From positions 135,001 through 199,000 of the forward strand of contig NZ_CP029797.1 of assembly GCF_003268595.1 (NCBI RefSeq): a stretch of DNA of 64,000 nt, read 5' to 3'. The position numbers were made by a program, and so were the translations under genes. This document shows, one piece after another, positions 1-64,000 of this stretch. Numbering within the stretch: position 1 is the stretch's first letter; each line of letters begins with the position of its first letter. Origin of the DNA: Paraliobacillus zengyii (GTDB taxonomy: Bacteria > Bacillota > Bacilli > Bacillales > Amphibacillaceae). The notes beneath the pieces are model-generated. The model was not told the origin of the DNA. It did not search any database and saw only the letters and a program-made list of their open reading frames with translations.

Positions 1-2053
<2,053 letters not shown>

Positions 2054-2118
2054 ATAATACTATATGTTGTCTTGTTGTAATTCTTATCTAGTTTTGAAGG
2101 TACACTATCTTCAAAATG

Positions 2119-2235
2119 GTTTAGTGACAATAGCGAAGAGGTCACACCTGTTCCCATGCCGAACACAGCAGTTAAGCTCTTCAGCGCTCATGGTAGTTGG
2201 GGCTTTGCCCCTGCGAGAGTAGGACGTCGCTAAGC
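2119..2235 (+). rRNA. 5S ribosomal RNA
   Basis: This is a complete 5S rRNA gene directly after 23S, as in a normal 16S-23S-5S operon. Conserved blocks such as AGCGAAGAGGTCACACC and CCGAACACAGCAGTTAAGC are present, and the 5' TTAGTGAC pairs with 3' GTCGCTAA to close helix I. Ends are set by that helix and may be off by one or two bases. No tRNA genes follow, unlike several rrn operons of Bacillus. Confidence 0.96.
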
Positions 2236-2241
2236 AACTAT

Positions 2242-2282
2242 AAAACATCTATTACTTCATTGTAATAGATGTTTTTTTGTTT
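2242..2282 (+). terminator. rrn operon intrinsic terminator
   Basis: A perfect 14-bp stem (2242-2255 with 2262-2275) closes a 6-nt loop and runs into a T-rich tail. It lies seven bases after 5S and ends the rRNA operon. Confidence 0.93.
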
Positions 2283-2660
2283 TGATTCTATTCAATCTAT
2301 GCTTTACATAAAAGGTTAATATCGCAGATGAGCGTAAAATTATTTAGTTGTAGCAACGTTCCACTTCAAGTTTTTCTTTTTAATAATAAATAAGTAAACG
2401 TAATTAGCTAATATTTAATTAAATATACATTAATTTTATTTTCACTTTTTTTATAATAAAATATTGAATAAAATCACGCTAATTATTAACGCTAATCGTA
2501 TAATTTAATTAGATAATAAATGTGACAGATATTTTAGGTCAATTGCCAAAAAAGTAGGTTTTCACTTTTCATTTAGGTGTGTTTTATGGTATCTTATTAG
2601 TAGATACTAAGATCAAATATTAATTTTTTGACAAATTGTATTTTAAAGGGGATATTTATA
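2283..2660 (+). other. AT-rich gap between rrn and degV
   Basis: About 380 bases with no supportable gene. It is very AT-rich and presumably holds the degV promoter, but no convincing -35/-10 pair stands out. A small inverted repeat, GTATCT / AGATAC (2589-2594 and 2602-2607, 7-nt loop), lies about 55 bases upstream of the degV start and could be an operator or a leader hairpin. A TTG at 2628 is in frame with degV but has no ribosome binding site. Confidence 0.5.
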
Positions 2661-3506
2661 ATGAAAAAAATTGCATGGATCACTGACAGTACGTGTGGTT
2701 TATCACAGGAATTCATTGATGAACATAACATCCATGTACTACCGATGATTGTAAACATAAATAACATCTCATACCGTGAAGATATAGATATTAGTAAAGA
2801 TGAAATCTATGACTTATTGCAAGAACACGGAGAAGGTGCTAAAACAAGTCAGCCACCTTATGGGGAATTTGTTGAATTATATAAAAAGTTAAAAGATGAA
2901 TATGAGATAGGTATTGCGATTCATGCTTCTAGTGAGTTAACTGGAACGTATCAAAGTTCTGTCACAGCATCAGAGATGTTTGACTTCCCGGTTGAAGTTA
3001 TTGATTCAAAAATTGGTTCCTATGCATTAGGGAAAATGATTAGAAATGGAATTCAATTTGAATCAGAAGGTAAGGATCATCAAGAGATTGTTAAGATATT
3101 AAAGACATATCCTGAAAAGGCTGAAATGTACTTACTTCCAGAAAGTTTTGAACAATTAAAACGAAGTGGAAGAGTAAGCACAACACAAACAATTTTTGCT
3201 AATTTACTGCATATTAACTTACTATTAAGATTTTATAATGGAAAAATATTGGTGGAGGAAAAGATTAGAACGAAGAAGAAGTCTAAGAATCGAATCTTTC
3301 AAATTATTGATGAGGCAATTAAAGAAAATCAATTTAAAGAAATGTGCATTATGCATGCAGGTATGAAGGAAAAGGCGCTAAAATGGAAAGAAGAATTAGA
3401 AAATATACATGAAGAAATTAAAATTCAAGTTGAAACATTAGTGCCGGTGGCAGGGGTACATGCAGGTCATGGTACAATGTCAATTTCTTGGTTAAAGGAA
3501 AAGTGA
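2661..3506 (+). CDS. degV: DegV/FakB family fatty-acid-binding protein
   Basis: A DegV-domain protein of 281 residues. Family members (FakB in several Gram-positives) hold a long-chain fatty acid in the cytosol and present it to the fatty acid kinase FakA for phospholipid synthesis. The N-terminal WITDSTCGLS, HASSELTGTYQSS, IDSKIGSYALGKM and SFEQLKRSGRVS segments are typical. I start at the ATG preceded by AAAGGGG about 8 bases upstream, not at the in-frame TTG 33 bases earlier. It is monocistronic, between the rrn terminator and its own hairpins. Which FakB paralog it is, and which fatty acid it prefers, cannot be read from the sequence. Confidence 0.93.
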   Translation: MKKIAWITDSTCGLSQEFIDEHNIHVLPMIVNINNISYREDIDISKDEIYDLLQEHGEGAKTSQPPYGEFVELYKKLKDEYEIGIAIHASSELTGTYQSSVTASEMFDFPVEVIDSKIGSYALGKMIRNGIQFESEGKDHQEIVKILKTYPEKAEMYLLPESFEQLKRSGRVSTTQTIFANLLHINLLLRFYNGKILVEEKIRTKKKSKNRIFQIIDEAIKENQFKEMCIMHAGMKEKALKWKEELENIHEEIKIQVETLVPVAGVHAGHGTMSISWLKEK

Positions 3507-3521
3507 TTTTTAATGGTTAAG

Positions 3522-3577
3522 AGTAGGTACCTAATTGGTATCTACTTTAATTTTTACTTTTATAAAAAAGTAAAAAT
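3522..3577 (+). terminator. tandem hairpins after degV
   Basis: The first hairpin pairs AGTAGGTACC (3522-3531) with GGTATCTACT (3537-3546), one G-U, and is followed by a T-rich stretch. The second pairs 3550-3561 with 3566-3577 and is purely A/T. The first is the likely degV terminator. Confidence 0.65.
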
Positions 3578-3695
3578 TCAGATAACTTTTTAAGTAAATC
3601 ATAAAACGGGTAAAAAAAGAATAGAATAGTTGGGCGCTTGGATTTTGAAAATAAGTTATACTAAATAAAAAGATATCTATAAATAAGATAGAAAC

Positions 3696-3731
3696 AAAGG
3701 GGGCAAGCCGTTGTTATAACGGTGCGATATG
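3696..3731 (+). promoter_or_regulatory. distant ribosome binding site with intervening hairpin before the mgtC-like gene
   Basis: AAAGGGGG (3696-3703) lies 25 bases from the ATG, too far for normal initiation. Between them CCGTT (3708-3712) can pair with AACGG (3718-3722). The same site is ideally spaced (7 bases) for a TTG-TTA-TAA start-stop unit at 3711-3719. Either the hairpin brings the site close to the ATG or a minimal upstream ORF is translated first. The elements are read directly; the function is inferred. Confidence 0.4.
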
Positions 3732-4427
3732 GAAATTATACAAAATTTATTTGATGAAGAGTTTGTGTTGATGAGTTCGAGAATTATTGTAGCTCTAATA
3801 CTATCAGGACTAATTGGTCTGGAAAGAGAAATTAACAATCATTCTGCGGGATTTAGAACGCATATTCTTGTTGGAATTAGTTCCTGTTTAATGATGCTAC
3901 TATCACTCTATGGTTTTGATACATATTTTGAAAAGTATGGAGACGTTGTCCAGTTTGACCCAGCAAGAATCCCTTCTTACGTAATAAGTGGTATCGGTTT
4001 TCTCGGTGCAGGCACAATTATTGTAAGTGGAAGAACAATTCGTGGATTAACAACCGCCGCTTCCATATGGGCCGTTGCAGCATTGGGTTTAGTTATTGGG
4101 ATTGGCATGTATAAAGTTGCTATACTTACGACGATAATAATTTTATTAAGTCTAATATTCTTAAATAACTTTGAAAAGAAGATCTCAAAAAAAAGAAACT
4201 TTATCTCTTTTCAAATTCTAGTTAATCAACATATGCAGATTCGTGAATTACTAGCTAAAGTTGAACAATTCGATGTAATTATTCGTAAACTAGAAATGGA
4301 AAAAGATGATGAATCAGATCGAATGATTATAATAGAGATGGAGAGTAATGAGACCTTGGATAAAACAGAATTATATCATCAATTAATGGACTTAAAGCAA
4401 GTGAAACAAGTGAATGAGTTAGACTGA
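3729..4427 (+). CDS. MgtC/SapB family membrane protein
   Basis: A 232-residue protein with about five hydrophobic segments in the first 140 residues, including the SGLIGLERE signature near residues 26-34 and a Gly-rich SGIGFLGAGTIIVSGR stretch, then a soluble C-terminal domain (about 150-232) of the ACT-like type seen in YhiD/MgtC relatives. Family members sit in the plasma membrane and have been tied to growth in low Mg2+ or acid and to control of the F-type ATPase. The in-frame frame is closed by TAA at 3717-3719, so the ATG at 3729 is the only reasonable start. Its Shine-Dalgarno AAAGGGGG lies unusually far away (3696-3703), with a small hairpin between. Confidence 0.85.
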   Translation: MEIIQNLFDEEFVLMSSRIIVALILSGLIGLEREINNHSAGFRTHILVGISSCLMMLLSLYGFDTYFEKYGDVVQFDPARIPSYVISGIGFLGAGTIIVSGRTIRGLTTAASIWAVAALGLVIGIGMYKVAILTTIIILLSLIFLNNFEKKISKKRNFISFQILVNQHMQIRELLAKVEQFDVIIRKLEMEKDDESDRMIIIEMESNETLDKTELYHQLMDLKQVKQVNELD

Positions 4428-4459
4428 TTTTAGCTGATTAATTTGTTTAGTCATTTTGT

Positions 4460-4487
4460 TTGCAAGAATTTCGAAGTAGCGTATAAT
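4460..4487 (+). promoter_or_regulatory. SigA-type promoter of ctsR operon
   Basis: TTGCAA (4460-4465), a 16-base spacer and a perfect TATAAT (4482-4487). The predicted start of transcription, about 4494, falls at the upstream edge of the CtsR operator. Confidence 0.8.
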
Positions 4488-4495
4488 GAAGGTAT

Positions 4496-4512
4496 AGTCA
4501 AAGATAGTCAAA
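4496..4512 (+). promoter_or_regulatory. CtsR operator
   Basis: Two direct heptamers AGTCAAA separated by GAT (4496-4502, 4506-4512) match the CtsR box (A/G)GTCAAA-NAN-(A/G)GTCAAA exactly. The site covers the predicted transcription start, so bound CtsR would block polymerase until heat or protein stress releases it. A third partial repeat, GTCAG, follows at 4513. Confidence 0.93.
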
Positions 4513-4534
4513 GTCAGTTATGAGGAGGAGGCAA

Positions 4535-4999
4535 ATGCGAAATATTTCAGATGTGATTGAAGCGTATTTAAAACAAATTATTCTAGGCAATAATAAAAAC
4601 ATTATTGAAATTAAACGCAGTGAAGTGGCTGATCAATTCGAGTGTGTGCCTTCTCAAATCAACTATGTAATCAATACTCGTTTCACAGTGGAAAGAGGGT
4701 ATTTAGTTGAGAGTAAACGTGGTGGAGGCGGCTATATACGTATTACACGTCTTACAATTGATGATAAGACAAAACTACTTGATGAAATCATTGATATGGT
4801 TCAACCTACTGTTACGCAACATGCTGCCATTGATATATTAGAACGAATGTTAGAAGAAAAACTGATTACTAAAAGAGAAGCAAAAATAATGATTAGTGCC
4901 TTAACTCGTGATACACTTGCATTTCAATTACCTATACGGGATGAAATTAGGGCAAGAATTATGACTGCTATGTTAGCCTCTATAAAATATGAAATGTAG
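4535..4999 (+). CDS. ctsR: CtsR, transcriptional repressor of class III stress genes
   Basis: CtsR is the dimeric winged-helix repressor of clp genes; heat and McsB action inactivate it. The 154-residue product begins MRNISDVIEAYLKQI and carries the RGGGGYIRI beta-wing (about residues 61-69) that reads the operator and senses heat. I start at this ATG and not 15 bases upstream, because the upstream ATG lies within the GAGGAGGAG ribosome binding site. It is first in the ctsR-mcsA-mcsB-clpC operon and has its operator directly upstream, so it represses itself. Confidence 0.97.
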   Translation: MRNISDVIEAYLKQIILGNNKNIIEIKRSEVADQFECVPSQINYVINTRFTVERGYLVESKRGGGGYIRITRLTIDDKTKLLDEIIDMVQPTVTQHAAIDILERMLEEKLITKREAKIMISALTRDTLAFQLPIRDEIRARIMTAMLASIKYEM

Positions 5000-5089
5000 A
5001 ACTTCTAGAGAAATAGATTTTAAAAGAGTCACATAGTATATTAAAAGAACAATAATAACTTCTGTCTCTGATAGGGAGGGACCATGAGG

Positions 5090-5644
5090 ATGAAATGTGA
5101 AGAATGTCAAGAAAGGCCGGCTACACTCCATTTAACAAAGGTAGTAAATGAAAATAAAACAGAAATACATGTATGTGAACGTTGCGCAAAAGAAAAAGGA
5201 TATATTTCTCATGATGAATATGCTTATTCTATTCATGATTTGTTATCTGGTTTATTCAATTTTGACTCTTCTTTCTCTAAGGAACACAAACACAGTCAAG
5301 AAGAAAATGGTGCTTTAATATGTCCAAAGTGTGGAATGACATATCATCAGTTTACACAACTAGGTAAGTTCGGATGTTCTAGTTGTTATTATACTTTTGC
5401 AGACAATTTAAATCCTATTTTCCGTCGTGTACATAGTGGAAATACTACACATGATGGTAAGATACCAAAAAGAAGAGGCACTGACCTAAAGCAAAAACGC
5501 TTAATACAGGGTTATAAAGAAGAATTACAACAATTGATCCAAACGGAAGCTTTTGAGGAAGCTGCGAAAATGCGTGATAAGATAAAGGATTTAGAAAAGA
5601 AACAGTGGGATACCGAGGAGTATAAGGATGGCGGTGATGAATAA
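5090..5644 (+). CDS. mcsA: McsA, activator of the arginine kinase McsB
   Basis: McsA is a zinc-binding adaptor that activates McsB and helps target CtsR and damaged proteins to ClpCP. Two pairs of CxxC zinc ligands are visible at the N terminus (CEEC, CERC), with another two pairs in the middle (CPKC, CSSC). A C-terminal UvrB/UvrC-like coiled segment (about residues 138-172) follows. The start at 5090 is 9 bases after GGGAGGG; an in-frame ATG at 5084 is only 3 bases away and less likely. The stop overlaps the mcsB start by one base, implying translational coupling. Confidence 0.95.
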
Positions 5645-6708
5645 TGTCTTTGCAACCATTTATAAATGAAGCAATTAGTCCGTGGATGAAAGAAGAAGGA
5701 CCAGATAATGATATTGTCATGAGTACTCGTATTCGTTTAGCGAGAAATTTTGAACAATATCCATTTCCTATTATTGCTAAAGAACAAGAGTTGGCACCTG
5801 TTGTTTCCTTAATGAAGAATAATTATCACGAACAGTCATTTGATAAATATCAAGACTTGCAATTTATTGGGATGGAAGAATTAAGGCCTGTTGAGAAGCG
5901 AGTCTTAGTTGAAAAACATTTAATTAGTCCTCAACTTGCTGAAAAAGCGAAAAATAGTGGTGTGTTGATATCAGAAAATGAACAGGTTTCCGTAATGATA
6001 AATGAGGAAGACCATATCAGAATGCAACTATACTTTCCAGGGCTGCAATTAGAAAATGCTTTAACACAAGCCTTTCTTTTTGATGATTGGTTAGAAGAAA
6101 AAATTGATTATGCTTTTGAAGAAACGAGAGGATATTTAACAAGCTGTCCTACCAATGTCGGAACAGGCATGAGAGCTTCAGTTATGATGCATCTACCTGC
6201 TCTAACCCTTACTCAAAAAATGAGTAAGATGATTCCTGCGATTAACCAGCTAGGTTTAGTGGTAAGGGGTATATATGGTGAGGGTAGTGAAGCTGTAGGA
6301 AATATTGTTCAGATTTCTAACCAAGTTACATTGGGAAGATCAGAATTAGATATTATTGAAGACTTGCAAAGTGTCGTTGAGAAATTGATCGAACAAGAAA
6401 GACATGCAAGACTGTTGTTAGTTGAACAATCTGAATTACGATTAGAAGATCGTGTTTTTAGATCTTATGGAATATTAAAGTATAGCAGGATTTTAGAATC
6501 AAAAGAAGCCGCTACCTGTTTATCAGATTTAAGGCTTGGAATTGATGTAGGTTATATAAATAATATTTCAAAAACGATATTGAATGAATTAATGATTCTA
6601 ACTCAACCAGGTTTTTTACAACAAAATGCAAAAGAAACATTAACAGCTAGTGAAAGAGATATACGACGAGCTTCAATTATTAGAGAACGATTAAATTCAG
6701 AAAATTGA
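5644..6708 (+). CDS. mcsB: McsB, protein-arginine kinase
   Basis: McsB phosphorylates arginine on misfolded proteins and on CtsR, marking them for ClpCP. The 354 residues show the phosphagen-kinase fold: [15 protein letters not shown] near residues 28-42, the conserved [15 protein letters not shown] loop around 165-180, and [16 protein letters not shown] near 211-226. The length matches the family. The start codon overlaps the mcsA stop, and the gene is co-transcribed with its activator mcsA, its target ctsR and the protease component clpC. Confidence 0.97.
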
Positions 6709-6728
6709 TCTGGTAGGAGGAATACCAA

Positions 6729-9158
6729 ATGATGTTTGGACGATTTACAGAAAGAGCGCAAAAGGTATTGGCACTTTCACAAGAGGAAGCAGTAAGATTA
6801 GGGCATAACAATATTGGAACAGAACATATTTTACTAGGTTTAATAAATGAAGGTGAAGGTATTGCTGCTAAAGCACTAACAAGCTTAGGTTTAGAAACTG
6901 AAAAAATCCAACAAGAAGTTGAGAATTTAATAGGTAAAGGTGAAAAAGTATCTCAAACAATTCACTATACACCTAGGGCTAAAAAGGTAATAGAACTTTC
7001 AATGGATGAAGCACGTAAACTTGGTCATTCGTATGTAGGTACAGAGCATATACTCTTAGGTTTGATACGTGAAGGTGAAGGTGTGGCAGCGCGTGTATTA
7101 AATAATATTGGTGTTAGTCTAAATAAAGCTCGCCAGCAAGTATTACAATTGCTTGGAAGTAATGAAACAGCAAGAAAGAACCAAGGAAGAAATGGACAGG
7201 CAACAGCTGCAAACACACCAACACTAGATTCGTTAGCACGTGATTTAACTGCAATAGCAAAAGAGGGAAATATTGATCCAGTTATCGGTCGTGAAAAAGA
7301 AATCGAACGTGTGATTCAAGTGTTAAGTCGTCGTACAAAGAATAATCCCGTATTGATTGGGGAACCAGGTGTCGGTAAGACGGCTGTAGCTGAAGGTCTA
7401 GCACAGCAAGTTGTCAACAATGAAATACCTGAAATGTTACGTGATAAGCGTGTAATGACGTTGGATATGGGTACTGTTGTGGCTGGCACAAAATATCGTG
7501 GAGAATTTGAAGACCGTTTAAAAAAAGTTATGGAAGAGATTCGTCAAGCTGGTAATGTAATTCTGTTTATTGATGAATTGCATACGTTAATTGGTGCAGG
7601 TGGTGCTGAAGGTGCAATCGACGCATCAAATATACTAAAACCATCTCTTGCTAGAGGTGAATTACAATGTATTGGCGCAACAACTATAGATGAATATCGT
7701 AAATACATTGAAAAAGATGCAGCGTTAGAACGTAGATTCCAACCAATCAGAGTGGAAGAACCGACGCTAGAAGAATCTATTTTAATCTTAAAAGGCTTAC
7801 GAGATCGTTACGAGGCACATCATCGTGTTACGATAACTGATGAAGCAATTGAAGCTGCAGCAAACCTTTCAAATCGTTATATAACAGACCGTTTCCTACC
7901 GGATAAAGCGATTGATTTAATTGATGAAGCAGGTTCAAAAGTGCGTTTACGTTCCTACACTGCTCCACCAAACTTGAAGGAATTGGAGCAGGACCTAGAA
8001 GAAGTTAGAAAAGAAAAAGATGCTGCAGTACAGAGCCAAGAGTTTGAGAAAGCAGCTTCTCTACGTGATAGTGAGCAAAGATTGCGAGAAGAAGTAGAAA
8101 CAACGAAAGAAAAATGGAAAGAAAAGCAAGGACAAGAAAGCTCTGAAGTAACTGTAGAAGATATTGCTAGTATTGTATCTACATGGACTGGTGTTCCTGT
8201 TGCTGCATTAACAAAAGATGAGAGTGAACGGTTACTAAACTTAGAACATATTTTACATGATCGTATTATCGGCCAAGGGGAAGCAGTAGATGCTGTTTCT
8301 AAAGCGATTCGTCGTGCCCGTGCAGGTTTAAAGGATCCTAAACGTCCAATTGGGTCATTTATATTCCTAGGTCCAACGGGTGTGGGTAAAACAGAATTAG
8401 CACGTGCACTAGCAGAATCAATGTTTGGTGATGAAGATGCAATGATTCGTATAGATATGTCAGAGTATATGGAAAAACATACAACATCTCGTTTAGTTGG
8501 TTCACCTCCAGGATATGTTGGTTATGAAGAAGGTGGCCAATTAACAGAAAAGGTAAGAAGAAAACCATATTCTGTTGTCTTATTGGATGAGATCGAAAAG
8601 GCACATCCCGAAGTTTTTAATATATTATTACAAGTGCTAGAGGATGGACGTTTAACTGACTCAAAAGGACGTTTAATTGACTTTCGTAACACGGTGCTAA
8701 TTATGACCTCCAATGTTGGTGCAAGTGAACTAAAACAAAACAAATACGTTGGCTTTAGTTTTGGTGATGAAGAAGCAGACTATAAAGATATGAAAGTAAA
8801 AGTAATGGAGGAATTGAAAAAGGCATTCCGTCCAGAGTTTTTAAATAGAATTGATGAGACTATTGTCTTTCATTCATTAGAGAAGAAACATATGAAGGAA
8901 ATTGTGACCTTAATGGTAAAACAACTTCAAAAACGTTTATTAGACCAAGAAATAGATTTTGATCTATCAGAAGAAGCAATTGAGAAAATTGCTAAAGAAG
9001 GTTTCGATCCGGAATACGGTGCGAGACCATTGCGTAGAGCTATACAGAAAAATGTAGAAGATCTAATGTCAGAGGCCTTGTTAAAAGATACCATTCAAAA
9101 AGGTCGTAAGATAAAGATAGGTTTAAATGAAAAGGGAGATTTTGCTGTTTTAAGCTAA
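6729..9158 (+). CDS. clpC: ClpC, AAA+ unfoldase of the Clp protease
   Basis: ClpC unfolds substrates, including arginine-phosphorylated proteins, and feeds them to ClpP. The 809 residues contain a double Clp N domain (1-145), a first AAA+ module with GEPGVGKT and a VILFIDELH Walker B, a UVR-like middle domain (about 410-470), and a second AAA+ module with GPTGVGKT. The AGGAGG site lies about 9 bases before the first of two adjacent ATGs. It is last in the CtsR operon and is followed by a strong terminator. Confidence 0.98.
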
Positions 9159-9187
9159 AAATGCAGAAGACAATCCTAAATAAATTG

Positions 9188-9224
9188 TAAAAATCGGAAG
9201 AGTTTACTCTTCCGATTTTTACTT
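9188..9224 (+). terminator. terminator of the ctsR-clpC operon
   Basis: AAAAATCGGAAGAG pairs with CTCTTCCGATTTTT around a very short TTA-centred loop and ends in T. It lies about 30 bases after the clpC stop. Confidence 0.93.
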
Positions 9225-9330
9225 GTTTAAGTTGATTCCTTTTTTTTTACACAAAATATTAATATGCATGTAACTTTTAAGTAACTCATTTCGTATATAC
9301 TATATACATAAGGTAAGGGGCGATTAGGTA

Positions 9331-10698
9331 ATGGCCAAAGTTAAAACTAAATTTGTATGTGAAGAGTGTGGATATGAAGCGCCAAAGTGGATGGGTAAGT
9401 GCCCAAGTTGTAATAACTGGAACACATTAAATGAAGAAGTAACGACGAATGCAGTTTCTAAACATACCGGGATTGGGCAAGTATCTAATATCAAACCAGA
9501 AAGTATCACGGCTATTCAATCAAATGAAGAAACGAGAATAACCACGGATATGCCGGAATTAAATCGGGTGTTAGGTGGCGGTATTGTGGCAGGTTCACTT
9601 GTTTTAATTGGTGGAGATCCGGGAATTGGTAAATCTACATTACTATTACAAGTATCAGAGCAATTAGCAAGAAAACAATTACGCGTTTTGTATATTTCTG
9701 GAGAAGAATCAACAAGGCAAACAAAATTACGTGCAGATCGATTAAATGTTAAATCGGAACAGTTATTCGTTTTAGCTGAAACAAACTTACAACTTATTAA
9801 TAATCAGATTGAACAATTAGACCCTGCTTTTATTGTTATTGATTCTATTCAAACAATTTTTAAAGAAGAAGTAACTAGTGCACCAGGAAGTGTTACGCAG
9901 GTAAGAGAATGCACAAGTGAATTAATGCGCATTGCCAAGACGAAACATATACCTATATTTATAGTTGGTCATGTAACAAAAGAGGGAGCAATAGCGGGAC
10001 CAAGAATGTTAGAACATATGGTTGATGCGGTTTTATACTTTGAAGGTGAAAGACATCATACGTTTCGGATTCTGCGTGGTGTAAAGAATCGATTTGGTAG
10101 TACAAATGAAATTGGTATTTTTGAAATGAAGGAAGAGGGTTTGCGAGAAGTATTAAACCCATCTGAGATATTTTTAGAAGAACGTTCACAAGGTGTTGCA
10201 GGTTCTACTGTTGTAGCATCAATGGAAGGAACAAGACCTATATTAGTAGAAATCCAATCATTAATATCACCAACAAGTTTTGGGCAAGCGAGGAGAATGG
10301 CGACGGGTATTGATCATAATCGGGTCCCACTGCTAATGGCGGTATTAGAAAAAAGAGTAGGCTTATTAATGCAAAATCAAGATGCATATGTCAAGGTAGC
10401 TGGTGGTGTTAAGTTGGATGAACCAGCAATTGATTTAGCGATAGCTGTTAGTATTGCATCAAGTTTTAAGGATAAGACATCCAAGCCAGATGATGTCTTA
10501 ATTGGCGAGGTAGGTTTAACAGGAGAGATTAGACGTGTTTCAAGAATTGATCAGCGTGTTCAAGAAGCTGCGAAATTAGGTTTTAAGCGAGCGATTATAC
10601 CTGCAAGGAATTTAGAAGGTTGGACAGTTCCAACATCGATAGAAGTTATCGGCGTAAACTCAGTTCAAGAGGCATTAAAAATCACTTTAAATGAATAA
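9331..10698 (+). CDS. radA: RadA/Sms, DNA repair and recombination ATPase
   Basis: RadA is a RecA-like branch-migration helicase used in recombination and transformation. Its 455 residues show an N-terminal zinc finger (CEECG...CPSC, residues 10-29), Walker [11 protein letters not shown] near 94-103, the RadA-specific [11 protein letters not shown] motif, and a C-terminal Lon-protease-like domain. The ATG follows AAGGGGCG. A TATACT-containing AT stretch just upstream may hold the promoter. In most Bacillaceae disA follows radA directly; here the next gene is yacL. Confidence 0.97.
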
Positions 10699-10731
10699 CT
10701 TTCGACATGGGTAGCTAAGTAATAACAGGAA

Positions 10732-10803
10732 TTGACTTTATGTTCCACTTGTGTTAATATTTAAAGTTTATCATTTGACTTTATATGTAAGTTGTGATAG
10801 TTT
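10732..10803 (+). promoter_or_regulatory. tandem similar promoters upstream of yacL
   Basis: TTGACT-17-TAATAT (10732-10760) is a good SigA-type promoter. A second TTGACT-17-TAGTTT (10775-10803) starts 43 bases further on and shares the leading TTGACTTTAT, so the unit may have arisen by a small duplication. Both point toward yacL. Confidence 0.6.
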
Positions 10804-10876
10804 AATAAATAAACTTTTGTCTTTATATACGAATATATTTTAAAAATTAGGAAATACTATGTGATAGGAGGTGACC

Positions 10877-11989
10877 ATGGTGCTAAAAAGAATAGTGCAA
10901 TTATTTATAATTATTGCTGGTGGTACCGCGGGATATTTATATATTCCAGATTTGGTTAGAGTTATTGAGTTTTTGAATGATAGTTGGATAGGTTCTGAAT
11001 TTATTGCGCCATATGTTGGCTTAGTTTTAGGAGCTATTATTCTCTACTTATTAACATTTTGGTTTGTCGATTATATTGTTAATTTTGTACAGTATTTAGA
11101 AGAGACTTTATTAAAAGCACCAGTAGCGGATTTGTTTTTTGGTAGTTTGGGTTTAATTATTGGACTCGTAATAGCGTATATTATAAACCAACCTATACAA
11201 GATATAAATATACTTGTAGTATCACAGGTGATCCCGCTCTTTGTTATGGTTTTACTTGGTTATTTAGGGTTTCAAGTTGGTTTTAAAAGAAGAGATGAAT
11301 TTGTAAATATTTTAACAATTGCTAGAAAAGAAAAGGATCAAAAGCTAGAAAAGGTCGAAGAAGATCCAGCTTCTATTATGCCGAAATCAAAAATATTAGA
11401 TACGAGTGTAATTATTGATGGAAGAATCGCAGATATATGTCAAACTAGTTTCTTAGAAGGGACAGTTATTATTCCCCACTTTGTCTTGGAAGAATTACAA
11501 CATATTGCTGATTCTTCTGATGCATTAAAACGTAATCGTGGTCGCAGAGGCTTAGATGTATTGAATCGAATGCAAAAAGACTTACCGGTTAATGTGGAAA
11601 TGTATGATGGTGATTTTGAAGAAATTCAAGAGGTAGACAGTAAATTAGTTAAGTTAGCAAAAGTGATTAATGGTATTGTCGTTACAAATGACTTTAATCT
11701 CAATAAAGTTTGTGAGTTTCAAAATGTGCAAGTATTGAATATTAATGATCTTGCAAATGCGGTAAAACCAGTTGTTTTACCGGGTGAAGAATTAACGGTT
11801 CAAGTAATTAAAGATGGTAAGGAACAAAATCAAGGTGTAGCTTATTTAGATGATGGTACAATGATTGTTGTTGAAGAAGGCAGAGATTATATCGGTAGAA
11901 CAATTGAAGTTTTAATTACAAGTGTTCTGCAGACCTCCGCTGGACGAATGATATTTGCTAAACCAAAATTACTTGAAAAAGCGCAGTAA
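10877..11989 (+). CDS. yacL: YacL, membrane-anchored PIN/TRAM domain protein
   Basis: A 370-residue protein with four predicted N-terminal membrane segments (to about residue 135), a PIN nuclease-like domain starting KILDTSVIIDGRIADI, and a C-terminal TRAM domain of the RNA-binding kind. The role is not settled; the PIN and TRAM parts suggest RNA cleavage at the membrane. I use the ATG 5 bases after AGGAGGTGA; a GTG three bases later is equally possible, and the GTG at 10871 lies inside the ribosome binding site. Its last 33 bases recur almost unchanged at 17428-17460. Confidence 0.93.
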   Translation: MVLKRIVQLFIIIAGGTAGYLYIPDLVRVIEFLNDSWIGSEFIAPYVGLVLGAIILYLLTFWFVDYIVNFVQYLEETLLKAPVADLFFGSLGLIIGLVIAYIINQPIQDINILVVSQVIPLFVMVLLGYLGFQVGFKRRDEFVNILTIARKEKDQKLEKVEEDPASIMPKSKILDTSVIIDGRIADICQTSFLEGTVIIPHFVLEELQHIADSSDALKRNRGRRGLDVLNRMQKDLPVNVEMYDGDFEEIQEVDSKLVKLAKVINGIVVTNDFNLNKVCEFQNVQVLNINDLANAVKPVVLPGEELTVQVIKDGKEQNQGVAYLDDGTMIVVEEGRDYIGRTIEVLITSVLQTSAGRMIFAKPKLLEKAQ

Positions 11990-12002
11990 AAAATATAAAG
12001 GT

Positions 12003-12041
12003 GATAAAAAGTGATAACTACCCGTTATCACTTTTTATCTG
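12003..12041 (+). terminator. yacL terminator (left copy of a duplicated element)
   Basis: A perfect 16-bp stem (12003-12018 with 12024-12039) around a 5-base loop, T-rich on the descending side. A diverged copy lies at 17488-17522. Confidence 0.9.
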
Positions 12042-12066
12042 TTTAAATAATTTAATCGCCTGACAT

Positions 12067-12102
12067 AAAAAACAGAAGTCTTTGAAAGACTTCTGTTTTT
12101 TT
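12067..12102. terminator. bidirectional terminator between yacL and glpD
   Basis: AAAAAACAGAAGTCTTT pairs with AAAGACTTCTGTTTTTT around a minimal loop. It has A-runs on one side and T-runs on the other, so it can end the convergent transcripts of yacL (+) and glpD (-). Confidence 0.9.
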
Positions 12103-12158
12103 ATATATGTTAAATCATTAGTTATTCTTATTATGTGCCAAGTTTAAAGAGTCTTACA

Positions 12159-13823
12159 TTAATTTTTTTTACGTGTTTCAACAGGTTTTGTTGCATAATG
12201 AATTTCTTCTTCCAATAACTCAATATGTTGATTCAATTGATCTTCTGACCAATGGAAACGATCGTTCATATACTTAATGACTCCTGTTTTCCATTGTCGA
12301 ACATAATCAATGTCAAAGAACAATGCACTCGTACGTCTATTGAAAAAGTCAATTGGTGATACAACCATTTCCTCTTCTATGCCATATACGAGAGAGGCAA
12401 AGACATGAACAGGTAAATCGTAATGGACACTTTCATTTCCTTGTGTGTCAATAATTTCATAAACGCGCTTCACGTTCGAACCATAAAGATTTGATAGTCT
12501 TTTCGCTTCTACTTCCGTTAAACCTAGCTTCTCTCCTTTCTCTGTCCATTCTCTAATAAATGTATCCAGATTAGACGATCCACCTACATCTCCGCCTGAC
12601 AAGATGACTTTTTCTGTTTTGCATTTTACTTTATTACCTAATTCACGTCCTGCAATATCAACAATTCTTTCTGCCATTTTTCGATAACCAGTTAATTTAC
12701 CTCCGGCAATAGAAAGCAATCCACTGTCAGATTCAAAAATCTCATCTTTTCTAGAAATCTCAGAAGCACTTTTTCCTTCTTCGTGAATTAGTGGGCGAAG
12801 ACCGCTCCAACTAGATTCTACATCTTCACGATTTAATTTAACCGATGGAAACATATAGTTTGTAGCATCAATGATATAATCCATGTCTTTTTCTGTCATG
12901 TGTGGAGAAGCAACATCTTCTAAATAATGCGTATCCGTTGTTCCAACATAGGTCTTGCCAGCTCTTGGAATAGCAAACATCATCCGGCCATCATCTTCCG
13001 TGTCAAAATAAACTGCTTGTTTTAGGGGGAATCGAGTTTGATCTATGACAATATGAACGCCCTTCGTTAAGTGAAGGTATTTTCCTTTTTTAGAATGATC
13101 TTTCTCTCTTAGTTCGTCTACCCAAGGCCCTGCTGCATTGATAACCTTTTTAGCATGAATATCGTAAACGTCTCCTGATACAAGATCTTTCACTTTTGCT
13201 CCTACAACTTTTCCATTTTCATAGATAAGTGATTCGGCTTTTGTATAATTGATTGCTTGCGTTCCTCTAAATACGGCTTCTTTTAAAACTTCAAGCGTTA
13301 GCCTAGCATCATCTGTTTTATACTCTACGTAAACTCCGCCACCTTTTAATTTCTTCTCTCCTAGCAAAGGCTCTCTCTTCATTGTTTCTTTCTTACTCAA
13401 CATTTTTCGCCGTTCGCTGCGCTTTACCCCTGCTAAAAAGTCATAAACTTTCAAGCCTAATGAAGTGGAAGCCTTACCAAATGTTCCACCTTGGATTATT
13501 GGCAGCAACATCCATTCGGGACTTGTCACATGTGGAGCGTTTTCGTAAACAATTGCTCTTTCTTTACCTACTTCAGCAACAATTTTAAATTCAAACTGCT
13601 TTAAATAACGCAACCCGCCATGAACTAATTTAGTTGAACGACTAGATGTTCCGGCAGCAAAATCTTGCATTTCCACTAATCCTGTTGATAAGCCTCTTAT
13701 TGTTGCGTCTAGAGCAATGCCAGCTCCAGTTATTCCCCCGCCAATAACAAGAATATCGAGTTCTGTTTCTTTCATTTTTTGCAAATAGGTTTCACGTTGC
13801 ATCGTTGAAAAAGGTTTAACCAT
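12159..13823 (-). CDS. glpD: GlpD, aerobic glycerol-3-phosphate dehydrogenase
   Basis: GlpD oxidises sn-glycerol 3-phosphate to dihydroxyacetone phosphate with FAD and passes electrons to quinone at the membrane. The 554-residue product has the FAD-binding VIGGGITGAG loop at about residues 26-35, an SRSTKLVHGGLRYL segment and the usual family length. The ribosome binding site AGAAGGGATG precedes the ATG. It is the last gene of the glycerol block and has its own promoter and a leader terminator upstream, as expected for control by GlpP. Confidence 0.97.
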   Translation of the reverse strand: MVKPFSTMQRETYLQKMKETELDILVIGGGITGAGIALDATIRGLSTGLVEMQDFAAGTSSRSTKLVHGGLRYLKQFEFKIVAEVGKERAIVYENAPHVTSPEWMLLPIIQGGTFGKASTSLGLKVYDFLAGVKRSERRKMLSKKETMKREPLLGEKKLKGGGVYVEYKTDDARLTLEVLKEAVFRGTQAINYTKAESLIYENGKVVGAKVKDLVSGDVYDIHAKKVINAAGPWVDELREKDHSKKGKYLHLTKGVHIVIDQTRFPLKQAVYFDTEDDGRMMFAIPRAGKTYVGTTDTHYLEDVASPHMTEKDMDYIIDATNYMFPSVKLNREDVESSWSGLRPLIHEEGKSASEISRKDEIFESDSGLLSIAGGKLTGYRKMAERIVDIAGRELGNKVKCKTEKVILSGGDVGGSSNLDTFIREWTEKGEKLGLTEVEAKRLSNLYGSNVKRVYEIIDTQGNESVHYDLPVHVFASLVYGIEEEMVVSPIDFFNRRTSALFFDIDYVRQWKTGVIKYMNDRFHWSEDQLNQHIELLEEEIHYATKPVETRKKN

Positions 13824-13900
13824 ATAAAAACATCCCTTCTAGTAGTTTGTTAACTTATATAAATAAGAAACTCAGTCTTTCGGAGATTTATCATGTATCG

Positions 13901-14004
13901 AAAAAAAGAGACCACAACAACCCTTACATAAAAGAGTATCTTCTATGCTCAAGTGATGTGGTCTCTCCATCTCCGGACCTTTTTATTAATTTAAACTAAT
14001 TATA
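13901..14004 (-). promoter_or_regulatory. glpD promoter -10 and GlpP-type leader terminator
   Basis: On the minus strand a TATAAT (-10 at 13999-14004) is followed by a leader in which AGAGACCACA (13957-13966) can pair with TGTGGTCTCT (13907-13916), then a run of seven T (13901-13907). This is an intrinsic terminator before the gene. The upstream CGGAGATGGAGAGACC resembles the glpF leader element, so both are candidate GlpP antitermination targets. Sequence elements are seen; GlpP binding is inferred from the known B. subtilis system. Confidence 0.75.
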
Positions 14005-14042
14005 TCATAGATTACATACTTTTATAACAAATTAGCTTAATA

Positions 14043-16405
<2,363 letters not shown>

Positions 16406-16430
16406 GTCAATTCCCTCCCAAACAAATTTT

Positions 16431-16520
16431 AGGAGACCAAATAAGACCAACAGAATCCACCCTAGACGTATCGCCTTTAGGTGCATTTCCGTTGGTCTCC
16501 TTAGTCTCCACGAAAAATTT
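16431..16520 (-). promoter_or_regulatory. glpF leader with GGAGACC inverted repeats (candidate GlpP target)
   Basis: On the minus strand AGGAGACCAA (16492-16501) can pair either with TTGGTCTCCT (16431-16440) or, more weakly, with GTTGGTCTTA (about 16442-16451), giving mutually exclusive hairpins. The GGAGAC...GAGACCA core resembles the glpD leader. No long T-run follows, so termination efficiency is unclear; the element may act as an attenuator or limit translation. Confidence 0.6.
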
Positions 16521-16535
16521 ATTAACTTAAGGTTC

Positions 16536-16564
16536 ATTCAAACAGATGTTGAAAGCGGTGTCAA
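16536..16564 (-). promoter_or_regulatory. glpF promoter
   Basis: On the minus strand TTGACA (16559-16564), a 17-base spacer and TTGAAT (16536-16541). The -35 is perfect and the -10 has four of six consensus bases. A CcpA box overlaps the -35 and spacer. Confidence 0.75.
16550..16563. promoter_or_regulatory. CcpA catabolite-responsive element (cre)
   Basis: TGAAAGCGGTGTCA matches the cre consensus TGWAANCGNTNWCA at every position. It overlaps the -35 and spacer of the glpF promoter, so CcpA bound with HPr-Ser-P would occlude polymerase when glucose is present. Confidence 0.9.
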
Positions 16565-16604
16565 TAGATTTTCGATAATTAAATAACTTAATTGTTTAAA
16601 AAGT

Positions 16605-17159
16605 TTAATTATTAAATTCCCATAAGTTCCTGTTTGACGTCGTTACCGCTGTTGCTCCGGCTTCTAATGCAGCATTTACTTCATCAATTGTACGTATCAA
16701 TCCACCGGCTATAATTGGCACATTTGTTTTATCATGAATTTCTTTAATAATATGTGGAATAATCCCGGGAAGGACTTCTATTAAATCTGGTTGAATCGAA
16801 TCTAGCATATTATAGCTAGAATCCAATGCAATTGAATCTAGTAGAAATAACCGCTGAATCGTAATTATTTTCGCCTTTTTGGCGGTTAACAGAACATTTT
16901 TTCTAGTTGAAATTAATCCCTCGGGGCGAATGTCCCTGCATAAAAATTGGGCTGCGAATTCATCACTCTTTAAACCTTTCACCAAGTCCGCATGAAGCAG
17001 TACTTTTTTATCATGATCATGAAGCATTTTAACTAAACTTTTCAGTTGTCCAATATGTGTATTTAGTAAAACAACATACTCGTAATTTGAATTGGCCACT
17101 TTTTCTAAATCTTTTAAGTCACGAATAGCAGGTAAGATAGTTGAGTCAGATATAGTCAT
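16605..17159 (-). CDS. glpP: GlpP, glycerol-3-phosphate-responsive antiterminator
   Basis: GlpP is an RNA-binding antiterminator that, with glycerol 3-phosphate, lets polymerase read through leader terminators of glp genes and stabilises glpD mRNA. The 184-residue product has the family's TIM-barrel-like pattern, ending in a phosphate-binding IIAGGLIRT and ATAVTTSNRNLWEF tail. AAAGGAAG lies upstream of the ATG. It is the promoter-proximal gene of the block in the order glpP-glpF-glpK-glpD, as in B. subtilis. Confidence 0.94.
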   Translation of the reverse strand: MTISDSTILPAIRDLKDLEKVANSNYEYVVLLNTHIGQLKSLVKMLHDHDKKVLLHADLVKGLKSDEFAAQFLCRDIRPEGLISTRKNVLLTAKKAKIITIQRLFLLDSIALDSSYNMLDSIQPDLIEVLPGIIPHIIKEIHDKTNVPIIAGGLIRTIDEVNAALEAGATAVTTSNRNLWEFNN

Positions 17160-17379
17160 GTAGTAACTTCCTTTCCGTTTTTAACAGATATCGTAAATAG
17201 TATAGCATATGCAAAAGCTCACTTAATTCTGAAAAAAAGATAGTTTATTTTTATATATACCCCTGTTTCCAATCACCTAACTACTTATCTCGCTAGGTTA
17301 GAAAGATCTGAGCAATCGCTCTAGTTAATAGAATTTAGTTGCCTATAATGTTTGCTGGCTTGCTATCTACTTCTTAATA

Positions 17380-17463
17380 TAAACAATCTCTTATAATATG
17401 AGTATGATAGAATCTGTAAACCAATGCTTTGCCAAACTAAAATTACTTGAAAAAGCGCAGTAA
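17380..17463 (+). pseudogene. truncated second copy of the yacL 3' end
   Basis: Bases 17428-17460 match yacL 11954-11986 at 31 of 33 positions, including the FAK-LKLLEKAQ reading and the stop codon. Weaker matches with small deletions extend upstream (for example TCTGTAAACC at about 17413 against TCTGCAGACC in yacL). No start or upstream coding part remains. It sits just before ispD, where the end of yacL would be in the ancestral order, and marks the right edge of the glp block. Confidence 0.85.
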
Positions 17464-17487
17464 AAAAGGTATAACATATAAGGGATG

Positions 17488-17522
17488 ATAAAAAGTGATA
17501 ACCATCTGGTATCACTTTTTAT
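17488..17522 (+). terminator. right copy of the yacL terminator
   Basis: ATAAAAAGTGATAACC pairs with GGTATCACTTTTTAT with one bulged A. It is the diverged counterpart of 12003-12041; the loop has changed while pairing has been kept. Confidence 0.85.
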
Positions 17523-17603
17523 TTGTTTGGAACGATTTAATAGTATCAAACAACAAAATATATGTTAGTTCAAGATACGTAATAAGAGAACGGAGACATA
17601 GTC

Positions 17604-18290
17604 ATGGAGTATGTAGCTATTGTACTTGCTGCTGGGATAGGGAAGCGAATGAACATAGGTGAAAACAAACAATTTTTAAATCTAATGGATAAGCCTTTAA
17701 TTATACATACGTTAACCATATTTGAAAATGATCCATGCTGTGAAGCTATTATATTAGTAACACAACAGAATGAGCAAGAAAGAATGCAGTCTGTCCTTCT
17801 GGATTATTCCTTTACTACAGCAATTACGCTGGTAACTGGCGGAAGACATCGACAAGACAGTGTTTATAATGGTTTGTTAGCTATTCGCCCGTTTCAGGAA
17901 ACGAATGATTTTCTTGTCTTTATCCATGATGGTGCAAGGCCTTTTGTGACACAGAAATATTTACATGAGCTAGCAAAACGTGCAAAGGAAAATCGTGCTG
18001 CATTATTGGCTGTTCCAGTAACGGATACGATTAAAGAAAAGAATGGAGACCAGTTAACAACGCTTGACAGATCCAAACTTTGGGCAGCACAAACGCCACA
18101 GGTTTTTCAATTTGAGTTGATCTGGGAAGCGCATCAAAAAGCCAAAGAGACAGGTTTTGTTGGTACAGATGACACATCTTTAGTTGAGCGATTAGGTTAT
18201 TCTGTATGTATAGTCGAAGGAAGTTATAAGAACATAAAATTAACTACACCCGAAGATATAAAAAGAGCAGAGGCTTTTCTAAATAACTAG
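17604..18290 (+). CDS. ispD: IspD, 2-C-methyl-D-erythritol 4-phosphate cytidylyltransferase
   Basis: IspD couples methylerythritol 4-phosphate to CTP in the MEP route to isoprenoids. The 228 residues show the nucleotide-binding LAAGIGKRM at 8-16, the VFIHDGARPFV motif near 103-113, and the AAQTPQVF segment, all expected of active enzymes. The ATG follows a GGAGA site. Its usual partner ispF is present only as a relic immediately downstream, so the next-but-one pathway step must be encoded elsewhere if the pathway works. Confidence 0.96.
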   Translation: MEYVAIVLAAGIGKRMNIGENKQFLNLMDKPLIIHTLTIFENDPCCEAIILVTQQNEQERMQSVLLDYSFTTAITLVTGGRHRQDSVYNGLLAIRPFQETNDFLVFIHDGARPFVTQKYLHELAKRAKENRAALLAVPVTDTIKEKNGDQLTTLDRSKLWAAQTPQVFQFELIWEAHQKAKETGFVGTDDTSLVERLGYSVCIVEGSYKNIKLTTPEDIKRAEAFLNN

Positions 18291-18301
18291 CATCTCATAT
18301 T

Positions 18302-18430
18302 GTGAGAATTAGAGTGAATATCACTTGTATATTTGGGACTGATTTAGGCCAAATTAATGTAAAAGCAACTGCAACGGAAAAGTTAGGTTTTGTTCAGCAG
18401 CTCAAGCAGTTATTTTATTAATAGAAACGA
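18302..18430 (+). pseudogene. ispF: ispF relic (MECDP synthase), heavily deleted
   Basis: In one frame 18341-18394 reads DLGQINVKATATEKLGFV, the near-invariant C-terminal IspF motif (VNVKATTTEKLGF in B. subtilis). After a deletion of about six codons the frame shifts, and 18396-18425 reads AAQAVILLIE, the normal IspF tail. Upstream, 18314-18331 (VNITCI) resembles the NIDCTI segment, with the stretch between lost. The start, metal ligands and active site are gone. It lies exactly where ispF is expected, between ispD and gltX. Confidence 0.87.
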
Positions 18431-18516
18431 AAAGGAAAATGGAATAGACGCAAAAAATGCTGAAAAATGATAAAATAGTTAATATTATGGTATGAAACGA
18501 AAGGGGAAAGATAAAG

Positions 18517-19980
18517 ATGACAAAAGATATACGCGTGCGTTATGCACCAAGTCCGACTGGAAACTTACACATTGGTAATGCTCGTACGGCATTATTTAAT
18601 TATTTATATGCAAAACATCTAGGTGGGAAATTCATTATTCGTACGGAAGACACGGATGAGAAGCGTAATGTTGTAGGTGGCGAAGAAAGTCAATTAAACT
18701 ATTTGAAATGGCTTGGTGTTACTTGGGATGAGGGTGCTGATATCGGTGGTGCTTATGGACCTTATCGCCAAACAGAACGATTAGACATATATCAAACACA
18801 TGTTGCTGATTTATTGGATCGTGGTCTTGCATACAAATGTTATGTAACGGAAGAGGAATTAGAGCAAGAGCGCGAACAACAACGTGCGAATGGACAAGTA
18901 CCCAAATATTCCGGGAAACATCGTAACTTAACAGCAGAACAAATAGAGCAGTTTGAAGCAGAAGGTAGACAGCCTAGCATTCGTTTTCGTGTTCCTGAAG
19001 GTAAAACATATACGTTTAAAGATATTGTAAGAGATAATATCACGTTTGAGTCGAGTGACTTTGGTGATTGGGTAATGGTTAAGAAAAACGGTATTCCAAC
19101 ATACAATTTTGCTGTTGCTATTGACGACCATTTGATGGAAATATCAGATGTCTTAAGAGGTGAAGAGCATATCTCAAATACACCAAAACAAATGATGATT
19201 TTTGATGCATTTGGTTGGGAAGCGCCGCGATATGGTCATATGACCCTCATTTTAAATGAAAATCGCAAGAAATTAAGTAAGCGTGATGAGCATATTTTAC
19301 AATTTATCGAACAATACAAAAACTTAGGTTATTTGCCAGAAGCATTATTTAATTTCATTGCTTTATTAGGTTGGTCTCCAGTTGGGGAAGAAGAAATTTT
19401 TACACAAGAAGCGTTTATTGAAATGTTTGACCCTGATCGCCTATCAACGTCAGCGGCAATATTTGATCCTCAAAAACTGAAGTGGGTAAACAACCAGTAC
19501 ATTAAAGCTGCCAGTCTTGATAGTGTTGTAGAACTTGCATTACCGCATTTAATAACTGCAGGTAAATTACCTGAGGATATGGATGAAGAGACAAGAGAAT
19601 GGGCAATTGAGTTGATTGCTTTATACAAAGAGCAATTAAGTTATGGACAAGAAATTGTTGAACTTACTGAACTTTTCTTCCAAGCGGGCATTACATATCC
19701 AGAGGAAGCTAAAGATGTGTTATGTGGTGAACAAGTTCCTGAAGTGTTGCGTGTATTTGCTGAGAAATTGTCAGCGGTGGATGTATTGACTCCAGAAGCG
19801 GTTAAAGCAGAGATTAAAGCAACGCAAAAAGAAACAAAACAAAAAGGCAAAAACTTATTTATGCCGATTCGTGTTGCAACAACTGGTCAGGCACATGGTC
19901 CAGAATTACCGAATGCAATATACTTGTTAGGAAATGATGTTGTCCAAACTAGAATAACGAATGTATTAGAACAATTATAG
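18517..19980 (+). CDS. gltX: GltX, glutamyl-tRNA synthetase
   Basis: GltX charges tRNA-Glu (and, in most Bacillota, mischarges tRNA-Gln for GatCAB). The 487-residue class I enzyme has the HIGH-type [14 protein letters not shown] motif near residues 10-23 and the KLSKRDE form of KMSKS near 250. The ribosome binding site AAAGGGGAAAG precedes the ATG, and a TAAAAT -10-like box sits about 40 bases upstream, in what was the end of ispF. It is followed by the cysES T-box leader. Confidence 0.97.
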
Positions 19981-20029
19981 ATTGTATCAGTTCCATTTTG
20001 TGTTAAAATATAATATAGTATAACTAATA

Positions 20030-20278
20030 AGTGAACGTTGAAGAGGAAAAGTACTGACGTCCGTACTTAATTTAGAGAAAATCACCATTGGCTGAAAGTG
20101 ATTTTAGGTACACGTCTTGGAAATGCACCTTGGAGTCCTTTGTCGAAATCCGAGTAGACAAAGGCGGTTTTTAACCGTTAAAAAAAGCCTAAGTGGAGGG
20201 AATTTATTCCCTAAACAGAGTGGGACCGCGCATGTAAAGCGTCTCTGTGTTGATTAAGACATAGAGGCGTTTTTTTGT
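20030..20278 (+). ncRNA. T-box leader, cysteine specifier, upstream of cysES
   Basis: The stretch carries the T-box riboswitch landmarks: a Stem I region beginning about 20032 (GAACGTTGAAGAGG), a specifier TGC (Cys) at 20124-20126 in GGAAATGCACC, the T-box GTGGGACCGCG (about 20220-20230), and a terminator with an 11-bp stem (20240-20250 with 20259-20269) followed by T's. Uncharged tRNA-Cys would stabilise the antiterminator and turn on cysE and cysS. The specifier assignment fits the downstream genes. Confidence 0.93.
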
Positions 20279-20340
20279 ACGAAAAATACTAGAATTGAAC
20301 CCATTTAATTATGTGGTTGTCCATAGGGGGAAACGATATT

Positions 20341-21009
20341 ATGTGGTTATGGAAACAGCTGAAAAAAGATATGGATGTGATCTTTGATCAAGATCCAGCT
20401 GCACGTACATATATAGAGGTCTTTTTAACGTATTCGGGTTTGCATGCAATCTGGTCACACCGAGTAGCCCACATGTTTTATCGAAAAAAATTCTTCTTTA
20501 TAGCGCGTGTGATATCACAGTTTAGCCGTTTTCTAACTGGGATTGAAATTCATCCTGGTGCTCAAATAGGCAAACGTTTTTTTATTGATCATGGTATGGG
20601 AGTTGTGATTGGTGAAACATGTGAAATAGGAGATAACGTTACAATTTTCCAAGGTGTTACATTAGGTGGGACTGGAAAAGAAAAGGGGAAGCGGCATCCT
20701 ACAATTAAGGACAATGCCTTAATAGCTACGGGTGCAAAAGTATTAGGTTCTATTGTTGTTGGGGAAAGTTCGAAAATAGGTGCAGGCTCTGTTGTCTTAG
20801 AAGATGTGCCTGATCATTCAACAGTCGTAGGGATACCGGGACGTGTTGTTGTTCAAAATGGAGAGCGTATAAGAAGAGATTTGGATCATCATAAATTACC
20901 AGATCCAGTTGCGGAAGTCATTGATAATATGAAGCAAGAATTAAAAGATTTACATGATGAGTTAGAAAATTTAAAAGGAGTGAAATCAAATGACAATTCG
21001 GATGTATAA
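20341..21009 (+). CDS. cysE: CysE, serine O-acetyltransferase
   Basis: CysE makes O-acetylserine, the carbon acceptor for cysteine synthesis. The 222-residue protein has the left-handed beta-helix hexapeptide repeats ([33 protein letters not shown]) of the family. An in-frame ATG lies 30 bases upstream, but the GGGGG ribosome binding site lies between the two and fits this ATG. The last 20 bases overlap cysS. The T-box leader places it under control by tRNA-Cys charging. Confidence 0.96.
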
Positions 21010-22390
21010 TACGTTAACCCGAAAAAAAGAAGTTTTTGAACCTATAGAGCCTGGAAAGGTCAGTATGTATGTCTGTGGTCCGACAGTTTATAACTACATT
21101 CATATAGGGAATGCAAGACCAGCGATTGTATTTGATACTGCACGTCGTTATTTAGAGTTTAGTGGTTATGAAGTTAATTATGTACTAAACTTTACAGATG
21201 TAGATGATAAAATTATCAAAGCTGCCAAAGAATTAGATGAGGAAGTGCCAGAGATAGCTGAACGCTTTATTGAAGCTTATCAAGAAGATGTTGCAGCTTT
21301 GGGTGTTAAAAAGGCAACACACCATCCACGTGTAACCGAATCAATGGATGAAATAATAACATTGATTGCAGAGTTAATTGAGAAGGACTTTGCTTATGCG
21401 GCTGATGGTGATGTCTATTTTAAAACGCGTGCGTTCGATGGTTATGGAAAACTTTCTCACCAATCGATTGACGATCTACGTTCGGGTGCTAGAATTCAAG
21501 TAGGAGAAAAGAAAGATGACCCAATTGATTTTGCGCTATGGAAACAAGCGAAACCGGGGGAAATATCATGGGCATCACCTTGGGGAAAAGGTAGACCGGG
21601 TTGGCATATCGAATGTTCAGCAATGGCAAAGAAGTATTTGGGAGAGACAATTGATATTCATGCAGGCGGTCAAGATTTAGCATTTCCTCATCATGAAAAT
21701 GAAATTGCCCAATCAGAAGCTTCCACAGGTAAGAGCTTTGCGAATTACTGGATTCACAATGGCTATATTACAATAGATCATGAAAAAATGTCCAAATCAT
21801 TAGGTAATTTTATTTTAGCGCGTGAATTGATTGGGAAATTTGATCCACAGTTACTACGTTTCTTTATGCTTAGTGTGCATTATCGAAATCCGATTAATTT
21901 TAGTGAAGCATTATTAGAAGGGGCTCAAAATAGTCTGGATAGAATCAAGAATTCCTATCAAAACCTACTGCATCGTAAAGAAGCTAGTATGGATCTTACG
22001 GATGACGATAGTATTTGGTTAGATAAAATAGAGCGGTACAAGGAACAATTTATTGCAGAGATGAATGATGATTTTAACACTGCTAATGCCATTTCTGTAA
22101 TCTTTGATATAACAAAAGAAGCCAATGTTTATTTGCAATCAAAACAAACGTCAACAAACGTTATCGAAGCATTTCAAAATGCACTAGATTTGTTGTTAGA
22201 TATTTTGGGCATTAATGTAACCGAAACGGAAATGTTGGTGGATGATCAAGTAGACCAATTAATGCAACAACGTGAAAAAGCTCGAGCAAATCGAGATTTT
22301 GCTTTGGCTGATAAAATTCGAGATGATTTGAAGGCTCAAAATATTATCTTAGAGGATACACCACAAGGTACGAGGTGGAAGAGAGGATAG
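20990..22390 (+). CDS. cysS: CysS, cysteinyl-tRNA synthetase
   Basis: A class I synthetase of 466 residues. The zinc ligand Cys in [18 protein letters not shown] is followed at once by the HIGH motif (HIGN), and WHIECSAM carries another zinc ligand; KMSKSLGN is near residue 265. The start overlaps the end of cysE by 20 bases, with AAAGGAG upstream inside cysE, so translation is probably coupled and both obey the cysteine T-box. Confidence 0.97.
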
Positions 22391-22392
22391 TT

Positions 22393-22794
22393 ATGAAATT
22401 ACAGGATGTAAAGCAGATGAAAAGTCTGGCGTTAGCCTATATAGGTGATGGGATTTATGAATTATATGTTCGAGAATATTTGATTAATAAAGGAATTCAA
22501 AACCTACAAAACTTACATCAATCTGCCATTGGATTTGTCTCAGCTAAAGCACAAGCTAAAGTATTAATATATTGGCTCGACAAGGGTAATTTAGATGAAG
22601 AAGAACAAGCTGTTGTACGAAGAGGTAGAAATGCGAAATCTGGTTCAATTCCGAAAAACACAGATTTAAAGACATATCGTCATAGTACAGCGTTTGAAGC
22701 GTTGATTGGTTATCATTATCTAATGAAAGAGCAAGCGCGTTTAGAGGAATTGATAAATGAAGCTATAGGATTTGTAGAGAAAGGAGAGGTATAA
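22393..22794 (+). CDS. mrnC: MrnC, Mini-ribonuclease 3
   Basis: Mini-III is an RNase III catalytic domain without a double-stranded RNA-binding domain; it trims both ends of 23S rRNA precursors in Bacillota. The 133-residue product has the LAYIGDGIYELYVREYL motif with acidic catalytic residues near the N terminus. I start at the ATG after AGAGGAT and reject an in-frame GTG that lies inside cysS. It is followed by rlmB after one base. Confidence 0.95.
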   Translation: MKLQDVKQMKSLALAYIGDGIYELYVREYLINKGIQNLQNLHQSAIGFVSAKAQAKVLIYWLDKGNLDEEEQAVVRRGRNAKSGSIPKNTDLKTYRHSTAFEALIGYHYLMKEQARLEELINEAIGFVEKGEV

Positions 22795-22795
22795 T

Positions 22796-23539
22796 ATGTC
22801 AGAAGAATGGATTGTCGGTAAAAACCCTGTGGTTGAGGCGCTAAGATCAGGACGCTCTATTAATAAAATTATGGTTTCCGATCATTTGAACAGCCAAGCC
22901 ACACAAAAGTTACAAGCATTAGCAAAGCAGAGTGGAATTGTTTTACAAAAAGTACCTAAACAAAAAATAGATCAATTAGTTGATGGAAACCATCAAGGGG
23001 TGGTGGCATCTGTCGCAGCTTATTCTTATGCTTCACTAGATGATATATTTCAGTTAGCTGAAGAAAAAGAGGAAGATCCATTTTTTATTTTGTTAGATGA
23101 AATTGAAGATCCACATAATTTAGGTTCCGTTTTACGAACTGCCGATGCTACAGGGGCTCATGGTATTATTATTCCCAAACGTCGTGCAGTTGGCCTAACA
23201 GCAATCGTTGCGAAAACGTCTGCTGGAGCTATTGAATATGTACCTGTTGTACGTGTAACAAATATGGCGCAAACAATTGAGGAGTTAAAATCTCGTAATG
23301 TATGGGTAGTTGGTACGGAAGCGGAAGGCACGGAAGATTATCGAGCGTTAGAGGGAACCATGCCAATAGCACTTGTGATTGGCAATGAAGGAAAGGGCAT
23401 GAGCCGGTTAGTGAAAGAAAAGTGTGACTGGACAGTACGTTTGGCAATGCAAGGAAAAGTATCTTCTTTGAATGCTTCGGTAGCGGCTAGCTTGTTAATG
23501 TATGAAATATATCGCAAACGACATCCTTTAGGTAAATAA
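22796..23539 (+). CDS. rlmB: RlmB family 23S rRNA 2'-O-methyltransferase
   Basis: A SpoU/TrmH (SPOUT) methyltransferase of 247 residues with an N-terminal substrate-binding domain (to about 75) and the trefoil-knot catalytic domain: EDPHNLGSVLRTADA, VIGNEGKGMSRLVKE and SSLNASVAASLLMYE are the three family motifs. RlmB-type enzymes methylate G2251-equivalent ribose of 23S rRNA with SAM. The strong AAAGGAGAGGT site lies inside the end of mrnC. Confidence 0.94.
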   Translation: MSEEWIVGKNPVVEALRSGRSINKIMVSDHLNSQATQKLQALAKQSGIVLQKVPKQKIDQLVDGNHQGVVASVAAYSYASLDDIFQLAEEKEEDPFFILLDEIEDPHNLGSVLRTADATGAHGIIIPKRRAVGLTAIVAKTSAGAIEYVPVVRVTNMAQTIEELKSRNVWVVGTEAEGTEDYRALEGTMPIALVIGNEGKGMSRLVKEKCDWTVRLAMQGKVSSLNASVAASLLMYEIYRKRHPLGK

Positions 23540-23542
23540 CCG

Positions 23543-24052
23543 ATGGATGTCCTGTTAGTAGATGGCTATAATATGATCGGTGATTGGGATGAGCTTAAGA
23601 GCCTCAAAGAGACTGATCTAGAGCAAGCTCGCAATATACTTATTGAGAAGATGGCTGAATATCAAGCTTATCGAGGATACCGTGTTATTATTGTATTTGA
23701 TGCTTATGAAGTTCGAGGAACGCAAACAAAGCAACAAAATCACAAAGTTGAAGTTATTTATACGAAAGAACAAGAAACTGCAGACGAATGTATAGAGAGA
23801 GTGGTTAAAGAATTTAAAAATGTTAAGACAAAGGTTTATGTTGCAACATCTGATTATACAGAACAACGCACGATTTTTGCTCAAGGTGCTTTTCGTAAAT
23901 CAGCAAGAGAGCTATATATTGAAATAAAAAACGTCCAAACTGAAATAGATAATGATTTAAAAACATATAAAAGCACGCAAAAAGCTACCAAAATTCCAAT
24001 TACGCAAGATGTATTGGACGTTTTTGAACGCTGGCGAAGGGGAAACAAGTGA
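23543..24052 (+). CDS. rae1: Rae1 (YacP), ribosome-associated endoribonuclease
   Basis: A NYN/PIN-like nuclease of 169 residues; in B. subtilis Rae1 enters the ribosomal A site and cuts certain mRNAs during translation. DVLLVDGYNMIGDW at the N terminus holds the first catalytic aspartate, and VYVATSDYTEQ the later acidic/active-site region. It starts three bases after rlmB with only a weak ribosome binding site, suggesting coupling. Confidence 0.93.
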   Translation: MDVLLVDGYNMIGDWDELKSLKETDLEQARNILIEKMAEYQAYRGYRVIIVFDAYEVRGTQTKQQNHKVEVIYTKEQETADECIERVVKEFKNVKTKVYVATSDYTEQRTIFAQGAFRKSARELYIEIKNVQTEIDNDLKTYKSTQKATKIPITQDVLDVFERWRRGNK

Positions 24053-24063
24053 AAAACGCACTG

Positions 24064-24093
24064 TTGACGATAGTTGAACGCTTACAGTATAAT
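24064..24093 (+). promoter_or_regulatory. sigH promoter
   Basis: TTGACG (24064-24069), an 18-base spacer and TATAAT (24088-24093), just after rae1. It gives sigH its own SigA-type promoter. Confidence 0.8.
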
Positions 24094-24136
24094 GTTATAA
24101 AGTATATTCACTTTCAACACTCGGGAGGAGTCCAGG

Positions 24137-24796
24137 TTGCGTACTGCTTACATTGATCCAAATAATCATGTTACAGACTTAGAGAGACTCGAAGACGATG
24201 AGCTAATTATGCTTGTACATCGTGGGCATAGTCAGGCTTTGGACTTTTTAATAAAAAAACATAAAAGTTTTGTGCGAGCAAAAGCAAGGACATATTTCTT
24301 GATTGGTGCAGACCATGACGACATCATGCAAGAGGGGATGATTGGCTTATACAAGGCAATCCGGGATTATAATGGAGACAAGTTATCTTCCTTTAGAGCA
24401 TTTGCGGAGCTATGTGTAACACGTCAGATTATAACAGCAATTAAAACAGCTACAAGACAAAAGCATATGCCGCTAAACTCTTATGTTTCATTGGATAAAC
24501 CAATTTATGATGAAGAGTCAGAACGAACATTATTAGATATGTTGGCTGATTCGGATGTTATAGATGATCCGCAAGATCTAGTTGTTAATCAGGAAAGGTA
24601 CGGAGATATGGAAGGTAAGTTAGCTGAAGTGTTAAGTGGATTTGAACGAGAAGTGCTCGCTTTATATATAGATGGGCGTAGCTATCAAGAAATTTCGCTT
24701 GAGTTGAAGCGACATGTGAAATCAATTGATAATGCTCTTCAAAGAGTCAAGCGTAAATTGGAACGGTATATAAACGTTAGTGAAATGAGTTTTTAA
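24137..24796 (+). CDS. sigH: SigH, RNA polymerase sigma-H
   Basis: Sigma-H (Spo0H) directs transition-phase, competence and early sporulation genes. The 219 residues have region 2 (DHDDIMQEGMIGLYKAIRDY), the RQIITAIKTATRQKHMPLNS stretch and a region 4 helix-turn-helix (GRSYQEISLELKRHVKSI). The start is TTG at 24137, 6 bases after GGGAGGAG; no better ATG exists. Its presence fits a spore-forming or formerly spore-forming bacillus. Confidence 0.96.
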   Translation: MRTAYIDPNNHVTDLERLEDDELIMLVHRGHSQALDFLIKKHKSFVRAKARTYFLIGADHDDIMQEGMIGLYKAIRDYNGDKLSSFRAFAELCVTRQIITAIKTATRQKHMPLNSYVSLDKPIYDEESERTLLDMLADSDVIDDPQDLVVNQERYGDMEGKLAEVLSGFEREVLALYIDGRSYQEISLELKRHVKSIDNALQRVKRKLERYINVSEMSF

Positions 24797-24811
24797 CAGA
24801 CCAGGGAATCG

Positions 24812-24862
24812 TTGACAGTCCAATGTAACCATGCTACATTATTAAGAGTGAAACTCACTCTT
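24812..24862 (+). promoter_or_regulatory. rpmG promoter and 5' hairpin
   Basis: TTGACA (24812-24817), 17 bases, TACATT (24835-24840). The predicted RNA starts close to a perfect 8-bp hairpin AAGAGTGA-AAC-TCACTCTT (24844-24862) placed just before the rpmG ribosome binding site. Confidence 0.75.
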
Positions 24863-24877
24863 GTTAGGGGTGAGAGA

Positions 24878-25024
24878 ATGCAAAAGAAAGTGATTTTAGC
24901 GTGTACGGAATGTTTAAGCAGAAATTATAGTACAAGTAAAAATACATCAAGCACAGAACGCTTACAAGTTAATAAATTTTGTAAAAAGTGTAAGAAGCAC
25001 ACATTGCATCGTGAAACAAAGTAA
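24878..25024 (+). CDS. rpmG: 50S ribosomal protein L33, zinc-type
   Basis: A 48-residue L33 with two CxxC pairs (CTEC and CKKC) that form the zinc ribbon of the C+ paralog type. AGGGGTGAG precedes the ATG; the longer reading frame upstream has no support. Position between sigH and secE is the standard one in Bacillaceae. Confidence 0.95.
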
Positions 25025-25069
25025 AGAGTAATTAGTTAAATTTTGGCGGAAGTTTGGGGGTACCAATCA

Positions 25070-25249
25070 GTGAATCTCATTACGTTCTTTAAAAATGTTT
25101 CCAGAGAAATGAAAAAAGTTTCATGGCCTGGAGGACAAGAATTATTTAGATATACAGTCACTGTAGTTGCAACTGTAGCATTTGTTGCTGTCTTTTTTGC
25201 TATAGTAGACTTAGGTATTACAGAAATTCTTAATTTATTTTTTGAATAG
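25070..25249 (+). CDS. secE: SecE, preprotein translocase subunit
   Basis: SecE clamps SecY in the membrane translocon. The product is 59 residues, the usual Bacillus length: a short amphipathic start (REMKKVSWP) and a single membrane helix. The start is GTG, 9 bases after a GGGGG run; the upstream in-frame TTG would add nine unconserved residues. It precedes nusG, as in most bacteria. Confidence 0.95.
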   Translation: MNLITFFKNVSREMKKVSWPGGQELFRYTVTVVATVAFVAVFFAIVDLGITEILNLFFE

Positions 25250-25297
25250 TTCACGGTATTATATGCTATAATGATAAATAATAGACATTTTAAACAA

Positions 25298-25324
25298 GGG
25301 AACCCGTTTTTACGGGTTTTTTAA
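25298..25324 (+). terminator. terminator between secE and nusG
   Basis: AACCCGT (25301-25307) pairs with ACGGGTT (25312-25318) and runs into T's. A TATAAT (25267-25272) just before it and another near 25346 suggest separate promoters, so it may attenuate read-through into nusG. Confidence 0.8.
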
Positions 25325-25386
25325 ATTGGGAAAAATAATAGATTATTATAATAAGGGAGGGAAGGGGCGTAATGATGCCCTGTTGA

Positions 25387-25920
25387 ATGGAAAAAGAGTG
25401 GTTTGTTGTGCATACTTATTCAGGTTATGAAAATAAGGTGAAAGCTAACTTGGAAAAGAGATTAGAATCGATGGGAATGGAAGATAAGATCTTCCGTGTT
25501 TTAGTTCCAGAAGATGAAGAGACAGAAATTAAGAATGGTAAGAAAAAAGTAGCTAAGAAAAAAGTGTTTCCGGGTTATGTATTAGCAGAGATGATCATGA
25601 CGGACGGTTCTTGGTATGTAGTTCGTAATACACCAGGAGTGACCGGATTTGTCGGTTCTGCTGGTTCAGGTACGAAACCAACATCTCTTTTACCTGAAGA
25701 AGCGGAAATGATTTTAAAGCGGATGGGTATGCAAGAGTCTGTTACAGAAGTCGATTTTGAGTTAAAAGAAAGTGTAAGGGTTGCGGATGGACCGTTTAAT
25801 GATTTCACTGGTACTATTGAACAAATTGACTTAGATAAACAAAAGGTAAAAGTGCATGTTAATATGTTCGGTCGTGAAACGCCAGTTGAATTAGATTTTT
25901 CTCAAATAGAGAAACTATAA
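25387..25920 (+). CDS. nusG: NusG, transcription elongation factor
   Basis: NusG binds the polymerase clamp and affects pausing and termination. The 177 residues comprise the NGN domain (to about 118, with VFPGYVLAEM) and a C-terminal KOW domain (VADGPFNDFTGTIEQID). A GGGAGGGAAGGGG site lies about 20 bases before the ATG, rather far; a nearer site is not obvious. The downstream rplK has its own promoter. Confidence 0.97.
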   Translation: MEKEWFVVHTYSGYENKVKANLEKRLESMGMEDKIFRVLVPEDEETEIKNGKKKVAKKKVFPGYVLAEMIMTDGSWYVVRNTPGVTGFVGSAGSGTKPTSLLPEEAEMILKRMGMQESVTEVDFELKESVRVADGPFNDFTGTIEQIDLDKQKVKVHVNMFGRETPVELDFSQIEKL

Positions 25921-25945
25921 CGCGTTTAGATTATTAAAGAATAGC

Positions 25946-25974
25946 TTGCATTTTCAATTTGAACATGCTAAAAT
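25946..25974 (+). promoter_or_regulatory. rplK promoter
   Basis: TTGCAT (25946-25951), a 17-base spacer and TAAAAT (25969-25974). It drives the leader and rplK. Confidence 0.75.
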
Positions 25975-26021
25975 TTTAATGTTCTTTATGCTTCGAGTAT
26001 AAGGTTTCAAATGATAGAGAT

Positions 26022-26056
26022 GAGTGGGAGGGTCTGAGATGCCCTATTACCACATC
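26022..26056 (+). promoter_or_regulatory. candidate L1-binding leader upstream of rplK
   Basis: GTGGGAG (26024-26030) and ACCACAT (26049-26055) close a stem around a GGG...CCC helix (about 26029-26044). The same arrangement, GTGGGAG...TACCACC, forms the L1-binding part of the 23S rRNA at 1279-1336 in this window. L1 repressing its own operon by binding such mimics is established in several bacteria; here it is inferred from shape and position. Confidence 0.65.
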
Positions 26057-26079
26057 ACGGACTTAAGGAGGTGTGTCTC

Positions 26080-26505
26080 GTGGCTAAAAAAGTAATTAAA
26101 GTAGTTAAACTTCAAATCCCGGCAGGGAAAGCAAATCCAGCACCACCAGTTGGACCAGCATTGGGTCAAGCAGGTGTTAATATTATGGGATTTTGTAAGG
26201 AATTTAATGCCCGTACGCAAGATGAAGCTGGTATGATTATTCCGGTAGAAATTTCGGTTTTTGAAGACCGTTCCTTTACATTTATTACAAAAACTCCGCC
26301 AGCTGCGGTATTACTTAAAAAAGCAGCAGGAATCGAAAGCGGATCAGGTGAACCTAATCGCAACAAAGTTGCAACGTTGAAGCGTGATAAAGTAAAAGAG
26401 ATCGCAGAAACAAAAATGCCTGATTTAAATGCTGCAGATGTTGAAGCTGCTATGCGTATGGTAGAAGGTACTGCACGTAGCATGGGTATTGTTATTGAAG
26501 ATTAA
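26080..26505 (+). CDS. rplK: 50S ribosomal protein L11
   Basis: L11 forms the base of the GTPase stalk with 23S helices 43-44. The 141-residue sequence has the [19 protein letters not shown] loop where thiazole antibiotics act, and the C-terminal RNA-binding domain. The start is GTG after TTAAGGAGGTG; an in-frame GTG 9 bases upstream lies in that site. Confidence 0.97.
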
Positions 26506-26531
26506 TCCCAAAGCTTTAGACTGATGAGGAG

Positions 26532-26576
26532 AAGGTTGCGCTAATGGGGTATAAGCCATTTTCGCAACCTTTTTGT
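26532..26576 (+). terminator. terminator-like hairpin between rplK and rplA
   Basis: AAGGTTGCG (26532-26540) pairs with CGCAACCTT (26563-26571), with an inner AATGG/CCATT helix, and is followed by T's. It could reduce transcription into rplA. Confidence 0.75.
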
Positions 26577-26649
26577 AGGATGACAAACTAGATTATAGTT
26601 GTCTAGTCCTTGTTAGTAGAATCTTTCTATTAACAGGATCCGCTTTATT

Positions 26650-26680
26650 AAGTGGGAGGTATAACCGTTAAAACCACATT
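26650..26680 (+). promoter_or_regulatory. second candidate L1-binding leader, upstream of rplA
   Basis: GTGGGAG (26652-26658) and ACCACAT (26673-26679) repeat the closing strands of the rplK leader, with a small GGT-ATA-ACC inner helix. It lies just before the AAGGAGGA ribosome binding site of rplA, so L1 binding could block its own translation. Confidence 0.6.
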
Positions 26681-26695
26681 CAAGGAGGAAATATA

Positions 26696-27391
26696 ATGGC
26701 TAAAAAAACGAAGAAACAACAGGAAGCAATTAAACTTGTTGATCGTACTAAACAATATGAGGTAAAAGAAGCATTGGAATTAGTGAAGCAAAATGCAAAT
26801 GCTAATTTTGATGAAACAATTGAAGCTGCTTTTCGTTTAGGTGTAGATCCTAAGAAAGCAGATCAACAAATTCGTGGAGCAATGGTATTGCCACACGGTA
26901 CTGGTAAAACACAGACGGTTCTAGTGTTTGCTAAAGGTGATAAAGCAAAAGAAGCGGAAGCTGCTGGAGCTGATTATGTAGGAGAACAAGATTTGATTAA
27001 TAAAATTAATCAAGGATGGTTCGAATTTGATGTTATTGTAGCGACTCCAGACATGATGGCTGAGGTTGGTAAATTAGGACGTGTGCTTGGACCAAAAGGT
27101 TTAATGCCAAATCCTAAAACAGGTACAGTAACATTTGATGTTGAGAAGGCAGTAAATGAAATCAAAGCTGGTAAAGTAGAATACCGTGTTGATCGTCAAT
27201 CAAATGTACACGTACCAATCGGAAAAGCTTCATTTGATTTGGATAAACTTATTGAAAACTTTGATGCACTTACAGACACATTGATGAAAGTAAAGCCACA
27301 AGCATCAAAGGGTATCTATGTTCGTAATGCAGCAGTTACATCTACAATGGGACCAGGAGTTAAAGTGGACCCGTCAACTTTTGGAAAATAA
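26696..27391 (+). CDS. rplA: 50S ribosomal protein L1
   Basis: L1 forms the mobile stalk that guides deacylated tRNA from the E site and is a translational repressor in many bacteria. The 231 residues include the conserved [19 protein letters not shown] hinge. The ATG follows a strong AAGGAGGAA. Unlike the tight rplK-rplA spacing common elsewhere, 190 bases holding a terminator and an L1-type leader separate the two genes here. Confidence 0.97.
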
Positions 27392-27401
27392 GAATTAGTT
27401 A

Positions 27402-27430
27402 TTGACTTCATGATAGCTCTTGATTATAAT
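27402..27430 (+). promoter_or_regulatory. rplJL promoter
   Basis: TTGACT (27402-27407), a 17-base spacer and a perfect TATAAT (27425-27430), one of the strongest promoters in the window. Confidence 0.88.
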
Positions 27431-27460
27431 AAGAAATGTTGAAAATAAATCAAATACGTT

Positions 27461-27510
27461 ATACCGTAGACAGTAGGAGCGTTATTCGCTTAATATCCTA
27501 CCGAGGTGTC
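27461..27510 (+). promoter_or_regulatory. L10 ribosomal protein leader
   Basis: ACCGTAGACAGTAGGAGC and ATCCTACCGAGGTG (about 27463-27508) are the conserved strands of the Bacillota L10 leader, where the L10-(L12)4 complex binds its mRNA to limit its own expression. Recognised by resemblance to the known family. Confidence 0.88.
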
Positions 27511-27553
27511 TGAATAAATATGATATTGTACGAAGTGATATCTAATCCATTCA

Positions 27554-27592
27554 AACAAACCTTCACGTCTACTACAGATGTGAAGGTTTGTT
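27554..27592 (+). promoter_or_regulatory. attenuator-like hairpin in rplJ leader
   Basis: A 17-bp stem (27554-27570 with 27576-27592, one G-U) around ACTAC. The tail is not a pure T-run, so whether it terminates is uncertain; its place between the L10 leader and rplJ fits the switching arm of an attenuation system. Confidence 0.6.
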
Positions 27593-27664
27593 ATTAGATG
27601 AATCGAGATAAAAAGACTAACCTGATGTTTCGGTATGATGATAAGTCAATAGGAGGTGGAATTT

Positions 27665-28168
27665 TTGTCAACTATTATTGAACAGAAAAAACAAATTGTA
27701 TCTGAAATTGCAGACAAGTTCCGCGATAGTGAATCTACCATCCTTGTAGATTATCGTGGCCTTGATGTAGCAGCAGTTACAGAACTACGTGATCAACTAC
27801 GTGCAGCTGGTGTAGAGTTTAAGGTATATAAAAACTCAATGACACGTCGTGCTACAGAAGAACTTGATCTTGGAGATTTGAAAGATGTACTTGCAGGACC
27901 AACTGCTATCGCTTTTAGTAAAGAAGATGTAGTGGCTCCAGCAAAAATTTTAAACAATTTCGCTAAAGATCACGAAGCATTAGAAATTAAAGGTGGCGTA
28001 ATTCAAGGTAACATCGCGACACTTGAGCAAATCAAGGATCTTGCGGCACTACCAAATTACGAAGGATTACTTTCAATGTTGCTTAGCGTACTACAAGCTC
28101 CAGTTCGTAACTTCGCTTATGCAACAAAAGCTGTTGCAGAACAAAAAGAAGAAGAGCAAGGTGCTTAA
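27665..28168 (+). CDS. rplJ: 50S ribosomal protein L10
   Basis: L10 anchors the L7/L12 dimers of the stalk. The 167 residues begin [19 protein letters not shown] and contain the [15 protein letters not shown] and YKNSMTRRA segments. The start is TTG, 5 bases after AGGAGGTGG; the GTG at 27656 lies inside the ribosome binding site. It forms a transcription unit with rplL behind the L10 leader. Confidence 0.96.
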
Positions 28169-28236
28169 TTACTGATTTTCAGAAAAGGTATTTGCAAAAC
28201 ATTTACGTATTAAAACATAATTAGGAGGAAAATATA

Positions 28237-28599
28237 ATGTCTAAAGAACAAATTATCGAGCAAATCAAAGAAATGTCTATACTTGAGTTAAACGACCTTG
28301 TTAAAGGAATTGAAGAAGAATTTGGTGTAACAGCAGCAGCACCTGTAGCAGCTGGCGGTGGCGCTGGTGGAGCGGTTGAAGAAGAGCAAACTGAATTTGA
28401 TGTTGTTCTAGCAAGCGTTGGATCAGCTAAAATTAAAGTTGTTAAAGCAGTTCGTGAGATCACAGGTCTTGGACTTAAAGATGCTAAAGATCTTGTAGAT
28501 AACGCTCCTGGTGCAATCAAAGAAGGCGTTACTAAAGAAGAAGCAGAAGAAATGAAATCTAAACTTGAAGAAGTTGGCGCTTCAGTAGAATTGAAGTAA
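28237..28599 (+). CDS. rplL: 50S ribosomal protein L7/L12
   Basis: L7/L12 recruits translational GTPases. The 120-residue product shows an N-terminal dimerisation helix, an Ala/Gly-rich hinge ([13 protein letters not shown]) and the conserved factor-binding domain ([12 protein letters not shown]). A strong TTAGGAGGAAA precedes the ATG. Confidence 0.97.
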
Positions 28600-28609
28600 G
28601 TTAAAACTA

Positions 28610-28645
28610 GTGTAAAGCTCGTCTATTAATAGACGAGCTTTACAC
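28610..28645 (+). terminator. 36-nt inverted repeat after rplL
   Basis: GTGTAAAGCTCGTCTATT is followed directly by its exact reverse complement. The T-run is poor (ACATTTATT), so it may be a weak terminator or an RNA 3'-end stabiliser. Confidence 0.7.
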
Positions 28646-28671
28646 ATTTATTAAATAAAGTAGGTGCTAAT

Positions 28672-29271
28672 ATGTCTGAGCAATACTTTGCGAATCAACC
28701 TCAATCAAAAAGTGACCCCAAAACGTGGAGTTTTGAACTACGTAGTAATTCCTTTCAGTTTACAAGTGATGTTGGAGTTTTTTCTAAGAATGAAGTGGAT
28801 TTTGGTTCTAGAACGTTAATAGAAGCATTCACAGTACCAAATGTTTCCGGTGATATTGTTGATCTTGGCTGTGGTTATGGACCAATTGGTCTTGCGCTAG
28901 CTAAGGTATTCCCAGACCGGCATTTCATTATGAGTGATGTTAATGAAAGAGCACTCGTTTTAGCGAAAAAGAATGCAGAACAAAACAACATAGATAATAC
29001 TACATTTTATGTGAGTGATCGTTTTCAATCTATACCTAAAGTAGAATATGCAGCTGTTTTGACCAATCCGCCAATCAGGGCCGGAAAAGAAGTGGTTCAT
29101 CAAATGTTTGAAGATAGTTTTCAAAATTTAATGAAGGGCGGTCAGTTGTGGGTGGTTATTCAAAAAAAGCAAGGTGCTCCTTCTGCCTTTAGAAAAATGC
29201 AACAAATGTTTAAAGAAGTTGAAACAATAAAAAAGAGTAAGGGTTATGAAATCATTTGTGCAACAAAATAA
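28672..29271 (+). CDS. RsmC-type class I SAM methyltransferase (YbxB)
   Basis: A 199-residue methyltransferase with the SAM-binding VDLGCGYGPIGLALA motif (about 63-77) and the NPPI catalytic motif (LTNPPIRAGKEVVH) typical of guanine/adenine N-methylases. Relatives methylate G1207-equivalent N2 of 16S rRNA. Position between rplL and rpoB is the standard one of ybxB. Substrate is inferred from the family. Confidence 0.92.
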   Translation: MSEQYFANQPQSKSDPKTWSFELRSNSFQFTSDVGVFSKNEVDFGSRTLIEAFTVPNVSGDIVDLGCGYGPIGLALAKVFPDRHFIMSDVNERALVLAKKNAEQNNIDNTTFYVSDRFQSIPKVEYAAVLTNPPIRAGKEVVHQMFEDSFQNLMKGGQLWVVIQKKQGAPSAFRKMQQMFKEVETIKKSKGYEIICATK

Positions 29272-29287
29272 TGCATTTAATTAAATG

Positions 29288-29316
29288 TTGACTCTAGTGG
29301 TTGATTGTGGTAGCAT
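29288..29316 (+). promoter_or_regulatory. promoter in the rpoB leader region
   Basis: TTGACT (29288-29293), a 17-base spacer and TAGCAT (29311-29316). It would produce a leader of about 415 bases before rpoB. Confidence 0.65.
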
Positions 29317-29370
29317 TGAAAAATGCCAATAGGTAGATTCGTGTGTCAATAGGCATGCGACAAGGAAAAA

Positions 29371-29484
29371 ATGTATATTATGATTAATAAAGGAAACAAT
29401 GGTAATGCTGTGAAGGTAAGTGTAGAAGTTTGGGGATTTAGTAGTAGTTTTAATGCTGTTTCCAGGCAGAAATTGTTTCGTTAA
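29371..29484 (+). CDS. possible 37-residue small ORF in the rpoB leader
   Basis: ATG follows AAGGAAAAA and opens 37 codons (MYIMINKGNNGN... to SRQKLFR) before TAA. It lies downstream of a promoter and upstream of two hairpins and rpoB. I recognise no family. The ORF is short enough to arise by chance, but its ribosome binding site, promoter and place ahead of a terminator make a leader peptide or small protein possible. Confidence 0.3.
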   Translation: MYIMINKGNNGNAVKVSVEVWGFSSSFNAVSRQKLFR

Positions 29485-29531
29485 TTTTCAATACAATACC
29501 ATTTACTTACATATGTAAATGTATTATAACG

Positions 29532-29588
29532 ACTTGTGAGTAAGTCATTTCACAAGTTTGTTCGGTGAGATTGCCGAACAATTTTTAT
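29532..29588 (+). terminator. tandem hairpins, second one terminator-like, upstream of rpoB
   Basis: ACTTGTGA/TCACAAGT (about 29532-29557) is followed at once by TTGTTCGG/CCGAACAA (29558-29565 with 29574-29581) and TTTTT. The second is a good intrinsic terminator about 150 bases before rpoB, so it may attenuate polymerase synthesis or end the ybxB/small-ORF transcript. Confidence 0.75.
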
Positions 29589-29736
29589 TCTGATTAAATT
29601 ATACCTTTTCCGCTGTATAAGTCAATAGCAGTTAAAACATTATTGGAATAAGGTGAAGGTATGTGAGCTTGTCAAAATTTTATTTTGATTTATTAAGCTC
29701 TTTTGTTTTCTATTCTTGATTTGAGGGGTGAAGCAG

Positions 29737-32700
29737 TTGACAGGTCAACTAGTTCAGTATGGACGACACCGCCAGCGCAGAAGCTATGCACGTATCAGTG
29801 AGGTATTGGAACTACCAAATCTTATTGAGATTCAAACAGCTTCCTATGAATGGTTTTTAGAGGAAGGATTGCGGGAAATGTTTAAAGATATTTCTCCAAT
29901 TGAAGATTTCACAGGGAATTTATCACTAGAATTTGTTGATTATAATCTAGGTGAACCAAAATATCCTGTTGCTGAATCGAAAGAAAGAGATGTTACCTAC
30001 AACGCTCCGCTTCGTGTGAAAGTTCGTTTATTAAATAATGAAACTGGCGAAGTAAAAGAGCAAGAGGTATTTATGGGAGATTTCCCTTTAATGACAGATA
30101 CAGGTACTTTTGTTATTAATGGAGCCGAGCGTGTTATTGTATCACAGCTTGTTCGTTCGCCAAGTGTGTATTTTAGTGAAAAAATAGACAAAAATGGTAA
30201 ACGCGGATATAAAGCTACAGTTATCCCCAATAGAGGAGCATGGCTTGAGTTTGAAACAGATGCTAAAGATGTTGTGCATGTTCGTATAGATCGCACAAGA
30301 AAGTTACCAATTACCGTATTATTACGGGCAATAGGTTTTAGCAATGATCAAGATATTATTGATCTTATCGGTGATAATGAATATTTAAAAAATACATTAG
30401 AAAAAGATAACACAGAAACAAGTGAAAAAGCTTTATTAGAAATTTATGAGCGTTTACGACCTGGCGAGCCGCCAACTGTTGAGAATGCAAAAAGCTTATT
30501 AGTTTCTAGGTTTTTCGATCCGAAACGATATGATTTAGCTCGTGTTGGACGTTATAAAATGAATAAAAAGTTACACATTAAAAATCGTCTTTTTAATCAA
30601 ACTTTAGCGGAACCGTTAGTAGATCATGAAACCGGGGAAGTTGTAGCACAAAAAGGTGATAAACTAGATCGTCGTTTATTAGATAAAATCTTACCATATT
30701 TGGATGCAAAAGAAGATAGTTTTGGCGAGCAATATGTTGAACCTGATGAAGGTGTACTTAAAGAGCCAATAAAAATTCAAATGATTAAAATATTTGATCC
30801 CACTGATCCTGAAGGGGAAAGAACGCTAAATGTTATTGGTAATGGAGCAGTTGATGATTCGGTTAAGAATATTGCACCATCTGATATTCTTGCTTCTATT
30901 AACTATTTCTTTAACATTTTACATCAAGTAGGTAATACAGATGATATTGATCACTTAGGAAATCGTAGACTTCGTTCTGTAGGTGAATTGTTGCAAAATC
31001 AGTTCCGTATTGGTCTTTCTAGAATGGAACGTGTAGTACGTGAGCGTATGTCTATTCAAGACACCTCAGCAATTACACCGCAGCAATTGATTAACATTCG
31101 TCCTGTAATTGCTTCCATTAAAGAGTTTTTCGGTAGTTCTCAACTTTCACAATTTATGGACCAAACAAATCCATTAGCTGAATTAACCCACAAACGTCGT
31201 TTATCTGCGCTTGGACCTGGTGGTTTGACTCGTGAACGTGCAGGTTTTGAAGTTCGTGACGTACACTATTCTCACTATGGCCGTATGTGTCCGATTGAAA
31301 CGCCTGAGGGGCCGAATATTGGTTTAATTAACTCTTTGTCATCATTTGCAAAAGTTAATAAGTTTGGTTTTATTGAAACACCATACCGTCGTGTTGATCC
31401 AGAAACAGGCAAAGTTACGGAACGTTATGATTATATGACTGCAGATGAAGAAGATAATTATGTTGTTGCGCAAGCAAATGCCAGTCTAACAGATGATGGA
31501 TCATTTGCAGACGAAGAAGTTATCGCTCGTTTCCGTGGTGAAAATACTGTTGTAAGTCGTGATCGTTTAGATTATATGGACGTTTCACCAAAACAAGTTG
31601 TATCCGCAGCTACAGCATGTATTCCATTTTTGGAAAATGATGACTCTAACCGTGCGCTTATGGGTGCCAACATGCAACGTCAAGCTGTTCCTTTATTACA
31701 ACCGCGTTCGCCGATTGTTGGTACTGGAATGGAATATGTATCTGGTAAGGATTCAGGTGCAGCTGTTATCAATCTACGAGATGGTATAGTGGAACGTGTC
31801 GAAGCGAAAGAAGTTCGAGTTCGCCTCATATCAGAAGTTGATGGGAAAGAAGTACAAGGCGATGTTGATACATATCGCTTGCAAAAATTCATCCGTTCTA
31901 ACCAAGGAACCTGTTATAACCAACGACCAATCGTTAGTGTTGGGGATCGTGTGAAAAAAGGAGAAATCCTAGCAGATGGTCCTTCAATGGAAGATGGTGA
32001 ACTAGCACTAGGGCAAAATGTTCTAGTTGGCTTTATGACTTGGGAAGGTTATAACTATGAGGATGCTATTATCATGAGTGAACGCTTAGTGAAAGATGAT
32101 GTTTACACTTCTATCCATATTGAAGAATATGAATCTGAAGCTCGTGATACAAAGCTAGGACCTGAAGAGATTACAAGAGACATTCCAAACGTCGGAGAAG
32201 ATGCACTACGCGACCTTGATGAGAGAGGTATTATCCGTGTTGGTGCTGAAGTTGAAGATGGTGATTTACTAGTAGGTAAAGTGACACCAAAAGGAGTAAC
32301 AGAGTTATCTGCTGAGGAACGCTTGTTACACGCAATATTTGGTGAAAAGGCGCGTGAAGTACGTGATACTTCCTTACGTGTACCACACGGTGCCGGTGGA
32401 ATTGTATTGGATGTTAAAATCTTTAATCGCCAAGATGGTGACGAACTACCACCAGGTGTGAATCAATTAGTTCGTGCTTATATTGTGCAGAAACGTAAAA
32501 TTCATGAAGGTGACAAAATGGCTGGTCGTCACGGTAATAAAGGTGTTATTTCTAAGATATTACCAGAAGAAGATATGCCATTTATGCCAGACGGAACACC
32601 AATCGATATCATGCTTAACCCGTTAGGTGTACCATCACGTATGAACATCGGTCAGGTACTTGAAATGCACTTAGGTATGGCTGCAAGACAACTCGGTATT

Positions 32701-33273
32701 CATGTAGCATCTCCTGTATTTGATGGAGCTCGTGAAGAAGATGTGTGGGAAACGATTCAAGAAGCTGGAATGGCAAGAGATGCAAAAACAGTTCTTTATG
32801 ATGGACGTAGTGGAGAACCATTTGATAACCGTGTTTCTGTTGGTGTCATGTACATGATTAAACTAGCGCACATGGTTGATGATAAACTACACGCACGTTC
32901 GACTGGACCATATTCACTTGTTACACAGCAACCATTAGGTGGTAAAGCACAATTTGGTGGCCAACGTTTCGGTGAAATGGAAGTTTGGGCACTAGAAGCA
33001 TATGGTGCAGCTTACACGTTACAAGAAATTTTAACAGTGAAGTCAGATGATGTTGTTGGTCGCGTGAAAACATATGAAGCAATTGTTAAAGGAGAAAGTA
33101 TTCCAGAGCCAGGTATACCAGAATCATTTAAGGTATTAATTAAAGAGTTGCAAAGCCTTGGTTTGGATGTAAAAATGCTTTCAGCTGATGAAGAAGAAAT
33201 TGAACTTCGAGATATAGATGAAGAAGATACACAATCGGCAGATCAATTTAATCTTGAACTTGAAGGTAAATAA
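29737..33273 (+). CDS. rpoB: RpoB, RNA polymerase beta subunit
   Basis: The catalytic beta subunit, 1178 residues, close to Bacillus length. The start TTG ([18 protein letters not shown]) follows GAGGGGTG; a GTG 9 bases upstream overlaps that site. The rifampicin pocket reads [16 protein letters not shown]...[12 protein letters not shown] with the usual susceptible residues, and the [10 protein letters not shown] active-site segment is intact. The acidic C-terminal extension of Bacillota is present ([14 protein letters not shown]). Confidence 0.98.
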
Positions 33274-33330
33274 TTAAACAGTTCTCACTTTTATCGTTTG
33301 ATATGTAAAAAGTTGTTCGAATTAGTTAAT

Positions 33331-33358
33331 AAACAAGAGATTTTTATTTCTTGTTTTT
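33331..33358 (+). terminator. terminator-like hairpin between rpoB and rpoC
   Basis: AAACAAGAGA (33331-33340) pairs with TTTCTTGTTT (about 33347-33356, one G-U) and ends in T's. It would partly terminate between the two largest polymerase genes unless antiterminated. Confidence 0.6.
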
Positions 33359-33394
33359 AACTATTTGGGCACATACTAAAGGGAGGTAGGCCCC

Positions 33395-36300
33395 TTGATA
33401 GATGTAAATAATTTTGAATTTATGAAAATAGGGTTAGCATCACCAGATAAAATCCGTTCATGGTCATATGGAGAAGTGAAAAAGCCAGAAACCATTAACT
33501 ATCGTACATTAAAACCAGAAAAAGATGGTTTATTTTGTGAAAGAATCTTTGGTCCACAAAAAGACTGGGAATGTCATTGTGGTAAATACAAACGTGTCCG
33601 TTATAAAGGGGTAGTTTGTGATCGCTGTGGTGTTGAAGTAACAAAATCTAAAGTTCGTCGTGAACGTATGGGTCACATTGAACTAGCTGCACCAGTTTCA
33701 CATATTTGGTACTTTAAAGGTATTCCAAGTCGAATGGGATTAGCGTTAGATATGTCACCAAGAGCGTTAGAAGAAGTTATTTATTTCGCTGCTTATATTG
33801 TGACAGACCCAGGTGATACCACTTTAGAGAAAAAGCAATTACTTTCTGAAAAAGAATATCGTGCATATCGCGATAAATATGGTCAAACCTTCCAAGCTCA
33901 AATGGGAGCAGAAGCTATTAAAAAAATATTGCAAGATATTGATCTTGAAAAAGAAGTAGAGATTCTTCGTGAAGAATTAAAATCTGCGCAAGGTCAGCGT
34001 CGTACGAGAGCGATAAAACGTTTAGAAGTATTAGAAGCATTCCGTAACTCTGGTAACCATACAGATTGGATGATTTTAGAGGTGTTACCAATTATACCTC
34101 CTGAACTTCGACCAATGGTACAACTAGATGGTGGACGCTTTGCTACATCGGATTTAAATGATCTATATCGTCGTGTTATTAACCGCAACAATAGACTTAA
34201 GCGTTTATTAGATCTTGGTGCACCAAGTATTATCGTTCAAAACGAGAAACGTATGCTTCAAGAAGCAGTTGATGCACTAATTGATAATGGTCGTCGTGGT
34301 CGTCCGGTAACTGGACCGGGTAACCGTCCACTTAAATCTCTTTCACATATGTTAAAAGGGAAACAAGGTCGTTTCCGTCAAAACTTATTAGGTAAACGTG
34401 TTGACTACTCTGGTCGTTCTGTAATTGTTGTAGGACCTAGCTTAAAAATGTATCAGTGTGGTTTACCAAAAGAGATGGCAGTTGAGTTATTTAAACCATT
34501 TATTATGAAGGAATTAGTAGAAAGAGGTTTAGCTCACAACATTAAGTCTGCAAAACGTAAGATAGAAAGACTTAATCCTGATGTTTGGGAAGTGTTGGAA
34601 GACGTTATTAGGGAACACCCTGTACTATTAAACCGTGCTCCTACTTTACACAGATTAGGTATTCAAGCATTTGAACCTACTCTAGTAGAAGGACGTGCAA
34701 TTCGTTTGCATCCATTAGTATGTACAGCATATAACGCTGACTTTGATGGTGACCAAATGGCAGTACACGTTCCACTTTCAGCAGAAGCACAAGCTGAGGC
34801 GCGTATTCTTATGTTGGCAGCTCAAAATATTTTGAATCCAAAGGATGGTAAACCAGTAGTAACACCTTCACAAGATATGGTGTTAGGTAACTATTACCTT
34901 ACAATGGAACGAGAAAATGCGGTTGGAGAAGGAATGTCATTTAAAGATCTTTCCGAGGCGATGGTTGCATACCAAAATGGTTATGTTCATCTTCATACTC
35001 GAATTGCAGTGCAGGCTTCTTCGCTTAATAAAGCAGCATTCTCAGAAGAACAAAATAGTCAACTAATAGTGACAACGGTAGGTAAACTGATCTTTAATGA
35101 TATGCTTCCGGAATCATTCCCGTATATGAATGAGCCGACGCAACAAAACCTAGAAGTTCGCACGCCAGAAAAGTATTTCATTGAAAAAGGCTCGAATGTA
35201 AAGGAAGTAATTGCTGATCGAGATATTATTCTTCCGTTCAAGAAAGGTATTTTGGGAGATATAATTGCTGAAGTATTTAAGAAGTTTAAAATCAGTGAAA
35301 CATCAAAAATGCTTGACCGTATGAAAGACTTAGGATTTAAGTACTCTACTAAAGCAGGTATAACAGTTGGTGTAGCAGATATTGTTGTATTAGCAGAGAA
35401 AGAGCTTATCCTAGATGAAGCACAAGAGAAAGTCGATAAAGTATTAAAACAATTCCGTCGTGGTTTAATTACAGATGAAGAACGCTATGATCGTGTTATT
35501 TCAATATGGTCACAAGCAAAAGATGTCATTCAAGAAAAACTTATGAAGACATTAAATCCAAGAAACCCTATATTCATGATGAGTGATTCAGGTGCTCGTG
35601 GTAACGCATCAAACTTCACACAATTAGCTGGTATGCGTGGTTTAATGGCCAACCCGGCTGGTAAGATCATCGAATTGCCGATCAAATCTAGTTTCCGTGA
35701 AGGTTTAACGGTATTAGAGTACTTTATATCTACACACGGTGCTCGTAAAGGACTTGCGGATACGGCGCTGAAAACTGCTGACTCTGGTTACTTAACTCGT
35801 CGTCTAGTTGATGTGGCACAAGATGTTATTATTCGTGATGATGATTGTGGAACAGATAAAGGTTTAACAGTTCATGCAATAACAGAAGGTACAGAATTAA
35901 TTGAACCACTGATTGACCGTCTGATTGGTCGTACTTCATTCCAAGTTGTACGTCATCCAGAGACGAAAGAAGTATTGATTAATAAAAACGAAGTAATACC
36001 TGAAGATGTAGCAAAACAAATTGTTGAATCAGGTATTAAAGAAGTAACAATTCGTACTGTCTTTACTTGTAATACAAAACATGGTGCTTGTAAGAAGTGT
36101 TATGGTCGTAACTTAGCCACTGGTCAAGAAGTTGAAGTTGGCGAGGCAGTAGGTATTATCGCTGCACAATCAATTGGTGAGCCAGGAACACAGCTTACAA
36201 TGCGTACATTCCACACAGGTGGGGTTGCAGGTAGTGATATAACTCAAGGTTTACCTCGTATTCAGGAAATATTTGAAGCGCGTAATCCGAAAGGTCAAGC

Positions 36301-37012
36301 GGTTGTTTCTGAGATTATTGGAACAGTCCAAGATATTACAGAAGTAAAAGATAAACAAGAGATTATCGTAAAAGGTAATGTTGAATCACTTACTTATACA
36401 GCTCCTTATGGTGCGCGTGTAAAAGTGGAAGTAGGAGAAGAAGTTGTCGCTGGTCAAGCACTGACAGAGGGTTCAATCGATCCTAAGGAATTATTGAAAA
36501 TTCAAGGAATTGATGGTGTCCAATCTTACCTATTAAAAGAAGTACAAAAAGTTTATCGGATGCAAGGTGTGGAAATCGGTGATAAGCACGTTGAAGTAAT
36601 GGTTAGACAAATGCTTCGTAAAATGCGTGTTGCTGATGCTGGGGATACGGATGTACTACCTGGATCATTACTTGAAATTCACCAGTTCCGAGATGCAAAC
36701 AAAAAAGTACTATTAAAAGGTGCACAACCTGCCGTTGGAAGACCTGTTTTATTAGGTATTACAAAAGCATCACTCGAAACGGATTCATTCTTATCAGCTG
36801 CGTCATTCCAAGAAACAACACGTGTATTAACAGATGCAGCGATTAAAGGAAAACGTGATGAGTTACTAGGTCTAAAAGAAAATGTTATTATTGGTAAATT
36901 GGTTCCTGCTGGTACTGGTATGCAAAGGTACCGCAAAATAGAAATTGAAACAGAAGAGCCAGTGGAGCAAATTACTGAAGAATCATTAACAGAAGAAGTA
37001 ACGCCACAATAA
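33395..37012 (+). CDS. rpoC: RpoC, RNA polymerase beta' subunit
   Basis: The beta' subunit, 1205 residues. The N-terminal zinc site ([20 protein letters not shown]), the catalytic [13 protein letters not shown] with three Mg-binding aspartates, the [17 protein letters not shown] bridge region and the second zinc site ([13 protein letters not shown]) are all visible. The start is TTG, 7 bases after GGGAGGTAGG, giving [17 protein letters not shown]. It follows rpoB by 121 bases. Confidence 0.98.
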
Positions 37013-37039
37013 ATCAGGGAAGAAACAAGGGGAAATAAA

Positions 37040-37116
37040 GAAGCACCTAGATATAGAAAACTTTAATTTTATATTGACATTAGAATTATAGAATGATACT
37101 ATATTCAAGGTGCTTC
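37040..37116 (+). promoter_or_regulatory. rplGB (ybxF) promoter inside an inverted repeat
   Basis: TTGACA (37074-37079), 17 bases, TACTAT (37097-37102) is a good SigA promoter. It is bracketed by GAAGCACCT (37040-37048) and its exact complement AGGTGCTTC (37108-37116), the second arm starting near the predicted RNA start. Confidence 0.78.
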
Positions 37117-37147
37117 TGTTATCCTTGTTGCTTTGGAGGATATGTAA

Positions 37148-37399
37148 ATGTCTTATGAAAAAGTAGCACAGGTCAAAGATAATCTAATTATCGGTACGAA
37201 ACAAACACTAAAAGCCATAAAAAATGGTGAAGTGTCTGAAGTCGTTATTGCTGTTGATGCAGATCAACGTGTAACGAGTAAAGTGTCGCAACTTGCAGAA
37301 GAAATGAACGTGCCATGTACACAGGTTGATTCAAAGAAGAGACTTGGCAAAGCATGTGGAATTGATGTAGGAACAGCGACTGTAGCTATAAAGCAATAA
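37148..37399 (+). CDS. rplGB: L7Ae-type kink-turn RNA-binding protein (YbxF)
   Basis: An 83-residue L7Ae/L30e-family protein that binds kink-turn RNA; B. subtilis YbxF and YlxQ belong here. [16 protein letters not shown] and the [18 protein letters not shown] loop are characteristic. GGAGGA precedes the ATG. Standard location between rpoC and rpsL; here it has its own promoter and terminator. Its cellular RNA target is unknown. Confidence 0.94.
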
Positions 37400-37423
37400 A
37401 GCAATAAAGTTTTGGTGAATGAT

Positions 37424-37453
37424 CAAAGCTATTCACGAAAGCTTTGTTTTTTG
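37424..37453 (+). terminator. terminator after rplGB
   Basis: CAAAGCT (37424-37430) pairs with AGCTTTG (37440-37446) before a T-run. Confidence 0.85.
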
Positions 37454-37464
37454 CTTATAAATGA

Positions 37465-37929
<465 letters not shown>

Positions 37930-37968
37930 GCTTTAAATAGCTGATAACTTCAGAAAGGAGGTTAGACT

Positions 37969-38439
37969 ATGCCACGTAAAGGTCCAGTAACAAAACGTGA
38001 TGTCTTACCAGATCCGTTATATAACTCAAAACTAGTTACTCGTTTGATCAACCAAATTATGGTTGATGGAAAAAGAGGAATAGCTCAAAAAATTCTTTAT
38101 AAAGCATTTGACATTGTTCAAGAGCGTAGTGATCAACCATCCATTGAGGTGTTTGAACAAGCACTTAAAAATGTTATGCCAGTTCTTGAAGTTCGCGCTC
38201 GCCGTGTTGGTGGTTCAAACTATCAAGTACCGGTTGAAGTACGTCCAGAACGTCGCCAAGCATTGGGACTTCGTTACCTTGTAAATTATTCAAGATTACG
38301 CGGAGAAAAAACAATGGAAGAACGTTTAGCTTATGAAATTCTTGACGCATCAAACAACACTGGTGCATCTGTTAAGAAAAGAGAAGATATGCACAAAATG
38401 GCGGAAGCAAACAAAGCATTTGCTCATTATCGTTGGTAG
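37969..38439 (+). CDS. rpsG: 30S ribosomal protein S7
   Basis: S7 initiates assembly of the 30S head and contacts E-site tRNA. The 156 residues are full length ([23 protein letters not shown]). GAAAGGAGGT precedes the ATG. It sits between rpsL and fusA, with 132 bases before fusA that hold nothing clearly recognisable. Confidence 0.97.
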
Positions 38440-38571
38440 TATTAAAAGCTTAAATACAACATGTATGTTCCATTACGTCATGCAAGTTAATGGATTGATG
38501 GAGCAATCTTTTTCGAAATGTTTAAAGATAATCATGTAATCGAACTTAGATAATAGGAAGGAGAAAGAAAC

Positions 38572-40650
38572 ATGCCTAGAGAATTCTCCTTGGAAAAGAC
38601 ACGTAATATCGGGATTATGGCCCATATTGATGCTGGTAAGACAACAGCAACTGAACGTATTCTTTTCTATACAGGACGTATCCATAAAATTGGAGAAACA
38701 CACGAAGGTGCTTCTCAAATGGACTGGATGGAGCAAGAGCAAGAGCGTGGTATTACAATCACATCTGCTGCAACAACTGCTTCATGGAAAGGTCATCGTA
38801 TCAACATTATAGATACACCAGGACACGTAGACTTCACTGTTGAAGTTGAACGTTCTTTGCGTGTACTTGATGGTTCCGTAGCTTTACTTGATGCACAATC
38901 AGGGGTTGAGCCACAAACAGAAACTGTTTGGCGCCAAGCTACAACATATAAAGTTCCTCGTATTGTATTCGTTAATAAAATGGATAAAATAGGTGCGGAC
39001 TTTGAATATTCGCTTGGGACATTAGAAGATCGTCTAGCTGCAAATGCACATCCAGTGCAACTTCCAATCGGTGCGGAAGATGAATTCGAAGGAATTATCG
39101 ACCTTATTGATATGGAGGCTCATTACTACTTAGATGATTTAGGTACACGTGAAGAGGCGCGTCCTATCCCTGATGCTTATAAAGAACAAGCAGAAAAATA
39201 TCGTACAAGGTTGATAGAAGCTGTAGCTGACCTTAACGAAGACCTTATGATGAAATATCTAGAAGGCGAAGAGATTTCTAATGAAGAACTTAAAGCTGCG
39301 GTTCGTACTGCTACTCTAAGCGTAGAATTCTACCCAGTCTTTTGTGGTTCAGCTTTCAAAAACAAAGGGGTTCAATTATTAATTGATGGAGTTATAGATT
39401 ACTTACCTGCTCCAACAGATGTACCTCCTATTGAAGGTCATGTACCACAAACTGATGAAGAGGTTGTTCGACGTGCAGATGATAGCGAACCATTTTCAGC
39501 TTTAGCATTTAAGGTTGCAACTGACCCATACGTAGGTAAACTTACATTTTTCCGTGTCTATTCAGGTACGCTTGATGCTGGTTCTTACGTAAAAAACTCA
39601 TCTAAAGATAAAAGAGAACGTGTTGGACGTATTTTACAACTACATGCTAACTCTCGACAAGAAATCCCTACTGTTTATGCAGGTGATATTGCCGGAGCTG
39701 TAGGTTTGAAAGATACTTCTACAGGGGATACTTTATGTGATGAGAAGAGTCTTGTGATTTTAGAATCAATGGACTTTCCAGATCCAGTTATTTCTGTAGC
39801 GATTGAACCTAAATCAAAAGCAGATCAGGATAAGATGTCTATTGCATTAGGAAAACTTGCTGAAGAAGATCCTACATTTAAAGCTGAAACTGATCCTGAA
39901 ACTGGTCAAACAATCATTTCTGGTATGGGTGAACTCCACCTTGATATTATCGTTGATCGTATGAGACGTGAATTCAATGTTGGGGCAAACGTAGGTGCAC
40001 CGCAGGTATCTTACCGTGAAACATTCCGTAAAGCTGCAAACGTTGAAGGTAAGTTTGTTCGTCAGTCTGGTGGACGTGGACAGTATGGTCACGTTTGGAT
40101 TACATTCGAACCAAACACTGAAGGCGCAGGTTATGAGTTTGTAAACAAAACTGTCGGTGGTTCTGTACCACGTGAATACATTTCTTCTGTAGAAGCTGGT
40201 GTTAAGGAAGCAATGCAGAATGGTGTTATTGCTGGTTATCCACTTATCGACTTGAAGGCAACTTTGTTTGATGGAAGTTACCATGATGTCGATTCCAATG
40301 AAACTGCCTTTAAAGTTGCTGCTTCTATGGCACTTAAAGCGGCGAAAAATAAATGTGATCCAGCACTTCTTGAACCAATTGAGAAGGTTGAAATTGTTAT
40401 CCCAGAAGAATACATGGGTGATATTATGGGTGATGTTACTTCTCGTCGTGGTCGTGTTGAAGGTATGGAAGGACGCGGAAATGCACAAGTTGTTAAAGCG
40501 TTTGTTCCACTTTCTGAAATGTTTGGTTATGCAACTGCTCTTCGTTCTAACACACAAGGACGTGGAACTTACACAATGCACTTTGATCACTTTGAAGAAG
40601 TGCCAAAGAGTGTTGGAGAAGAAATTATTAAGAAAAACACTGGCGAATAA
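38572..40650 (+). CDS. fusA: Elongation factor G
   Basis: EF-G drives translocation by GTP hydrolysis. The 692-residue protein shows AHIDAGKTT (P loop), [10 protein letters not shown] (switch I), DTPGHVDF and NKMD, then domains II-V. A GGAAGGAGAAAG site precedes the ATG. The long open frames on the opposite strand within it are codon-bias shadows. Confidence 0.98.
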
Positions 40651-40680
40651 TTGATTTTTTGCAAAAAATAACGTATAACT

Positions 40681-40736
40681 TGTATTGTGCACTTAGAAGT
40701 TAATATATTATTTATTTCTAAGTGAGCATACATGTA
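40681..40736 (+). other. long imperfect hairpin in the tuf leader
   Basis: TGTATTGTGCACTTAGAA (40681-40698) pairs imperfectly with TTCTAAGTGAGCATACATG (from 40716). It occupies the 129-base gap between fusA and tuf; function unknown, possibly mRNA processing or stability. Confidence 0.5.
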
Positions 40737-40779
40737 TTATAAAAAATTAACTTTTATTTATTTAAAGGAGGAACTATAA

Positions 40780-41970
40780 ATGGGTAAAGAAAAATACGAC
40801 CGCTCCAAAGACCACGTTAACGTTGGTACTATTGGACACGTTGACCATGGTAAAACTACACTAACAGCTGCAATTTCTACAGTACTACACAATCGTTCAG
40901 GTTCAGGTACTGCAATGGCTTATGATCAAATTGACGGTGCTCCTGAAGAGCGCGAACGTGGAATCACAATCTCAACAGCACACGTTGAGTATGAAACAGA
41001 AACGCGTCACTATGCACACGTTGACTGTCCAGGACACGCTGACTATGTTAAAAACATGATCACAGGTGCTGCACAAATGGATGGAGCTATCTTAGTTGTT
41101 TCTGCAGCTGATGGTCCAATGCCACAAACTCGTGAGCACATCTTACTTTCACGTCAAGTAGGTGTACCTGCAATTGTTGTATTCTTAAACAAATGTGACA
41201 TGGTAGACGATGAAGAACTTCTTGAGTTAGTAGAAATGGAAGTACGTGACCTTCTTGGTGAATATGACTTCCCTGGAGATGACGTTCCAGTTATCAAAGG
41301 TTCTGCACTTAAAGCTCTTGAAGGCGAAGAGAAATATGTTAATGCAATCTATGAATTAATGGATGCTGTTGACGAATATATTCCTCGTCCTGACCGTGAT
41401 GTTGAAAAACCTTTCATGATGCCAGTTGAGGATGTATTCTCAATCACTGGTCGTGGAACAGTTGCTACTGGTCGTGTTGAGCGTGGAGTAGTTAAAGTTG
41501 GAGACGAGATTGACATTATTGGTCTTTCTGATGCTCCTAAAAAATCAACTGTTACTGGTGTTGAAATGTTCCGTAAGCTTCTTGACTATGCAGAAGCTGG
41601 CGATAACATTGGTGCACTTCTTCGCGGGGTTTCTCGTGATGATATCGGCCGTGGACAAGTACTTGCTAAACCAGGTACAATCACTCCACACACAACTTTT
41701 AAAGCAGAAGTTTATGTTTTATCAAAAGAAGAGGGTGGCCGTCACACGCCATTTTTCAATAACTACCGTCCACAGTTTTACTTCCGTACTACGGATGTAA
41801 CTGGTATTATTCAACTTCCTGAAGGCGTAGAAATGGTTATGCCTGGAGATAACGTTGAAATGACAGTAGATCTTATTTCACCAATCGCACTTGAAGAGGG
41901 AACTAAGTTCTCAATTCGTGAAGGTGGCCGTACTGTAGGCGCCGGTGTTGTTGCAACTATTACTAAATAA
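40780..41970 (+). CDS. tuf: Elongation factor Tu
   Basis: EF-Tu delivers aminoacyl-tRNA. The 396 residues have [30 protein letters not shown] and NKCD, then beta-barrel domains II and III. AAAGGAGGAA precedes the ATG. It ends the str cluster with a strong terminator. In B. subtilis the S10 operon follows closely; here a minus-strand chemosensory pair intervenes. Confidence 0.98.
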
Positions 41971-41980
41971 GTAATGCTAT

Positions 41981-42020
41981 AAAATAGCAGGTAGCTCATA
42001 AGCTACCTGCTATTTTTTTG
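41981..42020 (+). terminator. tuf terminator
   Basis: A perfect 16-bp stem (41981-41996 with 42001-42016), a CATA loop and a T-run. Confidence 0.95.
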
Positions 42021-42168
42021 TCTCAAATGACATTGGTGAAAATTAATTCTCGACTAATACGAATCGAATACGAATTATGAGGCCAATGCCTCAACTGGTC
42101 ATACTTTTTATAGAATGGTTTTCAATATGGTTCATTGCAATTATTAGGCTTCAATAGAGGAGTTTATA

Positions 42169-42261
42169 GTGTTAGTGCTTTATTATGAGCTATTTTCTTT
42201 AGGAGTTGTTTATCGTAGACTACAATTCTATATGCAAACGACTTGTTTTCTACTTATATAA
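42169..42261 (+). CDS. possible 30-residue hydrophobic small ORF
   Basis: GTG lies 6 bases after AGAGGAG and opens 30 codons (MLVLYYELFSLGVVYRRL...) that end at the next terminator hairpin. No family is recognised, and it may be chance. The rest of 42021-42260 holds a short hairpin TGAGGC-CAAT-GCCTCA (about 42078-42093) and no other visible feature. Confidence 0.2.
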   Translation: MLVLYYELFSLGVVYRRLQFYMQTTCFLLI

Positions 42262-42300
42262 AAAATAAACGTTAGTGAGTTTTCACTCACTAACGTTTAT
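42261..42300 (-). terminator. terminator of the chemoreceptor/lipoprotein operon
   Basis: A 16-bp stem (42265-42280 with 42285-42300) around TTTC; on the minus strand it ends in a T-run (complement of A's at 42261-42265). Confidence 0.9.
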
Positions 42301-42326
42301 ATATTGTAAAATCCTATTTTTAACTG

Positions 42327-43367
42327 TTATTCATATACTTCTGCTTCTGTTAAATGGTTTTCAGCAATAATTGTTTCTCGGATATTTTCTTCGGTAACTG
42401 TAATTGGCTCTAAAAGTATAGAGTTAATTGCGCCATTGCCATTTTCAATTGTTGTATTTGTTTCGACTTCTTCCTCTTTTGCAACTTTCATTGCTAAATC
42501 CGCTGATTGATGCGCAAGGGAATGAATTGACTTATATACTGTCATTGTCTGACTACCATTTATAATTCTGCGAACAGCTGCCAGCTCTGCATCTTGACCT
42601 GAAACAGGGATAGAGTTACTTTCATTTCCCAATGCTTCAATTACTCCTCCTGCTGTACCATCGTTTGCAGCAATTACTGCATCAACATTTGTATTTGATA
42701 AAAGGCTTGCGAACTGATCTCTTGCTGTTTCTGGTGACCATTCTGGTGTGTATGTATCATACACAAGATTTATATCACCACTATCTATATAAGGCTGCAA
42801 TATGTTCATTGCTCCTTCTCTAAATAGAATAGCATTATTATCTGTTTCTGCTCCACCGACATAAGCAAAATCACCTTCATCCACTTCGTTTAAAATTGCT
42901 TCGGCTTGTAATTCTCCTACTTTAACATTATCAAAGGATACATAGTAATCAACTGGCGCATCAAGAATGAGTTTGTCATAAGAAATAACTTTTACTCCAG
43001 CTTCATGTGCCAATTCAACAATTTCCCCTGCTTCATTTGAATTAGTTGGTATAACGACCAAGACATCTACACCTTCTTTAATCAAAAGCTTAGCTTGTTC
43101 AATTTGCACTTCTTGATCACCGTTTGCGGCTAACGTCTTAACAATACCACCTAATTCTTCAACTTTCTCCTCAAAATTGAGTTTGTCGCGATACCATCTG
43201 TCATCTCTTAATGTATCCATAACAAAACCAATGTATATATCATCTGGATTTGATAGTAATTTATCAGTTGTATCTGTGGATTGACTATCCGTAGTTTGGT
43301 TGCTATTACAAGCAGTTAAGTAAAAAGTAAATAGGATAGTAAGAATCAATGTAGCATTTATTTTCAT
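42327..43367 (-). CDS. sugar-binding lipoprotein, XylF/ribose-binding family
   Basis: A periplasmic-binding-protein type 1 (D-xylose/ribose class) of 346 residues. A signal peptide ends in the lipobox LTAC with Cys20 as lipid anchor. GFVMDTLRDDRWYRDK, VVIPTNSNEAGEIVELAHEAG and AANDGTAGGVIEALG are typical of XylF-like proteins. AAGGAGGAG lies just before the ATG, 22 bases after the chemoreceptor stop, so the two are co-transcribed. No ABC permease or ATPase gene is nearby. A role as ligand-presenting partner of the adjacent receptor is inferred; the sugar is unknown. Confidence 0.9.
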   Translation of the reverse strand: MKINATLILTILFTFYLTACNSNQTTDSQSTDTTDKLLSNPDDIYIGFVMDTLRDDRWYRDKLNFEEKVEELGGIVKTLAANGDQEVQIEQAKLLIKEGVDVLVVIPTNSNEAGEIVELAHEAGVKVISYDKLILDAPVDYYVSFDNVKVGELQAEAILNEVDEGDFAYVGGAETDNNAILFREGAMNILQPYIDSGDINLVYDTYTPEWSPETARDQFASLLSNTNVDAVIAANDGTAGGVIEALGNESNSIPVSGQDAELAAVRRIINGSQTMTVYKSIHSLAHQSADLAMKVAKEEEVETNTTIENGNGAINSILLEPITVTEENIRETIIAENHLTEAEVYE

Positions 43368-43389
43368 TATTTTTTCTCCTCCTTAACAA

Positions 43390-45099
43390 TTAAATATGGA
43401 AACGTGAAATTAATGTGTTCATGCGTTCTACAAGCTGGCGTAATTCTAATGCACCATCAGATACCTGTTCAATCGCTTCTCTTTGTTCTAAGACTGATGC
43501 GGATATTTCTTCTGATCCTGCAGCTGATTCTTCTGAGATAGCTGCAATATGTTCAATTGAGCTGTTGATTTCATCACTGGCTACATTGAAATATGCTAGA
43601 GTGGTTGAAATATCATTAACTTGATTGGACATTGTCGTAACTTTTTCTTTAATGTCAAAAAAGTATTGACCAGATGTTTCTATTTGTTGTTTTCCGATAT
43701 TTACCTCATTAAAGCCACTATTTAATTCTTTAGCCATTATCGTAATTTGATTTTTTATATCATCAACAATTTTGGTAATACTCTCAGAAGATGATCCAAC
43801 CTCTTCTGCTAGTTTACGTACTTCTTCGGCAACGACAGCAAAACCTTTTCCGGATTCACCCGCACGAGCTGCTTCAATCGATGCATTAAGTGCTAATAAA
43901 TTAGTTTGATCTGCTATAGAACGAATCACATTAACAAATTCAGAAATTGAAGTAGTTTGATTTTCTAAATCCTTAACTTTTATAACGGAGTCTTGTACCG
44001 TATTCGTAATAGTATCCATGTGTACGAGTGATTGTTTCATTTGCTTATCACCATCTATTGAAACATTTAGTACATCTTTAGAAAATTGGACAAGTTTTTC
44101 ACCATTTTCATTTGCTGATATCACTCTGTTACTAAACTCTTTTGTCTTTTCAGAAATAACGCTTGCTTCATCTGCCTGATTTGTTGCACCATTTGCAAGT
44201 TCTTCTATTGTAAGTGCAACTTGTTCACTACCTTCTTTAACATCAGCAGAATGTGTGGTAAATGCTTCAACATGTGTATCTACTGTCATTGCTAATGAAG
44301 CTATCTCATTAATCATTTCTTTTAAATTAGATTTCATATAATTAACCGAACTAGATAATTGGCCAATTTCACTTTTACTATTATCATTTAAATTGTCGAC
44401 ATTCAAATTACCATTAGCAATTGCATCACTTGTTGCAACGACCTGCTGAAGGCTTCGGCGAATGTTTCGACTAATAAAATAGATTAGTGTTACTGAGATT
44501 GCGAATGAGACGATAATTGATAGGAGGAGCGTAGTAATAGTAGTTGAAATACTTTGTTCAGCTTCTTCTATAGAATTAATATTGGAATCGATCGCTTCTT
44601 GTTTTAATAAGGAAGCTAATTGCATCGTTTCTTCTTTTAAAGTACCTGCTTCTGCTTGCAATGCGATGAATTCTTCTGTATTAATGTTTTGGACTTTAGG
44701 AACAATTTCACTAAAGTAGTATTCATCTAAAGCGTGGTTGTTTTCGATAATTTGATTAAATGTTTCAATTTGCTCGTTAGAAGTTAGTTTTGTTCGTATT
44801 GATTTTGCTGTATCAACAAACTGATCACTGAGTGACAAATAACCAAGTAATCGCTCATTTTCTTCTGCGATAATGTATTCGGGTATATACAAATACTTAT
44901 CTTGATAAAGTGATACTAGTTCAGATACTTCTATTACAACTTCATTCTTATCACGCGTATCGTTAATGGAACTATTCGTATTTGCTAATAAGGAATATGT
45001 AATTGCCACGGACAAAATAAATGCCAACATCACAATTGTAAAAACAATGCCGTATTTACTTCCAATTGATTGATTACGCCAAAAACTGTTTAGTTTCAT
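43390..45099 (-). CDS. methyl-accepting chemotaxis protein
   Basis: A 569-residue receptor: membrane helix about 15-37, an external region of roughly 150 residues predicted helical (four-helix-bundle-like), a second helix about 192-213, HAMP (about 214-266), and the cytoplasmic signalling domain with the tip [20 protein letters not shown] and [21 protein letters not shown] start at the ATG giving [13 protein letters not shown], after AGGGGG; the open frame extends 38 codons further without support. It has no C-terminal CheR/CheB pentapeptide. First gene of a two-gene operon with the sugar-binding lipoprotein. Confidence 0.94.
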
Positions 45100-45151
45100 A
45101 CTAACTTGAACCCCCTGTTGAATTTTAAATAATAAAGTAGAACTAGTAGGT

Positions 45152-45178
45152 ATATCGTACAAATTCAATATTTTTGTA
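45152..45178 (-). promoter_or_regulatory. candidate SigD-type promoter for the chemoreceptor operon
   Basis: On the minus strand TACA (45175-45178), exactly 15 bases, TACGATAT (45152-45159). Compared with the SigD pattern TAAA-N15-GCCGATAT this is 3 of 4 and 6 of 8. SigD (motility sigma) control would suit a chemoreceptor. Confidence 0.4.
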
Positions 45179-45247
45179 GCGAAAACTTTACAATTCGACA
45201 TAATGACACACAAACGAACTTCCCTAATAAAAAATATTTATAAAACC

Positions 45248-45276
45248 TTGCAATTAATAATATTCTTGTATATAAT
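45248..45276 (+). promoter_or_regulatory. S10 operon promoter
   Basis: TTGCAA (45248-45253), a 17-base spacer and TATAAT (45271-45276), divergent from the chemoreceptor operon. It drives the long S10-spc-alpha transcript. Confidence 0.85.
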
Positions 45277-45319
45277 GAATAATGTTGGTCATAAAAGGCG
45301 ATGATGCGGAAGGTTGTTG

Positions 45320-45352
45320 GCACACCCGGCCCCTTTGCCATGGCGGGGTGTC
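45320..45352 (+). other. GC-rich hairpin in the S10 leader
   Basis: ACACCC (45322-45327) pairs with GGGTGT (45346-45351) around a GGC...GCC inner region. It stands out as GC-rich in an AT-rich leader and may regulate the S10 operon; no known family is recognised. Confidence 0.5.
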
Positions 45353-45384
45353 GAGAAAATTTTCGCGGAGAAAGTCTATTATAA

Positions 45385-45717
<333 letters not shown>

Positions 45718-45747
45718 TAGAACGAATTAATTTAGGAGGTGTATCGG

Positions 45748-46377
45748 ATGACGAAAGGAATCTTAGGTCGCAAAATCGGCATGACACAACTGTTTTTAGA
45801 AAACGGTGAACTAACGCCGGTAACAGTTATTCAAGCAGAGCCAAACGTAGTGCTTCAAAAAAGAACACTAGACAATGACGGCTATGAAGCTATTCAATTA
45901 GGTTTCGCTGACAAAAAAGAATCACGTTCAAACAAACCAGCTAAAGGACATGCTGCAAAAGCGAGCACGAAACCTAAGCGCTTCATTCGTGAATTCCGTA
46001 ACGCTAATCTTGATGACTATGAAGTAGGTCAAGAACTTAGTGTAGAGGTTTTCCAAGCTGGAGACAAAATTGATGTTTCAGGAACGTCTAAGGGTAAAGG
46101 TTTCCAAGGTGCGATCAAGCGTCACAATCAATCTCGCGGACCTATGACACACGGTTCTCGTTATCATAGACGTCCAGGTTCAATGGGTGTTATTGATCCA
46201 ATGCGTGTGTTTAAAGGTAAAAATTTACCTGGACAAATGGGTGGAGAAACAGTTACAATTCAAAACCTAGAAGTTGTTAAAACAGATGTAGAAAACAACC
46301 TTTTATTAGTAAAAGGTAATGTACCTGGTCCGAAAAAGTCATTTGTAAAAATTACAAGTGCAGTAAAGTTCAACTAA
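45748..46377 (+). CDS. rplC: 50S ribosomal protein L3
   Basis: L3 (209 residues) reaches the peptidyl-transferase centre. [16 protein letters not shown] opens the protein, and the extended [19 protein letters not shown] loop is intact. I start at the ATG 7 bases after TTAGGAGGT rather than at an in-frame codon nine bases earlier inside the site. Confidence 0.97.
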
Positions 46378-46402
46378 TTTTAAATTGAAGGGAGGATATG
46401 TC

Positions 46403-47026
46403 ATGCCTAAAGTAGCACTATATAACCAAAGTGGATCGCAAGTAGGCGATATAGAAATAAACGATGCAGTGTTTGGTATTGAGCCAAACGAACACGTGTT
46501 ACATGATGCGGTAGTAATGCAACAAGCATCTCGCCGTCAAGGTACACACGCTGTAAAGAATCGTTCAGCAGTAAGAGGCGGTGGCCGTAAGCCATGGCGC
46601 CAAAAAGGTACAGGACGTGCTCGTCAAGGTACTATTCGTGCACCACAATGGGTTGGTGGTGGAGTAGTATTTGGACCAACGCCGCGTAGCTATAGCTATA
46701 AATTACCTAAAAAAGTTCGTCGTTTAGCTCTTCGTTCAGCACTTTCTTCTAAAGTGAAAGAAGATAGTCTGATTGTTTTAGAAGGATTGGCATTCAATGC
46801 ACCTAAAACAAAAGAGTTTGTAAATCTACTAAATGTTTTAAAAGTTGATACAAAAGTTTTAATTGTAACAGCAGATAAAGATGAAGTAGTTGCACGTTCT
46901 GCAAACAACCTACCAAATGCAAAAGTTTTACCTGTAAGCGAAGTTAATGTAATAGACTTGCTTACGCATGACAAGCTGATCTTGACTAAAGATGCAGCAG
47001 AAAAAGCAGGGGAGGTGCTTGCATAA
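46403..47026 (+). CDS. rplD: 50S ribosomal protein L4
   Basis: L4 (207 residues) lines the exit tunnel. The loop [20 protein letters not shown], where macrolide-resistance changes arise, is wild type. GGGAGGATAT precedes the ATG. Its stop overlaps the rplW start by one base. Confidence 0.97.
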
Positions 47027-47316
47027 TGAAGGACCCACGTGATATTATTAAGCGCCCGGTTATTACAGAACACTCTTCAGATCTTATGGCTGAAAAGAAA
47101 TATACGTTTGAAGTAAATCCGAAAGCGAATAAAACTGAAATCAAACATGCAATCGAATTAATCTTTGGAGTTAAAGTTGTAGGAGTAAATACAGCGAACC
47201 TTAAAGGTAAATTTAAGCGTATGGGTAAATACGGTGGTTATCGTTCGGATCGCAAGAAAGCAGTTATTCAGTTATCTGAAGACAGCAAAGAACTAGAATT
47301 TTTCGAAAGTGTTTAA
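47026..47316 (+). CDS. rplW: 50S ribosomal protein L23
   Basis: L23 (96 residues) sits at the tunnel exit and docks trigger factor and [20 protein letters not shown] and [19 protein letters not shown] are characteristic. The start overlaps the stop of rplD, so translation is coupled; GGGGAGG lies within the end of rplD. Confidence 0.97.
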
Positions 47317-47347
47317 TATAACGCTATAAAAGAAGGAGGGAAAAAAG

Positions 47348-48178
47348 ATGGCAATTAAGAAGTATAAACCAACTTCAAATGGTAGACGAGGAATGTCAGG
47401 TTCTGACTTTGCTGAAATTACAGCAACTGAGCCGGAAAAAACATTGCTTAGCCCACTATTTAAACGTGGTGGAAGAAATAACCAAGGTAAACTAACTGTT
47501 CGTCATCAAGGTGGAGGACACAAACGTAAATACCGTATTATTGATTTCAAACGTGAAAAAGATGGTATACCAGGCCGCGTTGCTACGATCGAATACGATC
47601 CAAACCGTACTGCTAACATCGCTTTAATTCACTATGCAGATGGAGAAAAACGTTATATCTTAGCTCCAAAAGGATTGGAAGTAGGAACAAATGTTGTTTC
47701 TGGTCCTGATGCAGATATCAAATCAGGTAATGCATTACCGCTTATGAGTATCCCGATTGGTACGGTTATTCATAATGTAGAGTTGAAACCTGGACGTGGA
47801 GGACAACTTGCTCGTTCTGCGGGGTCTCAAGCTCAGATTTTAGGTCGTGAAGATAAATATGTTCTTGTACGTTTATCATCAGGCGAAGTACGCCTAGTAC
47901 TAGGAACTTGTCGAGCTACAATTGGTCAAGTTGGAAATCTAGAGCATGAACTTATTAACGTAGGTAAAGCTGGACGTTCTCGTTGGAAAGGTATTCGCCC
48001 TACAGTTCGTGGTTCTGTAATGAACCCTAACGATCACCCACACGGTGGTGGTGAAGGACGCGCACCAATCGGACGTAAATCGCCAATGTCTCCTTGGGGT
48101 AAACCAACTCTTGGTTACAAAACGCGTAAACGCAACAAGCCATCAAGTAAGTTTATTGTACGTAAACGTAAAAAATAA
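47348..48178 (+). CDS. rplB: 50S ribosomal protein L2
   Basis: L2 (276 residues) is needed for subunit joining and peptidyl transfer. [15 protein letters not shown] and the near-invariant [17 protein letters not shown], with the functionally important histidine, are present. AAGGAGGG precedes the ATG. A short GACGGG/CCCGTC hairpin (48190-48206) follows before rpsS. Confidence 0.98.
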
Positions 48179-48232
48179 CGGGATTGAACGACGGGTGAAA
48201 CCCGTCCACCAATCACGAAGGGAGGTTTATGT

Positions 48233-48511
48233 ATGGGTCGTAGTTTAAAAAAAGGACCTTTCGTAGACGATCATTTGATGAAGAAAGTTGAAAAATTAAA
48301 TGAAGATGACAAAAAACAAGTAATAAAAACTTGGTCGCGACGCTCTACTATTTTCCCAAACTTTGTAGGACACACTATCGCTGTCTATGACGGACGTAAA
48401 CATGTGCCGGTATATGTTACAGAAGATATGGTTGGACACAAATTAGGTGAATTCGCTCCATCCCGCTCATTCAGAGGGCATGCTGGCGATGACAAGAAAA
48501 CAAAACGCTAA
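48233..48511 (+). CDS. rpsS: 30S ribosomal protein S19
   Basis: S19 (92 residues) binds the 30S head with S13. [15 protein letters not shown] and [14 protein letters not shown] are conserved. GGGAGGTTT precedes the ATG. Confidence 0.97.
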
Positions 48512-48530
48512 ATGAGAGGAGGCACTCTTG

Positions 48531-48878
48531 ATGCAAGTTCAAGCTAAAGCCGTTGCAAAAACTGTTCGAATTGCTCCTCGTAAAGTTCGTTTGGTAATTG
48601 ATTTAATTCGAGGAAAAGATGTTGGAGAAGCCATTGCAATATTAAAGCACACACAACGTGGCGCTTCACCTGTTGTTGAAAAAGCACTTAATTCTGCGAT
48701 TGCTAATGCAGAACATAACTATGAAATGAACATTGATAACTTATATGTATCAGAAGCATATGTAAACGAAGGCGTTACTTTGAAACGTTTCCGTCCACGT
48801 GCAATGGGTCGTGCAAGTCAAATCAATAAAAGAACAAGCCACATTACCGTGGTTGTATCAGAAAAGAAGGAGGGATAA
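48531..48878 (+). CDS. rplV: 50S ribosomal protein L22
   Basis: L22 (115 residues) lines the exit tunnel; its beta-hairpin [19 protein letters not shown] is intact. The ATG follows AGAGGAGG; a TTG directly before it is ignored. The stop is three bases from the rpsC start. Confidence 0.96.
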
Positions 48879-48881
48879 TCT

Positions 48882-49523
48882 GTGGGTCAAAAAGTTAATC
48901 CGATAGGACTTCGTGTCGGTGTAATCCGTGATTGGGAATCCAAGTGGTACGCCGGTAAAGATTATGCAGACTTATTACATGAAGATATTAAAATTCGTGA
49001 ATATGTTGAACAAAGACTAAAAGACGCTGCGATTTCTAAGATTGAAATTGAACGTGCAGCAAACCGCGTGAACATCTCCATTTCAACTGCAAAACCAGGA
49101 ATGGTTATCGGTAAAGGTGGTTCAGAGGTAGAAGCACTACGTAAATCTTTGAATACTCTTACTGGTAAAAAAGTTCACATTAACATCGTAGAAATTAAAA
49201 AAGCAGATATGGATGCGAAACTTGTCGCTGAAAATATTGCAAAACAATTAGAAAACCGTGTTTCATTCCGTCGCGCACAAAAGCAAGTAATTCAACGTGC
49301 AATGCGTCTTGGAGCAAAAGGTATTCGTACACAAGTATCCGGCCGTTTAGGTGGAGCGGATATCGCACGTGCGGAAAGCTATAGTGAAGGAACTGTACCA
49401 CTACACACATTACGCGCCGATATTGACTACGGTACTGCAGAAGCAGATACTACTTATGGTAAACTTGGTGTTAAAGTGTGGATCTATCGTGGAGAAGTCC
49501 TTCCAACTAAAAACAAAAAGTAA
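48882..49523 (+). CDS. rpsC: 30S ribosomal protein S3
   Basis: S3 (213 residues) contributes to the mRNA entry helicase. [20 protein letters not shown] and the KH-domain [18 protein letters not shown] are present. The start is GTG after AAGGAGGGA, whose site lies in the end of rplV. It is a few residues shorter than the B. subtilis protein at the C terminus. Confidence 0.97.
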
Positions 49524-49540
49524 GGAAGGGGGCACGCATT

Positions 49541-49975
49541 ATGTTAATGCCTAAACGTGTAAAACATCGTAAGCAACACCGTGGTAAAATGAAGGGTAAA
49601 GCAAAAGGTGGTACATCAATCACTTTTGGTGAATACGGATTGCAAGCTCTCGACGCTTCTTGGATTACAAGTCGTCAAATTGAGGCTGCTCGTATTGCAA
49701 TGACTCGTTACATGAAACGTGGAGGAAAAGTTTGGATTAAGATTTTCCCAGACAAACCTTACACAGCAAAACCTCTAGAAGTTCGAATGGGTTCTGGTAA
49801 AGGTGCACCTGAAGGATGGGTTGCAGTTGTTAAACCAGGTAAGATCATGTTTGAAATCGCTGGAGTATCTGAAGAAGTAGCGCGTGAAGCACTACGTCTT
49901 GCATCTCATAAATTACCTATTAAAACTAAGTTTGTAAAACGCGAAGAAATTGGTGGTGAAATCAATGAAGGCTAA
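49541..49975 (+). CDS. rplP: 50S ribosomal protein L16
   Basis: L16 (144 residues) positions the A-site tRNA elbow. [19 protein letters not shown] opens it; the [20 protein letters not shown] segment is conserved. GGAAGGGGG precedes the ATG; the second ATG two codons on is less likely by comparison with relatives. The end overlaps rpmC by 11 bases. Confidence 0.97.
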
Positions 49976-50165
49976 TGAAATCAGAGAACTAACCACTGCC
50001 GAAATTGAACAAAAGATCAAGTCATTAAAAGAAGAACTCTTTAACTTACGTTTTCAGTTAGCTACAGGACAATTGGAAAACACTGCACGTCTTCGTGAGG
50101 TTCGTAAATCCATTGCTCGAATGAAAACTGTCGTACGTGAAAGAGAACTAAGCGTAAATAATTAG
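49965..50165 (+). CDS. rpmC: 50S ribosomal protein L29
   Basis: L29 (66 residues) is a two-helix protein next to L23. [19 protein letters not shown] and [19 protein letters not shown] are typical. The ATG is inside the end of rplP, with GGTGGTG as a modest ribosome binding site, implying coupling. Confidence 0.96.
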
Positions 50166-50191
50166 TAAAACCGAGAGGAGGTTAACCTCAA

Positions 50192-50455
50192 ATGACTGAG
50201 CGTAATAATCGTAAAGTTTACACTGGTCGTGTTGTTTCAGATAAAATGGACAAAACGATCACTGTATTAGTAGAAACTTATAAATTCCATAAGCTTTATG
50301 GAAAACGTGTGAAATACTCTAAAAAAATGAAAACACATGATGAAAATAATCAGGCTAAAACTGGTGATGTAGTAACTATCATGGAAACTCGTCCATTATC
50401 TGCAACAAAACGATTCCGTCTAATTGAAGTAGTGGAAGAAGCCGTTATTATTTAA
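50192..50455 (+). CDS. rpsQ: 30S ribosomal protein S17
   Basis: S17 (87 residues) is a primary 16S-binding OB-fold protein. [19 protein letters not shown] and [15 protein letters not shown] are conserved. GAGAGGAGGTT lies before the ATG. Confidence 0.97.
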
Positions 50456-50464
50456 TTTAAGTGA

Positions 50465-50872
<408 letters not shown>

Positions 50873-50994
50873 AGTCATTGAAAATACGTAATGCTGTGAT
50901 ACGTCGTTAACGTGAGAAGACAACGTATCTAGCTACTTGTTTTTAATTAATTAAAAGTTCTTAATGAAAAGCCTTGTAAGGAGGTGCGTCTAGC

Positions 50995-51306
50995 ATGCAT
51001 GTAAAAAAAGGTGATAAAGTACAAGTAATTTCTGGTAAAGATAAAGGCAAACAAGGTACTGTTCTTGTTGCATTTCCTAAAAAGGATCGAGTACTTGTTG
51101 AAGGGATTAATATTATTAAGAAACACGCAAAACCTTCACAAGATAATCCACAGGGCGGAATCTTAAACTATGAAGCATCAATCCATGTTTCTAATGTATT
51201 ACCGATTGATCCGAAATCCGGCGAGCCTACTCGAGTAGGATATGAAGAACGTGACGGAAAGAAAGTTCGTATCGCTAAAAAATCCGGTGAAGCGTTAGAT
51301 AACTAA
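50995..51306 (+). CDS. rplX: 50S ribosomal protein L24
   Basis: L24 (103 residues) starts 50S assembly. The N-terminal KOW motif ([20 protein letters not shown]) is clear. TAAGGAGGTG precedes the ATG by about ten bases. Confidence 0.97.
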
Positions 51307-51332
51307 ATTATCGACGAAAGGAGGGCTACTCG

Positions 51333-51872
51333 ATGAACGAACTAAAGAACAAATATCAAAACGATATCGTTTCATCATTAATTGAAAAATTCAACTACGA
51401 CTCTGTTATGGAAGTACCGAAAGTTGATAAAATCGTAATCAATATGGGAGTTGGCGATGCAACGCAAAATTCTAAAGCGCTAGATAGCGCAGTAGAAGAA
51501 TTAGCGCTTCTATCAGGACAACGACCATTAATAACAAAGGCTAAAAAATCAATTGCTGGTTTTCGCTTGCGTGAAGGAATGCCTATCGGGGCTAAAGTAA
51601 CCCTTCGCGGAGCACGTATGTACGAATTCCTACAAAAGCTTATTGATGTATCACTTCCACGTGTACGTGATTTCCGTGGTATTTCTAATAAATCTTTTGA
51701 TGGTCGTGGAAACTATACGCTTGGCGTAAAAGAGCAATTGATTTTCCCAGAGATAAACTATGATCAAGTAAGTAAAATTCGTGGTATGGATATTGTTATT
51801 GTTACAACTGCTAACACTGACGAAGAATCGCGCGAATTATTAACTCAGCTTGGCATGCCTTTCCAAAAATAA
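51333..51872 (+). CDS. rplE: 50S ribosomal protein L5
   Basis: L5 (179 residues) binds 5S rRNA and P-site tRNA. Segments [38 protein letters not shown] and the [11 protein letters not shown] loop are conserved. AAAGGAGGG precedes the ATG. Confidence 0.97.
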
Positions 51873-52088
<216 letters not shown>

Positions 52089-52117
52089 ACCCCTATTAGG
52101 GAAGGAGGTAATAAATA

Positions 52118-52516
52118 ATGGTTATGACTGATCCAATTGCAGATATGTTAACTCGTATTCGTAATGCAAACATGGTTCGCCATGAGAAGCTAGAGCTTCC
52201 TGCATCAAAACTTAAAAAAGATATTGCGGATATTTTAAAACGTGAGGGCTTTGTTCGTGATTATGAATATATTGAAGATAGTAAACAAGGAGTACTTCGT
52301 ATTTTCTTGAAATATAGCAACAGTGAACAACGTGTTATTACTGGACTAAAACGTATTAGTAAACCAGGATTACGCGTATATGCGAAATCAGATGAAATTC
52401 CTAAAGTATTAAATGGTCTAGGCATCGCGATCGTATCGACTTCAAAAGGCATATTATCGGATAAAGAAGCACGCGAACAGTCGATTGGCGGCGAAGTGCT
52501 AGCATACGTTTGGTAA
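52118..52516 (+). CDS. rpsH: 30S ribosomal protein S8
   Basis: S8 (132 residues) organises the central domain of 16S r[22 protein letters not shown] and the [20 protein letters not shown] segment are conserved. The first ATG lies 9 bases after AAGGAGG; a second in-frame ATG two codons later is too distant from it. Confidence 0.97.
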
Positions 52517-52549
52517 TTATATTTTAACAAGATAGGAGGTGCCCTACAA

Positions 52550-53086
52550 ATGTCACGTATAGGCCTAAAAATATTAGAAATTCCTGAAGGTGTTGAAATT
52601 AAAAATGACAACAACCTTGTAACTGTAAAGGGTCCTAAGGGAGAATTAACTCGTCAGTTCCATGAGGATATGACAATCAAGATTGAAAATAACGTATTAA
52701 CAGTTGAACGCCCAAGTGATCACAAAGATCACCGTGCATTACATGGTACAACACGTAGCCTTATTGGCAACATGGTTGACGGTGTACACGCAGGTTTTGA
52801 AAAGACACTTGAAATCCAAGGTGTAGGTTATCGTGCTCAGAAACAAGGAGACAAACTTATTATGAACGCAGGTTACTCTCACCCAGTAGAGATCGAACAT
52901 ATTGAAGGTATTGAAATCGAAGTACCTGCTAATACAAAAGTTATTATCAAAGGTATCGATAAAGAACTAGTTGGAGCTGTTGCAGCAAACATTCGTGCAA
53001 TTCGCCCACCTGAGCCATATAAAGGTAAAGGAATTCGTTATGCTGGTGAACATGTACGTCGTAAAGAAGGTAAAACAGCGAAATAA
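52550..53086 (+). CDS. rplF: 50S ribosomal protein L6
   Basis: L6 (178 residues) lies near the GTPase centre. Two repeated domains are visible, and the C-terminal [20 protein letters not shown] is conserved. ATAGGAGGTG precedes the ATG. Confidence 0.97.
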
Positions 53087-53143
53087 TTAATTTAACCGAC
53101 TTAAGAAGACTGGTTAGATAGGCAACAGAAAGGAGTGACCTAG

Positions 53144-53506
53144 ATGATTACGAAACCAAACAAAAATGGAATACGTAAAAAAAGACATTACCGTGTTCGT
53201 AAGAACCTTTTTGGTACTGCGGAACGTCCTCGTTTAAATGTATTTCGTTCTAATAAACATATCTATGCTCAACTAATTGATGATGCAAATGGTGTCACAT
53301 TAGCAAGTGCTTCAACAGTAGATAATGACTTTACTGGCGATGCTACTGGCAACGTAGAAGCTGCAAAAAAAGTTGGAGAACTAATCGCAACACGCGCTAA
53401 AGAACAAGGCCACAAAGTTGTGGTTTATGACCGTGGAGGATATTTATATCACGGACGTGTTAAAGCATTAGCAGATGCTGCCCGTGAGGCAGGTCTTGAA
53501 TTTTAA
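53144..53506 (+). CDS. rplR: 50S ribosomal protein L18
   Basis: L18 (120 residues) carries 5S rRNA to the large subunit. [20 protein letters not shown] and [19 protein letters not shown] are typical. AAAGGAGTGA precedes the ATG. Confidence 0.97.
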
Positions 53507-53527
53507 AAGTAAAAGGAGGGACATATA

Positions 53528-54031
53528 TTGCTTACTAATATCGACCCGAATAAATTAGACTTAGAAGAACGCGTAGTAACAATTAACCGTGTAGCTAAAG
53601 TAGTAAAAGGTGGACGTCGTTTCCGTTTTGCAGCATTAGTTGTTATCGGAGATAAGAACGGACATGTTGGTTTTGGAACAGGTAAGGCGCAAGAAGTACC
53701 AGAAGCAATTAAAAAAGCTATTGATGATGCGAAGAAAAACCTTATTACAGTACCGATTGTAGGAACTACAATTCCTCATGAAATTACTGGTAAATTTGGT
53801 GCTGGTAGTATTCTTTTAAAACCAGCAAGTGAAGGTACTGGAGTTATTGCTGGTGGACCTGTTCGTGCTGTACTTGAATTAGCTGGTGTTGGTGATATCC
53901 TTTCTAAATCACTAGGAACAAACACACCAATTAACATGGTTCGTGCAACAATTAGTGGTCTTGAAAATTTAAAACGCGCAGAAGACGTAGCAAAACTACG
54001 TGGTAAATCAGTAGAAGAACTGTTAGGATAA
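53528..54031 (+). CDS. rpsE: 30S ribosomal protein S5
   Basis: S5 (167 residues) affects decoding fidelity and mRNA unwinding. The spectinomycin loop region [19 protein letters not shown] is wild type, and [20 protein letters not shown] follows. The start is TTG, about 9 bases after AAAAGGAGGG; length matches relatives from that codon. Confidence 0.96.
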
Positions 54032-54045
54032 GGGGGGGAAATAAA

Positions 54046-54234
54046 ATGGCTAAAAAGTTAGAAATTACCCTCACGCGCAGTGTCATCGGCAGATCTGAAG
54101 TTCAAAAAGCAACTGTTAAAACATTGGGTTTAAGAAAAATTCGTCAATCTGTTGTCCGTGAAGATACGCCTGCGACTCGAGGCATGATTAATAGAATATC
54201 ACATCTGATAGCGGTCAAAGAAGTAGAAGTATAA
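54046..54234 (+). CDS. rpmD: 50S ribosomal protein L30
   Basis: A 62-residue L30: [20 protein letters not shown] and the [20 protein letters not shown] segment are typical. A run of seven G's serves as ribosome binding site. Confidence 0.96.
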
Positions 54235-54262
54235 TATATTAGCGTAAAGAGGAGGTGCTCGC

Positions 54263-54699
54263 ATGAAACTTCATGAATTAAAACCAGCACAAGCTCGTAA
54301 AGAGCGTAATCGTGTAGGTCGTGGAATGTCCTCTGGTAACGGAAAAACATCTGGACGCGGACATAAAGGTCAAAAAGCTCGTTCAGGTGGTGGAGTTCGC
54401 TTAGGTTTTGAAGGTGGACAAATGCCATTATTCCAACGCTTACCAAAACGAGGATTCACTAATATCCATCGTACAGAATATGCGATTGTTAATTTAGAAA
54501 CACTAAATAGATTTGAAGAAGGTACAGAAGTAACACCCGAACTATTACTTGAAACTGGTACAGTTAGCAAGTTAAAAGCCGGCATTAAAGTTCTTGGAAA
54601 TGGCAAAATGGAAAAGAAACTTATTGTAAAAGCTCACAAGTTCTCTACTTCTGCAAAAGAAGCTATTGAGGCAGCGGGCGGTAAAACTGAGGTGATCTA

Positions 54700-54700
<1 letters not shown>
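54263..54700 (+). CDS. rplO: 50S ribosomal protein L15
   Basis: L15 (145 residues) is a late 50S assembly protein with a long glycine/basic N-terminal extension ([20 protein letters not shown]) and a globular C-terminal part. AGAGGAGGTG precedes the ATG. Its stop overlaps the secY start by one base. Confidence 0.97.
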
Positions 54701-56689
<1,989 letters not shown>

Positions 56690-56744
56690 GTTATTTAGCA
56701 AAGTACCACGAAAATAGCATATTGCTCTGTCTGACTTGTATCAA

Positions 56745-57200
56745 ATGATGCATTTATCTTGGTAAAAGAGTATAATGATTTTCGTGGTAATGTTTGCGTC
56801 AATTCATTCAAGTGGATACTTGCAATAAAACGATAAAACAACTATGAATTAGCAACTAGATATAACCTATCGTTAGTAATATAATAAAAGACTAATTACA
56901 AAATTATGTCTTGAACAAGCAAAACCAGGTGCCCACCTTTCCAATATATCGCATGTAATTTTCAGGCACATGTGGAGCAAATGGTTACTGTAATTTACAT
57001 GAGATAGGATAGAACGTTTATAATTAAACGTTGCCTGATGATTGATTTTACAGTCCACTAAAAAGACCCACAATGGACCCAGATAAGACTCGTGTTGAAG
57101 AAACTATAAAATACGGGAATAAGTCAGTTAACATCTTTTGCGGATAATTGGACGGTAGTCACAAAACATGGTAAAATATATCCTCGTTTTGATTATATAT
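56745..57200 (+). pseudogene. map: map relic (methionine aminopeptidase), heavily frameshifted
   Basis: Scattered pieces of type I methionine aminopeptidase appear in order: VKEYNDFRGNVCV (56762-56800; normal KGYNGFRGSICV), LEQAKPGAHLSNISHVI (56910-56960; normal EAKPGERLSNISHAI), a shifted QAHVEQ (about 56964-56981), a PHYGPPDKGPRLK-like stretch with small deletions (57067-57100), and ADNWTVVTKHGK (57140-57175; normal ADNWTVVTVDGK). Several frames, stop codons and lost segments, including metal-ligand regions, rule out activity. It sits in the canonical map position between adk and the KOW/infA genes. Confidence 0.88.
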
Positions 57201-57263
57201 TTTGTGTTATAAAAGTTAGTTATTTTACTAACAAATTTAAAACCTAAGTGAAGGTGATCATGT

Positions 57264-57599
57264 TTGAATGATACGGAGTCGCGTCCTGAGATAGGTCAAG
57301 TTGTTCAAATTATGCAAGGGCGAGAAGCAGGCCAATATGCAATTGTCATTAACATTGTGGATGATCGTTTTGTCTTGCTTGCGGATGGAGAAAAAAGAAA
57401 ATTTGATAGTCCTAAAAAGAAAAATCTTAATCATGTAATACCAATGAGTTTTATTTCTCCAGAAGTCCAAAACAGCCTTCTAGAAACTGGTCGCGTTACA
57501 AATGGTAAGCTGCGTTTTGCTATATCAAAATTTGTCAATGAAGTAGTGACTGATTTGAAGAAGGGAGATCAACTCGATGGCGAAAGACGATGCAATTGA
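57264..57599 (+). CDS. KOW-domain RNA-binding protein
   Basis: A 111-residue protein related to the small KOW/L14e-like protein that precedes infA in many Bacillota (YbzG-type). [20 protein letters not shown] near the N terminus is the KOW motif. The start is TTG, 7 bases after AAGGTG; an ATG four bases earlier gives only ATG-TTT-GAA-TGA. The end overlaps infA by 23 bases. A ribosome-linked role is likely but unproved. Confidence 0.85.
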
Positions 57600-57795
57600 A
57601 GTAGAAGGTACTGTTACTGACACATTACCGAATGCAATGTTTAAAGTTGAATTAGAGAATGGTCACACCGTTTTAGCTCACGTTTCTGGTAAGATTCGTA
57701 TGCATTTCATTCGAATTTTACCTGGAGACAAAGTAACGGTTGAACTTTCTCCATATGATTTAACTAGAGGGCGTATTACGTACCGTTATAAATAA
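57577..57795 (+). CDS. infA: Translation initiation factor IF-1
   Basis: IF-1 (72 residues) is an S1/OB-fold protein that blocks the A site during initiation. [19 protein letters not shown] and [19 protein letters not shown] are conserved. The ribosome binding site AAGGGAG and the start lie within the end of the KOW gene. Confidence 0.97.
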
Positions 57796-57802
57796 ATGAT
57801 AG

Positions 57803-57943
<141 letters not shown>

Positions 57944-57966
57944 CAATAAGGAGGTGCACAGCGCTT

Positions 57967-58332
57967 ATGGCACGTATTGCAGGTATTGATATTCCACGTG
58001 AAAAACGTGTAGTAATTTCTTTAACTTATGTATTTGGAATCGGTAAAACTACTGCAAAAGATGTTTTAAAAGAAGCTGGCGTATCAGAAGATACTCGTGT
58101 TCGTGATTTAACTGAAGATGAGTTAACTAAAATACGTACAGCAATTGACAATTATACAGTAGAAGGTGACCTTCGTCGTGAAGTTTCATTGAACATTAAA
58201 CGTTTAATCGAGATTGGTTCATATCGAGGACTTCGTCACCGTCGTGGCTTACCAGTACGCGGACAGAAAACGAAGAATAATTCTCGTACACGTAAAGGTC
58301 CACGTAAAACAATGGCTAATAAAAAGAAATAA
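57967..58332 (+). CDS. rpsM: 30S ribosomal protein S13
   Basis: S13 (121 residues) contacts P-site tRNA and S19. [19 protein letters not shown] and [20 protein letters not shown] are conserved. AAGGAGGTG lies before the ATG. Confidence 0.97.
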
Positions 58333-58357
58333 ATAATAAAGGAGGTTTGTAATTCAA

Positions 58358-58747
58358 ATGGTCCGTAAATCTAATACACGTAAAAAACGCGTGAAAAAGA
58401 ATGTTGAGAGTGGTATAGCTCATATTCGCTCTACATTTAACAATACAATTGTAACAATTACTGATGTTCAAGGTAATTCTCTTGGATGGAGTAGTGCTGG
58501 TTCACTTGGTTTTAAAGGGTCACGTAAATCAACACCATTTGCTGCACAGATGGCGGCTGAAGCAGCTGCTAAAACTGCACAAGATAATGGCGTTAAAACG
58601 TTAGAAGTAACGGTTAAAGGTCCTGGTGCAGGACGTGAAGCAGCAATCCGTTCACTACAAGCAGCAGGTATAGAAGTTACTGCCATTGTTGATGTAACAC
58701 CAGTTCCTCATAATGGTTGTCGCCCACCTAAACGTCGTCGCGTTTAA
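58358..58747 (+). CDS. rpsK: 30S ribosomal protein S11
   Basis: S11 (129 residues) lies on the platform near the E site. [18 protein letters not shown] and the C-terminal [13 protein letters not shown] are typical. AAAGGAGGT precedes the ATG. A 233-base gap then separates it from rpoA. Confidence 0.97.
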
Positions 58748-58980
58748 ATTTATCCGTATAGAATTTGTCAGCCTGTCTATAATGGGTTATGATGGCTTAA
58801 AGTAGAAAGACCAAATTAAGGGTATCAAGTTAATTTTGACCGTTCTAAAGCAGCATCGCATCAGACAGACTTAAAGTATACGAATTGACATAGTGCAGAA
58901 ACGGGAACTGCCTACCTGGGGAATTTCGGTTAGACAAATGTCTAACCGGGGTTTCGACGTTTGAAGGAGGGTTTTTATTA
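58748..58980 (+). other. rpoA leader region
   Basis: A 233-base gap with no gene. It contains a TATAAT (58778-58783) without a clear -35, and a strong hairpin CGGTTAGAC-AAAT-GTCTAACCG (58927-58948) 32 bases before the rpoA start and without a T-run. The hairpin may regulate rpoA or mark a processing site. Confidence 0.5.
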
Positions 58981-59925
58981 ATGATCGAAATTGAAAAGCC
59001 AAGGATTGAAACAGTAGAGATCAGTGATGACGCTACATTTGGAAAATTTGTTGTAGAGCCATTAGAACGTGGATATGGAACTACACTAGGAAACTCCTTA
59101 CGTCGCATTCTATTATCCTCACTTCCGGGTGCTGCTGTAACATCCGTGCAAATTGATGGAGCACTTCATGAGTTTTCAACTATTGAAGGCGTTGTAGAAG
59201 ACGTAACAACCATTGTTCTTAACCTTAAAAAGCTTGCTTTAAAAATCTACTCTGAGGAAGAAAAAACATTAGAGATAGATGTGCAAGGTGAAGGAGTAGT
59301 TACAGCTGCAGATATTACGTATGATAGTGATGTTGAAATATTGAATCCTGATCTTCATATCGCTACATTGGGAAGTAATGCTGCATTGCATATGAAAATG
59401 ACTGCTGAACGTGGTCGCGGTTATCGTCCTGCTGAATCAAATAATCATGATGATCAACCTATTGGTGTTATTCCAGTTGATTCTATTTTCACACCTGTTT
59501 CTGGTGTGACGTATCAAGTTGAAAATACACGCGTAGGTCAAATTACTAATTTTGATAAATTGACATTAGATGTTTGGACAGATGGAAGTATTCGACCGGA
59601 AGAAGCAGTTTCTTTAGGTGCTAAAATCTATACAGAGCATTTAAATGTATTTGTAAGCTTAACTGATGAAGCTCAAAATGCTGAAATCATGATCGAAAAA
59701 GAAGAAGATCAAAAAGAAAAAGTATTAGAAATGACAATTGAAGAGCTTGATTTATCCGTGCGTTCTTACAACTGCTTAAAACGTGCAGGCATAAACTCTG
59801 TTCAAGAACTTGCGAATAAATCAGAAGATGATATGATGAAAGTTCGTAACTTAGGGCGTAAATCACTTGAAGAAGTGAAACACAAATTAGAAGATTTAGG
59901 TTTAGGATTACGTAAAGAAGATTAA
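58981..59925 (+). CDS. rpoA: RpoA, RNA polymerase alpha subunit
   Basis: The alpha subunit (314 residues) dimerises to start polymerase assembly and contacts activators and UP elements. The N-terminal domain has [20 protein letters not shown]; the C-terminal domain (about 245-314) has [19 protein letters not shown] and [28 protein letters not shown] precedes the ATG. Confidence 0.98.
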
Positions 59926-59969
59926 TCTTATAACACCTTGAGACATTCCGAAAAAGGGAGGGATAATCC

Positions 59970-60323
59970 ATGGCTAGAAAACTAGGCCGCACAACAGATG
60001 TGCGTTTAGCATTACTTCGAAATCTTGCTACTGACTTGATTATTCATGAACGTATAGAAACAACAGAAGCGAAAGCGAAAGATCTTCGTTCTGTAGTAGA
60101 AAAGATGATTACGCTTGGAAAACGCGGCGATTTACATGCTCGTCGTCAAGCAGCAGCTTATTTATATGGTTCTAAAACGGCGGATAATGAAGATGCAGTG
60201 CATAAGCTTTTTAATGATATCGCAACTCGTTATGAAGAACGTCAAGGCGGATATACACGTGTTTTGAAATTGGGAGCGCGTCGTGGTGACGGTGCAAAAA
60301 CAGCAATTATTGAGTTAGTATAG
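59970..60323 (+). CDS. rplQ: 50S ribosomal protein L17
   Basis: L17 (117 residues) lies by the tunnel exit. [20 protein letters not shown] and [20 protein letters not shown] are conserved. AAGGGAGGGA precedes the ATG. Last gene of the super-operon. Confidence 0.97.
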
Positions 60324-60340
60324 ACTTGATAAAGAAGGTG

Positions 60341-60388
60341 AAGGGCAGGATAGAATCTCTCCACGAGGTTAATCCAAGCCCTTTTTTG
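60341..60388 (+). terminator. terminator after rplQ
   Basis: AAGGGC (60341-60346) pairs with GCCCTT (about 60378-60383) ahead of a T-run. It is a long-loop terminator closing the S10-spc-alpha operon. Confidence 0.75.
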
Positions 60389-60433
60389 CTCGTTAAATAA
60401 ATGAAGTGATTTTGAAAATACAGATTAGAAAAA

Positions 60434-60478
60434 CGCCGTTGACTTCACCTAACTAGGGTAGCCAAACGGCGCTTTTTT
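60434..60478 (+). terminator. second terminator after rplQ
   Basis: CGCCGTT (60434-60440) pairs with AACGGCG (60465-60471) and is followed by a T-run. It backs up the previous terminator. Confidence 0.8.
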
Positions 60479-60588
60479 ATTAACTAACGGTATCTGGAAT
60501 TTTGTATACACCGTATTTCTCTACTTCGAAATATGATACTATAGTTATTTGAAGAGATTGTTTGCGGTAGATGACATGAATAGCAATT

Positions 60589-60612
60589 TTAAACTGTCAT
60601 ATGACAGTTTAA
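60589..60612. promoter_or_regulatory. 24-bp perfect palindrome upstream of ecfA1
   Basis: TTAAACTGTCAT is followed directly by its exact reverse complement. With no loop and no T-run it looks like a protein-binding operator rather than a terminator. It lies 56 bases before ecfA1, just downstream of a weak TTGTTT-17-TAGCAA promoter candidate (60558-60586). The regulator is unknown. Confidence 0.6.
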
Positions 60613-60667
60613 CCTCACTTCCTTCATTTCCGGGGAAATAATTTGTACTATTGACGGAGGAACTTAA

Positions 60668-61507
60668 ATGAATAAGAAGAGTATTGAATTTAGAAATGTC
60701 TCTTTTCGTTATGGAGACGAGGGTGCCTGGGTTTTAAAGAATGTTAGCTTTAAAATACCGGCAGATGAGTGGGTAGCCATTATTGGTCACAACGGTTCTG
60801 GGAAATCTACAATTGCTAAGCTGATGAATGGTTTATTATTTCCTAATGAAGGTCAAATTATTGTTCATGGTATTCCAGTAACAGAAGAATCAATTTGGGA
60901 TGTACGTAAAAGTGTAGGAATGGTTTTCCAAAATCCAGATAACCAGTTTGTTGGCACTACAGTTAGAGATGATGTTGCATTTGGTTTGGAAAATAGAGGT
61001 TTTGAACGTCAAAAAATGATAAGTCAAATAGACAATAGTTTAAATGCAGTAGGAATGATAGATTATATGCTGCATGAACCGCACCGTCTGTCGGGAGGAC
61101 AAAAGCAACGTGTTGCGATTGCAAGTGTACTTGCAATATCTCCAGAAGTGATTATTCTAGATGAAGCAACGGCTATGCTAGATCCTAAAGGAAGAAAAGA
61201 AATAATGAATACGATAAATGAAGTCAAAAATCAACAACAGCTGTCATTGATAACAATCACGCATGACTTGAATGAAATCACCCAAGCTGATCGAGTTATT
61301 GTTATGAATGAAGGAGAAGTATGGTTAGAAGCGACGCCAAGAGAAGTATTCGAAAAAGAGGATGCTTTGAAAGCAATTGGATTAGATATTCCGTTGGTAG
61401 CAAAAGTTGCAAATGAATTAGAAAAGATAGATGTTCTTTTAGAAAAACAACCACTAAACCTAGAGGAGTTACTTGAGGAATTATGGATATATCATTCAAA
61501 GCAGTGA
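60668..61507 (+). CDS. ecfA1: EcfA1, ECF transporter ATPase
   Basis: One of the two ATPases of the energy-coupling-factor module that powers uptake of vitamins and metals via separate S components. The 279 residues have Walker [10 protein letters not shown] (39-47), the ABC signature [12 protein letters not shown] and Walker [22 protein letters not shown] precedes the ATG. The end overlaps ecfA2 by 25 bases. Confidence 0.96.
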
Positions 61508-62346
61508 GTTATACATACCAACCAAATACACCGTTTGAACACCACGCCATACAAAACTTATCCTTTCATATACCTAAAGGCCAATTTGTAGCGATTGTTG
61601 GCCATACGGGATCAGGAAAATCGACTTTAATTCAACATCTTAATGGACTAGTTCGACCAACTAAAGGCGAAGTAACCATCGGACCATATTCGTTGAAGCC
61701 AGGCGTGAAATTAAAAGAAATGAAAGACTTGCGCAGAAAAGTAGGGGTAGTATTTCAGTATCCTGAGCACCAATTATTTGAAGAAACTGTAGAGAAGGAT
61801 ATAGCTTTCGGACCGAAAAATTTTGGTGTTTCCCCCATTGAGATTACTAATCGTATACCTGAAGTGATGCATGCTGTTCAGCTACCAATGGATATTTTAA
61901 AACGGTCCCCATTTGAACTTAGTGGCGGTCAGATGAGACGTGTAGCAATTGCTGGTGTGTTGGCTATGAATCCGGAAGTTCTTGTTTTAGATGAACCAAC
62001 TGCAGGCTTAGATCCAAGAGGACAAAAAGATATGATGGAAATGTTCCATAACTTGCATCATAATAAGAAATTAACAACTGTTTTAGTGACGCATAGCATG
62101 GAAGATGCTTTGCATTATGCTGATTCTGTTATTATATTAGACCACGGTAAGAAGTACATGGAAGGCATACCTAACGAGGTGTTTGTACAAAAGGATAAAT
62201 TGCAAATGGTTCAGTTAGACTTGCCAGAGATAATACATTTTTTGAGAGAAATGAATGAAAAGTTTGATCTTTCCATTCCATATCATAAACAAACGATGGA
62301 AGAACTAGCTGTCGAAATCAAGAATTGTCTGAAAGGAGATGTATAA
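61483..62346 (+). CDS. ecfA2: EcfA2, ECF transporter ATPase
   Basis: The partner ATPase, 287 residues, with Walker [10 protein letters not shown], signature [13 protein letters not shown] and Walker [14 protein letters not shown]. It starts inside ecfA1 after a GGAGTTACTTGAGGA stretch, so the two are made in equal amounts. Its own end carries the ribosome binding site for ecfT. Confidence 0.96.
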
Positions 62347-62347
62347 A

Positions 62348-63145
62348 TTGAATAATGCATTTCTAATAGGACAGTATGTACCCAGTAATTCAATGATACA
62401 TCGACTAGATCCACGAACAAAAATTATGATGATTTTTCTATTTGTTATTTTCGTGTTTTTTGCGAATTCTATTGAAAGTTATGCATGGTTAATTGCATTT
62501 GCGGTTAGTGCTGCAGTCGCTACAAAAATAAGGTTGCCGTTTATTATAAAAGGCCTGACACCTGTTTGGTTTTTAGTTATATTTACATTTATCCTACATT
62601 TAATTGTTACAAAAGAAGGATCTGTTCTTTTCGAGGTCTTTTCTTATCCTATTTATAGTGGCGCGGTTACTCAAGGAACTGCTATTTCTTTCCGGTTTAT
62701 TTTACTTATATTGGTAACTTCACTATTAACTTTAACAACTACACCTATAGAAATAACTGATGCAATCGAAAGTTTATTACACCCATTAAACAAGATTAAA
62801 TTCCCTGTTCATGAATTAGCTTTAATGATGTCAATTTCATTACGATTTATTCCTACTCTCATGCAGGAGACAGAGAAGATCTCAAAAGCCCAGGCTTCCA
62901 GGGGTGTGGATTTTAGGACGGGCCCAGTTAAAGATAGGATACAAGCAATTGTACCTTTACTTGTCCCTTTATTCGTTAGTGCCTTTAAGCGTGCAGAAGA
63001 ATTAGCAATGGCAATGGAGGCCCGTGGATACCGTGGCGGTGAGGGTCGAACAAAACTAAGAGAATTAAAGATTGAAAAACGAGATATCTTATCCATGATC
63101 GTATTTGCCCTTGTGATAGTTATCTTATTTTTGTTAAGAAATTAA
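62348..63145 (+). CDS. ecfT: EcfT, ECF transporter transmembrane subunit
   Basis: EcfT couples the ATPases to S components. The 265 residues (the usual length) show several membrane helices, HRLDPRTKIMMIFLF, and the coupling-helix motifs with Ala-Arg-Gly (SKAQASRGVDF and MEARGYRGGEGR). I start at TTG (MNNAFLIGQYVPSNS) after AAAGGAGAT; the ATG 9 bases earlier is inside that site. Confidence 0.93.
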   Translation: MNNAFLIGQYVPSNSMIHRLDPRTKIMMIFLFVIFVFFANSIESYAWLIAFAVSAAVATKIRLPFIIKGLTPVWFLVIFTFILHLIVTKEGSVLFEVFSYPIYSGAVTQGTAISFRFILLILVTSLLTLTTTPIEITDAIESLLHPLNKIKFPVHELALMMSISLRFIPTLMQETEKISKAQASRGVDFRTGPVKDRIQAIVPLLVPLFVSAFKRAEELAMAMEARGYRGGEGRTKLRELKIEKRDILSMIVFALVIVILFLLRN

Positions 63146-63157
63146 AGGAGTAATAAA

Positions 63158-63904
63158 ATGAAACGAATTATGTGTGTCGTAAGTTATGATGGGACAAATT
63201 ATGCTGGTTATCAAATTCAAACAAATGGGATAGCGATCCAAGCAAAAATACAAGATGCACTTAAGTTGATGCACAAAGGGACAGCAGTGCAAATTACTTC
63301 TTCTGGAAGAACCGATGCCGGCGTCCATGCTGTGGGACAAGTCTTTCACTTTGATACCTTTTTATCGATTCCATCTGATAATTGGAAAAGAGCACTCAAC
63401 ACTCTGTTGCCGGATGATATTCACATTAATTCTGTAAAAGAAGTAGATAATAATTTCCATGCGCGATATGATTCCGTTTCAAAAGAATACCGTTATTTGG
63501 TTTTAAATAGCCCAGAACCTGATTTATTTAAAAGAAATCATATTTTACATGTTAAAGATAAGTTAGATGTAAGAGCTATGCAAGAAGCATGTCAATGGAT
63601 AGAAGGGGAACATGATTTCTCAGCATTTTGTTCAGCAAAAACAGACCTAAAAGGTAGCAAAATTCGAACAGTTTACCAAGTTACTTGTGAGCAACAAGGC
63701 GATCAAATCACGTTCATTTTCAGAGGAAGTGGTTTTTTATATAATATGGTTCGGATATTAGTAGGAACATTGATTGGGATTGGTAAGGGTGTACATCGGC
63801 CTGAAGAAATGAAGGAAATGATTGAAAGTAAAAGTCGCGAGAAGGCGGGTATAACTGCCCCTCCAAATGGACTATATTTATGGAGAGTAAGATATCTAGA
63901 GTGA
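63158..63904 (+). CDS. truA: TruA, tRNA pseudouridine(38-40) synthase
   Basis: TruA makes pseudouridine at tRNA positions 38-40. The 248 residues have the catalytic Asp53 in SSGRTDAGVHAVGQV, and the C-terminal GSGFLYNMVRILVGTLIGIG motif. AAAGGAG precedes the ATG. It follows ecfT and leads to the rplM-rpsI operon outside the window. Confidence 0.96.
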   Translation: MKRIMCVVSYDGTNYAGYQIQTNGIAIQAKIQDALKLMHKGTAVQITSSGRTDAGVHAVGQVFHFDTFLSIPSDNWKRALNTLLPDDIHINSVKEVDNNFHARYDSVSKEYRYLVLNSPEPDLFKRNHILHVKDKLDVRAMQEACQWIEGEHDFSAFCSAKTDLKGSKIRTVYQVTCEQQGDQITFIFRGSGFLYNMVRILVGTLIGIGKGVHRPEEMKEMIESKSREKAGITAPPNGLYLWRVRYLE

Positions 63905-63949
63905 TTTATATCTGTTATATTCTTTTGTAAATGTTATTGTCTCATAGAC

Positions 63950-64000
63950 TTCAGTAGTTGAAAGCGCAGATGTAGGATTTGTGGCTTCGTCCGATCGCAT
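63950..64000 (+). promoter_or_regulatory. L13 ribosomal protein leader (cut by window end)
   Basis: GTTGAAAGCGCAGATGTAGG and GGCTTCGTCCGATCGCAT at 63957-64000 resemble the Bacillota L13 leader that precedes rplM. The gene itself lies beyond the window, so this rests on resemblance and expected gene order. Confidence 0.65.

Follow-up and report, generated by a model that had tools for sequence, protein, structure and literature searches.

The window, the whole stretch of 64,000 nucleotides of Paraliobacillus zengyii DNA that was analysed, carries a glycerol operon on the minus strand between the plus-strand genes yacL and ispD. The operon is bracketed by two direct copies of the yacL 3′ end and the hairpin that follows it. 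The features, in window positions, are:

10871..11989, plus strand: yacL, resident gene, whose last 33 coding bases and stop codon form the start of the left repeat
11954..12056, plus strand: left repeat copy, the yacL 3′ end and terminator hairpin
11973–11978 (TTGAAA), N15, 11994–11999 (TATAAA), plus strand: promoter-like motif of the left copy, spacing broken
12003..12039, plus strand: left-copy terminator hairpin with a 16 bp stem (the terminator scan names the minus strand)
12057..12118, no strand: 62 bp outside the donor match, between left repeat and transferred block
12067–12101, within this 62 bp segment: near-perfect hairpin, the glpD-side terminator
12119..17261, minus strand: transferred block, collinear with the Salipaludibacillus glpPFKD operon
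12159..13823, minus strand: glpD, glycerol-3-phosphate dehydrogenase/oxidase
14043..15548, minus strand: glpK, glycerol kinase
15560..16405, minus strand: glpF, glycerol facilitator, with the reading frame open to 16537
16605..17159, minus strand: glpP, glycerol-3-phosphate responsive antiterminator
17262..17427, no strand: 166 bp outside donor homology, between donor match and right repeat
17428..17541, plus strand: right repeat copy, a non-coding remnant of the yacL 3′ end plus the conserved element, directly before ispD
17447..17475, plus strand: promoter-like motif with its spacing kept only in the right copy (TTGAAA 17447–17452, N17, TATAAC 17470–17475)
17487..17523, plus strand: terminator-like hairpin of the right copy, with one bulged A (−16.1 kcal/mol over a 75-nt stretch)
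17604..18290, plus strand: ispD, resident downstream neighbour

The gene name yacL follows the preliminary description of this DNA, and the gene was matched in 60 of 60 relatives searched. Homology of glpF starts at about residue 41–45 in most donor loci. The block holds the only close GlpK of the genome; the other matches are FGGY kinases at 24–34% identity. Open reading frames of at least 80 amino acids in the insert are limited to the glp genes and to opposite-strand frames that overlap them, and in this list we saw no integrase or recombinase gene, no origin and no carrier sequence. The earlier statement that neither integrase nor transposase is left thus holds for the visible reading frames. 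An Rfam scan of the window at gathering score gave a T-box at 20029–20249 as its only match.

The repeat pair

The bases at 11954–11986 recur at 17428–17460 with two differences in 33 positions (codons GCT/GCC and CCA/CTA), exactly as had been described. The stop codon had been counted among these 33 bases; it actually follows directly 3′ of them in each copy, at 11987–11989 and 17461–17463. The hairpin recurs too (12003–12039 and 17487–17523), and the whole minus-strand block lies between the copies in the order glpD-glpK-glpF-glpP, so that these parts of the preliminary description stand. Similarity between the copies extends to approximately 12056 and 17541, with 82% identity including gaps over the whole unit. 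The right copy has an abrupt 5′ edge at 17428, since no similarity to yacL upstream of it exceeds that of shuffled sequences; a longer yacL remnant at this position was rejected on the same alignment. The left copy is approximately 10 nt shorter than the right copy in the spacer, which leaves its promoter-like hexamers at a spacing of 15.

A search of the 3.73 Mb genome with the left unit recovered the pair with E = 2e-23. The hairpin also matches its own opposite strand (E of 9e-6 and 7e-4), and no third copy rises above noise, the next match having E = 0.009. A dispersed element present at many sites, which had been named earlier as an outcome that would refute the proposal, is rejected for this genome by the same search. 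In the 64-kb window, no other exact direct repeat of 20 nt or more has its copies 4–8 kb apart, and the pair is very unlikely to be due to chance. Constraint probably acts on part of each copy, so that their divergence provides no clean clock.

Origin of the operon and the empty site in relatives

The GlpD protein of the block is 86% identical to that of Salipaludibacillus sp. HK11, 84% to that of S. daqingensis and 82% to that of S. keqinensis, while the best own-family match among those listed from 159 own-family genomes reaches 62%. GlpP is 85% identical to its Salipaludibacillus counterpart versus 45–53% in nine own-family loci, and the corresponding values for GlpK are 86–90% versus 78%. 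A class-wide search with GlpP returned nothing above 64% besides the window itself. Two metagenomic contigs, of 24,031 and 5,289 bases, carry proteins that are 94–97% identical to the GlpD and GlpP of the window. At the DNA level, the block is collinear with Salipaludibacillus loci over the operon, in one or two pieces. The best match, to S. daqingensis, is 79.3% identical over 5,135 columns from 12119 to 17210 and continues more weakly to about 17261. With the best donor among the genomes compared at only 79% DNA identity, the view that the event is not recent is upheld.

We built a GlpD tree of 54 rows, in which the 29 own-family rows are the best-matching ones rather than a random sample and from which the GlpD of the genus-mate G001 was left out. 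The window groups with S. daqingensis and S. keqinensis (support 98/91), inside a Salipaludibacillus set (99/91) that includes G363, a genome of another family (f35). All 29 own-family rows lie across a 100/100 branch from this set. Together with the protein identities, this phylogeny conflicts with the relationship of the species. Base composition gives no sign of foreign origin: the block has 37.7% GC versus 37.4% for the window, and its GC at third codon positions (0.26–0.29) does not deviate from that of yacL, ispD and gltX (0.21–0.28).

The relatives show what the site looks like without the block. Three of 80 related yacL loci lie on contigs that end too early; in each of the other 77, ispD or gltX comes first among the genes looked for, at a distance of at most 816 bp and with glp absent. 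The same holds for 29 of 29 yacL loci in a second set that overlaps the first. G001, the sole genus-mate among the genomes compared, likewise has yacL followed by ispD without glp between. Because the site is empty in every relative in view, the insertion is private to the lineage of the window among the genomes examined. The right copy adjoins ispD, the gene described earlier as the ancestral neighbour of yacL. No relative in these 77 loci carries glp here; glp at this site without the repeat had been named as an outcome that would refute the proposal.

The tree, the identities, the collinear DNA and the empty sites show that an ancestor of Paraliobacillus took the complete glpPFKD operon from a Salipaludibacillus-type bacterium, and lateral transfer of the block, as first proposed, is supported. 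The recipient is a salt-loving bacterium, and the donor is a distant relative from another family.

Conservation of the repeated unit

The repeated unit is an unusually conserved element present in several families, which the preliminary description was in no position to see. The right copy is matched at E ≤ 1e-4 in 152 of 159 family genomes, its own included. In 106 of 108 distinct relatives, a motif TTGAAA-N16/17-TATAA(C/A) spans the last yacL codons and the spacer, with a spacing of 17 in 103 and of 16 in 3 of them. The −10-like hexamer is TATAAC in 81 cases, TATAAA in 25 and TATAAT in none (n = 106). Counting the stop codon as 1, codon 6 from the end is CTT in 107 and codon 5 is GAA in all 108 of these relatives; the nearby alanine and proline codons use all four third bases. 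Next comes a hairpin whose arms read GTGATAAC / GTTATC(A/G)C, with 3–9 nt in the loop and a T-rich tail. Of 110 rows, 104 have its core stem, namely the left copy and 103 relatives out of 108, and 7–12 of the next 14 nt are T. The search expression missed the hairpin of the right copy because of one bulge, yet this hairpin folds. The distance from motif to hairpin is 4–24 nt in the 98 rows measured.

Among 397 genomes of the order, 42 contain the exact motif, each of them once. Besides that of the window, 29 such loci were placed, 28 of them at the yacL end and one elsewhere. In its own genome the right copy is the sole exact match, and the motif is absent in its exact form from all 15 genomes sampled from f25, the family of Salipaludibacillus. 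A family search with the spacing one base shorter and two mismatches allowed led mostly to unrelated places, along with one genus, g16, at spacing 16 and two exact matches in g19.

What might this element do? Hexamers at a spacing of 17 ± 1, as in a sigma-A promoter, and a stem-loop followed by a T run, as in an intrinsic terminator, are both present; the T expected at the last −10 position is not found in any of the 106 motifs. A consensus scan, which requires T as the last −10 base, does not call the promoter, and the hairpin of the right copy is not called either. The element has no Rfam family at gathering score, alifold consensus folding gave no structure, and we found no description of an element at the yacL-ispD/gltX junction in the open-licence full-text literature. 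An alternative pairing of AAAAARGGUAUAAC with the 3′ arm of the terminator has a mean z of −1.47 relative to dinucleotide shuffles (43 of 103 rows below −2). Since the terminator is twice as stable as this pairing and the rows come from related sequences, a possible antiterminator is a lead only. The arrangement resembles promoter-proximal attenuators in that a promoter-like motif is followed, 4–24 nt further on, by a terminator hairpin ahead of a gene. Unlike these, the element has an invariant stem sequence and no Rfam match, is exact only in some families of the order, and has a −10-like hexamer that never ends in T.

In sequence, the right copy presents an intact promoter-like motif and a hairpin before ispD, which may be active there. 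The element probably starts or attenuates transcription toward ispD/gltX, and its doubling at this site hints that it serves the downstream genes. As a lead only, and on the simplest view, it may combine a promoter with an immediate terminator and so give rise to an attenuated leader or a very short RNA that would be required on the side of ispD/gltX.

Routes of entry

To which lineage do the two copies belong? We compared them with the 108 relatives, minus any that were too short. Whether the whole unit or only its non-coding part is taken, the single site of G001 is the best match of the right copy, and the right copy is the best match of the left; for hairpin and tail alone, the two copies are each other's best match. 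Owing to the shortening of the left copy, the right one also scores higher than it with two other genera, and this makes the affinity test a modest one. It suggests, with modest strength, that both copies are of resident type, which speaks for duplication of the target and against one half being a foreign attP. From the ancestral empty site, the private insertion among the genomes examined and the resident-like copies, we conclude that approximately 103–114 bp of apparently resident-type sequence has been directly duplicated on the two sides of the block. Insertion between yacL and ispD with target duplication is therefore well supported, as had been proposed. The accompanying idea that a circle integrated at the yacL end is the route that we favour, and it goes beyond what these comparisons display.

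On this route, the operon would have been carried by a circular or circularised molecule, or become joined to one, and this molecule would also have contained yacL-end DNA of the recipient type. The circle would have entered the genome of the Paraliobacillus ancestor, which acquired the full glpPFKD from a Salipaludibacillus-type bacterium, by a single crossover within the short yacL-end homology, and the rest of the carrier would have been lost afterwards. The left copy still forms the end of yacL and keeps a terminator, and the right copy stands before ispD. Since the conserved element probably acts toward ispD/gltX, an insertion that doubled rather than split it may have survived for this reason. 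A precedent is available: in an E. coli study, single crossover of a circle produced duplications of 109–950 bp in 14 sequenced clones (PMC3240628). As in that Campbell-type integration, the homologous segment lies in direct duplicate on both sides of the insert, but the window has no remaining carrier sequence and no homologous donor segment was identified. A carrier with the same homology was also not found among phage and plasmid records. The circle would have had to carry yacL DNA of the recipient type, given that both copies are resident-like and the motif is absent from the 15 sampled f25 genomes. This special assumption is the weakness of the favoured route. We regard the complete account, with operon transfer, target duplication and single crossover of a circle, as moderately probable.

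A second recipient bears on this question. G363 contains the same operon, 92% identical to that of S. aurantiacus over 5.1 kb, and its GlpD groups with S. aurantiacus and a sister strain (100/99). Five other f35 genomes listed have much weaker GlpD matches (E of about 6e-216 to 1e-220 versus 6e-302 for G363). The glp block of G363 is bracketed by a direct repeat with 45 of 47 positions identical, extending with gaps to approximately 60 bp. Within the 787 kb of contig examined, which make up about a fifth of the genome, this repeat has no further copy; exact direct repeats of at least 20 nt at 4–8 kb spacing form five clusters there, one of which is the pair around glp. Of eight Salipaludibacillus loci, seven have no bracketing repeat and one shows nothing more than matches of 14 and 20 nt. 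The repeat of G363 differs in sequence from that of the window. The stretches between operon and repeat, and likewise the left repeats, are no more similar between the two recipients than shuffles; the right repeats show a weak similarity whose score was reached by 11 of 300 shuffles, which we do not take as evidence. The ends of the operon differ between the two insertions, and in both recipients 62–168 bp outside the donor match lie between operon and repeat, so that probably more than the bare operon was inserted. By these comparisons, G363 appears to be an independent recipient of the same operon with a similar doubling around it.

The main alternative to the circle is an illegitimate insertion of a linear fragment that duplicates its target without a recombinase and leaves direct repeats of 50–110 bp, for example when both sides of a staggered break are filled in, or when naturally transformed DNA anneals as a single strand at a replication gap. 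It would explain why one operon has direct repeats that differ in sequence and length, as well as different ends, in its two recipients, why the repeats of the window are resident-like and that of G363 occurs nowhere else in 787 kb, and why the insert of the window has no mobile genes. The extra 62–168 bp mean, however, that the fragment was not simply the operon, and there are two cases only. The related process of homology-facilitated illegitimate recombination also brings foreign DNA into competent bacteria with the help of one homologous anchor (PMC3240628, PMC5361080), and a Vibrio study proposes it for module displacement (PMC5361080). In PMC3240628, this one-sided kind is described as deleting resident DNA, whereas the window shows a duplication. 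We consider a target-duplicating insertion of a linear fragment rather unlikely. The observation is confirmed and the transfer supported; the mechanism is probably either such an insertion or crossover of a circle.

An eroded genomic island would place a tyrosine recombinase at the yacL 3′ end, with the repeats as attL and attR, the hairpin arms as core sites, and integrase and cargo since deleted. The end of a gene with its terminator is a classic kind of att site. As in islands at gene 3′ ends, direct repeats composed of the target gene end and its terminator, with a strong inverted repeat, bracket foreign genes, and the transferred DNA extends little beyond the operon, as would be expected after erosion. 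Several points speak against it: there is no integrase gene in the insert, both copies are resident-like instead of one half being foreign, and a repeat of different sequence in G363 is unexpected for one integrase. As to other use of the site, scoring of up to five candidates in each of 159 family genomes gave a second match to the repeat unit in ten relatives, and nine of these are the reverse strand of the hairpin itself or a split contig. The tenth, in G097, is weak and is not accounted for by the yacL locus itself; this match aside, a single direct site per genome is the rule, and no other element was found at the yacL site in family genomes. Searches of 50,697 phage and 72,556 plasmid records with the repeat unit gave no match at E ≤ 0.01, and no viral contig contains the exact motif. 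One viral contig matches a variant with the spacing one base shorter, apparently a chance match inside other sequence. The best plasmid-borne glpD is 60% identical, and for the glycerol kinases of phage records identity does not exceed 73%; among phage and plasmid records we found no carrier of either repeat or block. Taken with these observations, an eroded island seems improbable, slightly more so than insertion of a linear fragment.

Transposition likewise leaves direct target duplications at both sides of an insert. Those known from transposons, however, measure from a few to about 14 bp, and the window contains no transposase reading frame and no inverted repeats bounding the block except the hairpins themselves. 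That the yacL end was duplicated locally in tandem and glp inserted later, by coincidence, between copies that are indeed diverged and differ by about 10 nt in the spacer, hence not fresh, is very improbable, as no related locus in view has a second direct yacL-end copy near the first and the parallel in G363 makes such a coincidence still less likely.

Operons without mobility genes clearly move between families, and the scar that would reveal the route is usually lost. At the Paraliobacillus locus this scar can still be read, and since another recipient of the operon bears a comparable one, a survey of recipients could test the mechanism. The parallel in G363 and the conserved element raise the case above that of one more island. 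It is a tentative and rather doubtful proposal that we are looking at two instances of a recombinase-free entry of operon-sized DNA which duplicates approximately 50–110 bp of target, and that the target in the window is an undescribed, sequence-invariant promoter-attenuator or small-RNA element. If this were true, doubling of the element would have made the insertion harmless, and the locus would be a natural experiment in which the copy on the ispD side alone is intact.

The conserved element at the yacL 3' end

A promoter-like motif, TTGAAA-N17-TATAA(C/A), overlaps the last codons of yacL and is followed by a terminator hairpin of invariant sequence, both in the window (motif and hairpin, 17446-17523) and at the yacL ends of loci L002-L030, L044-L123 and L175-L203 in relatives. 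The pair, which has no Rfam match at the gathering score, is kept across several families of the order. In many loci (L044, L051, L052, L067-L074 and others), ispD was not found between yacL and gltX. These loci nevertheless keep the conserved element at the end of yacL, so ispD cannot be the only gene to which it is linked.

The stretch AAAAARGGUAUAAC, 3' of the yacL stop codon (e.g., 17461-17475), resembles the 5' arm of the terminator. It could pair with the 3' arm and thereby act as a possible antiterminator. A ribosome at the yacL stop codon would cover this same stretch.

In G097, a relative from the same family, the repeat unit (yacL 3' end and hairpin) has a weak second match that the yacL locus of this genome does not explain. 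Further downstream in the window, after gltX, lies one other feature:

20029-20249, T-box leader (125 bits)

A second recipient of the glp operon

Genome G363 (locus L307) has also acquired the Salipaludibacillus glp operon laterally, the second such case. The direct repeat that brackets the operon there differs from that in the window (coordinates below are those of the reverse complement of L307):

about 8354-8413, first repeat copy
about 13792-13848, second repeat copy

The neighbourhood encodes an AAA_13 ATPase, a TetR regulator, an MFS transporter and FliD. A second FliD-like ORF was judged by eye only.

Glycerol kinase matches and glp leaders

The genome of P. zengyii itself contains four distant FGGY-type matches to GlpK (24-34% identity):

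G000:C1 1844738
G000:C1 2848380
G000:C1 799263
G000:C1 3429693

On identity, none of the four counts as a second glycerol kinase. By eye, two hairpin-like leaders in the window look like putative GlpP-responsive terminators:

13899-13976, leader before glpD
16431-16497, leader before glpF

Within the glpD leader, a segment of 27 nt has a 93% match in one other genome.
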